Assembly: GCA_026387455.1 (NCBI GenBank) | Contig: JAPLLR010000027.1 | Span: forward strand, 1-35,317 | Length of the DNA stretch: 35,317 nt | Source of the DNA: Candidatus Omnitrophota bacterium | GTDB lineage: Bacteria > Omnitrophota > Gorgyraeia > Gygaellales > Profunditerraquicolaceae | Direction: 5' to 3' | Shown: in pieces, positions 1-35,317 of the stretch | Layout: every line of letters begins with the position of its first letter | Numbering within the stretch: the stretch's first letter is position 1 | The notes under the pieces: generated by a model | Told to the model about the DNA's origin: nothing | The model's input: only the letters and a program-made list of their open reading frames with translations | Database searches by the model: none | Made by a program: the position numbers and the translations under genes

Positions 1-1
1 G

Positions 2-343
2 TATCATTCAGGAGGGATGTATCACTTCATGGACCAGGATAATTACGAGGAGATCGCCATTCCAGAAAATGTCTTGGGGGATAAGACAAAGTTTCTTAAG
101 GATAACTTAGAGGTGACGGGGAATTTTTATAAGAATGATACCTTAAACATAAATCTGCCATTTTTTATTGAATGCAAGATCATCCATACCGAACCCGGGA
201 TAAAGGGGGATACGGCAAAAAGCGGCACCAAGACGGCGGAGATCGAGACCGGAGCTACTATTCAGGTCCCGCTGTTCGTTGACGAAGGAGATACGGTCAA
301 GATCGACACCCGTACCGGCGGATACATTGAAAGGGTAAACTGA
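2..343 (+). CDS. efp: Elongation factor P, C-terminal part (5' end outside window)
   Basis: EF-P binds the ribosome between the P and E sites and relieves stalling at polyproline stretches. The reading frame is open from base 2, so the gene begins upstream of the window; only about 113 C-terminal residues are seen. The visible part holds the middle OB domain (YHFMDQDNYEEIAI, typical of EF-P) and the C-terminal OB domain with the family signature around GDTAKSGTKTAEIETGATIQ and the GDTVKIDTRTGGYIERV end. The N-terminal KOW-like domain with the modified Lys or Arg tip is not in the window, so the modification type cannot be judged. One base separates its stop from the accB start, the common efp-accB-accC arrangement, which implies co-transcription. 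Confidence 0.96.
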   Translation, partial: YHSGGMYHFMDQDNYEEIAIPENVLGDKTKFLKDNLEVTGNFYKNDTLNINLPFFIECKIIHTEPGIKGDTAKSGTKTAEIETGATIQVPLFVDEGDTVKIDTRTGGYIERVN

Positions 344-344
344 C

Positions 345-800
345 ATGAATATCAAAGAGATCAAGGAAATGATTAATTTGATGAATGAAAACAATTTGAT
401 GGAGCTTGAGGTTGAGAAGGACGGCATGCGTATCAGGCTTAAGAAAACTTCATCCGGTACCGAGATGATCCAAGGTCCGATAGTGTCGGAGCGCTACAGT
501 GTTGCGGCTGAGGCTCTGGCAAGGGCTGCAGCCGAGCCGGCTGAGAAAGCAGGTGTTAAGACTGTCGAGATAAAGGCGCCCATGGTAGGTACTTTCTACC
601 GCGCGCCGTCACCGGAAGCGCCGCCTTTTGTTGAGGCGGGGCAGACCATCGATGTGGGTCAAGTCATCTGCATTATCGAAGCTATGAAACTGATGAATGA
701 GATCAAAGCCGAGGTCAAGGGAAAACTTCTGGAAATGCTTGTTGATAACGCTGAGCCCGTAGAGTTCGGCCAACCGATGTTTCTAATCGAACCACTTTAA
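345..800 (+). CDS. accB: Biotin carboxyl carrier protein of acetyl-CoA carboxylase
   Basis: This protein carries the biotin that shuttles carboxyl groups between biotin carboxylase and carboxyltransferase in the first step of fatty acid synthesis. It has 151 residues, the usual length. The N-terminal helix-rich segment ([20 protein letters not shown]) is typical of AccB, followed by an Ala/Pro/Glu-rich flexible linker at about residues 52-72 and the biotinyl domain at about 75-151. The biotinylation motif EAMKLMNE is present, with the acceptor lysine at residue 115. The start lies one base after the efp stop and accC follows after four bases, so the three genes form one transcription unit. 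The carboxyltransferase subunits (accA, accD) are not in this window. Confidence 0.97.
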
Positions 801-804
801 ATAT

Positions 805-2160
805 ATGTTCTCTAAAATTCTTATTGCTAACCGGGGCGAAATAGCTCTGAGGATCATCCGCACTTGTCGCGAGATGGGGATCCGCACAGTAGCAGTCTTT
901 TCTGAGGCGGACAGAAGTTCTCTCCATGTGCGTTTTGCCGATGAAGCGATATGTATCGGCACTGCCGCCAGCGCCAACAGTTATCTGAATATCCCGGCTA
1001 TAATTTCGGCCGCGGAGATCACCGATGTGGAAGCGATACATCCGGGCTACGGATTTCTCGCCGAAAATCCGCATTTTGCCGAGATCTGCGAATCCTGTAA
1101 AATAACTTTTATCGGACCCACCCCTGAAAATATCCGGCTTATGGGCGACAAGATGGCTGCCCGTTCTACCATGCAAAAAGCCGGGCTAACCATTATTCCG
1201 GGAAGCCGTGAGGCCATTAAAAATAAAGAAGAGGCCTTAAGGGTAGCTAAGTCTATCGGATATCCGGTTATAATCAAGGCTGCTGCCGGAGGCGGGGGTA
1301 AGGGTATGCGCATCTGCCACAATGATCTCACTTTGATCTCAAGCCTTATGACTGCCCGCTCCGAAGCCGAGGCGAATTTCGGAAATTCCAGCGTTTATAT
1401 CGAGAAATACATTGATAAGCCGCGCCATATCGAGATCCAGGTGCTGGCGGATAAATACGGGCATTTCCTGCATCTGGGTGAAAGAGACTGCAGTATTCAG
1501 AGGCGCCATCAGAAGCTGCTTGAGGAGTCTCCTTCTGTGGTAGTGGATGAAAAGCTGCGCCGGCGTCTGGGTGAAGCAGCGCTTAAAGGCATAAAATCCG
1601 TGGATTATGTCAGCGCGGGGACTGTAGAGTTTCTGCTGGATGCCAAGAGCAATTTTTATTTCATGGAAATGAATACCAGGATACAGGTGGAGCATCCGGT
1701 TACTGAAATGGTCACCGGCCTTGATCTGATCAGAGAGCAGCTCCGTATAGCGGCAGGCGATAAGATCAAACTCAAACAAGAAGACATCAAGCTCAGGGGC
1801 GCAGCCATAGAATGCCGTATCAATGCCGAGGATTATGAGAATAATTTTATGCCCTGTCCGGGTAAAATTGATATGTTGGTTTTGCCGGGCGGCCCTGGTG
1901 TAAGAGTTGATTCGCATATTTATCCCGGATATGAGATCTCTCCATATTATGATTCTCTGGTGGCTAAACTTATCACTTACGGCCGCAACCGTCATGAGGC
2001 TATACGCAAGATGTCCAGGGCGCTGCATGAGTTTCATATCTCGCCGATAAAGACTACCGTGCCGTTTCATCTGAGGTTAATGGAGAATCCGTTATTTTTA
2101 AAAGGCGATATCTCGACACACTTTGTGCAGGAAATGCTTAAAGACGAACAAAAGATTTAA
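805..2160 (+). CDS. accC: Biotin carboxylase subunit of acetyl-CoA carboxylase
   Basis: This enzyme performs ATP-dependent carboxylation of biotin on AccB using bicarbonate. The 451-residue length is normal. It shows the N-terminal biotin carboxylase fold ([19 protein letters not shown]), the glycine-rich ATP-grasp loop [10 protein letters not shown] at about residues 161-170 with the ATP-binding lysine at 159, and the catalytic segment [12 protein letters not shown], where E288, N290 and R292 correspond to conserved active-site residues. The C-terminal domain includes ECRINAED and YDSLVAKLI. It follows accB by four bases. An alternative role in another biotin-dependent carboxylase is possible for this family, but the efp-accB-accC order favours acetyl-CoA carboxylase. 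Confidence 0.97.
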
Positions 2161-2191
2161 ACAGATAACTCATAAGGAAAGGACTATTGAG

Positions 2192-3220
2192 ATGAGAATA
2201 GGTATACTTACAGGCGGCGGAGATTGTCCGGGCTTGAATCCGGTAATCAGGGCAGTGGTGCGCAGGGCTATGATTGCAGGGCATCAGGTTATCGGAGTGA
2301 AGAATGGCTGGAAGGGTATGGTTGAAAACGACACTATGTCTCTTACTCTTGAGAGCGTTTCGGGAATCCTTTTAAAGGGTGGAACTATTTTAGGCACTAG
2401 CCGGACAAATCCCTATAAAAAAGAAGGGGATGTGGAGAAGGTAAAAGAAAATTTCAAGAAGATGGGCTTGGACGCCCTGGTTGCTGTTGGGGGTGAAGAT
2501 ACGCTTGGTGTAGCTTCCAAGCTGGTGAAAGACGGCTTGTCGAATATCGTGGGAGTGCCAAAGACCATCGATAACGATTTGTCGGCTACGGATTATACTT
2601 TTGGGTTTGATACTGCGATAAATATTGCCATGGAGTGTATCGATCGCTTGCGCACTACCGCGGAAAGCCATCATCGCATTATGGTGGCTGAGGTGATGGG
2701 CAGGCACGCTGGCTGGATTGCTCTTGAAGCGGGGATCGCCGGAGGCGCAGATATGATCCTTATTCCGGAAATTCCTATTGATATAGAGGAAGTCTGCGAC
2801 ATACTTAAGAACAAGCGTGAGCGGGGAAAGCTTTTTAGTATCGTAGTGGTTGCCGAGGGAGCGCAGTTTAAAGAGACCGGCATGATTTTGCAGGAGAAAA
2901 AGTTGGATGCTTTTGGGCATGTCAGGTTGGGAGGGATCGGAGAGGAACTGGGTCAGTTGATTGAGAAAAATACCGGATATGAGACCAGGGTCAGTGTTCT
3001 CGGCCACATTCAAAGAGGAGGGTCTCCTACTGCTTTTGACCGCGTACTAGGTACGCGTTTAGGGGTCAAGGCTGTGGAGCTGGTTCTTAATAAGAGGTTC
3101 GGGAAGATGGTTGCGCTTCAGGGAGTCAAGATTGTTGATGTTCCTCTTGAGGAAGCGGTGAAGGCCCTGAAGACCGTGGACATGGAGCTTTACGATATCG
3201 CTAAAGTATTTTTTGGATAA
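2192..3220 (+). CDS. pfp: 6-phosphofructokinase, predicted pyrophosphate-dependent
   Basis: This enzyme phosphorylates fructose 6-phosphate to fructose 1,6-bisphosphate. It has 342 residues starting at the ATG at 2192, which follows an AAGGAAAGG ribosome-binding site; an upstream in-frame ATG at 2123 lies inside accC and is rejected. Phosphate-binding GGGDCPG is at residues 8-14. The donor-specificity positions read GGEDT (D103) and PKTIDND (K124). In the PFK family Asp plus Lys at these sites marks PPi users, whereas ATP users have Gly and usually Gly. The pattern GGEDTLGVA resembles group III actinobacterial PPi-PFK. A PPi enzyme would make this step reversible, matching the PPDK at the other end of the window. 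The donor is predicted from these residues only. Confidence 0.9.
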   Translation: MRIGILTGGGDCPGLNPVIRAVVRRAMIAGHQVIGVKNGWKGMVENDTMSLTLESVSGILLKGGTILGTSRTNPYKKEGDVEKVKENFKKMGLDALVAVGGEDTLGVASKLVKDGLSNIVGVPKTIDNDLSATDYTFGFDTAINIAMECIDRLRTTAESHHRIMVAEVMGRHAGWIALEAGIAGGADMILIPEIPIDIEEVCDILKNKRERGKLFSIVVVAEGAQFKETGMILQEKKLDAFGHVRLGGIGEELGQLIEKNTGYETRVSVLGHIQRGGSPTAFDRVLGTRLGVKAVELVLNKRFGKMVALQGVKIVDVPLEEAVKALKTVDMELYDIAKVFFG

Positions 3221-3239
3221 AGAGAGGGGTGAGGTTAAA

Positions 3240-3806
3240 ATGAGAGACAGGATTAAGGATATTCTGCTGGAAAGCATCCAGGTAAAAGAAGAAATCCTGC
3301 GTTCGCAGATAGGTCATATCCTGGAGATCGCAGACCTGGTTATTGAGTGCCTTAAGAAAAATGGCAAGGTTCTGATCTTCGGTAACGGCGGCTCTGCCAG
3401 CGACAGTCAGCATATCGCGGCTGAATTGGTGGGTAGGTTCAAAAAAGATCGCACTGCGCTTGCGGCAATAGCCCTGACGGTCAACACCTCAATCATAACT
3501 TCACTGGCTAATGATTATAGCTATGACATAATCTTTGCCAGGCAGATCGAGGCCTTGGGCCAGAAGAACGATGTGGCTATCGGGATATCCACTAGCGGTA
3601 AGGCTAAGAATGTGGCTGCGGGTCTGCGTCAGGCAAAGAAGATGGGGTTGAAGACCGTGGCGCTTACCGGCGGAGACGGCGGAGATATCGCCAGCCTCGC
3701 TGAAGTGTCGTTAATCGTTCCTTCCCGGGTTACCGCGCGGGTCCAGGAAGCGCACATTACCATAGGGCATATCATATGCGAGCTCATCGAACAAGCCGTC
3801 TGCTAG
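3240..3806 (+). CDS. gmhA: Phosphoheptose (sedoheptulose 7-phosphate) isomerase
   Basis: GmhA converts sedoheptulose 7-phosphate to D-glycero-D-manno-heptose 7-phosphate, the first step towards ADP-heptose for lipopolysaccharide core or other glycoconjugates. It has 188 residues and a SIS fold. The conserved segments FGNGGSASDSQHIAAELVGRF and ISTSGKAKNV are present, and H58, E62, Q169 and H177 match the E. coli active-site or metal residues with a constant offset of three. I chose the ATG at 3240 because it follows a GAGAGGGGTGAGG ribosome-binding site; a start at 3213 would add nine residues and overlap pfk. rfaE2 overlaps its 3' end by 31 bases, so the two are translationally linked. Confidence 0.95.
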   Translation: MRDRIKDILLESIQVKEEILRSQIGHILEIADLVIECLKKNGKVLIFGNGGSASDSQHIAAELVGRFKKDRTALAAIALTVNTSIITSLANDYSYDIIFARQIEALGQKNDVAIGISTSGKAKNVAAGLRQAKKMGLKTVALTGGDGGDIASLAEVSLIVPSRVTARVQEAHITIGHIICELIEQAVC

Positions 3807-4285
3807 AAGATAAAATCAAAAGTCTGGGCCAATTAAGCAAAATTACCGCCAGACTGCGTAAGTGCGGGAAAAGAATAGTCTTTACCAATGGCTGTTTTGA
3901 TATTCTGCATTTCGGGCACGCCAAGTATTTGCAGGAAGCTGCCTTACTAGGCGATGTTTTAGTGGTCGCGGTCAATAGCGACAGCTCTATTAAAAAGATC
4001 AAGGGCAAGGATAGGCCGATAGTCGACGAGAAGAGCCGCTTGCGCATGATAGCAGCACTTGAAAGCGTGGATTTCGTAACCCTGTTTAGCCAAAGCACTC
4101 CCATAAACGCCATCAAAGTCATTAAGCCGTCGATTCTGGTCAAAGGCGCTGACTGGAACAAAGCCAATATCGTGGGAGGAGATTTTGTTACGGGTTGCGG
4201 CGGTAAGGTGAAGTCGGTTAAGCTGGTCAAAGGTCTTTCTACCACCAATCTTATAAAAAAAATTGCCAAGAAATCTTCAGGATAA
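3776..4285 (+). CDS. rfaE2: D-glycero-beta-D-manno-heptose 1-phosphate adenylyltransferase (RfaE2 type)
   Basis: This nucleotidyltransferase attaches AMP to heptose 1-phosphate to make ADP-heptose. It corresponds to the C-terminal half of E. coli HldE. At 169 residues it is a stand-alone cytidylyltransferase-like Rossmann protein: TNGCFDILHFGH carries the HxGH motif at residues 45-48, KGADWNK follows at about 123-129, and the STTNLI signature lies at 155-160. The kinase half (HldE N-terminus) and the phosphatase gmhB are not in the window, so the pathway is only partly encoded here. The ATG at 3776 lies inside gmhA; no better start exists before the NGCFD motif. The next gene overlaps its end by 23 bases. 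Confidence 0.93.
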   Translation: MRAHRTSRLLEDKIKSLGQLSKITARLRKCGKRIVFTNGCFDILHFGHAKYLQEAALLGDVLVVAVNSDSSIKKIKGKDRPIVDEKSRLRMIAALESVDFVTLFSQSTPINAIKVIKPSILVKGADWNKANIVGGDFVTGCGGKVKSVKLVKGLSTTNLIKKIAKKSSG

Positions 4286-4691
4286 AGCGGTCCTGCGTAT
4301 TATCGACGCCAATATCAACCGGGTCAAAGAGGCGTTGCGGGTTTGCGAAGAGGTGACCAGGTTTGCGATGGATAATCGCTCGCTTACTTCGGGACTTAAG
4401 GATATTCGTCATGAGGTTGACCTTGCAGTTAAAGTTTTGCCGGTCAGTTTTAGCGCTAGGCTCAAAGCCAGGTGTAGCCGGTTTGATGTAGGCAAAGAAG
4501 TCTTTGGCAGGGAATTAAGCCGCGACGATATCGGCGATGTTTTCTTCGCTAATATGCAGCGGGTCAAGGAATGCACAAGAGTCCTTGAGGAATTTTCCAA
4601 GCTTGTCAGCGTGAAGGCCGCGGTGAAATTTAAGCGCCTGCGTTACCAGGCTTACGATATAGAGAAACGAGCTAAGAAATTCATATCATGA
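4263..4691 (+). CDS. Stand-alone ThiD2-domain protein (thiamine biosynthesis)
   Basis: This 142-residue protein resembles the ThiD2 domain (PF17792) that is usually fused to the N-terminus of thiamine-phosphate synthase (ThiE) in some cyanobacteria and other bacteria. The recognisable signature is RIIDANINRVKEALRVCEEV, followed by RFAMDN, a helix with LKDIRHEV, and the C-terminal RVKECTRVLEEFSK. It is predicted all-helical and cytosolic. The domain has been proposed to replace the HMP-phosphate kinase step; I rely on recalled family knowledge for that. Here it stands alone and overlaps thiC by four bases (ATGA), so a role in processing the ThiC product is plausible. The product might be annotated only as hypothetical by automated tools. 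Confidence 0.75.
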   Translation: MPRNLQDKAVLRIIDANINRVKEALRVCEEVTRFAMDNRSLTSGLKDIRHEVDLAVKVLPVSFSARLKARCSRFDVGKEVFGRELSRDDIGDVFFANMQRVKECTRVLEEFSKLVSVKAAVKFKRLRYQAYDIEKRAKKFIS

Positions 4692-5971
4692 CCCAGCTAG
4701 AGTCCGCCAAAAAAGGCATAGCCACTCGTCTTATCAGGCAGATTGCCCGTTTCGAGGGCCTGCCGGTTACGCAACTTTTGCAGTATATTAAAGACGGCAG
4801 AGTGGTTATCCCCAACAATTCCCGCCATAAAATAAAAAAACCCTGCGGCGTAGGTTTTCGGCTAAAGACCAAGATCAACGCCAATATTGGAACCTCTACA
4901 GATAGGCCAAATCTCAAAGAAGAATTGAAGAAACTGGATACGGCTGTGCGTTATGGCGCTGACGCGGTGATGGATTTAAGCGTAGGCGGAGATCTCAGGA
5001 AGATCCGCAGGCAAGTTTTGCGCCGCAGTCAGGTTCCCATAGGTACAGTCCCGATTTATGAAATCGCGGTTTCCGCGCATAAAAAGCATAAAGATTTCCT
5101 GAAGTTTAATATCGAGGATATACTTTCTGTGCTCGAGGCCCAAGCTAAAGAAGGGGTGGACTTTTTTACAATACACTCCGGAGTGACTCGGAAAAGCATC
5201 GAAGCCATGAAAAATAATCCGCGGGTAATGGGGATAGTCTCGCGGGGTGGCGCGATGATCGCGGCATGGATGAAGCGGCATAGAAGAGAAAATCCTTTTT
5301 TTGAATATTTCGACGCCATACTAGATATCGCCTATACCTATGATGTCACTTTAAGTTTAGGTGACGGCCTGCGTCCGGGGTCTGTGCTGGATGCTACCGA
5401 TGAGGCGCAGATCACCGAGCTTAAGATTTTAGGGGAGCTTGCTCGTCGCAGCCGCAAAAGAAACGTGCAGGTGATGATCGAAGGGCCGGGGCATGTGCCG
5501 CTTGACCAGATACAAAAAAATATCCTTTTAGAGAAGAAGTTTTGCGACGGCGCGCCGTTTTATGTGCTTGGGCCGCTGGTCACGGATGTGGCTCCCGGGT
5601 ACGACCACATTACTTCATCCATCGGTGGAGCTTTGGCTGCCAGTTTTGGCGCGGATTTTCTTTGTTATGTGACCCCTTCCGAGCATCTGCGCCATCCTTC
5701 GAATGAAGACGTGAGAGAGGGCGTAGTCGCTTCGCGTATCGCGGCACACGCCGCTGATATCGTCAAAGGGGTGAAGGGGGCTATTGATTGGGATAGGCAG
5801 ATGTCTCAAGCCCGACGCAAAAGAGACTGGAATAAGCAGATAAAGCTGTCGATCGACCCGGATAAGGCCAGGAGCTACCGATTGTCTTCAAAGCCGCAAG
5901 ATGCGGATGTGTGTACTATGTGTGGAAAGTATTGTTCTATTAAATTGTCCGAGGAGTGCATAAGTAGATAA
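4688..5971 (+). CDS. thiC: Phosphomethylpyrimidine synthase ThiC
   Basis: ThiC is a radical SAM enzyme that rearranges aminoimidazole ribotide into HMP-phosphate for thiamine synthesis. The protein has 427 residues, the short form lacking the extra N-terminal domain of the roughly 630-residue enterobacterial type. Typical blocks include INANIGTS, VRYGADAVMDLSVGGD, SRGG, MIEGPGHVPLDQI and GPLVTDVAPGYDHI. The C-terminal iron-sulfur cluster motif reads CTMCGKYC (C409, C412, C416), a CX2CX3C spacing. The start overlaps the ThiD2 gene by ATGA. No TPP-riboswitch-like sequence is seen just before it, so control would come from further upstream or be absent. A folded repeat follows three bases after the stop. 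Confidence 0.95.
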   Translation: MTQLESAKKGIATRLIRQIARFEGLPVTQLLQYIKDGRVVIPNNSRHKIKKPCGVGFRLKTKINANIGTSTDRPNLKEELKKLDTAVRYGADAVMDLSVGGDLRKIRRQVLRRSQVPIGTVPIYEIAVSAHKKHKDFLKFNIEDILSVLEAQAKEGVDFFTIHSGVTRKSIEAMKNNPRVMGIVSRGGAMIAAWMKRHRRENPFFEYFDAILDIAYTYDVTLSLGDGLRPGSVLDATDEAQITELKILGELARRSRKRNVQVMIEGPGHVPLDQIQKNILLEKKFCDGAPFYVLGPLVTDVAPGYDHITSSIGGALAASFGADFLCYVTPSEHLRHPSNEDVREGVVASRIAAHAADIVKGVKGAIDWDRQMSQARRKRDWNKQIKLSIDPDKARSYRLSSKPQDADVCTMCGKYCSIKLSEECISR

Positions 5972-5974
5972 TGG

Positions 5975-6052
5975 TGCACCCGGCATTAGCCCCTTCCTTA
6001 AAAGGTATAGGAAGGGCTACCCCTCTGGGGTTATAGGATATGCCGGTGCGCA
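5975..6052 (+). repeat. Folded repeat copy A with one 45-bp unit, upstream of tRNA-Gly
   Basis: An outer stem pairs 5975-5987 (GTGCACCCGGCAT, one bulged C) with 6040-6051. Inside lies a 45-bp unit at 5989-6033 made of a hairpin (AGCCCCTTCCT pairing with AGGAAGGGCT, again one bulged C) and a small hairpin (ACCCC-TCT-GGGGT at 6019-6031). The layout matches copy B at 20617-20755. The outer stem differs from the other copies by paired substitutions (CGGCAT/ATGCCG here versus TGGCCT/AGGCCA), so pairing is conserved while sequence is not. No Shine-Dalgarno segment follows; instead the flank forms a perfect palindrome CGCATTAGGTAATGCG whose last three bases are the first bases of the tRNA. Confidence 0.85.
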
Positions 6053-6061
6053 TTAGGTAAT

Positions 6062-6132
6062 GCGAGAGTAGTTCAGTGGTAGAACATGTGCTTCCCAAGC
6101 ATAAAATGGGGGTTCGATTCCCCTCTCTCGCT
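6062..6132 (+). tRNA. tRNA-Gly, anticodon CCC
   Basis: A full cloverleaf can be drawn over 71 bases. The acceptor stem is GCGAGAG with CTCTCGC, the D arm is GTTCAGTGGTAGAAC, the anticodon arm is TGTGC-TTCCCAA-GCATA with anticodon CCC, the variable loop has four bases, and the T arm is GGGGG-TTCGATT-CCCCT. The discriminator base is T and CCA is not encoded. It reads GGG codons. The first three bases also belong to a palindrome formed with the tail of the upstream folded repeat, which could compete with folding of the acceptor stem in the precursor. Confidence 0.97.
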
Positions 6133-6163
6133 ATGATCCATAATTAAGAACTAAAAGCTAAGA

Positions 6164-6883
6164 ATGCCCAGTAAATTTAGTATTTATTTATCTGTAATCA
6201 TATTATTGGTTTTGATTATCTCTGGTTGCGCCAGCGAGCCTATTGCTAATCCGATCACTTCGGCGATTCCCACTTCCGCAACTCTTTCTAGAACTTCTAT
6301 GGCAATCATAACCCCGAACACTCCCGGTGTATATCACCGCGTGGAAAAAGGGGAGACTCTTTGGAGGATATGTAAATCCTACAATGTAGATCTGGAAGAG
6401 GTCGCCGAGCTTAATCGCATCGCCGATTCAAAAAGCATCGAGGTGGGCCAGAAAATATTCATTCCCAACGCCAAGACGCAGCATGTGATCGCGGTTCTAG
6501 CCATGGATAACGATGAATTTATTTGGCCGATCAAGGGCACGGTGATCTCTGGGTTTGGCCAGATTTCCAGTGATGCGTTGAATAAAGGGATCAATATCGA
6601 GCCAAAGGCAGATGTAAATGTGGTGGCTTCTCGAAAAGGTAAGGTGGTTTTTTATTCCAATGATTTTGGTATCTTCGGAAAGACCATAATCATCGAGCAC
6701 GCGGACGGGCTTTCCACGGTTTACTCCCGCAATGGCAATATCTACGTAAAAGTGGGAGATATGGTGCAAAAAGGCGCGCTGCTCGGCCGCGCAGGTAGAG
6801 CCGGAAGAGACAAGCGCGTGTATTTACATTTTGAAGTACGCAAGGGTTCGGTGGCTCAGAATCCTTTATTTTATCTGCCATGA
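6164..6883 (+). CDS. NlpD-like lipoprotein with LysM and degenerate M23 (LytM) domain
   Basis: This 239-residue protein is predicted to be a peptidoglycan-bound lipoprotein that activates cell-wall amidases rather than cutting the wall itself. A signal anchor ends in the lipobox LIISGC (Cys22). A LysM domain spans about 57-101 (YHRVEKGETLWRI to GQKIFIP) and an M23 domain about 119-237. Of the usual zinc ligands only H222 (LHFEVR) remains. The HxxxD pair is replaced by N140 and N144, the first His of HxH is Y220, and the YxH histidine is R189. This matches the non-catalytic NlpD/EnvC class. It follows tRNA-Gly without an obvious ribosome-binding site, and its stop overlaps the ATPase gene by ATGA. 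Confidence 0.88.
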   Translation: MPSKFSIYLSVIILLVLIISGCASEPIANPITSAIPTSATLSRTSMAIITPNTPGVYHRVEKGETLWRICKSYNVDLEEVAELNRIADSKSIEVGQKIFIPNAKTQHVIAVLAMDNDEFIWPIKGTVISGFGQISSDALNKGINIEPKADVNVVASRKGKVVFYSNDFGIFGKTIIIEHADGLSTVYSRNGNIYVKVGDMVQKGALLGRAGRAGRDKRVYLHFEVRKGSVAQNPLFYLP

Positions 6884-8472
6884 CCAAAGACACATTTTTC
6901 GGCCGTAAGCTTTGTCTGGATATCCTCAATAAGCGGGTAAGCGACTTAAAAGACGGCTACCGTCAGAATATCGCTATAGTTGGAGATGAGTTGGTGGGAA
7001 AGACAACTCTAGTCTTTCGTTTCCTTGAGTCTTTTTTCGATACCCGCATCATCACTTTGTATGTTGAAGTGCGCCCCGAATCGGTCGCTGCTTTTGCCAG
7101 AAGGTTTATCGGCATCCTGCTTTATAGTTTTCTTGCTAATAGCGGCACTCCTCTTAAAGAAGATATTGATTTTCTTATATTGCGTTCCGAGCGCTATATC
7201 CCGCGCACGGTTGAGAAAATTAGAACGATACTTTGTGCTGTCGATAAAAGAAAGAAAAATAATATTTTTACAGAGTTATTGTCTTTATGCGAGTCAGTGC
7301 ATCAGGAAACCGGAAAATCTAGCGTGGTGATAATGGATGAGTTTCAGAATGTAGAGAACTTAGGCATTGCCAATATCTACCGTGAGTGGTCGCGCTTGCT
7401 TATTTCTCAGAAAAACACCATGTATGTAATCATTAGTTCCATGAAATACAAGACCCGCACCATTCTCTCCAAAGACCTGTCATTATTGTTCGGAAATTTT
7501 GAGATGGTGGCTGTGGAGCCTTTGGATATTGCATCCAGCCAGCAGTATTTAAACCAGAGGCTCTCTGGTATCTGCCTTGATCAGGGGTTAGCCAAATTCA
7601 TAGTCCATTTTACCGGCGGATATCCTTTGTATCTGGAGGTGATCACCGAAGAACTTCTGAAGGTGCAGAACTTGAGCCTGCCGGATATCCTGGATAGGCT
7701 CTTGTTTGATGCATCTGGAACTTTAAATCAGCGTTTTTCAACCTGCATGAAACGTTTTCTAGATCTACCTAACAGCAATGACTATGTTTCTATTTTGTAT
7801 CTGGTGGCAAGCGGCAGAAACAAGGTAAAAGACATCGCCAATGCCCTGAATAAGCCGGTTAAGCAGCTGCAGCTGCGCATCAACCGGCTTATGGAGATGG
7901 ACACTATTACTAGAAACGGTGATTTTCTTGGGATTAATGACCGTGTATTTGGGTTCTGGCTGCGCTTTGTTTACAAAGAGAAATCGCGGTCGCTTACATA
8001 TGATGCTAAATTCCAGAACACAAAGTTTCGTGACCATATCGAGGAGATGATCGGGGAGTATATGAGCAGTTCGCAAAAGCCGGTATTTGAGCGTGTTGCT
8101 GAGCTGATGCGCTCATTTGAGGATGATACCCTGCAGATAGAGAAGCGTAAGTTTAAACTGGACCATTTTCGCGAGGTCAAGCCGGTACAGCTTAATATCG
8201 GAAATCTGAGGCATGGGCTGATCTGCCGTTCGCAGGAAAGCGTGTGGATAGTGGCTTTTAAGACTGAGGCTTTGACAGAGGAAGAGATCACGGCTTTTTC
8301 CAGAGAGTGTAAGAAATTCCGCAGCAAGCTACAAAGAAAGATAATCATTGCTTTTAAGGACTCGGATTCTAACGTCCGGCTGAAAGCGATGGAGGAGAAG
8401 GTCTGGACCTGGGATATCAATAATTTAAACAAGTTTATGGACCTTTATTCCAAACCTCGGGTTATAGTATGA
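6880..8472 (+). CDS. AAA/STAND-like ATPase with winged-helix and uncharacterised C-terminal region
   Basis: This 530-residue protein carries a P-loop ATPase of the type found in archaeal-type ATPases (PF01637). Walker A is GDELVGKT at 35-42 and Walker B is VVIMDEF in the middle of the domain, followed by a sensor-like segment VIISSMKYK and the helical lid (FTGGYPLYLEVI). A winged-helix segment (NKVKDIANALNKPVKQLQLRINRLMEM) and a DUF234-like block (DRVFGFWLRFVYKE) follow. The last 130 residues resemble a restriction-fold-like sensor region of such ATPases, but I cannot name it. Function is unknown. Four-base overlaps on both sides place it in one operon with the NlpD-like lipoprotein and the phosphodiesterase. 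Confidence 0.72.
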   Translation: MTKDTFFGRKLCLDILNKRVSDLKDGYRQNIAIVGDELVGKTTLVFRFLESFFDTRIITLYVEVRPESVAAFARRFIGILLYSFLANSGTPLKEDIDFLILRSERYIPRTVEKIRTILCAVDKRKKNNIFTELLSLCESVHQETGKSSVVIMDEFQNVENLGIANIYREWSRLLISQKNTMYVIISSMKYKTRTILSKDLSLLFGNFEMVAVEPLDIASSQQYLNQRLSGICLDQGLAKFIVHFTGGYPLYLEVITEELLKVQNLSLPDILDRLLFDASGTLNQRFSTCMKRFLDLPNSNDYVSILYLVASGRNKVKDIANALNKPVKQLQLRINRLMEMDTITRNGDFLGINDRVFGFWLRFVYKEKSRSLTYDAKFQNTKFRDHIEEMIGEYMSSSQKPVFERVAELMRSFEDDTLQIEKRKFKLDHFREVKPVQLNIGNLRHGLICRSQESVWIVAFKTEALTEEEITAFSRECKKFRSKLQRKIIIAFKDSDSNVRLKAMEEKVWTWDINNLNKFMDLYSKPRVIV

Positions 8473-8957
8473 GGATAGGCGTTATCTCCGATACCCATAT
8501 TCCGGCCAAGGCCAAAGAGATCCCCAAAGAAGTGTTGGAGGCTTTTAAGAAAGTAGATATGGTCATTCACGCCGGGGACTTGGTGGATTTAAGTGTTCTG
8601 GACCAACTTAAGGAGGTTTGCCCGAATGTATTAGCGGTTTACGGCAACATGGATCCGGAAGCGGTAAGCGAGAAATTACCGCAAAGAATCGTTTTAAACG
8701 CCGGAAACTTTAAAATAGGAGTAACTCACGGTTCTGGCTCACCCGATAGCCTGATGCGCGTGCTTTCCGAGATCTTTAAGCATGATAAAGTAGATGTGAT
8801 AATCTTCGGACACTCCCATGAAGCTTTTAATGAAAAGATTAAAGGAGTGCTATTTTTTAATCCCGGTAGTGCAACCGACAAAATCATTGTCGAGTATAAT
8901 TCCTATGGCATCATTCAAATCAATGGTACAATAGAAGCAAAGATAATTAGATTATGA
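8469..8957 (+). CDS. Metallophosphoesterase, YfcE/MJ0936 family phosphodiesterase
   Basis: This 162-residue calcineurin-like phosphoesterase shows all family metal motifs in order: SDTHIP near the N-terminus, HAGDLVD, YGNMD, VTHGSG and FGHSHEAF, then FNPGSAT. These bind two metal ions for hydrolysis of phosphodiesters; characterised relatives act on model substrates such as bis-pNPP and their natural substrates are uncertain. It is cytosolic and of normal length. Its ATG overlaps the ATPase stop (ATGA) and its own stop overlaps the HIT gene by ATGA, so the genes are probably translated together. Confidence 0.92.
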   Translation: MRIGVISDTHIPAKAKEIPKEVLEAFKKVDMVIHAGDLVDLSVLDQLKEVCPNVLAVYGNMDPEAVSEKLPQRIVLNAGNFKIGVTHGSGSPDSLMRVLSEIFKHDKVDVIIFGHSHEAFNEKIKGVLFFNPGSATDKIIVEYNSYGIIQINGTIEAKIIRL

Positions 8958-9439
8958 CTAAGTCTACTAAGCTCTGGGCTCCCTGGCGTATCAATTATGT
9001 GCAGGGAAAGAAAACTAAGGGTTGTATTTTTTGCCAAGCGGTAAAAACAAAGCGCGACTACGTGGTTTTCAGGACACGGAATTCGCTGGTGTTGTTAAAT
9101 ATTTTTCCTTATAACAACGGACACTTGATGGTTTCGCCACTCAGGCATGTAAACGATACCGCCAAACTGAATCAGGCTGAGATGGTGGATTTATTCGCGG
9201 CAATAAATACGGCTAAGGATTTATTGAAGGTAGTGCTTAAGCCGCAAGGTTTTAACGTTGGGATAAATTTGGGGCACGCCGCGGGCGCAGGTATTACCGG
9301 GCATCTGCATATACATATAGTGCCGCGCTGGGTTGGCGATACCAATTTTATGCCTATTACCGCTCACACAAAAGTGATTTCGCAGTCGCTGAAAGAATTG
9401 CATAAAAAACTGACGCATGCTTACGCAAGATCAAATTAA
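8954..9439 (+). CDS. HIT-family nucleotide hydrolase or phosphorylase
   Basis: HIT proteins cleave nucleotide phosphoanhydride bonds, for example in Ap4A or adenylated compounds. This 161-residue protein has an N-terminal CxxC (KGCIFCQAV) and the histidine triad HLHIHIVPRW close to the C-terminus. The sequence WAPWRINYVQG at the start and MPITAHTKVI after the triad match the Ap4A phosphorylase-like bacterial and archaeal subgroup. It overlaps the phosphodiesterase by four bases and dgt by 23 bases, which fits a nucleotide housekeeping cluster with the dGTPase. Confidence 0.92.
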   Translation: MTKSTKLWAPWRINYVQGKKTKGCIFCQAVKTKRDYVVFRTRNSLVLLNIFPYNNGHLMVSPLRHVNDTAKLNQAEMVDLFAAINTAKDLLKVVLKPQGFNVGINLGHAAGAGITGHLHIHIVPRWVGDTNFMPITAHTKVISQSLKELHKKLTHAYARSN

Positions 9440-10571
9440 GAAATACGAAGACCAGTTGCTGGCGAGTTACGCCATGAAGAGCTCAGCTACCCGTGGCAGA
9501 GCTCATATGGAGTCGGAGCATGCTTACCGCACCTGTTATCAGCGTGACCGGGACAGGATCGTGCATTCCGCGGCTTTCCGCAGGCTGGAATATAAGACTC
9601 AAGTGTTTGTCAATCATGAGGGTGATTATTATCGCACTCGCTTGACACATACCATTGAAGTGGCCCAGATCGCCCGCACTATCGCCGCGGCTTTGCGCCT
9701 GAACGCTGACCTTACCGAAGCGGTCGCTCTAGCTCATGACTTGGGGCATACGCCGTTCGGTCACTCCGGAGAAGACGCGCTTAATGAGCTGATGTCCGGA
9801 CACGGCGGATTTAACCATAATTTTCAAGGGTTAAGAGTAGTGGATTATCTGGAAGAGCGCTATCCGGATTTTCCCGGCCTGAATCTTACCTGGGAAGTAC
9901 GCGAGTGGATAGTCAAGCATTCTTCAGCATTTGATAAGGCGGTTAAAATTAAAGAGTTCCGGCCTAAAGAGGCCCCGACGCTGGAAACACAGGTGGTGGA
10001 TATTGCCGATGAAATAGCCTATGACAACCATGACCTTGACGACGGGATCACTTCTGGGCTGCTTAAGGAATCAGAGCTTGAGAAGCTGGCCATCTGGAAA
10101 GATATATGGTTAGATATTTCCCGTAAGTATGCTAAAATAGACATCAATAAAAAGAAATACCTAATTATACGATCTTTGATCAATATGCAGGTCACGGATT
10201 TGATCCGGGAGACAGAGAAGCGCATCGTAAGCCTTAAGCTAAAATCCTGCGCCGATGTGAAGAAGTCGCGCCTGAAAGTGGTAAGTTTCAGCTCCCAGAT
10301 GATCGCCTTGCGCAAGCCTTTAAGGGAGTTCCTTAAGGAGAGACTCTACCGGCACTATCGCGTGATCAGGATGAGCAATAAGGCCAAGCTTTTTATTCAG
10401 AAACTCTTTGAGTATTATGTGGATAGGCCCGAGGCTTTGCCGACATCCACGCAGAACAAGATCCTCCGAGACGGTGTGCGCAGGGTGGTCTGCGATTATA
10501 TCGCCGGCATGACAGATAGGTACGCGCTAGATGAATACAAAAAGTTATTTGACCCCTACCAGAAAGTATAA
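9417..10571 (+). CDS. dgt: Deoxyguanosinetriphosphate triphosphohydrolase-like protein
   Basis: dGTPases release tripolyphosphate from dGTP and related nucleotides. The 384-residue protein carries the HD-domain signatures RDRDRIVHSAAFRRLEYKTQ, TRLTHTIEVAQIAR, and AHDLGHTPFGHSGEDAL, then VDIADEIAYDNHDLDDGI, all family hallmarks. Its length is close to that of the short bacterial type, sometimes called dGTPase-like because substrate range varies. The start codon at 9417 lies inside the HIT gene; I see no strong ribosome-binding site, so coupling to the upstream gene is likely. The next gene begins 41 bases before its stop. Confidence 0.94.
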   Translation: MLTQDQIKKYEDQLLASYAMKSSATRGRAHMESEHAYRTCYQRDRDRIVHSAAFRRLEYKTQVFVNHEGDYYRTRLTHTIEVAQIARTIAAALRLNADLTEAVALAHDLGHTPFGHSGEDALNELMSGHGGFNHNFQGLRVVDYLEERYPDFPGLNLTWEVREWIVKHSSAFDKAVKIKEFRPKEAPTLETQVVDIADEIAYDNHDLDDGITSGLLKESELEKLAIWKDIWLDISRKYAKIDINKKKYLIIRSLINMQVTDLIRETEKRIVSLKLKSCADVKKSRLKVVSFSSQMIALRKPLREFLKERLYRHYRVIRMSNKAKLFIQKLFEYYVDRPEALPTSTQNKILRDGVRRVVCDYIAGMTDRYALDEYKKLFDPYQKV

Positions 10572-11589
10572 TACCTTAATCTCCTGTATCCACAGCATTT
10601 ATCGGCTGGTAAACTCTACCTACGAATTAAAAGACCTTATCCCGCGCCTGGCGCGCCTCATTGCCCAGATATTTAACGCCCGCGAATGCATGATCCTGCT
10701 TTTGGATTCCACCCGCCGCTATTCCATATTCAAGTGCCAGCTTAGCGATAAGAAAAAACACATAATTGACGTCAAACTTAAGATCACAAACCGGCAAGAA
10801 AAGAAGATCCTAAAAGACCTTTCCTCGATACGCAAGGGCACGTTTTTAGGAGTTCCGCTTATCTCTGAAGATATAATCGGCATGATTATCATCAAGCGTT
10901 CGCCAACTGATAAACCGTTTGACCGGACTGATCAGGAGATGATCATGACTATTGTGGAGCAGGCGATCATCGCGATTAAAAATTTGCAGCTCTACGAAGA
11001 GCAGCAGAAGATCGTTCTTGGTAGCATCAAGTCTTTGGTGACTTTGCTGGATACACGCGTTCCCCAAGAATACACCCATTCGCCGTATTTTAGCCGGCTG
11101 GTCGCGGCTATCGGCCACCAGATGCATCTGGACGAGAAGCAGATCGAGAGTTTGAAATACGCAAGCCTACTGCATGACACGGGAAAAGTAGATATCCCCC
11201 TTGAGATACTCACTAAGACATCCAAGCTCACCGCTAAAGAATACGACATTATTAAGACGCATCCGGTTAAGGGAGCCCAGATCCTGCGGCCGCTGCAGAT
11301 ATTAAAACCGGCGATTCCAATCATCATGCATCATCACGAGCGTTGGGATGGCACAGGATATCCGTCTCGGCTTAAGAAAAACCAGATCCCGCAGGGTGCG
11401 CGTATTATGTCGGTGGCGGATGCTTTTGAGGCCATGGTGTATGGAAGGCCATATCGTGAGAGGATGAATATTGCGGAGGCGGTAAAAGAGATCAAGAAAA
11501 AAAGCGGCTCACAATTTGACCCCAAGGTGGTAGAGTCTTTCTTAAAGGTAGTAAAAAGGATCAATACAAAAAATTACTTGAAATCATGA
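10531..11589 (+). CDS. GAF / HD-GYP domain protein, probable c-di-GMP phosphodiesterase
   Basis: This 352-residue cytosolic protein joins an N-terminal GAF domain (about 20-155) to an HD-GYP domain (about 165-345), the family that degrades cyclic di-GMP. Metal and catalytic residues are in place: H183, the HD pair H215-D216 in LLHDTGK, H244, the HHHE block at 267-270, and WDGTGYP with the GYP triplet at 276-278. The GAF domain lacks an obvious cofactor motif and its signal is unknown. The start lies 41 bases inside dgt; no other ATG precedes the GAF domain. Its 3' end contains the -35 element of the promoter for the SPOR gene. Two PilZ proteins further right could read the same messenger. Confidence 0.9.
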   Translation: MNTKSYLTPTRKYNTLISCIHSIYRLVNSTYELKDLIPRLARLIAQIFNARECMILLLDSTRRYSIFKCQLSDKKKHIIDVKLKITNRQEKKILKDLSSIRKGTFLGVPLISEDIIGMIIIKRSPTDKPFDRTDQEMIMTIVEQAIIAIKNLQLYEEQQKIVLGSIKSLVTLLDTRVPQEYTHSPYFSRLVAAIGHQMHLDEKQIESLKYASLLHDTGKVDIPLEILTKTSKLTAKEYDIIKTHPVKGAQILRPLQILKPAIPIIMHHHERWDGTGYPSRLKKNQIPQGARIMSVADAFEAMVYGRPYRERMNIAEAVKEIKKKSGSQFDPKVVESFLKVVKRINTKNYLKS

Positions 11590-11607
11590 GCTAAAGAGGG
11601 GTATAAT
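11578..11607 (+). promoter_or_regulatory. Sigma-70-type promoter of the SPOR gene
   Basis: TTGAAA at 11578-11583 is followed by an 18-base spacer and a perfect TATAAT at 11602-11607. Only nine bases separate the -10 box from the ATG at 11617, so the transcript would start at about 11614 and have almost no 5' leader. The region between shows no Shine-Dalgarno sequence that such a transcript could contain. Confidence 0.7.
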
Positions 11608-11616
11608 ACTTAAATT

Positions 11617-12216
11617 ATGGAACGTAATAATGCCTATCAGTTGGAGCTTTTTACTCCCGGCGCTAATGCTGGAGTTTTAAAACCGCGCTCGGAGAAAAAG
11701 GCTTTTTTGGCTAGATTTCGCGCCTACGATAAGGTCATTCTGATGATTATTGGGATCGTAGTGACCAGTATTGTTTCTTTTTCTCTGGGCGTAGAAAAAG
11801 GCAAGCAGATATCCATGCGCAAAAGCAGTGCTGTTTTTGACGTGGCTTTAGTAGAAAAGCTTCCACAGGCGCCGCTTATTAAACAGCAGCCGGCGGTTAA
11901 AACTCAGGCTCCGGCTGTGCAGGCGGCAGTAAAGCTAGCTACCGTAGCGGCTACCGGTAATAAAAATGTTGTGGTTATGCCCTCTGTACAGACAGCCATA
12001 GGCAGCTACGCTATTCAGGTGGCAAGCTATAAGACTAAGAGCGCGGCACTTAGAGAATCCGAGGCGCTGAAGAAACAGGGTTTTGTCACGACATTATTGA
12101 CTAAAGGGGATTATATTGTTCTGTGTGTGGGCAATTTTAACAGTAAAGAGAAAGCGCAGACTATGTTACCGCAGCTTGCGAAACGGTATCAGGGTTGCAT
12201 GATCAGGAGGTTGTAA
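11617..12216 (+). CDS. SPOR-domain membrane protein
   Basis: This 199-residue protein has a short cytosolic N-terminus (about 1-40), one transmembrane segment (about 41-60, VILMIIGIVVTSIVSFSLGV), a Pro/Ala/Gln-rich periplasmic linker and a C-terminal SPOR domain (about 128-199, YAIQVASYKTKSAALRESEA onward). SPOR domains bind peptidoglycan strands stripped of stem peptides, mostly at division sites, so a role at the septum is likely. A promoter abuts the start codon. It is followed after six bases by the PVC signature protein gene. Confidence 0.88.
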   Translation: MERNNAYQLELFTPGANAGVLKPRSEKKAFLARFRAYDKVILMIIGIVVTSIVSFSLGVEKGKQISMRKSSAVFDVALVEKLPQAPLIKQQPAVKTQAPAVQAAVKLATVAATGNKNVVVMPSVQTAIGSYAIQVASYKTKSAALRESEALKKQGFVTTLLTKGDYIVLCVGNFNSKEKAQTMLPQLAKRYQGCMIRRL

Positions 12217-12222
12217 AAAGTT

Positions 12223-12513
12223 ATGGGAATACATCCGTCTTTAAAAACATCCGATAAAGTTAATAAAGCGCGTTCGGTAATGAAGCGCTCCGAGCGCATC
12301 AGGAGCATGATAGAAAAGGGCCAGTGGAAGGAAGGCGATGATGTCTACGGGCTGCCCAAGATCAAGGCCGTAAGGATCAAGATTAAGAAGGAAAAAGTGG
12401 AGAAAGCTGCTGATGCTGTTGCCGGAGCCGATGGCGCAGCCGCTCCCGCAGCGGGTGTCGCTAAAGAAGTAGCCCCGGCTAAGGGTGCTGCTAAGGCAGC
12501 AGATAAGAAATAA
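12223..12513 (+). CDS. PVC-superphylum signature small basic protein with Ala/Lys-rich tail
   Basis: Residues 1-55 match the small basic protein family (TIGR04137), described as a signature protein of Planctomycetes, Verrucomicrobia, Chlamydiae and relatives: MGIHPSLKTSDK, then RSVMKRSERIRSMIEKGQW, then EGDDVYGLPKIKAVRIKIKK. The family is thought to bind nucleic acid, but its role is unresolved. This copy is 96 residues because of a C-terminal tail from about residue 56 made of Ala, Gly, Lys, Val and Pro (AADAVAGADGAAAPAAG and similar), which recalls histone-H1-like tails. Typical members end soon after the GLPK block. The gene sits between the SPOR and SH3 protein genes with gaps of a few bases. 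Confidence 0.88.
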   Translation: MGIHPSLKTSDKVNKARSVMKRSERIRSMIEKGQWKEGDDVYGLPKIKAVRIKIKKEKVEKAADAVAGADGAAAPAAGVAKEVAPAKGAAKAADKK

Positions 12514-12516
12514 GGG

Positions 12517-13029
12517 ATGCGTTTTAGCTTACGAAACTTGCTTTTGTGCGCACTGCTAGTGACTCTAGGGTGCGCACATTTTGTTTTTGCGCAAAGCGTC
12601 GTTTCTATGAAGGGCGAAGTTAATTCAGACAACATCAATTTGCGCGCTGATTCCACGCCAGTTTCGGAGGTGATTTGTACTGTAAGTAAGGGGACTAGGG
12701 TAGAAGTGGTCAGGGAGTATTATGACTGGTATAAAATTCGCCTGCCCAAATCCGCGCCCAGCTACATAAAAAAACGCTTTGTCGCCTGCCTTGATGAGGT
12801 GGCCCAGCCTGTCTGCTTTAACGCAAGAGTGATCAATAACCGGGTCAATGTCAGGGCTCGGCCTAATGAAAGCGCGCCGATTCTTGGGAAAGTGGATAGG
12901 ACTCAAAGCCTGGTAATCTTGTCAGAAGATAAAGGCTGGTATAAAATACAGCCAATTCCCAATAGCTACGCCTGGATTCATAAGAAATTTGTAAAGCAGG
13001 AAGCTTACCCCGGCTTATCCGAACCATAA
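12517..13029 (+). CDS. Exported protein with two bacterial SH3 domains
   Basis: The 170-residue protein begins with a signal peptide (RNLLLCALLVTLGCAHFVFAQ, cleavage near residue 26). Two SH3b-like repeats follow: about 34-90 (VNSDNINLRADST, VEVVREYYDWYKIRLP) and about 100-160 (NNRVNVRARPNESAPILGKV, DKGWYKIQPIPNSYAWIHKKF). Such domains commonly bind cell-wall peptides, and this protein contains no catalytic domain. A Cys sits in the signal region (LGC-AH), so lipidation is possible but signal peptidase I cleavage after AQ looks better. It follows the PVC signature gene by three bases; the window suggests an envelope-related operon with the SPOR gene. Confidence 0.85.
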   Translation: MRFSLRNLLLCALLVTLGCAHFVFAQSVVSMKGEVNSDNINLRADSTPVSEVICTVSKGTRVEVVREYYDWYKIRLPKSAPSYIKKRFVACLDEVAQPVCFNARVINNRVNVRARPNESAPILGKVDRTQSLVILSEDKGWYKIQPIPNSYAWIHKKFVKQEAYPGLSEP

Positions 13030-13034
13030 GGGAC

Positions 13035-13063
13035 GCACTTGGCAATCCTTTGTGCCAAGGTGC
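13035..13063. repeat. Hairpin with one bulged base between SH3 and M50 genes
   Basis: GCACTTGGCA at 13035-13044 pairs with TGCCAAGGTGC at 13053-13063, leaving one bulged G and an eight-base loop. There is no U-run after it on either strand, so it is not a standard terminator. It lies 37 bases before the M50 start and could act as a processing or translation-control element. The 70-base gap holds nothing else I recognise. Confidence 0.5.
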
Positions 13064-13099
13064 AATGAAGTCGGGGGTGAAGAGAAGGTTCAGTAATCC

Positions 13100-13726
13100 A
13101 TGAGCAACCTATTAATATCTTTCGTAATATCCTTCGGCCTGCTGATCGTGGCCATGAGCGTGCATGAGTTCGCCCACGGTTGGACTGCCTATAAGCTGGG
13201 GGATATGACCGCCAAGTATTCTGGCAGGCTTACCCTGAATCCTTTGGCGCATATTGACCCTTTCTGGACCCTGCTTTTACCGCTAATCCTTTTTATCAGC
13301 ACTGCCGGACATTTTGTATTCGGCGCGGCAAAGCCAGTGCCTATTAATTACTGGTCCCTGAAGAATCCTCGCAGGGATATGTTCCTGATCGCTTTAAGTG
13401 GTCCTCTTTCTAACTTCATCTTCGCGTTGCTCTTGGCTCAGATAGTCAATGCTTTTGCGCCGCCCGCGATAGTCTCATTTTTAATGTTTAGGCTTATTCT
13501 GATCAATGTTGTTTTAGGAGTTTTCAATCTTATACCTATTCCACCGCTTGATGGCTCGCGTATATTCATGAGCCTTTTGCCGGAAAGCTTGGCGGATAGA
13601 TTCAGCCGTTTGGAACCGGTGGCTTTCATCATACTTTTAGCGCTTTTATGGATGGGGGCGATTGATTATATTCTCTGGCCGGTTGTAGGATTCATCTTAA
13701 GGCTATTACGCATAGGGATGGTCTGA
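13100..13726 (+). CDS. Site-2-protease-like M50 membrane metalloprotease
   Basis: This 208-residue integral membrane protein has the zinc site HEFAH at residues 22-26 within the first membrane segment, and the second site NLIPIPPLDGSRI in a later segment, where Asp is the third ligand. It has several hydrophobic segments and no PDZ or CBS domain, matching the compact M50 group common in bacteria. Such proteases may cleave membrane-bound regulators; the substrate here is unknown. Its stop shares one base with the aroB start (TGATG), so the two are probably coupled despite unrelated functions. Confidence 0.92.
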   Translation: MSNLLISFVISFGLLIVAMSVHEFAHGWTAYKLGDMTAKYSGRLTLNPLAHIDPFWTLLLPLILFISTAGHFVFGAAKPVPINYWSLKNPRRDMFLIALSGPLSNFIFALLLAQIVNAFAPPAIVSFLMFRLILINVVLGVFNLIPIPPLDGSRIFMSLLPESLADRFSRLEPVAFIILLALLWMGAIDYILWPVVGFILRLLRIGMV

Positions 13727-14811
13727 TGCAAAGAATAAAGCTTGATCTAGGGGGTCGTTCATACAATATTATAGTCGGGTTTGATATTCTGCCGGCGCTG
13801 GGTAAAACTTTAAAGAAACTTAATATTGGTACCGACGCCTACATTATTACTAACGCTTTGATCCGCCGGAAATTCGGGGCTAAGCTTGAGGATTCCTTAA
13901 AAGGCGCAGGGTTTACCGTGCGTTTTAAGGTGGTGGCGGATACAGAGAAAAGTAAATCCATTGAAACTGCCGCAGGCGTGATCAGGGACCTCGCGCTCTA
14001 TGATAATAAAAGACGGATATTTGTCATAGCTTTCGGCGGCGGAGTGATTGGAGATCTGAGCGGTTTCGTGGCTTCGATTTATAAGCGCGGCATTCCTTAT
14101 GTTCAGGTGCCTACGACTTTGCTTGCCCAAGTTGATTCCGCGATCGGCGGCAAGACCGCTGTGGATCTTTCCGAAGGAAAGAACCTTGTCGGAGCAATTT
14201 ACCAGCCGCGCCTGGTGTTCAGCGACTGCAAATTTTTATCGAGCTTAAACCCGCGTCAGCTTCGTTCCGGACTGGCTGAGGTGATCAAATACGCGATTAT
14301 CAAAGATAAGTCGTTGTTTAATTATCTTTTCACCAATATCAAAGATATTCTTTTCTGCAAGAGGTCGGCTCTTGAGCGGATAGTTTTATCCTGCAGCAGC
14401 ATTAAGGCTAAAGTTGTCAAGCAGGATGAGAGAGAAGAAAGAGGTATCCGCACCATCCTTAATTTCGGGCATACCGCGGGACACGCCATCGAAGCTGCCG
14501 CGGGATTCACCAAATATACCCATGGCGAGGCCATTGCTTTAGGTATGCTGGTAGCTTGTGAAATAAGCAAGATGCTTGAACTTATTGACGAGCCGCTTGC
14601 TGTTAAAGTCGAGGCATTGATCAGCAAAGCGGGACTACCTACAAAGATCCGCGCGGTTAAGCTGGAAAGAATCATCAGCGCGCATTACCGCGATAAAAAG
14701 TTCATAGGCCCTAGAAACAAGTTTGTTTTGATCGGCGCGATCGGCAAGGTAAAGATCGTGACTAATGTTCCTTTAGAGGTTATTACGGAGTCGTTGAAAA
14801 AAAAGTTTTAG
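13726..14811 (+). CDS. aroB: 3-dehydroquinate synthase
   Basis: AroB cyclises DAHP to 3-dehydroquinate in the shikimate pathway, using NAD and zinc. The 361-residue protein shows the NAD-binding block AFGGGVIGDLSGFVASIYKR, the active-site stretch VPTTLLAQVDSAIGGKTAVD and the metal-binding ILNFGHTAGHAIEA, all at normal spacing. The ATG shares one base with the M50 stop. At its 3' end the TAG stop overlaps the stop of the convergent GspB-like gene by four bases (14808-14811), leaving no room for a terminator between the two. Confidence 0.96.
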   Translation: MQRIKLDLGGRSYNIIVGFDILPALGKTLKKLNIGTDAYIITNALIRRKFGAKLEDSLKGAGFTVRFKVVADTEKSKSIETAAGVIRDLALYDNKRRIFVIAFGGGVIGDLSGFVASIYKRGIPYVQVPTTLLAQVDSAIGGKTAVDLSEGKNLVGAIYQPRLVFSDCKFLSSLNPRQLRSGLAEVIKYAIIKDKSLFNYLFTNIKDILFCKRSALERIVLSCSSIKAKVVKQDEREERGIRTILNFGHTAGHAIEAAAGFTKYTHGEAIALGMLVACEISKMLELIDEPLAVKVEALISKAGLPTKIRAVKLERIISAHYRDKKFIGPRNKFVLIGAIGKVKIVTNVPLEVITESLKKKF

Positions 14812-15284
14812 CGGCTTTGCGTAGTGAGTTTGAATTTTACCCCAGTTGAGGTTTCCAACTCTACATCATCAAGATTTATCTTCCTTACTTTTATCCCTTC
14901 TACTGAATCACCTTGTTTTACCACCTTATTGTTGATCAGCGCATAGCCTTGATTTTTTGAGAAAAATACACCGTTAAGCATGAGAGGGGGGATCATTGGT
15001 TCGATTTTCGCTTCAACTATTACAGCCGGGGCTGCTTTTGGTGGGATAGGGCTTGAGGTTTCTTTGGCTGCGGGTTTAGCTATTTTTGCGGTTTTTGGGC
15101 TGGCAACTGGCGGGGAGAATATCCCAAACATTATGTTGGCGGCAAATATTCCGGCGCAGGCCACTAATGCATAGAGTAGGTAGGAGGTTAATTTGCTTGC
15201 CGAGCGTTCCTTATTTACTTCGGTAATAATATCCTTATTTGTCGAGCGCTCGACTTTTTTCAGGGCGTCATAAATAATGCTCAT
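14808..15284 (-). CDS. GspB-like type II secretion / pilus-assembly protein
   Basis: The 158-residue protein starts with MSIIYDALKKVE, a motif common at the N-terminus of GspB and similar inner-membrane partners of ExeA-type ATPases. One transmembrane segment lies at about 33-55, then a Pro/Ala/Lys-rich linker, then a small C-terminal domain (PLMLNGVFFSKNQGYALINN, VVKQGDSVEGIKVRKI) matching the GspB C-terminal fold. GspA and GspB together help the secretin cross or assemble in the peptidoglycan. It overlaps the ATPase gene by 17 bases. No secretin or pseudopilin genes are in the window. Confidence 0.82.
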   Translation of the reverse strand: MSIIYDALKKVERSTNKDIITEVNKERSASKLTSYLLYALVACAGIFAANIMFGIFSPPVASPKTAKIAKPAAKETSSPIPPKAAPAVIVEAKIEPMIPPLMLNGVFFSKNQGYALINNKVVKQGDSVEGIKVRKINLDDVELETSTGVKFKLTTQSR

Positions 15285-16110
15285 GGTGTACTTCTTCTCC
15301 TGTAAGGTGGCTGCTTAGCTCACCGATGCATCTATTTACCAAAGGGATGTCGATGGTGTCGGTTTCTGCGACAAATCCGGCAAGCAGGGCCCTGTCGCAA
15401 AGGGTATTGATCAGGCGGGGTGTTCCGGTAGAATAATCCCAAATCGCCCGTATTGCCTCATCAGTGAATTCTATTCTTCCGGCGCTTCCTGCAACGCTTA
15501 GGCGGTGATTAATATAATTTCTGATCTCTTCCTGCTCTAAAGGCGAGATATGAAAGCGCACCATGATCCTTTGGCCAAGCTGGCGCAGGTCATGGAGGTT
15601 GAGTCTGCGGGTAAGTTCAGGCTGGCCCACCAGGATCACCTGTAGCAATTTTTCTTTCTCAGTTTCAAGATTCGAGAGCAGGCGAACCTGCTCAAGCAGG
15701 TTAGATTTAAGGTTTTGGGCTTCATCAATAATTAGGACTATATTGTTTCCCGCTAAAGACTCGCGAAGGAGGAATTTATTCAGTCGGGCGATCAGCGCTA
15801 AGCGCGAACTGAACGCACCTCGGATGCCGAAGTCTTTGACGATGGCTTCCAGCAGTTCCATTTCAGAAAAATAGGGGTTAAGGATGAAGGCGGTCTTTAT
15901 TTTTCTGCCCAAGTGGCCCAGAAAATAGCGGCAGAGGGTGGTTTTACCTGTCCCGACCTCGCCGGTAAGGACCAGGATGCCTTTTCTTTGGGAAACACCG
16001 TAGGAAAGGTGGGATAAGGCTTCCTTGTGCTTCTTGCTTAAGAAAAAGAAGGCAGGGTCAGAGGTGACATTGAAAGGACGTTCTTTTAGGCCGTAAAATT
16101 GACAGTACAT
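15268..16110 (-). CDS. ExeA/GspA-like AAA ATPase
   Basis: This 280-residue ATPase shows MYCQFYGLKERPFNVTSDPA, the typical start of ExeA/GspA proteins, then Walker A GEVGTGKTT at 50-58, Walker B NIVLIIDEAQN, and the sensor segment VILVGQPELTRRL. The C-terminal peptidoglycan-binding part of full GspA is absent, so it ends at the AAA lid. It is expected to act with the GspB-like membrane partner encoded just after it. A GAGGAG ribosome-binding site lies at 16115-16120. Its promoter is divergent from that of the PilZ gene. Confidence 0.88.
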   Translation of the reverse strand: MYCQFYGLKERPFNVTSDPAFFFLSKKHKEALSHLSYGVSQRKGILVLTGEVGTGKTTLCRYFLGHLGRKIKTAFILNPYFSEMELLEAIVKDFGIRGAFSSRLALIARLNKFLLRESLAGNNIVLIIDEAQNLKSNLLEQVRLLSNLETEKEKLLQVILVGQPELTRRLNLHDLRQLGQRIMVRFHISPLEQEEIRNYINHRLSVAGSAGRIEFTDEAIRAIWDYSTGTPRLINTLCDRALLAGFVAETDTIDIPLVNRCIGELSSHLTGEEVHHEHYL

Positions 16111-16127
16111 TTGGCTCCTCGATGACT

Positions 16128-16155
16128 ATTATAGCAGAATCGAAGGATTTGTAAA
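16128..16155 (-). promoter_or_regulatory. Promoter of the gspA-like/gspB-like pair
   Basis: On the minus strand TTTACA (16155-16150) and TATAAT (16133-16128) are separated by 16 bases. Transcription would begin near 16121, just before the GAGGAG ribosome-binding site, giving a very short leader of about 11 bases. Its -35 box is only four bases from the -35 box of the divergent PilZ promoter, so the two may compete or share a regulator. Confidence 0.6.
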
Positions 16156-16159
16156 TAGG

Positions 16160-16188
16160 TTGACACGGTAGGTAGGATATGTTATATT
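16160..16188 (+). promoter_or_regulatory. Consensus promoter abutting the first PilZ gene
   Basis: A perfect TTGACA at 16160-16165, a 17-base spacer and TATATT at 16183-16188. The ATG is at 16198, nine bases after the -10 box, so the predicted transcript begins about three bases before the start codon. No Shine-Dalgarno sequence is present. Confidence 0.8.
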
Positions 16189-16197
16189 TACTTAACT

Positions 16198-16545
16198 ATG
16201 ACGGAGAGTAGTACTCAAGAACGCAGGGTGTTCACTCGGACAAAGCTAAAGACTGCGTTAAGGTATCAGATACGTGGCACTTCGGATTTTAATAACGCCA
16301 TCTGTGACGATATCAGCCTCGTGGGCATCGGATTCGTAAATGATGAATTTCTAACTCCGGATACTCTGGTTTCTCTTGAGATCAATGTCCTTTCCAAGGT
16401 TTTGAACGCAGTGGGAAAGATCTCCTGGAGCCTTCCGTTGCCTCACTCCGAAAGATTCAGGGTAGGCATACAGTTCCTAGAATTTGACCCCGTACAGAAA
16501 GAGTACCTTACGGATTTCATCAAAATGCAGTTAAACCAGCTGTAA
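16198..16545 (+). CDS. PilZ-domain protein (first)
   Basis: This 115-residue protein consists of a single PilZ domain, the main bacterial c-di-GMP receptor fold. The N-terminal arginine motif is ERRVFTRTKL and the second binding motif DDISLVGIGF (D/N-x-S-x-x-G) follows, so ligand binding looks possible. Such single-domain proteins usually switch motility, secretion or polysaccharide machines by contact. It is transcribed from its own strong promoter, with a nearly leaderless start, and a TAA stop 29 bases before the zinc-ribbon gene. Confidence 0.9.
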   Translation: MTESSTQERRVFTRTKLKTALRYQIRGTSDFNNAICDDISLVGIGFVNDEFLTPDTLVSLEINVLSKVLNAVGKISWSLPLPHSERFRVGIQFLEFDPVQKEYLTDFIKMQLNQL

Positions 16546-16574
16546 GATAATCTTAGAAAGGTAAGGTAAGTGTG

Positions 16575-16757
16575 ATGGTAGAAGAAACAAAGCAAGCGGA
16601 GAAACCGGTAGTGGAAATTCAGACAAATTGCCTGGGCTGCAGCAAGCCCCTCAAGAAGATAAGAAGATATTACCGCGACGGCAAGTTTTATTGCATCAAG
16701 CGTTGCTGGCGCACTTACTTAGATAAATCTAAAGCAGAGGCAGGGGAGAAGAAGTAA
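16575..16757 (+). CDS. Small zinc-ribbon-like protein
   Basis: The 60-residue product has CLGCSKPLKKIRRYYRDGKF followed by YCIKRCWRTY, giving a CxxC and a second CxxxC pair that could bind one zinc ion, with a basic C-terminus. I place the start at the ATG at 16575, about eight bases after an AAGGTAAGG ribosome-binding site; an in-frame GTG lies immediately upstream at 16572. Function is unknown. Its stop shares one base with the start of the second PilZ gene (TAATG), so the two are coupled. Confidence 0.75.
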   Translation: MVEETKQAEKPVVEIQTNCLGCSKPLKKIRRYYRDGKFYCIKRCWRTYLDKSKAEAGEKK

Positions 16758-17122
16758 TGCCTAAAGGAAGAGAACGTAGGGTCCACCCCCGTATTGATCA
16801 TAAACTTCCCATAAAAGTTGCGATAGATAAGTATGGCTTTGTCACTTCCACTAAGAACGTCAGCTGTGTCGGTGCCTATTGCCATATTACCAAATATATT
16901 CCTCCTTTTACGAAGGTCTCGGTTAAATTATCCCTTCCGGTGGCTACAGATCACGGAAAAAAGAACTATACGGTTGAGTGCAAGGGAGTGCTTGTGCGCA
17001 CCGAGGATGAGGCAAGGGGCGGTTTCAATATCGCAATATTTTTTAACAATATAAAAGAAGACGAGAAAAAGAAGATCTCCCAGTACCTCAGTCAATATTT
17101 GACCCATCAAGTCATCGCCTGA
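16757..17122 (+). CDS. PilZ-domain protein (second)
   Basis: A 121-residue protein with one PilZ domain. The arginine motif is GRERRVHPRIDHKLP and the second motif is TKNVSCVGAYC, with N-x-S-x-x-G intact, so c-di-GMP binding is plausible. It differs clearly from the first PilZ protein in sequence, so this is not a recent duplication. It begins on the last base of the zinc-ribbon gene and is followed after 12 bases by the DUF4416 gene. Confidence 0.88.
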   Translation: MPKGRERRVHPRIDHKLPIKVAIDKYGFVTSTKNVSCVGAYCHITKYIPPFTKVSVKLSLPVATDHGKKNYTVECKGVLVRTEDEARGGFNIAIFFNNIKEDEKKKISQYLSQYLTHQVIA

Positions 17123-17134
17123 AAAGATAAGGCT

Positions 17135-17659
17135 ATGGGCTCAATTAGAAAGCCCCATCCAGTAAAGCTTATCGTCGGATTTATCTATAAAGATAAATCA
17201 ATCCTCGAAAAAACAGAATCCATTCTTAGGAAAAATTTCGGAGCAATAGATTTTCAAAGCAAGATTTTCGCTTTTACCCATACTGATTATTATAATAAAG
17301 AGCTGGGGACCGGTTTAAAAAGAAAATTTATAAGTTTTAAGCCGCTCATCCTACCCCAGAAGCTTGCTGGCATAAAGGTCTTCGCCAACAGTATTGAAAA
17401 GAAATTCTCTAAAGATTCCCGCCGCTTGATCAACATCGACCCCGGTTACATTGATCTGCCTAAGCTAGTCCTGGCTTCAGCTAAAGATTTTTCCCATCGT
17501 ATATATATCGGCCGCGGGATCCACGCTGAAGTGACTTTGTCTTATCAGAACAAAGCTTTTAAGTGGTATGAGTGGACTTTCCCCGACTATCGCACCCCGG
17601 AATACATCGCAATATTTACTAAAATTAGAAAGATTTATTTTAAGCAGGTGAGAAAGTAA
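17135..17659 (+). CDS. DUF4416 family protein
   Basis: The 174-residue protein matches the DUF4416 family: PVKLIVGFIYKD near the start, the middle block TDYYNKELGTGLKRKFISF, and the highly characteristic C-terminal part LVLASAKDFSHRIYIGRGIH with YEWTFPDYRTPEYI. It is cytosolic, with no signal or membrane segment. No biochemical function is established for the family. An AAGATAAGG ribosome-binding site precedes the ATG, and its stop shares one base with the start of the radical SAM gene, which suggests the two work or are expressed together. Confidence 0.85.
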   Translation: MGSIRKPHPVKLIVGFIYKDKSILEKTESILRKNFGAIDFQSKIFAFTHTDYYNKELGTGLKRKFISFKPLILPQKLAGIKVFANSIEKKFSKDSRRLINIDPGYIDLPKLVLASAKDFSHRIYIGRGIHAEVTLSYQNKAFKWYEWTFPDYRTPEYIAIFTKIRKIYFKQVRK

Positions 17660-18630
17660 TGTACCCAACTTATCTGGATGCTTTTAACAGCGGTAAGCTC
17701 GAAAGATTAGCTGAACAGGCATTTGGTATGCTTGAGAGTTGTGCTATTTGCCCGCGCCAGTGTAAGGTAAACCGTCTAAAAGATCAGAGAGGTTTTTGTA
17801 AGACCGGATCAAAGGCTAAGGTCTGCAGTTACATGCCCCATCATGGCGAAGAGCCGCCAATTTCAGGAGAGCGCGGTTCAGGCACGATCTTTTTCTCCCA
17901 CTGCAACATGAGCTGTGTTTATTGTCAGAACTACGAATTCAGCCAGGCAGGGGAGGGTAGAGAGGTGGGGGCCGCGGATTTAGCGGGTTTTATGCTAGAG
18001 TTACAAGGTATGGGTTGCCACAATATCAATTTAGTCACCCCTACTCATGTTATGCCGCAAATTCTTAAGGCTTTGTGCATTGCAGTATCCAAGGGCTTAA
18101 AAATTCCCCTGGTTTACAATACAGGCGGTTATGAGTTGCCGGAAATGATCCGGTTGCTGGATGGTATTGTGGATATATATATGCCGGATATGCGTTATGC
18201 AGATCCGGAAATGAGCAAGAAATATTCCCATGCCCCAGATTATCCGAAATATAATCAGGCTTCAGTCAAAGAAATGCATAGGCAGGTAGGCATTGCGGAT
18301 ATGGATGATCAGGGTATAATAAAGAAAGGGTTGATCATCAGGCATCTTGTGTTGCCAAATCATATCTCAGGAATAGCAAAGATCATGAAATTTATCGCGC
18401 AGGAACTTTTGCCTGAAATATATATCAGCTTGATGAGTCAGTACACGCCGTATTATAAGGCCAAGGATTTCGCGGATATTTCTCGTAGGGTAACTTTGGG
18501 AGAATACGAGGAAGCAGAGACTATTATGCATCAAAATGGCCTGTATAACGGCTGGACCCAGGATTCAGGCGGCTTAGAGCGATTTGCAGGCGTACATATA
18601 AAATCGAATATCAGAAAAAATGATCCCTAA
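17659..18630 (+). CDS. Radical SAM protein, PflX/PflA-like (COG1313 type)
   Basis: The 323-residue protein holds the radical SAM cluster motif CNMSCVYCQN (C82, C86, C89). An upstream cysteine set CAICPRQC and GFC (C28, C31, C35, C47) is typical of the PflX group, which is related to pyruvate formate-lyase activating enzymes but has no proven substrate. Other features include the SGERGSGTIFFSHCNM approach to the cluster and NTGGYELPEMI. It overlaps the DUF4416 gene by one base and the acyl-CoA synthetase by 11. No glycyl-radical enzyme is encoded nearby, so a classical activase role is not supported by context. Confidence 0.87.
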   Translation: MYPTYLDAFNSGKLERLAEQAFGMLESCAICPRQCKVNRLKDQRGFCKTGSKAKVCSYMPHHGEEPPISGERGSGTIFFSHCNMSCVYCQNYEFSQAGEGREVGAADLAGFMLELQGMGCHNINLVTPTHVMPQILKALCIAVSKGLKIPLVYNTGGYELPEMIRLLDGIVDIYMPDMRYADPEMSKKYSHAPDYPKYNQASVKEMHRQVGIADMDDQGIIKKGLIIRHLVLPNHISGIAKIMKFIAQELLPEIYISLMSQYTPYYKAKDFADISRRVTLGEYEEAETIMHQNGLYNGWTQDSGGLERFAGVHIKSNIRKNDP

Positions 18631-20149
18631 AAACCTTCCGGAAATACTACGTAACAGCGCAGCCAAGCACCCTTTCCATAGCGCCATAGTATTCGGCTCA
18701 AAGAAAATATCCTATCATTCGCTTAACGAGATCACCGACCAGCTGGCAGAAGGCCTCATTAGCCTTGGCATCAAGAAACAGGAGAATATCGCTATTTTCC
18801 TCGACAACTGCCCGGAGTTCATTATAAGTTATTACGCGATCCTAAAAGCAGGCGCAGTAGTAGTCCCCGTAAATTATATGTTTAAGATAGATGAGGCCCG
18901 GCACATCTTAAGAGACAGCGAAGCAGTCGCCGTCATAACGAGCGCGTCGTACGTATCTTTTGTAAGAGATATTCGCCGGGATTTACCATTATTCCGCCAT
19001 ATCTTTTTGACAAAAGATTTCCATGCGATCCGCCGCCACCACACAGATGCAATTAAACAGGTATCGCCTGAGCCGAATGATCAAGCTGTGATCCTTTACA
19101 CCTCAGGCACTACTGGCCTGCCTAAAGGAGCGGTCCTTTCGCATTACAACCTGGTTTCAAATGCCACTGACTCTTTAGAGGCAATACGCATCAGCCATAA
19201 AGACGCTCTTATTTGCGTCCTGCCGCTGTTTCACTCATTTGCCGCGACAGTCTGCATGAACACGCCGATACTGGCCGGATCAAAAATAGTGATCATGAAA
19301 TCCCTTAAGTCCTTTAAGAGGATAATCCGCGCCATCCGCAAAAACAAGGTAACGGTATTTCCGGGAATCCCGTCCATATTTAATATTTTAAAAGACATAA
19401 AGCTGCCCAAAATCATGCAAACCCCGTTGATCAAGGTCTTTAACCCGGTGCGCATATGCATATCTGGTGCGGCAGCGCTTCCTAAGCAGACCCTAAAAGC
19501 CTTTGAATCAAAGTTCCGTATCCCGCTTCTTGAGGGTTACGGCCTTACTGAGGCGTCTCCGGTCGTAACCCTTAACCCCCTGCGCGGAACGCGCATTGCC
19601 GGATCTATCGGCCCGCCTTTATCGCGCAATATAGAACTTAAGGTTGTAGATGACGCAGGGGGAGAGCTTGGGCCGGAACAAATAGGCGAACTTATAGTCC
19701 GCGGTTCTAATGTCATGCTTGGTTACTTCAAACAACCCGAGACAACAAAAGAAACGATTCGTAACGGCTGGCTGTATACCGGAGATATGGCAAAAATAGA
19801 CAATAAAGGTTATGCCTATATCGTAGGCCGCAAGAAAGAAATGATCAATGTCCGCGGGCAAAATGTCTATCCGCGGGAAATCGAGGAAGTTTTGCATCAG
19901 AATCCCAGAATTAAAGAAGCGGCGGTTATTGGTATTGAGGATATTCATAAAGGTGAAGTGCCTAAAGCGTTCGTGGTTTTAAAAGAAGGTGAGAAGGCTA
20001 CGGAGCAGGAGGTGATTCATTATCTGCGGGAGAGGCTTGCTGGCTATAAAATCCCTAAGCAGGTTGAATTTAGAAACGCACTTCCTAAGAATACTACAGG
20101 AAAAATACTAAAACGGGTGCTGACGGATGAGGAAAAAAGAGGGAAATAA
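18620..20149 (+). CDS. Long-chain acyl-CoA synthetase / AMP-dependent ligase
   Basis: This 509-residue ANL-superfamily enzyme activates a carboxylic acid as its adenylate and transfers it to CoA or a carrier protein. The P-loop-like motif ILYTSGTTGLPKGAV lies near residue 155, followed by LLEGYGLTEASPV, NGWLYTGDMAKID, and GRKKEMINVRGQNVYPREIE. The catalytic lysine is in NTTGKILKRVL near the C-terminus. A fatty acid is the likely substrate, as in COG0318 ligases, but chain length cannot be read from sequence. It overlaps the radical SAM gene by 11 bases and the DUF2062 gene by 23. Confidence 0.9.
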   Translation: MIPKNLPEILRNSAAKHPFHSAIVFGSKKISYHSLNEITDQLAEGLISLGIKKQENIAIFLDNCPEFIISYYAILKAGAVVVPVNYMFKIDEARHILRDSEAVAVITSASYVSFVRDIRRDLPLFRHIFLTKDFHAIRRHHTDAIKQVSPEPNDQAVILYTSGTTGLPKGAVLSHYNLVSNATDSLEAIRISHKDALICVLPLFHSFAATVCMNTPILAGSKIVIMKSLKSFKRIIRAIRKNKVTVFPGIPSIFNILKDIKLPKIMQTPLIKVFNPVRICISGAAALPKQTLKAFESKFRIPLLEGYGLTEASPVVTLNPLRGTRIAGSIGPPLSRNIELKVVDDAGGELGPEQIGELIVRGSNVMLGYFKQPETTKETIRNGWLYTGDMAKIDNKGYAYIVGRKKEMINVRGQNVYPREIEEVLHQNPRIKEAAVIGIEDIHKGEVPKAFVVLKEGEKATEQEVIHYLRERLAGYKIPKQVEFRNALPKNTTGKILKRVLTDEEKRGK

Positions 20150-20615
20150 GCTGCAAAGATTCTTTAAGTTAATTTATCTAAAGCTTTTTCGGATAAATGA
20201 CACGCCGCAGAAAATCGCTTTAGGTTTTGGTTTGGGGGTATTTCTGGGAATTCTTCCCGGCACCGGACCCATTGCGGCCCTATGCTGCGCGTTTTTGTTC
20301 CGTCTTAATCGAGCCGCGGCATTTCTGGGCAGCTTGCTGACTAATACCTGGCTAAGCATTGTCACTTTTGTTCTTTCTGTCAAAGTCGGATCTTTTATGA
20401 TGAATATGGAGTGGCACAAGGTTTATCAGGGGTGGTTGGCAATCCTTAAAGATTTTCACTGGGCCAACTTGTTTAAGTTAAGCGTTCTGGAAATTGCATT
20501 TCCGGTGCTGTTGGGTTATTTTATAATTTCTTTGTGCGCGGGGATCCTGGGGTATATAATAAGCTTGATTGCAGTGATTCAGGTCAGAAAGTCAAAGGAA
20601 AAGAAGATTTGTTAA
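20127..20615 (+). CDS. DUF2062 membrane protein
   Basis: The 162-residue protein has a short basic N-terminus and about three to four membrane segments. The conserved block DTPQKIALGFGLGVFLGILP with GTGPIAALCCAFLFRLNRAA and TNTW marks the DUF2062 family, often linked to envelope or lipid-related genes, without known activity. The start lies 23 bases inside the acyl-CoA ligase gene. The gene is followed directly by folded repeat copy B. Confidence 0.85.
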   Translation: MRKKEGNKLQRFFKLIYLKLFRINDTPQKIALGFGLGVFLGILPGTGPIAALCCAFLFRLNRAAAFLGSLLTNTWLSIVTFVLSVKVGSFMMNMEWHKVYQGWLAILKDFHWANLFKLSVLEIAFPVLLGYFIISLCAGILGYIISLIAVIQVRKSKEKKIC

Positions 20616-20616
20616 T

Positions 20617-20755
20617 CACCTGGCCTTAGCCCCTTCCTTAGTCCCTTCCTTAAAAGGTATAGGAAGGACTACCCCTGTGGGGTTAATAGGTATAGGAATG
20701 GCTACCCCCGTGGGGTTAAAGGATAGGCCAGTGTTGCGCTTTCTGCGCAAGGAGG
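20617..20755 (+). repeat. Folded repeat copy B with nested 45-bp units and Shine-Dalgarno sequence
   Basis: The 49-bp base element (20617-20628 plus 20719-20755) matches copies C and D. It has an outer stem CACCTGGCCT with AGGCCAGTG, then hairpin TTGCGC-TTTCT-GCGCAA, then AAGGAGG. Between them lies a 90-bp insert after TTA. It is made of an outer 45-bp unit (20629-20640 plus 20686-20718) split by an inner 45-bp unit (20641-20685). Each unit ends in GGGGTTA, so TTA borders each insertion. The small hairpin differs from copies C and D by a C-G to G-C pair swap, keeping the stem. The AAGGAGG sits five bases before the ATG at 20761. Confidence 0.88.
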
Positions 20756-20760
20756 ATACG

Positions 20761-21249
20761 ATGGATTTTAATATGCCGGGGCCGAATAAAAGAGTGTGTG
20801 CGTATTTTATCGATGCGATAATAATTACAGCTATCGGGATAGTTGTATCATTAATGTTTTCCATGAATCTTTATTGGATAATTTATGTGCTATTGATCTT
20901 ATTTAAGGATAGTTTTAACGGACAGAGCTTTGGTAAATATTTAGTAGGAACGCAGATAGTTGATGAGAATAATTCTCCTGCTAGCATTTCCAAGGCGGCG
21001 ATCAGGAATATCTTTATGGCTATTCCGTTTTTTCCTATAATTGAGTATTTTGTTATGCTCAATGATAAGCAAGAAGGCAGGAGAATAGGGGATAGAGTGG
21101 TTAAAACCAGGGTTAACGATTTAAAGCCTGAGCTAAAAGATAGTATTTTTCTTTTGATTTCTCTTGTGCTGGTAGTGATTTACGTTGCAGTAGTTTTGGG
21201 CTATACTTATACTTTAATAAAGCTGGATCCGAGTTTAATTAAGCAATAG
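20761..21249 (+). CDS. RDD family membrane protein
   Basis: The protein has 162 residues when read from the ATG at 20761, five bases after the AAGGAGG of repeat copy B. An earlier in-frame ATG at 20677 would translate the repeat itself and is rejected. RDD family features are KRVCAYFIDAIIITAIGIVV, the middle block GQSFGKYLVGTQIVDEN, and NDKQEGRRIGDRVVKTRV; three to four hydrophobic segments are visible, with an extra one at the C-terminus. RDD proteins may be transporters or membrane scaffolds, and none is suggested here. Confidence 0.88.
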   Translation: MDFNMPGPNKRVCAYFIDAIIITAIGIVVSLMFSMNLYWIIYVLLILFKDSFNGQSFGKYLVGTQIVDENNSPASISKAAIRNIFMAIPFFPIIEYFVMLNDKQEGRRIGDRVVKTRVNDLKPELKDSIFLLISLVLVVIYVAVVLGYTYTLIKLDPSLIKQ

Positions 21250-21269
21250 GATAATATGGAATAATTACT

Positions 21270-21662
21270 ATGCGTAAATCTTTCCTGAAATACCTGTTCC
21301 TTATTTTTATATGTATAGGTGCGCTTTCTTGCTCACAGCAGGAAGTGCAAGCGCCGAATATTCTGGAGGCTAACAAGAGTTATGTTTCCAGTGCTCAGGT
21401 CGGGGATTTTGCTCCCGGCCAGCTTCAGGCGCATTATCAAAAACACGGGTATGAGTTTGGCAACATTTCGCAGGATGAATATTTAGCCGGCGCACGGGCG
21501 ATTTTAAGCGCTTTCCCGGACAATGATCTGCTGGAAAAAAGAAGATCAAACGGAGATGTTTTGCATTACAGGGCAAGCACCGGAGAATTCGCGGTTATGG
21601 CAAGCGATGGAAGGATCCGCACCTATTTTAGGACGGATTACCAATACTGGTTAAGGCAATGA
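21270..21662 (+). CDS. Lipoprotein with toxin-like C-terminal domain (putative BECR-fold nuclease)
   Basis: The 130-residue product has a signal peptide with lipobox GALSC (Cys21) and a C-terminal domain at about 50-130. Its pattern AHYQKHGYEFGNISQDEYL, GDVLHYRASTGEFAVM and DGRIRTYFR resembles nuclease domains at the C-termini of polymorphic toxins and some phage proteins of the Barnase/EndoU/ColicinE5/RelE (BECR) group. Residues that could serve in RNA cleavage are H55, H59, R117 and T118. This is recognition from memory, not a database hit. Its stop overlaps the next gene by ATGA, and that gene resembles immunity-type cysteine-rich proteins. Alternatively it could be a housekeeping lipoprotein with a related fold. 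Confidence 0.65.
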   Translation: MRKSFLKYLFLIFICIGALSCSQQEVQAPNILEANKSYVSSAQVGDFAPGQLQAHYQKHGYEFGNISQDEYLAGARAILSAFPDNDLLEKRRSNGDVLHYRASTGEFAVMASDGRIRTYFRTDYQYWLRQ

Positions 21663-21904
21663 AAAATAAGAAATATGTATGTCCGGTATGCGGATTTGGC
21701 GGCTTAAAAGAGCCACCTTTTGATAAGCTGGGTGAAGCATCTTATGAAATCTGTCCCTGCTGCGGTTTTGAGTTCGGTTTTGACCAGGCGCCTTATGTGC
21801 AGTTCCGTGAATCCTGGCTAAATAGCGGCGCTCAGTGGTATGTACTTAAGCAGAAACCTAAGGCTTGGGATCTGCAAAAACAGCTTAAAAATCTTAAAAA
21901 TTAA
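21659..21904 (+). CDS. Cysteine-rich CPCC-type protein, possible partner or immunity protein
   Basis: The 81-residue protein has two cysteine knots, CPVCGFGG at residues 8-15 and ICPCCGFEFGFD at 31-42, then FRESWLNSGAQWYV and KAWDLQKQL. This pattern matches a widespread family of small cytosolic proteins with CPCC motifs, some encoded beside polymorphic toxins. Zinc binding is likely. The ATGA overlap with the toxin-like lipoprotein gene suggests coupled synthesis. It could instead be an unrelated zinc protein. A strong terminator follows at 21934. Confidence 0.7.
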   Translation: MKNKKYVCPVCGFGGLKEPPFDKLGEASYEICPCCGFEFGFDQAPYVQFRESWLNSGAQWYVLKQKPKAWDLQKQLKNLKN

Positions 21905-21933
21905 GGCTAAAAAACAATAGAAGAGAGGTTGGA

Positions 21934-21976
21934 GGGAGGTAGAGAATCGTGATTTCTACCTCCCTTTTATTTTTTA
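21934..21976 (+). terminator. Rho-independent terminator before lexA
   Basis: GGGAGGTAGA at 21934-21943 pairs with TCTACCTCCC at 21955-21964, and an inner AATC/GATT pair lengthens the stem. It is followed by TTTTATTTTTTAT. It separates the toxin-like pair from the lexA promoter, which begins only three bases later. Confidence 0.92.
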
Positions 21977-21978
21977 TC

Positions 21979-22007
21979 TTGACATCCACACAGATGTGTG
22001 GTATGGT
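21979..22007 (+). promoter_or_regulatory. lexA: lexA promoter with palindromic operator in the spacer
   Basis: TTGACA at 21979-21984, a 17-base spacer, and TATGGT at 22002-22007. The spacer holds a perfect inverted repeat CCACACA-GA-TGTGTGG (21986-22001), placed exactly where a repressor would block RNA polymerase. Since it controls lexA, it is the natural candidate for the LexA (SOS) box of this organism. The transcript should start at about the ATG at 22014, making lexA mRNA leaderless. Confidence 0.82.
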
Positions 22008-22013
22008 TATCCC

Positions 22014-22634
22014 ATGAAGCTACTAGTTAAGGTCACTCCAAAGCAGCAGAAGGTGTTGGATTTTATTCAGGATAGAATCAGCAAGGATAATCTTCCACCA
22101 ACCATACGCGAGATCGCCGCGGCATTAGGATTTTCTTCAACTGGTACAGTACGGGATTATTTGAACGCGCTTGAAAAAAAGGGTTACTTAAAGCGCAGCA
22201 GCAATAAATCCCGGGCAATTGAATTATTGCAAGGTAGTTCCGATAAAATCCGTTTGCTTTCTAGTATTCCCGCGGGAAAGCCTAACGAGGCTCATGAAGA
22301 TACAGATAATTATCTGGACTTTGAGCAGATGTTTTCTAAAAAGTCCGCCAAGGGTGAAGTTTTTGCCTTGAAAGTCAAAGGCGACAGCATGTGTGATGCT
22401 GGTATCATGGATGGCGATATCGCAATTATTAGAAAGCAGCTTACTGCTGACCCTGGTGATGTCATCGCGGCTTTATTAGATTATAATGAAGTTACTCTAA
22501 AACGTCTGAATCGCAAGGATAGTAAGTTTTTTCTTGAGCCAGCCAACAAGAAGTATCAGCCCATACATAAAGATTTTAGTATTTTAGGTAAGTTGATCGC
22601 AATTGTAAGGAGTTATGAGCCAGTCAGGATTTAA
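22014..22634 (+). CDS. lexA: LexA repressor
   Basis: LexA represses DNA-damage genes and cleaves itself when RecA filaments form. The 206-residue protein has an N-terminal winged helix (LPPTIREIAAALGFSSTGTV) and a C-terminal S24 peptidase domain. The cleavage site reads IPAG-KP with scissile A87-G88, and the catalytic dyad is S125 (VKGDSMCDAG) and K163 (NEVTLKRL). An in-frame GTG at 21996 is upstream but lies within the promoter; the ATG at 22014 gives the normal MKLLVKVTPKQQKVLDFI start. The 102-aa gene overlaps its end by 20 bases, so the cassette with the polymerase is autoregulated. Confidence 0.95.
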   Translation: MKLLVKVTPKQQKVLDFIQDRISKDNLPPTIREIAAALGFSSTGTVRDYLNALEKKGYLKRSSNKSRAIELLQGSSDKIRLLSSIPAGKPNEAHEDTDNYLDFEQMFSKKSAKGEVFALKVKGDSMCDAGIMDGDIAIIRKQLTADPGDVIAALLDYNEVTLKRLNRKDSKFFLEPANKKYQPIHKDFSILGKLIAIVRSYEPVRI

Positions 22635-22923
22635 TCCAAAGGCGCGTTGGGATAGGCACATTCCGGAAACCGATGACTATACTCCGGAGTGGCTTAATGA
22701 GAAAATCGATGTCCTGGCTTTTTTTAGAGCCGCAAAGATCTATCCGCGCGCATTCACCTGGAATAATAAGTGCTATCGTGTAAAAAATATCACCTACAAC
22801 TGGCAGGAACGCCGCGGCCAGGAACTCATTTCGTTTTTCTCCGTCCGGACCCGGGCAAACCTCTACCAAATCTCATTTAATAATACAAGCTACTCTTGGC
22901 GAATCGATAAGGTTATAGACTAG
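22615..22923 (+). CDS. Small protein of the lexA-dinB cassette, possibly DUF6504-like
   Basis: The 102-residue cytosolic protein has a basic N-terminus (GFNPKARWDRHIPETDDY) and a beta-rich C-terminal half (AFTWNNKCYRVKNITYNWQE, FSVRTRANLYQISFNNTSYS, WRIDKVID). This end pattern, with strands rich in aromatic residues finishing in WRIDKVID, recalls DUF6504 proteins found beside ImuB-type polymerases. The link is by eye only. It starts 20 bases inside lexA, without its own promoter, and precedes the Y-family polymerase, so a role in damage tolerance is inferred from context. Confidence 0.65.
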   Translation: MSQSGFNPKARWDRHIPETDDYTPEWLNEKIDVLAFFRAAKIYPRAFTWNNKCYRVKNITYNWQERRGQELISFFSVRTRANLYQISFNNTSYSWRIDKVID

Positions 22924-22928
22924 TAGTT

Positions 22929-22998
22929 GGCGGGTGGCTTGGCTTGATCCGAGCACGGCCATAAGCCGCGCGCAGGACAAGCCAAGACAGGACCCGCC
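22929..22998. repeat. Long inverted repeat before the polymerase gene
   Basis: GGCGGGT at 22929-22935 pairs with ACCCGCC at 22992-22998, and CTTGGCTTG at 22938-22946 pairs with CAAGCCAAG at 22978-22986; a small internal loop separates them and the apical loop has 31 bases. It is GC-rich compared with the flanking genes. There is no U-run on either side, and it starts 11 bases before the polymerase ATG at 23010, which has no clear ribosome-binding site. It may be a mobile repeat or a translation-control hairpin. Confidence 0.7.
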
Positions 22999-23009
22999 AC
23001 GTAATCCAT

Positions 23010-24158
23010 ATGATTCTACATATCGACATGGATGCTTTTTTCGCCTCAATTGAGCAGGCGGTTAACCCGCGCCTGAAAGGTAAACCTTTGATTGTCGGCT
23101 CCCGCGGCAATAAGCTGCATACCGTGGTTTGCGCGGCGAGTTACGAAGCTAAGCGACTGGGCATTAGCTCTGGGATGTCCACCCGGGATGCTTTAAGAAT
23201 CTGCCCGAGTTTGGAGTTTGTCCCAGCCGAGCAAGGTAAGTATATTTGGACCTCAGAACAGGTCCTGGGGCTGATCAAGGAGCATGGTTACCCGGTTGAC
23301 TACGTGTCTATCGATGAGTTTCGCCTGGATGTCGGAGCCTTAAAAAACCCGGTAAGTTTAGCTAAACGAATCCAAGAGCAGATATATGCAAACTTTAACA
23401 TTACCGCTTCAATCGGCATAGCCGGAAACTGCCTATTGGCAAAGTTGGCATCTAAGCTAAATAAGCCAAACGGCATAGCTGAAATAACCTCCGAGAACCT
23501 AGTTCAGGTATTGAACAATACTTCGGCAGACTCACTTTGTGGCGTGGGAGTTAAAACTGAAAGTTTGCTGGATGCCAAAGGAATCAAGACCTGCCTGGAT
23601 TTATACCAGAAATCACCCAGGTTTTTGGAGGCACTTTTTGGTAAAAATGGCCTTAATCTTTACGCGTCTTTACATTCGGTTGAGTCACTGGAAGTCTCCG
23701 GAGAGCCCGAGAAACCCAAGTCCATAGGCCATTCATATACCTTGCCGCGCTCTACGAAAACCCCCGGGTTTATCCGGGCCTGGATCAGGCTTTTGTCAGA
23801 GATGGTCGCCCAAAGGCTTAGGCAGGAAACTCTAGTTTCTGAGACCGTGCACCTATGGCTAAATGGCCCGGAAATAGGTAATTTCGGGGCCCAGAAAACC
23901 TTTCAAATAGCTACTGATGACGGGTCAGAGATCTATACTAGAAGCCTTAAGATCATGGTTAGGGGTGGCCTAAAAGAGCCTAAAATAAGGGCTCTGGGGG
24001 TGACTTGCGGTGGTTTAAAAGTCTGCCAGGAAGGAGCTTTATTTGAAGAGGAAAAACGCAGAGACAGGCTTCTCAAGGTAATGGACAAAATCAACGGCCG
24101 TTTTGGAGATAGTACCATTTATCCTGCCCAAGTTACACTCACTAGAAAGTTTCAGTAA
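23010..24158 (+). CDS. dinB: Y-family DNA polymerase (DinB/Pol IV type)
   Basis: This 382-residue translesion polymerase copies past damaged bases. The catalytic acidic residues are D6 and D8 (HIDMDAFFAS, F10/F11 as steric gate) and D102-E103 (VSIDEFRLDV). YEAKRLGISSGM and the helix-hairpin-helix block GVGVKTESLLDAKGI follow, then the little-finger domain (SIGHSYTLPRS). The usual SIDEAY is SIDEFR here, a common variation in ImuB-like or distant DinB forms. I see no clear clamp-binding QxxLF motif at the C-terminus, which ends VTLTRKFQ. Its position behind lexA suggests SOS control. Confidence 0.93.
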   Translation: MILHIDMDAFFASIEQAVNPRLKGKPLIVGSRGNKLHTVVCAASYEAKRLGISSGMSTRDALRICPSLEFVPAEQGKYIWTSEQVLGLIKEHGYPVDYVSIDEFRLDVGALKNPVSLAKRIQEQIYANFNITASIGIAGNCLLAKLASKLNKPNGIAEITSENLVQVLNNTSADSLCGVGVKTESLLDAKGIKTCLDLYQKSPRFLEALFGKNGLNLYASLHSVESLEVSGEPEKPKSIGHSYTLPRSTKTPGFIRAWIRLLSEMVAQRLRQETLVSETVHLWLNGPEIGNFGAQKTFQIATDDGSEIYTRSLKIMVRGGLKEPKIRALGVTCGGLKVCQEGALFEEEKRRDRLLKVMDKINGRFGDSTIYPAQVTLTRKFQ

Positions 24159-24431
24159 GGGTAAATCAGCCCAAAAAGAATATAATAGAATAAGTAAGGA
24201 TTTTCCCATAATCTCAGTTGGATTCTAACCACGCAAGTCCAGGGTAAGAATGAGTAAGTCAAAAGTCACTTATCCACAAGAAAATCACAGCATAGAGTAA
24301 GTCATTATATACCAAAGCTTTAGAGGTGGTTGTCACGTATAGGCTAGTTAACATAAGAGTTATTATAGGAAGTAGCCTAGTGGGGCAAGCTCAGGGCAAA
24401 AGGCCTCTTGGGGGCATCTGGTACCAGATTC
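24159..24431. other. 273-bp non-coding region between convergent dinB and DUF134 genes
   Basis: No gene fits here. Visible items are two direct repeats of GAGTAAGTCA (24252-24261 and 24295-24304) flanking a perfect DnaA-box-like TTATCCACA (24270-24278), and a stem TAGGCTA/TAGCCTA (24340-24346 with 24373-24379). The right half is G/C-rich (GGGGCAAGCTCAGGG, GGCCTCTTGGGGG) and might hold a small RNA, but I cannot build a confident fold. No terminator for either gene is obvious. Confidence 0.4.
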
Positions 24432-24803
24432 TTAGGCGGTTTTGACTGCTTCAGGGTTTGCGGGGTTTGCAGAATCAACTCTTTTTGGGTGCGGATCTTC
24501 CCTGGAACTGATTACGTAGTGGCCTCCCTGGATCTTTATGATGGTTCCTTTTACCAGGGCTGTGGCAATTGTCCTGCGTGCTTTTTCTAAAGTGCGGCTG
24601 AATGTTGGCTGGGATATGCGCATAAACCGGGCGGCTTCCATTTGCCCCAGGCCTAGAAAATCCGTCAGGCGTATAGCCTCAAACTCATCCATAGCCAGGT
24701 CGACCTCGTCCGGCCGGCCAGCTTTGCCGCGGGGAGAAAACTGGCTGATTTTGGGGTCTGTGCGTACAATTCGATACTTTTTTGGCCTTCCTCTTGCTCG
24801 CAT
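24432..24803 (-). CDS. DUF134 family predicted DNA-binding protein
   Basis: The 123-residue protein matches the UPF0251/DUF134 family: GRPKKYRIV near the start, DEFEAIRLTDFLGLGQMEAA and the helix-turn-helix MRISQPTFSRTLEKARRTIA. Members are thought to be small regulators often linked to metal or iron-sulfur proteins. The C-terminal 30 residues (SREDPHPKRVDSANPANPEA) look disordered. A TATAAT on the minus strand (24809-24804) directly touches the ATG, which would place the transcription start inside the gene, so either this -10 match is by chance or initiation is unusual. A GGGG-TAAG-CCCC hairpin lies just upstream. Confidence 0.87.
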   Translation of the reverse strand: MRARGRPKKYRIVRTDPKISQFSPRGKAGRPDEVDLAMDEFEAIRLTDFLGLGQMEAARFMRISQPTFSRTLEKARRTIATALVKGTIIKIQGGHYVISSREDPHPKRVDSANPANPEAVKTA

Positions 24804-24885
24804 ATTATAAGGGGCTTACCCCCGCTTACTTACTTTTAACGCCGGGGTTAAATTGAATAGGTATTCATAATTAAAGCTTTTTTTA

Positions 24886-24924
24886 GGCTGGCCTAGTAAG
24901 GAATTTCTCCTTGTTTAGCCAGCC
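24886..24924. repeat. Nested inverted repeat between the DUF134 gene and the CxxC gene
   Basis: An outer stem GGCTGGC (24886-24892) pairs with GCCAGCC (24918-24924), enclosing an inner stem AAGGA-ATTTC-TCCTT (24898-24912). AAAGCTTT copies flank the whole on both sides. On the plus strand the structure is followed by GCTTTTTC, so it may end transcription from that side; for the minus-strand genes there is no U-run after the stem. This is most likely a terminator-like or processing hairpin. Confidence 0.5.
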
Positions 24925-24948
24925 AGGGAAAGCTTTTTCTATTGTTCT

Positions 24949-25134
24949 TTAGATCTCGTTTTCTTTGACTAACTTGCGGTAGTAATCAATGCATTTCTTG
25001 CAGGCTTTGTCGCCTTTAGCCCAATCTGGGTGGTCTTTTTTGATAAGCTCGATGATATACTCTTCGGCCTTGGCATGCGCCAGGCCGGCAAATTCGTCGA
25101 TATCGCGTTCACAAATCGGACACTTATATTTCAT
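24949..25134 (-). CDS. Small CxxC zinc-finger-like protein
   Basis: Read from the ATG at 25134 the protein has 61 residues: MKYKCPICERDIDEFAGLAH, a charged helical middle, and KACKKCIDYYRKLVKENEI. Two CxxC pairs would bind one zinc. An earlier in-frame ATG at 25182 lies inside the SAP gene and gives an unrelated N-terminus; the ATGA overlap with that gene supports 25134. The function is unknown. Confidence 0.72.
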   Translation of the reverse strand: MKYKCPICERDIDEFAGLAHAKAEEYIIELIKKDHPDWAKGDKACKKCIDYYRKLVKENEI

Positions 25135-25322
25135 GCGTTTCCCAGGCAGTCGCTCCTCCAGCAACAAGCGGTCTGGTTGCACTCTTTATTGACAGCTTTA
25201 CCAAAGCAGTCAAAACTGCCTTCGCTACGCTGGATATTGCGGATGAGCTCTTTTTTGGAGAATCTCCATGTGTGCTTGATTCCTAAGCTATGCGCCTTCT
25301 TCTCTATTTCTGTAAGCCTCAT
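25131..25322 (-). CDS. Small SAP-domain protein with C-terminal Cys cluster
   Basis: The 63-residue product has an N-terminal SAP-like helix pair (MRLTEIEKKAHSLGIKHTWR, FSKKELIRNIQRSEG) followed by FDCFGKAVNKECNQTACCWR and SDCL. Similar small proteins with a CFG...CDQ..CLWR.DC pattern occur in many anaerobes. SAP domains bind DNA, and the cysteines may hold a metal or cluster. An AAAGGGG ribosome-binding site precedes the ATG. It overlaps the downstream CxxC gene by four bases. Confidence 0.78.
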   Translation of the reverse strand: MRLTEIEKKAHSLGIKHTWRFSKKELIRNIQRSEGSFDCFGKAVNKECNQTACCWRSDCLGNA

Positions 25323-25363
25323 TCTGTTCCCCTTTCTACTTTCTGTCCTTGCAGCTAATACTT

Positions 25364-25801
25364 CTATATTTTGTAGACTATATCGTGTTGTCTGACCCGG
25401 GAATTGACCAAAAGCCCGATTTCCTGGCCTTTTTTAGCTTGAGCTAAAGGTACTCGGTCTAACTCCATGGATGTTACTGTCTGAGTAAGGTCCGTGGTGT
25501 GGCCTTTGATCTTGATGGTTTCGCCTGTATTAAGAGGTGCGCTAAGTTTGATCACTGCGGCGCGGACCTGTGGAAAGTAATGCGTAATTTTACCGATTAC
25601 TTTACCAGCTTCCTTAATGATAATCTTACCACTCTTTTGTGTGGGTGTTTTTTTGGCGGGTTTTTTCTTAAGTACAGGCTTTTTTGCACCCTTTTTTACG
25701 GTTTTCTTTACAGCTGTCTTTTTCTTGATGATCCTCTTCTTGGCAGGTTTTCTCTTAGCGGGTTTCCTTTTGATGACTTTCTTTTTCTTTTTTAAAGCCA
25801 T
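25364..25801 (-). CDS. Lysine-rich protein with translation-factor-like beta-barrel
   Basis: The 145-residue protein has two parts. Residues 1-70 are a highly basic tail of Lys, Pro and Ala (KRKPAKRKPAKKR and similar), as in histone-H1-like proteins. Residues 70-145 (AGKVIGKITHYFPQVRAAVI, LNTGETIKIKGHTTDLTQTV, SMELDRVPLAQAKKGQEIGL, VRQHDIVYKI) match the EF-Tu domain-2-like barrel seen in small translation-factor-related and U32-type proteins. The ATG at 25801 is eight bases after the GGAGG delivered by repeat copy C; an ATG at 25834 lies inside the repeat and is rejected. The combination suggests nucleic acid or ribosome binding. Confidence 0.8.
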   Translation of the reverse strand: MALKKKKKVIKRKPAKRKPAKKRIIKKKTAVKKTVKKGAKKPVLKKKPAKKTPTQKSGKIIIKEAGKVIGKITHYFPQVRAAVIKLSAPLNTGETIKIKGHTTDLTQTVTSMELDRVPLAQAKKGQEIGLLVNSRVRQHDIVYKI

Positions 25802-25808
25802 AGCGTCA

Positions 25809-25859
25809 CCCTCCTTCCGCAGAAAGCGGAACACTGGCCTATCCTATAAGGCCAGGTGT
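25809..25859 (-). repeat. Folded repeat copy C (no 45-bp unit) with Shine-Dalgarno sequence
   Basis: On the minus strand an outer stem ACACCTGGCCT pairs with AGGCCAGTGT (one bulged C), then TTCCGC-TTTCT-GCGGAA forms a second hairpin, and AAGGAGGG follows, placing GGAGG eight bases before the ATG of the lysine-rich gene. It is identical to copy D at 27320-27370 except for one base in the loop. At the loop TTA the longer copies A and B hold the 45-bp units, so this is the empty form. Confidence 0.88.
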
Positions 25860-25861
25860 AT

Positions 25862-26185
25862 TTAAATAATCACTTTATCAGCAATATCTGAAATTAAAGG
25901 CAAACGGCAATATCGGCCGAGCATTGCCTGAATTATCCCCCATAGGGATATCAGGGTAAAAATTACTAACCCTGCTGCTTTTATCCAGCTCAAGATTCCG
26001 ATGATGGATAAAAGAAAAACAATGACTTCCAGCATGAAGAGCACTAATCCAATTTTTGTGTGGAACTGCGCGAACTTATTGTCAGGCTTAAGCACAAGGC
26101 TAACAATACACAGAAAGCTTATATAAGAAATTACGGCAAAAAATCTGCCCTCTTCGACTACTTTATCTATATTACGAGTGGCCAC
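25862..26185 (-). CDS. Small membrane protein, Tic20/DUF4870-like
   Basis: The 107-residue protein starts with GTG at 26185 and has three to four hydrophobic segments: FFAVISYISFLCIVSLVL, then the conserved KFAQFHTKIGLVLFMLEVIV, then WIKAAGLVIFTLISLWGIIQ. The F-H-x-(K/R)-x-G-L pattern after the first segment resembles the DUF4870/Tic20-like group. Function is unknown. It follows ParA-CBM48 after nine bases, so it is probably in the same transcript and may anchor that system at the membrane. Confidence 0.7.
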   Translation of the reverse strand: MATRNIDKVVEEGRFFAVISYISFLCIVSLVLKPDNKFAQFHTKIGLVLFMLEVIVFLLSIIGILSWIKAAGLVIFTLISLWGIIQAMLGRYCRLPLISDIADKVII

Positions 26186-26194
26186 CTAATGACT

Positions 26195-27313
26195 TTAGCC
26201 TTTATTTTGGGAAATCTCGATCAATGAGTCAGTTTCGCCGTAGGGGTTGATTTCCCTTAGCTCGTTTGTCGGGTCATCAGTCCACTTTCCGTCAATGACA
26301 AAGCGGTAGCGGTATTTACCGTTTTTTAAGTTCAAGCGTTTCTGCCAGGCTCCGTCACCGGTAACCATGCGACTTGAGTCGTCAGTTTTCCAGCCGTTGA
26401 AATCTCCAGCTACAAACACATCTTTTGCTTCCGGGGCGTTTATGGTAAATACCACTTCTTTTAGCGTTGGTTTCTCTTTTTTGACGATAGCGCTCATTTT
26501 CTCGCGGATATTTGTTGCTGGCTCTGTAGTAACTTGTGTTTCTGGTGTGTTTGTGCCAGTTTCCTGCATAATAAGTTCCCGGGAAAGTGAAAAATAATCT
26601 TTTGCCCCGCGGCTATACTTGTCATAGTTAAAGATGTGCGAGCCGCTGTTTTGCGCTTCTTTTAGTTTTACATTCACATGGATGATAGTGCTAAAAAGCA
26701 TGCCTGGGAATTTGGTCTTGATAGCTTCCAGCATTTCAAAGGAGTGCCTGAGGCGGGAATCAAAATTTGCTACCAGTATCTTAAAGCTTACACTGTGGCT
26801 TAAGCGGTCTTTGACCAGATTGACTATCCAGGTCAACTGGTCTAGGCCTTCAAGAGAAAATCTGCTGGGCTCAACCGGGATAATGATCTCACTTGATGCG
26901 CGGATAGCATTTATGGTGAGAATTCCTAAGTTTGGCGGGCAGTCAATGAGGATATAATCGTAACTGGATTTAAAACCGCTTAATATTTCCCAGAGCCGGG
27001 ATTCTCTCCCGATTTCACCGGCTAATTCCTGCTCCAGGGTGCTTAGAACCATACTGGATGGCGCGATATCAAAATCGCCGCTAACGTTTTTGATAATATC
27101 TTCAAGGTTGGACTTTTTGCTGGTCAGTTTTGAGAGCACATTGTACATGCTTGTGTCAGCTTTGATGTTTAGCCCCAAGGTCGCATGCGCCTGCGGGTCA
27201 AGGTCAATAAGCAGTACTTTTCGGTTATTGGTTGCTAAGGACGCCGCCAGATTTACGGAAGTGGTGGTTTTACCGCACCCGCCTTTTTGGTTCGTAACCG
27301 AGATTATGCGCAT
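26195..27313 (-). CDS. ParA-type ATPase fused to a C-terminal CBM48 (glycogen-binding) domain
   Basis: The 372-residue protein has a ParA/Soj ATPase at about 1-240, with deviant Walker A KGGCGKTTTS starting at K10, switch segment LLIDLDPQAH and Walker B YILIDCPPNLG. A linker rich in Thr, Glu and Pro follows (about 241-280). Residues 283-372 form a CBM48/AMPK-beta-like module: VFVAGDFNGWKTDD, GAWQKRLNLKNGKYRYRFVI and DGKWTDDP. The tryptophans and lysine match the glycan-binding residues of AMPK beta. No ParB gene or parS-like repeats are nearby. Repeat copy D supplies the ribosome-binding site. Genes next to it include a GH57 enzyme. A role in positioning a polyglucan granule is inference. Confidence 0.92.
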   Translation of the reverse strand: MRIISVTNQKGGCGKTTTSVNLAASLATNNRKVLLIDLDPQAHATLGLNIKADTSMYNVLSKLTSKKSNLEDIIKNVSGDFDIAPSSMVLSTLEQELAGEIGRESRLWEILSGFKSSYDYILIDCPPNLGILTINAIRASSEIIIPVEPSRFSLEGLDQLTWIVNLVKDRLSHSVSFKILVANFDSRLRHSFEMLEAIKTKFPGMLFSTIIHVNVKLKEAQNSGSHIFNYDKYSRGAKDYFSLSRELIMQETGTNTPETQVTTEPATNIREKMSAIVKKEKPTLKEVVFTINAPEAKDVFVAGDFNGWKTDDSSRMVTGDGAWQKRLNLKNGKYRYRFVIDGKWTDDPTNELREINPYGETDSLIEISQNKG

Positions 27314-27319
27314 ACATTA

Positions 27320-27370
27320 CCCTCCTTCCGCAGAAAGCGGAACACTGGCCTATCCTTTAAGGCCAGGTGT
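27320..27370 (-). repeat. Folded repeat copy D (no 45-bp unit) with Shine-Dalgarno sequence
   Basis: This copy is nearly identical to copy C. The outer stem ACACCTGGCCT/AGGCCAGTGT, the hairpin TTCCGC-TTTCT-GCGGAA and AAGGAGGG follow one another on the minus strand, with GGAGG seven bases before the ParA-CBM48 ATG. The loop reads CTTAAAGG; the flank of the insert in copy B reads the same (TTA then AAGG), so copy D represents the exact empty site of copy B. Confidence 0.88.
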
Positions 27371-27386
27371 ATTATTTTAGAATTCA

Positions 27387-27953
27387 TCATTTCAAAAATC
27401 TCACATTATCTATATACACAACGCCTTTTTTTTCTTTTGTATTCCACTCTTCCACTACAAAGGCGAGCGTTTGCATTTCGGACCAATCCGATATTTTCTG
27501 AAACTCCGCAAGGCTGATTTTGTAATCTTTCCAGCGGTACGGAATATCCGATAGGTAGATCTCGGATTTTTCTTTGAAAGGCGTAGTGAATTCCACCTTA
27601 ATAGCAATCTTGTCCCGGAAGTTTATCTTTTTTAAAGAGAATCCAAGTGATTTATATTTTGATAAATCTAGATTATTCAGGGTTAAGGTAAAAACTTCTT
27701 TTTTGGCAGGGTCAAAATGAAAGTTCATCTTGTGTGCTTCAGGCGTGATTACCAGGGCTATTTCGGTCAGATGAAATGGTTTTTGTTTTGAGGTGCTGAT
27801 CACTACCAGAAAGGTGATGATAAAAAGCCCGGCAATCCCCAAAAGAAAAAAATTCTTAAGTAGCTGGGTGCGGATCTTCTTTTTGTTCTTTTGCGAAGGT
27901 GATGCGTCTAGGTATACTTCGGCAAGATGCTCGTAAATGTCGTGTTTGTTCAT
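27387..27953 (-). CDS. Membrane-anchored protein with carbohydrate-binding-like C-terminal domain
   Basis: This 188-residue protein has a basic cytosolic N-terminus (1-34), one transmembrane segment (about 35-53, FFLLGIAGLFIITFLVVIS) and an extracytoplasmic beta-rich domain from about 60. The end SEMQTLAFVVEEWNTKEKKG followed by VVYIDNVRFLK resembles the closing strands of jelly-roll carbohydrate-binding modules such as CBM families 9/11 or similar, where a YIDNVRF motif is common. I cannot name the family. It precedes ParA-CBM48 on the same strand, and a promoter with a 42-base leader lies upstream. Confidence 0.7.
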   Translation of the reverse strand: MNKHDIYEHLAEVYLDASPSQKNKKKIRTQLLKNFFLLGIAGLFIITFLVVISTSKQKPFHLTEIALVITPEAHKMNFHFDPAKKEVFTLTLNNLDLSKYKSLGFSLKKINFRDKIAIKVEFTTPFKEKSEIYLSDIPYRWKDYKISLAEFQKISDWSEMQTLAFVVEEWNTKEKKGVVYIDNVRFLK

Positions 27954-28001
27954 ATACTATATATAGTGGTTAGAGTACCCCTTTTCCCCAATATCTTCTA
28001 A

Positions 28002-28030
28002 AAGATAACATAAAAGCCGTTGAATGTCAA
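28002..28030 (-). promoter_or_regulatory. Promoter of the 27387-27953 gene and probably the ParA-CBM48 operon
   Basis: On the minus strand TTGACA (28030-28025), a 17-base spacer and TATCTT (28007-28002). Transcription would start near 27995, giving a leader of about 42 bases. A 12-base palindrome ACTATATATAGT at 27956-27967 lies just before the ATG where a ribosome-binding site would be expected; no Shine-Dalgarno sequence is seen. Confidence 0.75.
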
Positions 28031-28073
28031 GGGGTTATTGCTGTAATGTTATAAAGGTAGGATTGCTTCGCTT

Positions 28074-29633
28074 CTACAGTGAGAGGGGTTTTTGTAGATA
28101 TTCGGGAGCGGGTTTACCTATAATAGTGTAGAAGTTGGCAAGGTGCATGCGATAAAGCCGGTCAAAGTCTCCGTTTGGGTCCTCCCCTGCCCACCAGAAC
28201 CAGTCGCTTCCCTCCAATATGCGCATTTGCTTCCAGGCGAGCTCGGATTTGTCTTGAGGGAGGCTGTCCTTGCACTCTTCTAGGGCGCGGCGGGCAACTG
28301 CCAGCCACTCCCAGGCAAGGACCTTGTGGGGGCTGCCGATCCATTTGCCGAATTCTCCGTAAATCCAGGAGCCGGCGGCAAGGCGCTTGATCTCGAATTT
28401 TGCCGGATGAGTCGATAGGTACTCACTGACTGTGGTGGTTTTTAGGAAGCTGGCTTCAGATAAACGTTGATAAAGAAGCTCCAGAAAGTCCCAGCCGTCA
28501 TTGGTGTAAAATTCCCAGGCGTTCTCTCCATCCATGGCAATAGTTACCAGGATGTCTTCATTTTTGAAAGTAGAAGCGATATTTTGCAAATGTTGCATGA
28601 AGTCAGTCACAGCCGCATCTGGCTTCATATTGTGATAGACAAAGCCGATAAGGTCTGAAAGGTTGCGGTCGCGGAAGATTATATTAAGCTTGCCTTCTTC
28701 TCTGGTCAATAAGTGCGGTTGATAAAGCATATTGGTGTCGCGTTTTTTGCGGTGCATGGATTTAAAAAGTATGGCTTCATCTGTGACAATCCACTTAATG
28801 CCGGATTCCATGAGCATGGGCAGGATATGTTCACAGACAGACTCTTCAGATGGCCACATGCCCTGAGGCTTGGCCCCGAAGCGTTCTTCAAAGAACTTTA
28901 CCGCGGAGTCGATCTGGATTTTGGCATCCTGCGGATAAGCAAACTTGATCTTGGGCAGGACTGTACGGGGCGCGGCTTCTTTAGCGGTATTGGTAGAATA
29001 TAATAAAGGTAGGATAGGGTGATAAAACGGGGTGACTGTGGCTTCAATTTGGCCACTTGCGATGGCGGCTTTATAGCCTGGGATGATCTGTTTAAGTATC
29101 TGAATTTGTTTATCCAGGACTACCTGCTTATCTTCTTCGCTGAAAAAGCGGGCTTTGTTGACGATTTTTGCAAGTTCAGGGATGTTTTTCCTAAAATAGG
29201 GATCTATCCAGGCCAGGTTAAACCATAGCTGTAGGTCAAGGTAGTCTTGGGTGCTAAACTCCCCTCCTTCTATCTTTTTAAAATACAGGTAATAATAGCG
29301 GGGGTGGCAGGCAATGACTTTCTCCCGGTTAATAGAGAAAAAGTTACTTAGTATAAAATTCTTATCTTCTGGAGTCAGCTGTGAGGCGGGTTTGCGGGAT
29401 AACTCAAGAAATATGTCTTTGACCGTGTCGTTACAATAGTCTTCTATCTGCTCAATTAGGGATGGGACAAGATTAAAAGTCTGGTGTATGGCGGGAAATT
29501 TCTCAAGGATTTTGATCATGTCCAGGTAATCCTTGGTTCCGTGTAAGCGCACCCAGGGCACCGCAGACTCTCCCGTTAGGAGATTCTTGTAGTAGGGCTG
29601 GTGCATGTGGAAGATGAAGGCCAAGTTTAGCAT
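28074..29633 (-). CDS. Glycoside hydrolase family 57 protein (alpha-glucan-active)
   Basis: GH57 enzymes act on alpha-glucans as amylases, amylopullulanases or 4-alpha-glucanotransferases. The 519-residue protein has the first family motif FHMHQPYY at 8-15, YHPILPLL near 204, the nucleophile region MWPSEESV at 259-266 (E263 likely nucleophile), and AMDGENAWEFY at 366-376 (D368 likely acid/base). No signal peptide is seen, so it acts in the cytosol, consistent with internal polyglucan use. Its promoter abuts the ATG, predicting a nearly leaderless mRNA. The exact activity cannot be assigned from sequence. Confidence 0.92.
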   Translation of the reverse strand: MLNLAFIFHMHQPYYKNLLTGESAVPWVRLHGTKDYLDMIKILEKFPAIHQTFNLVPSLIEQIEDYCNDTVKDIFLELSRKPASQLTPEDKNFILSNFFSINREKVIACHPRYYYLYFKKIEGGEFSTQDYLDLQLWFNLAWIDPYFRKNIPELAKIVNKARFFSEEDKQVVLDKQIQILKQIIPGYKAAIASGQIEATVTPFYHPILPLLYSTNTAKEAAPRTVLPKIKFAYPQDAKIQIDSAVKFFEERFGAKPQGMWPSEESVCEHILPMLMESGIKWIVTDEAILFKSMHRKKRDTNMLYQPHLLTREEGKLNIIFRDRNLSDLIGFVYHNMKPDAAVTDFMQHLQNIASTFKNEDILVTIAMDGENAWEFYTNDGWDFLELLYQRLSEASFLKTTTVSEYLSTHPAKFEIKRLAAGSWIYGEFGKWIGSPHKVLAWEWLAVARRALEECKDSLPQDKSELAWKQMRILEGSDWFWWAGEDPNGDFDRLYRMHLANFYTIIGKPAPEYLQKPLSL

Positions 29634-29644
29634 TGTAGATAATT

Positions 29645-29672
29645 AGAATATCAGAAAATCAGGAAGTGTCAA
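29645..29672 (-). promoter_or_regulatory. Promoter abutting the GH57 gene
   Basis: On the minus strand a perfect TTGACA (29672-29667), a 16-base spacer and TATTCT (29650-29645). Eleven bases separate the -10 box from the ATG at 29633, so the 5' leader would have about four bases and no Shine-Dalgarno sequence. Confidence 0.72.
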
Positions 29673-29683
29673 CTTGATAATAA

Positions 29684-29717
29684 AAAACCCCTAGGGGATT
29701 GCTCCCCTAGGGGTTTT
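29684..29717 (-). terminator. Rho-independent terminator after the porin gene
   Basis: A perfect 14-bp stem: AAAACCCCTAGGGG (29684-29697) with CCCCTAGGGGTTTT (29704-29717), loop ATTGCT. On the minus strand it is followed by a U-rich run, so it ends the porin transcript about 15 bases after the stop. The plus strand also shows TTTTATT, so it may be bidirectional. It separates the porin from the GH57 promoter. Confidence 0.95.
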
Positions 29718-29732
29718 ATTGTGGAACTATGC

Positions 29733-31286
29733 TTAGAAAGTAACCTTCATGGATCCGATTACTTCATTAGCGGCGTTATTGCTCCTGGGTGCAGCTGTAA
29801 GTAACCCATTAGCATCACTGCTTGAAAAAACATTTCCTGGAACGAACACAGCACCTAATAAGTTAAATTGCACATCCTCGGTGTAATCATAGGTGAATGT
29901 AACATCCAGTTCCTGTCCAAGAAAACCGCTCTTGGTAACCAGTAAATCCTGATCAGGTCTGGCTACAGTATTCACAACATAGGTTATAGGGCCACCGTCA
30001 TCTGTACCATCTTGGGCAGATTTGGCTAACCAATAGCCATAGGCTTCGCCCTTAATGGTCACATCCTGGAAAGGCTTAAAGGATGCATTCAACCCTAAAA
30101 TATGCTGGTTGGTCTGGTTGAAAAGCGCATTGTGGAGATGTCCGAAGGACTGGTTTTCAAACATCGGATCCCATCCTCTGCGGCGTTTATCATTACCAGT
30201 AACCTGACCCGGTAACGGCATATCGTCCCCGCTGAAATAAGCATAGCAGGCACCCACTGAAGGGGTGTATTTGACTTTCTTAAAATCGTAATTTAAGAAA
30301 GCTTCCAATGCCCACGCTTTTAGCGTAACTGTTGGTGTTGCGAGACCTCCATTAACTGCATCTGCAGCAAGGACACCTGAATCAATGAAATAAGGAGATA
30401 ATTCATTTCCGTTCCAACGTCCGAACTGAAAGGCGGTTTCTAATGAGTAAGTTAAAGCATCAACCGGTTCACCAGAAACTCTGGCACCAACTACATTAGT
30501 CCTTCTTTCCTTATTTTGTAACATACCAAGATCAAGACCACCAGTTGGGAGTACGTTTGATTTTCTCTGGATCTGTTTCTGCCAGAGATAACCTTCAACT
30601 TTCATCTTCTTGGATACGTCCCAGCCAACGTTAACACCGAAAAGGTTAACATCATCTGCCGCATTTGTTGCGCCTTCGTTTATTTTTGCGAAAATAGTAT
30701 CAATAACCACCGGATCATAGTTCAAGGTGGAGCGAATAGCATCAAATGACTTGCGTGCGCTTAAGTCAGCATTCCTTCTAGTTGTTATTGGTGTAGTGGT
30801 TGAGTCTGCGAGAGGACTACCGTCAGCGACCCTGTTATTTGTATCAGGATCTCCAACGATCATATCATTACCAAAATGAAGCTCCTGACGACCGATAGTC
30901 AAGGTCAAAGGTGAATACAGGAATTCTTTTAAGGTAACATATGCGAGGTCCAGATCAATGTTAGTGTTATTATCAGCACTATTACCGCTGGTGTTCTCGC
31001 TTTCCTTGCCCCAATATCTTTCGTTCAATAATCTTACAACTGTGGAAACATTGTCAGTAAGATCGGCTGAGATTGTAATGCGGGTAATGGTAGCTAGAAA
31101 ATCATCAGCATGAGTAGATATGCCAGTAATGGCATCCTCATCACCCTGATAAAGTTCTAAGTTACGCATTGCCGCAATGATTTCCATATCGCCGCTTACT
31201 TTAACATTCTGGACTTCGGCATACGCGGCGCAAGTGATGCCTGCGACGAGTACCAGAGCCAGGACTAAAGTTAAACGTTTTAACAT
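29733..31286 (-). CDS. Outer-membrane porin, alginate-export-like beta-barrel
   Basis: The 517-residue protein has a signal peptide (LTLVLALVLVAGITCAAYAE, cleaved after AYA) and a long beta-barrel rich in alternating hydrophobic strands, ending in SMKVTF with the terminal Phe used for outer-membrane insertion. Early segments (KVSGDMEIIAAMRNLELYQG, ARITISADLTDN-like strands) and LTIGRQELHFGNDMIVGD resemble the AlgE/alginate_exp porin group. Substrate is unknown. It has a strong AGGAGG site and a leader of about 178 bases. Its presence supports a two-membrane envelope. Confidence 0.85.
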   Translation of the reverse strand: MLKRLTLVLALVLVAGITCAAYAEVQNVKVSGDMEIIAAMRNLELYQGDEDAITGISTHADDFLATITRITISADLTDNVSTVVRLLNERYWGKESENTSGNSADNNTNIDLDLAYVTLKEFLYSPLTLTIGRQELHFGNDMIVGDPDTNNRVADGSPLADSTTTPITTRRNADLSARKSFDAIRSTLNYDPVVIDTIFAKINEGATNAADDVNLFGVNVGWDVSKKMKVEGYLWQKQIQRKSNVLPTGGLDLGMLQNKERRTNVVGARVSGEPVDALTYSLETAFQFGRWNGNELSPYFIDSGVLAADAVNGGLATPTVTLKAWALEAFLNYDFKKVKYTPSVGACYAYFSGDDMPLPGQVTGNDKRRRGWDPMFENQSFGHLHNALFNQTNQHILGLNASFKPFQDVTIKGEAYGYWLAKSAQDGTDDGGPITYVVNTVARPDQDLLVTKSGFLGQELDVTFTYDYTEDVQFNLLGAVFVPGNVFSSSDANGLLTAAPRSNNAANEVIGSMKVTF

Positions 31287-31470
31287 TTTAAATCCTCCTG
31301 TAAATATTTTATAATTAATCTTCTATTGTACTAGGTTTATAAATAACCCCTAGATAATTACTATATATGTATATCGCCGGATTTTTATTGACTTTAGGCT
31401 ATTAATTGTCCTCACTCTCCTTTCTGCCTAAATTTAAAGCCATATCCAGCGGTATATCCAACTTGGTAGC

Positions 31471-31499
31471 AATTTACCATAGCTGAGCTTGATTGTCAA
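31471..31499 (-). promoter_or_regulatory. Porin promoter with upstream palindrome
   Basis: On the minus strand TTGACA (31499-31494), 17 bases and TAAATT (31476-31471). Directly upstream sit an A-tract, as in UP elements, and the perfect palindrome AGTAAAATTTTACT (31509-31522), which could bind a dimeric regulator. Transcription would begin near 31464, leaving about 178 bases before the porin ATG. Confidence 0.62.
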
Positions 31500-31535
31500 G
31501 ATTTTTTTAGTAAAATTTTACTATTAATGAGCGGA

Positions 31536-31571
31536 TGGGTTACGGAGCTCCGGAAGGAGCTCCGTAACCCA
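31536..31571. repeat. Perfect 16-bp inverted repeat with GGAA loop
   Basis: TGGGTTACGGAGCTCC (31536-31551) pairs perfectly with GGAGCTCCGTAACCCA (31556-31571), loop GGAA. No U-run follows on either strand. A second perfect hairpin, GTACTTTTC-AAA-GAAAAGTAC, lies at 31627-31647. The pair lies between the PHP gene and the porin promoter and could be a repeat element or terminate by an unusual mode. Confidence 0.75.
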
Positions 31572-31626
31572 TAGCCTGTATATTCAACTAGTTATGGCGT
31601 CCGCGAATTAATCCCGAGCCAACGAA

Positions 31627-31647
31627 GTACTTTTCAAAGAAAAGTAC
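31627..31647. repeat. Perfect 9-bp hairpin
   Basis: GTACTTTTC and GAAAAGTAC flank an AAA loop. The surrounding bases CGAGCCAA and TTTGGCGAG are partly complementary and would lengthen the stem with mismatches. It lies 44 bases after the PHP gene stop on the minus strand, without a U-run. Confidence 0.65.
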
Positions 31648-31690
31648 GAGTGGTTTGGCGAGGGAAAGCTTATCAAGTTTATTTCCCAGA

Positions 31691-32341
31691 CTAGGGGGAT
31701 ATTCGGCCAATCCAACTAACCGTATCCCTATATATATTATTCACTTGGGGTACGCTTAGGCCGGCGTTTCGGGCGACTTTTAGCAGCTTTTGGGGTGGCA
31801 GAATGTCGTCGGGGTGGTGGGCGTCAAGGCTCAGGATAAGCTTTGCGCCGAACTTTAAGGCAAGTTTAGCCACAAAGGCGTTTGTCTGGCAGTGGCCAGA
31901 GCGGCTGGTGATTTCCAGGAACACCCCTCTTCTCTTTGCCAGTTTTACATCGGCATCGTTGATTTTGCCCGGGTGAGCCAGGATATCGATATCCGCTTCA
32001 AGGGCAGCGCGGTTAGTGCCGATGATCACAGGTTCTATGGGAGTTTCGCCGTGACCGATGATGACTTTGATTCCGGCGCGGCGCGCGTAGTTAGCTAGCG
32101 GCTTAAACTGCTCAAGCGGTAAGTGAGTAAGTTCCACTCCGGGCAAAACTTTGATGGGCGAATTTCTCGGCCAGTGTTTGGTGAAGTTAAGGATAGCTCT
32201 GACAGTGGATTCGATGTTAGAATAATCAACGTGGTCAGTGATGGCTATTGCCTTGTAGCCTGCGCTAGTAAAGCGTATTGCAAGTTCTGATGGGAGCAGG
32301 CAGCCGTCGCTCAGTAAGGAATGGGTATGTAGATTAAACAT
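31691..32341 (-). CDS. PHP-domain phosphoesterase
   Basis: The 216-residue protein belongs to the PHP superfamily, trinuclear-metal phosphoesterases that include histidinol phosphatases and nucleoside 5',3'-phosphatases. Metal motifs are HTHS at 5-8, ITDHVDY, PGVELTH, GHGETP, LAHPG and SLDAHHPDD. The length fits the histidinol-phosphatase-like subgroup, but the substrate cannot be read. It is cytosolic. Upstream lies a hairpin region containing tRNA-Arg; no strong ribosome-binding site is seen before the ATG (TTAAATAAAAATG). Confidence 0.87.
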   Translation of the reverse strand: MFNLHTHSLLSDGCLLPSELAIRFTSAGYKAIAITDHVDYSNIESTVRAILNFTKHWPRNSPIKVLPGVELTHLPLEQFKPLANYARRAGIKVIIGHGETPIEPVIIGTNRAALEADIDILAHPGKINDADVKLAKRRGVFLEITSRSGHCQTNAFVAKLALKFGAKLILSLDAHHPDDILPPQKLLKVARNAGLSVPQVNNIYRDTVSWIGRISP

Positions 32342-32381
32342 TTTTATTTAATGGAATTGCTGCAAGACCCCTTGCCTAAAC

Positions 32382-32412
32382 GCGCCAAAAATCTCTTCGA
32401 TATTTTTGGCGC
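32382..32412. repeat. Hairpin between the PHP gene and tRNA-Arg
   Basis: GCGCCAAAAAT (32382-32392) pairs perfectly with ATTTTTGGCGC (32402-32412) around a nine-base loop. It lies downstream of tRNA-Arg on the minus strand and about 40 bases before the PHP gene start. No trailing U-run is present, so it is not a classical terminator. The bases TTGCTGCAAGA beside it recur at 32659 near the second hairpin. Confidence 0.7.
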
Positions 32413-32457
32413 AAACTGCGGGGCAGATTTACTGCAACTAAAATTGTCGAAATCTTG

Positions 32458-32531
32458 TGCGCCTGGCAGGAGTCGAACCTGCTACCCAGAGTTTAGGAAA
32501 CTCTTGCTCTATCCGTGTGAGCTACAGGCGC
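32458..32531 (-). tRNA. tRNA-Arg, anticodon CCT
   Basis: On the minus strand a cloverleaf of 74 bases folds well: acceptor GCGCCTG with CAGGCGC, D arm GCTCACACGGATAGAGC, anticodon arm AGAGT-TTCCTAA-ACTCT with anticodon CCT, variable loop of five bases, T arm GCAGG-TTCGACT-CCTGC, discriminator A. CCA is not encoded. It reads AGG codons. Copies of its 5' end with the preceding bases recur upstream (see the repeat at 32555-32691). Confidence 0.97.
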
Positions 32532-32554
32532 GTAATTCCACTTCTGTCGCCAGT

Positions 32555-32691
32555 CCTGTGCGAAGCACAGGGCAGGCGCAATAATTTTACTTCAGGCGCC
32601 GTGTCCTGCAGCTACGAGTAAATTTTCGGCGCGAAGCGCCAGAAATTTACGAAGTGAATTGCTGCAAGGACAGGCGCAATTATTTCACTTC
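32555..32691. repeat. Hairpin and direct-repeat cluster upstream of tRNA-Arg
   Basis: Items visible: hairpin CCTGTGC-GAA-GCACAGG (32555-32571); a large hairpin 32603-32671 with stems GTCCT/AGGAC, GCAGC/GCTGC, GTAAATTT/AAATTTAC and GGCGC-GAA-GCGCC; and two near-identical direct repeats CAGGCGCAATAATTTTACTT (from 32574) and CAGGCGCAATTATTTCACTT (from 32671). The tRNA 5' end with its flank (CAGGCGCGTAATTCCACTTC) is a third, diverged copy. No coding sequence fits. This looks like a repeat family that includes tRNA-derived sequence. Confidence 0.75.
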
Positions 32692-33213
32692 TTAATATTT
32701 TATCAAAGAGTAAATCGGATAATTTTTAAGCTTCTCTTTGCCCTTTAGGAACTCTAGCTCAATAAGGAAGGCGATGCCGCAGATCTTGCCGCCCTGTTGT
32801 TTGATCAAATCTATGGTTGCTTTGACAGTGCCGCCAGTGGCCAGCAAGTCATCAACAATCAAAACTCTTTCACCTTCTTTTATGGCATCGGTGTGCATGA
32901 ATAAGGTGTCAGTGCCGTATTCCAGCTCGTAAGTCGCGAAGTTTGTTCTCCAGGGAAGCTTTCCTTTTTTGCGCACCGGGACAAATCCTGCCCCTAGCTT
33001 GTGCGCCAGGGCTCCGCCAAAAATAAAACCGCGGGCTTCTACTGCTACCACTTTGTCGATCTTTTTAGATTTGAATTTAGCGGCCATAGAATCAATAGCG
33101 TTTTTAAATGCCTGTTTGTGGCCTAATAGCGTAGTTATGTCCTTAAAAATAATTCCCGGCTTGGGAAAATCCGGGATGTCTCTGATGTGGCTTTTTAAAT
33201 TAATCTTTTTCAT
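32692..33213 (-). CDS. apt: Adenine phosphoribosyltransferase
   Basis: Apt salvages adenine with PRPP to form AMP. The 173-residue protein is of normal length and shows IRDIPDFPKPGIIFKDITTL, ARGFIFGGALAHKLGAGFVP and the PRPP-binding loop VLIVDDLLATGGTVKA. It is cytosolic. The start lies two bases after the sigma factor stop, so it is transcribed with the sigma factor and PPDK. Confidence 0.96.
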   Translation of the reverse strand: MKKINLKSHIRDIPDFPKPGIIFKDITTLLGHKQAFKNAIDSMAAKFKSKKIDKVVAVEARGFIFGGALAHKLGAGFVPVRKKGKLPWRTNFATYELEYGTDTLFMHTDAIKEGERVLIVDDLLATGGTVKATIDLIKQQGGKICGIAFLIELEFLKGKEKLKNYPIYSLIKY

Positions 33214-33215
33214 GA

Positions 33216-34031
33216 TTAAAGCTCCTGATCCTGATTGACTACAAACCTTTTAAGTTTCTTTAGGGCTTCTTCTTCTATCTGGCGCACGCGCTCGCGCGAA
33301 ACATCCAGCTTTTTGGCAACATCAGCTAAAGTGTGGGAGTGTCCGCCTTTTAAGCCAAAACGCATATCCAGCACTTGCCTTTCCCTTTCGCTCATCACGC
33401 CTAGAAGGTTAGCCACCCGCTCTTTGTCCATCATGTGCCCAATGCCGGCGTCAGGGGAAATCGCGCCCACATCCACAATAAGGTCGGATACTTGGCTTTC
33501 CGCGTCTTCGCCAATTGGGGCATCAAGGCTTGAGGTGGTGGAAGTCATCCAGAAGTTGATCTGATCCACCTTATCTTTAGTGATTTTTAGGCGCTTGGCT
33601 ATCTCATCATCCGAGGGTATGCGCTTAAGCTTTTGGGATAGCCGTTCTTTTTTCTTTTTCCACTGGGTGATCAGGTCTGACATGTAAACCGGCACGCGGA
33701 TCATTCTTCCCTGTTCGGTGATAGAGCGAGTGATGCTTTGTTTAATCCACCAGGCACCATACGTGGAAAAACGAAAGCCTTTTTTGGGATCGAATTTATC
33801 CACTGCCTTCATCAGGCCGAGGTTGCCCTCTTCGATCAAATCTAGAAGCGGGATGCCCAGATGCATGTAGCGCTTGGCCATATTGATCACCAGGCGCAGA
33901 TTCGCCCGGATCATATCCTTGCGCGCTATTTCATCGCCGCGCTTGATTCTCCGGGCAAGCTTGATTTCTTGCTCGGCGGTCAAAAGCGGGATATTCCTGA
34001 TTTCATTTAAATATTGTTTAAGTGATTCCAT
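33216..34031 (-). CDS. RNA polymerase sigma-70 family factor (primary-like, no region 1.1)
   Basis: The 271-residue protein has region 1.2 (MESLKQYLNEIRNIPLLTAE), region 2 with ANLRLVINMAKRYMHLGIPL, DLIEEGNLGLMKAVDKF and FRFSTYGAWWIKQSITRSI, region 3, and region 4 with HTLADVAKKLDVSRERVRQI. It lacks region 1.1 and the non-conserved region of RpoD, so it is either a compact primary factor or a group 2 (RpoS-like) factor. Its -10 and -35 recognition residues look like standard sigma-70, matching the TTGACA/TATAAT promoters in the window. It starts two bases after the PPDK stop, which implies coupling to central metabolism. Confidence 0.92.
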   Translation of the reverse strand: MESLKQYLNEIRNIPLLTAEQEIKLARRIKRGDEIARKDMIRANLRLVINMAKRYMHLGIPLLDLIEEGNLGLMKAVDKFDPKKGFRFSTYGAWWIKQSITRSITEQGRMIRVPVYMSDLITQWKKKKERLSQKLKRIPSDDEIAKRLKITKDKVDQINFWMTSTTSSLDAPIGEDAESQVSDLIVDVGAISPDAGIGHMMDKERVANLLGVMSERERQVLDMRFGLKGGHSHTLADVAKKLDVSRERVRQIEEEALKKLKRFVVNQDQEL

Positions 34032-34033
34032 AG

Positions 34034-35317
34034 TTATTTCTTCTTTTTTGAGACAGCTTTCTCTTTTAACACTGCCTGTGCCGCTGCGAGTTTAGCGATT
34101 GGGACCCTAAAAGGCGAGCAGCTGACATAGTCCATGCCTACTTTATGGCAGAATTCCACTGACTTCGGCTCACCGCCATGTTCACCGCAGATGCCTACTT
34201 CTAAGTCCTTGCGGGTCTTTCTGCCGCGTTCGATGCCGATCTTGATTAGCTCACCAATTCCGACCTGGTCAATGCTCTGGAAGGGGTCTTCGGGGAGGAT
34301 GCCCTTCTGGATATATTCAGCAAGGAATCCGCCAATATCGTCGCGGGAGAAGCCAAAACCCATCTGGGTCATGTCATTGGTACCGAAGGAGAAAAACTGC
34401 GCTACTGTCGCCAGCTGATCAGCCACTAAGGCTGCGCGCGGGATCTCGATCATGGTGCCAAACATGTGCTTGATGGTTTTGAGGCCGTATTTAATTAATA
34501 CTTCATCATACACCTGCTTGAAGATAGCTAGTTGGTCGTTAAGTTCTTTTACGTCGCAGACCACCGGGACCATCACTTCAGGGTATGGCTTTAAGCCGTC
34601 CTTGATCAGTTCCGCAGCTGCCTCGAATATAGCGCGGATCTGCATGGCGCTGACTTCAGGGTAAGTCACTCCTAAGCGCACGCCACGGTGGCCCATCATC
34701 GGGTTTGATTCGTGAAGCGCATCAGCCCGGCTGGCTAGCTCTTTCATGCTGATGTTGAGGTCTTTGGCCAGCTGCTGGAGCTTATCTTCCTCGCGGGGGA
34801 CAAATTCGTGCAAAGGCGGGTCCAGGAAGCGAATCACTACCGGGAATCCGTCCATTGCCGCTAACGTTCCTTTGATATCTTTTTTGACATACGGGAAAAG
34901 CTCAAGAAGTGCCTTCTTTCTCTCTTCAACTGTTTTAGAGACGATCATTTTGCGCAGTAAGAATAACGGCTCATCAGCGCCTAAGCCGTAGAACATATGC
35001 TCGGTTCTGAATAATCCAATGCCTTCAGCTCCAAAGAATCGCGCTTTGGCAGCATCTTCCGGCGTGTCAGCGTTGGTGCGGATGCCCAGCTTTTTAATCT
35101 TTCCGCAGACTTTCAGGAATTCGTTAAGCAGGGTGTCTTCTTCGGTAGCATCCATCATGGGAAGCTGACCTTCGTAAACATTGCCCTTGGTGCCGTTTAG
35201 GGTCAGCCAGTCGCCTTCGTGAAGCACCTTGCCGTCAACGTGGAGTTCCTTTTTGGCGTAGTCCACGTGTAAGGCGCCGCAGCCGACAACGCAGCATTTG
35301 CCCCAACCGCGGGCAAC
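34034..35317 (-). CDS. ppdK: Pyruvate phosphate dikinase, C-terminal part (5' end outside window)
   Basis: PPDK interconverts pyruvate, ATP and phosphate with PEP, AMP and PPi. The frame is open to the right edge of the window; 427 C-terminal residues are seen. It begins with VARGWGKCCVVGCGALHVDY, just after the phosphohistidine loop, which lies outside. The PEP/pyruvate TIM barrel follows, with GLFRTEHMFY, MMGHRGVRLGVTYPEVSAMQ, GTMIEIPRAAL, FFSFGTNDMTQMGFGFSRDD and the catalytic Cys in VGICGEHGGEPKSVEFC. PPi formed or used here fits the PPi-type PFK at 2192-3220. It heads the sigma-apt gene pair. Confidence 0.96.
   Translation of the reverse strand, partial: VARGWGKCCVVGCGALHVDYAKKELHVDGKVLHEGDWLTLNGTKGNVYEGQLPMMDATEEDTLLNEFLKVCGKIKKLGIRTNADTPEDAAKARFFGAEGIGLFRTEHMFYGLGADEPLFLLRKMIVSKTVEERKKALLELFPYVKKDIKGTLAAMDGFPVVIRFLDPPLHEFVPREEDKLQQLAKDLNISMKELASRADALHESNPMMGHRGVRLGVTYPEVSAMQIRAIFEAAAELIKDGLKPYPEVMVPVVCDVKELNDQLAIFKQVYDEVLIKYGLKTIKHMFGTMIEIPRAALVADQLATVAQFFSFGTNDMTQMGFGFSRDDIGGFLAEYIQKGILPEDPFQSIDQVGIGELIKIGIERGRKTRKDLEVGICGEHGGEPKSVEFCHKVGMDYVSCSPFRVPIAKLAAAQAVLKEKAVSKKKK

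Follow-up and report, generated by a model that had tools for sequence, protein, structure and literature searches.

Double-hairpin elements (DHE), reportedly described from fungal mitochondria by Paquin et al. in 2000, resemble the elements considered here in having two adjacent hairpins, in spreading between genes and in inserting into one another, a likeness from which we claim no common descent. Two consecutive hairpins with conserved pairing are seen here as well; as opposed to the organellar DHE, these lie on a bacterial chromosome, keep one unpaired C without variation, land at set positions in loops, are flanked by TWA and include one type (H, below) that is linked to a Shine-Dalgarno sequence. 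Elements derived from IS200/IS605 (PATE) make no target duplication, their ends being cleaved at fixed sequences carried by the element itself. The flanks of the 45-bp unit described below (type U), whose ends were read from the sequence, covary as TTA/TTA or TAA/TAA, which favours duplication. Palindromic repeats are also found in the organelles of Volvox, where loops in the plastid carry TAAA/TTTA (PMC2670323).

REP/RAYT, RPE and BOX/RUP each match the elements here in part and fail in other respects. Rickettsia palindromic elements (RPE), of about 150 bp, insert in frame into protein genes (PMC10969869), as is seen here for rnhB, with 15 residues, and for an N-terminal extension of ruvB; U is 45 bp long and mostly intercistronic, and it is by their description that we set it apart from RPE. 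REP and REPIN sequences are dispersed, bulged extragenic hairpins (PMC8266576), and so are the present units, which differ in having 3-bp TWA flanks and systematic loop nesting. The GTAG/CGTC tag at the foot of the REP palindrome is absent from the units listed here (the foot of U is TTAG and that of H is ACAC/GTGT), and no RAYT lies beside any unit. The BOX, RUP and SPRITE repeats of pneumococcus are small, have inserted into each other and fold as RNA hairpins; RUP is 107 bp long and BOX in some cases more than 500 bp, both with IS-like terminal inverted repeats (PMC3049150). Nesting among these repeats is occasional and is not described as loop-directed, unlike the nesting seen here. The small dispersed repeats (SDR) of cyanobacteria, known to us from a citation alone, offer a further likeness in being mobile and very small (Elhai et al., 2008, cited in PMC3116915). 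We found no description of such elements in Omnitrophota in the literature, and in our judgement those presented below, very small mobile double hairpins, make up a new family that extends across this lineage, the closest described system being the organellar one.

The window, that is, the whole stretch of 35,317 nt that was analysed, corresponds to contig C37 of the source genome (G000), a draft of 1.68 Mb made up of 72 contigs. Its features are as follows, H denoting the 49-bp host element, U the 45-bp unit and V a further type.

5976–6063, plus strand: copy A host, H type, GCAC-C-CGGCAT ... ATGCCG-GTGC, hairpin GCATTAGGTAATGC
5989–6033, plus strand: lone U in the loop of copy A; excising its 45 bp restores 10/10 pairs
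12994–13078, minus strand: fifth element, a V-type unit (about 13021–13063) within the loop of an H host that has decayed
20616–20749, plus strand: copy B host, H type, stem TCAC-C-TGGCCT ... AGGCCA-GTGT, second hairpin TGCGCTTTCTGCGCA
20629–20640, plus strand: outer U of copy B, left part, GCCCCTTCCTTA; pairs with 20686–20718 once the inner unit is excised
20641–20685, plus strand: inner U of copy B, AGTC/GACT stem variant, TTA on either side
20686–20718, plus strand: outer U of copy B, right part; joins 20629–20640 to give a 45-bp unit
25816–25859, minus strand: copy C, empty H, then AGGAGG; starts 2 nt past the upstream stop codon
27327–27370, minus strand: copy D, empty H, then AGGAGG and ATG

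In copy B, 90 bp (20629–20718) follow the TTA at 20626–20628 and resolve into two 45-bp units, one U lying inside a second U and the latter within the loop of a third hairpin, that of H. Each of the two pairs with itself, the inner one as AGTC-C-CTTCCT/AGGAAG-GACT and the outer one as AGCC-C-CTTCC/GGAA-GGCT, and the order of arms is L L' R' R with matched variants. The upstream ORF stops at 20615, and AAGGAGG stands 3' of the second hairpin, followed by an ATG at 20761. The earlier note had placed these units, and that of copy A, exactly to the base. Once 45 bp are removed, the hairpin of the host forms again. Its statement that copies C and D match the empty sites of A and B exactly stands for B, with which D agrees to the letter (CCTTAAAGGATAGGCCAGTG), and falls for A, whose host stem is CGGCAT/ATGCCG as opposed to TGGCCT/AGGCCA, an identical structure with compensated changes. 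It had overlooked that the 49-bp host is itself dispersed and belongs to the same structural superfamily as U, that the V and W types enter the loop at another position and duplicate no 3 bp there, and that a V-type unit forms a fifth element (13078–12994, minus strand). For the gene after copy B, one orthologue is matched in a related genome (G026), 50% identical and preceded by a plain Shine-Dalgarno sequence and no element, which is weak evidence, the upstream neighbourhood looking different. The second hairpin of copy A (GCATTAGGTAATGC) runs into the beginning of a tRNA-Gly (6062–6132), and an H-like element at C14:34701–34765 (L071) has the same second hairpin overlapping a tRNA-like start.

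The types U, H, V, W and Y follow a common plan, in which a first stem of 4 bp and then 6 bp, with an unpaired C between them in its 5' arm, closes a short loop, and a small second hairpin comes after it. The first loop has 8–10 nt (TAWAGGAT or TAAAAGGTAT), and the second hairpin, of about 5 bp, follows directly. U reads AGCC-C-CTTCCT/AGGAAG-GGCT plus ACCCC-NNT-GGGGT, a 42-bp double hairpin to which a 3-bp TWA is added, and H reads ACAC-C-TGGCCT/AGGCCA-GTGT plus TCCGC-TTTCT-GCGGA; V has GCACC-TTGGCA, W has GTACC-TTTGCC and Y, often antisense, has GCACC-CCAGC, the family size being about 42–45 bases. When 13 H, V, W and Y copies are aligned, 98% of cells are paired, stem 1 shows double changes at 9 of its 10 pairs, and the covariation score is reached by none of 500 shuffles and is lost when the partner is slid. 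In these types, sequence turns over while structure is kept. A search of 56 kb against Rfam 15 at the gathering threshold returned tRNAs and one cobalamin riboswitch only, with no match to the elements.

The U core has 25 matches in the source genome, as opposed to none in a reversed-pattern control and none expected by chance (100 dinucleotide shuffles of the window), and the covariance model finds 99 matches there at E <= 1. Across the relative set, the model has matches in 36 of 58 genomes (98 in G025, 33 in G031, 30 in G026 and 26 in G020), these surveys being targeted searches and stretches whose counts fall short for H copies that are weak or much nested. The U core is seen otherwise only once among the relatives, in a genome of another taxonomic family (G047), with a unit in its own loop. 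It occurs in five of 84,980 species genomes scanned, all five of them Omnitrophota, and in none of the viral contigs searched. Copies in G025 (L115–L134) form tandem arrays with a 45-bp period or are enclosed by a palindrome, AACTTACG...CGTAAGTT, a hint of one further nesting level. Another arrangement is seen in G045, also of another family, where the leader of a gene for a cold-shock protein holds a tandem of three different double hairpins (L102 around 1400–1556).

As for placement, 21 of the 25 U copies sit within loops of H or U, and all 21 are oriented as their host; a rough binomial for at least 20 of 25 in loops, with loops estimated at 0.6% of intergenic DNA and possible co-movement of doubles ignored, gives 2e-40. 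Excision of 45 bp restores 9–10 of 10 host pairs at 13 sites (eight single-unit and five double hosts). The U hosts fall into at least six stem sequence classes, most of them also found empty, and their U inserts are nearly identical; had host and insert been duplicated together, the host stems would need to have been rewritten in compensated pairs. Inner U copies of the GTCC variant lie inside outer U units in six cases out of six, so that some doubles may stem from one 90-bp composite moved whole. V and W units nest as well, at the loop position between TAWA and GGAT, in five genomes (the source genome, G020, G025, L157 and L160). Filled, empty and nested sites are thus present genome-wide and in other genomes, as would be expected of the self-nesting miniature element that the earlier note had proposed, and we hold with good confidence that U is mobile and non-autonomous and that it prefers, in one orientation, the loops of superfamily members, itself included. 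Tandem slippage, which that note had named as the alternative and which yields head-to-tail copies only, is rejected as the main explanation, given the L L' R' R order, the matched arms and the solitary copies at unrelated sites, one of them in frame in rnhB. Tandem U pairs are found at L159 and C11.

The trinucleotides beside the 42-bp core, read by eye, are TTA/TTA in 27 cases, TAA/TAA in five, TAA/TTA in two, TTA/TAA in none and others in three (one of these CTA/CTA). The two flanks covary (Fisher p = 7.5e-5), and they do so at sites outside H hosts as well (p = 0.0047), which supports, in the broader form TWA, the 3-bp TTA duplication suggested previously. A fixed element end would not leave covarying flanks, as opposed to duplication of a TWA target or copying via 3 nt of microhomology; read in this way, the flanks support a putative 3-bp TWA target duplication by U. 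For V and W insertions, the shared flank is at most 1 nt, and no 3-bp duplication is seen.

Filled and empty states can be compared at a syntenic locus of G020 and the source genome, where H lies between two genes that we take, from our own reading of their proteins (80% and 90% identical), to be fabF and a radical SAM gene. H is empty in the former and filled with U in the latter, with differing stems, in a comparison that spans genera as opposed to strains or species within a genus. Insertions into genes are also seen. The RNase HII gene (rnhB) of L160 (CG08_land Omnitrophica) carries U in frame, which lengthens the protein at a single point by exactly 15 residues; the insert is missing from 30 orthologues, has TTA on both sides and lies outside any known double hairpin. 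In the source genome, a RuvB ORF (C11) is extended at its N-terminus by two tandem U-like units, antisense to ruvB.

As to mechanism, the fixed orientation in loops and the preference for loops point to single-stranded DNA. Hairpin loops extruded on such DNA would expose the TWA target, at which a trans-acting enzyme would cut and join; this enzyme-driven single-strand mechanism is the one that we favour, though as such we put it forward tentatively. An insert in the H loop would fold up locally and out of the way, which would make that loop safe to land in. It is possible, at somewhat short of an even chance, that a lineage-wide superfamily homes to the hairpin loops of its own members as designated landing sites, by means of an undescribed enzyme or of transposase-free template switching at replication. 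Searches for Y1, RT and DDE domains found no mobilising enzyme, and hence no matching transposase of the kind that the earlier note had thought worth seeking; the draft MAGs may lack such a gene. Over 58 genomes, counts of Y1 and RT genes do not track element number.

The main rival is template switching without any transposase, in which a nascent strand stalled at a hairpin (3' TTA/TAA) copies another unit and returns via the same trinucleotide. Such copying accounts for the equal flanks, the fixed orientation and the loop preference, and fits the absent Y1/RT correlation. Three bases of microhomology are little, however, and both the precise 45-bp insertion in rnhB, away from any known double hairpin, and the V-type insertions without shared trinucleotides are harder to explain by it, and we consider it unlikely.

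Bulged hairpins, directional insertion and a TTA target would also suit mobilisation of single-stranded hairpins in the manner of IS200/IS605 or TnpA_REP (HUH, Y1), with TTA as the cleavage and target sequence, and the source genome does hold one Y1_Tnp gene (C62:9403–9732). This lone, RAYT-like gene (L026 about 1337–2092, C62), however, is bordered by a 16-bp inverted repeat of its own, TTAGGGACACTTCCTA, with no unit alongside. The high-copy genomes G020 and G031 have no Y1_Tnp, the Spearman rho over 58 genomes is -0.02, and covarying TAA/TAA flanks favour a duplication, which the IS200/IS605-type family does not make; mobilisation of this kind is improbable. A MITE of the DDE type (IS5/Harbinger-like) that duplicates 3 bp (TWA) of its target has the covarying TWA flanks in its favour, an explanation that we find decidedly improbable. 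The flanks of U point to a duplication of fixed length (3-bp TWA) and those of V and W do not, there is no terminal inverted repeat shared with a transposase, and in place of true terminal inverted repeats one finds about 4 bp only (CCCC/GGGG), offset. In addition, loop orientation is non-random, PF13359 is found in none of 16 genomes tested, and PF01609 is found in three of the 16, with neither G020 nor G031 among them; most genomes with many copies lack the DDE domains searched for. RNA-mediated spread, in which units in sense mRNA leaders would reverse-integrate into RNA loops and then be reverse transcribed, fits the loop targeting and the sense orientation with the host H, and an RT-like ORF (L044 1607–2560, C22) lies directly upstream of an H element. 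RVT_1 is without a match in the high-copy G020, G025, G026, G027 and G031, however, and the ruvB units are antisense to their gene, so that spread by this route appears very improbable.

H itself has the look of a leader. About 40 of the 72 best H matches are in sense orientation and end in a Shine-Dalgarno sequence (AAGGAG(G) or close) 4–11 nt before a start codon. Of 46 H that have a start codon close by, 36 are preceded by a stop codon in the same direction no more than 200 nt away, in many cases at 0–5 nt. H precedes rpoA in G031 and the source genome and a cold-shock gene in G045 and the source genome, in both cases with genome-specific stems. H lies for the most part between the stop codon of one gene and the Shine-Dalgarno sequence of the next, and is probably a leader of long standing that undergoes concerted evolution, with U and V as newer riders in its loop. 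Regulation by CsrA through a GGA-bearing loop was rejected, PF02599 being without a match in 57 of the 58 genomes, the source genome included. In a second class of H, a run of A replaces the Shine-Dalgarno sequence (C27:8007, C64:14700, C15:24921, C56:9686 and 16576, C21:6027, C7:11305), and some of these elements adjoin an apparent T-tract terminator of a gene on the opposite strand. That H is merely a cis-regulatory 5' leader RNA, not mobile and expanded internally by slippage, is favoured by these Shine-Dalgarno ends and by its similar placement before rpoA and the radical SAM gene in two genera, but this covers H only, leaves the solitary, in-frame and loop-nested U, V and W unexplained, is contradicted for U by rnhB and, in its CsrA version, is excluded by the absence of PF02599 from the source genome, and is the least probable explanation of all.

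If loop homing is true, nesting would be the normal mode of spread of these elements and would do the host little harm, the landing site folding aside. At 42–45 bp, the units would rank with the smallest mobile elements that bacteria are known to have, and nature has supplied them with many sites of each kind, whether filled, empty or nested. As a bacterial counterpart of the organellar DHE, they could make the mode of spread of the latter testable. They also show how intercistronic leaders are remodelled, and that a 45-bp element can put 15 in-frame residues into a conserved enzyme.
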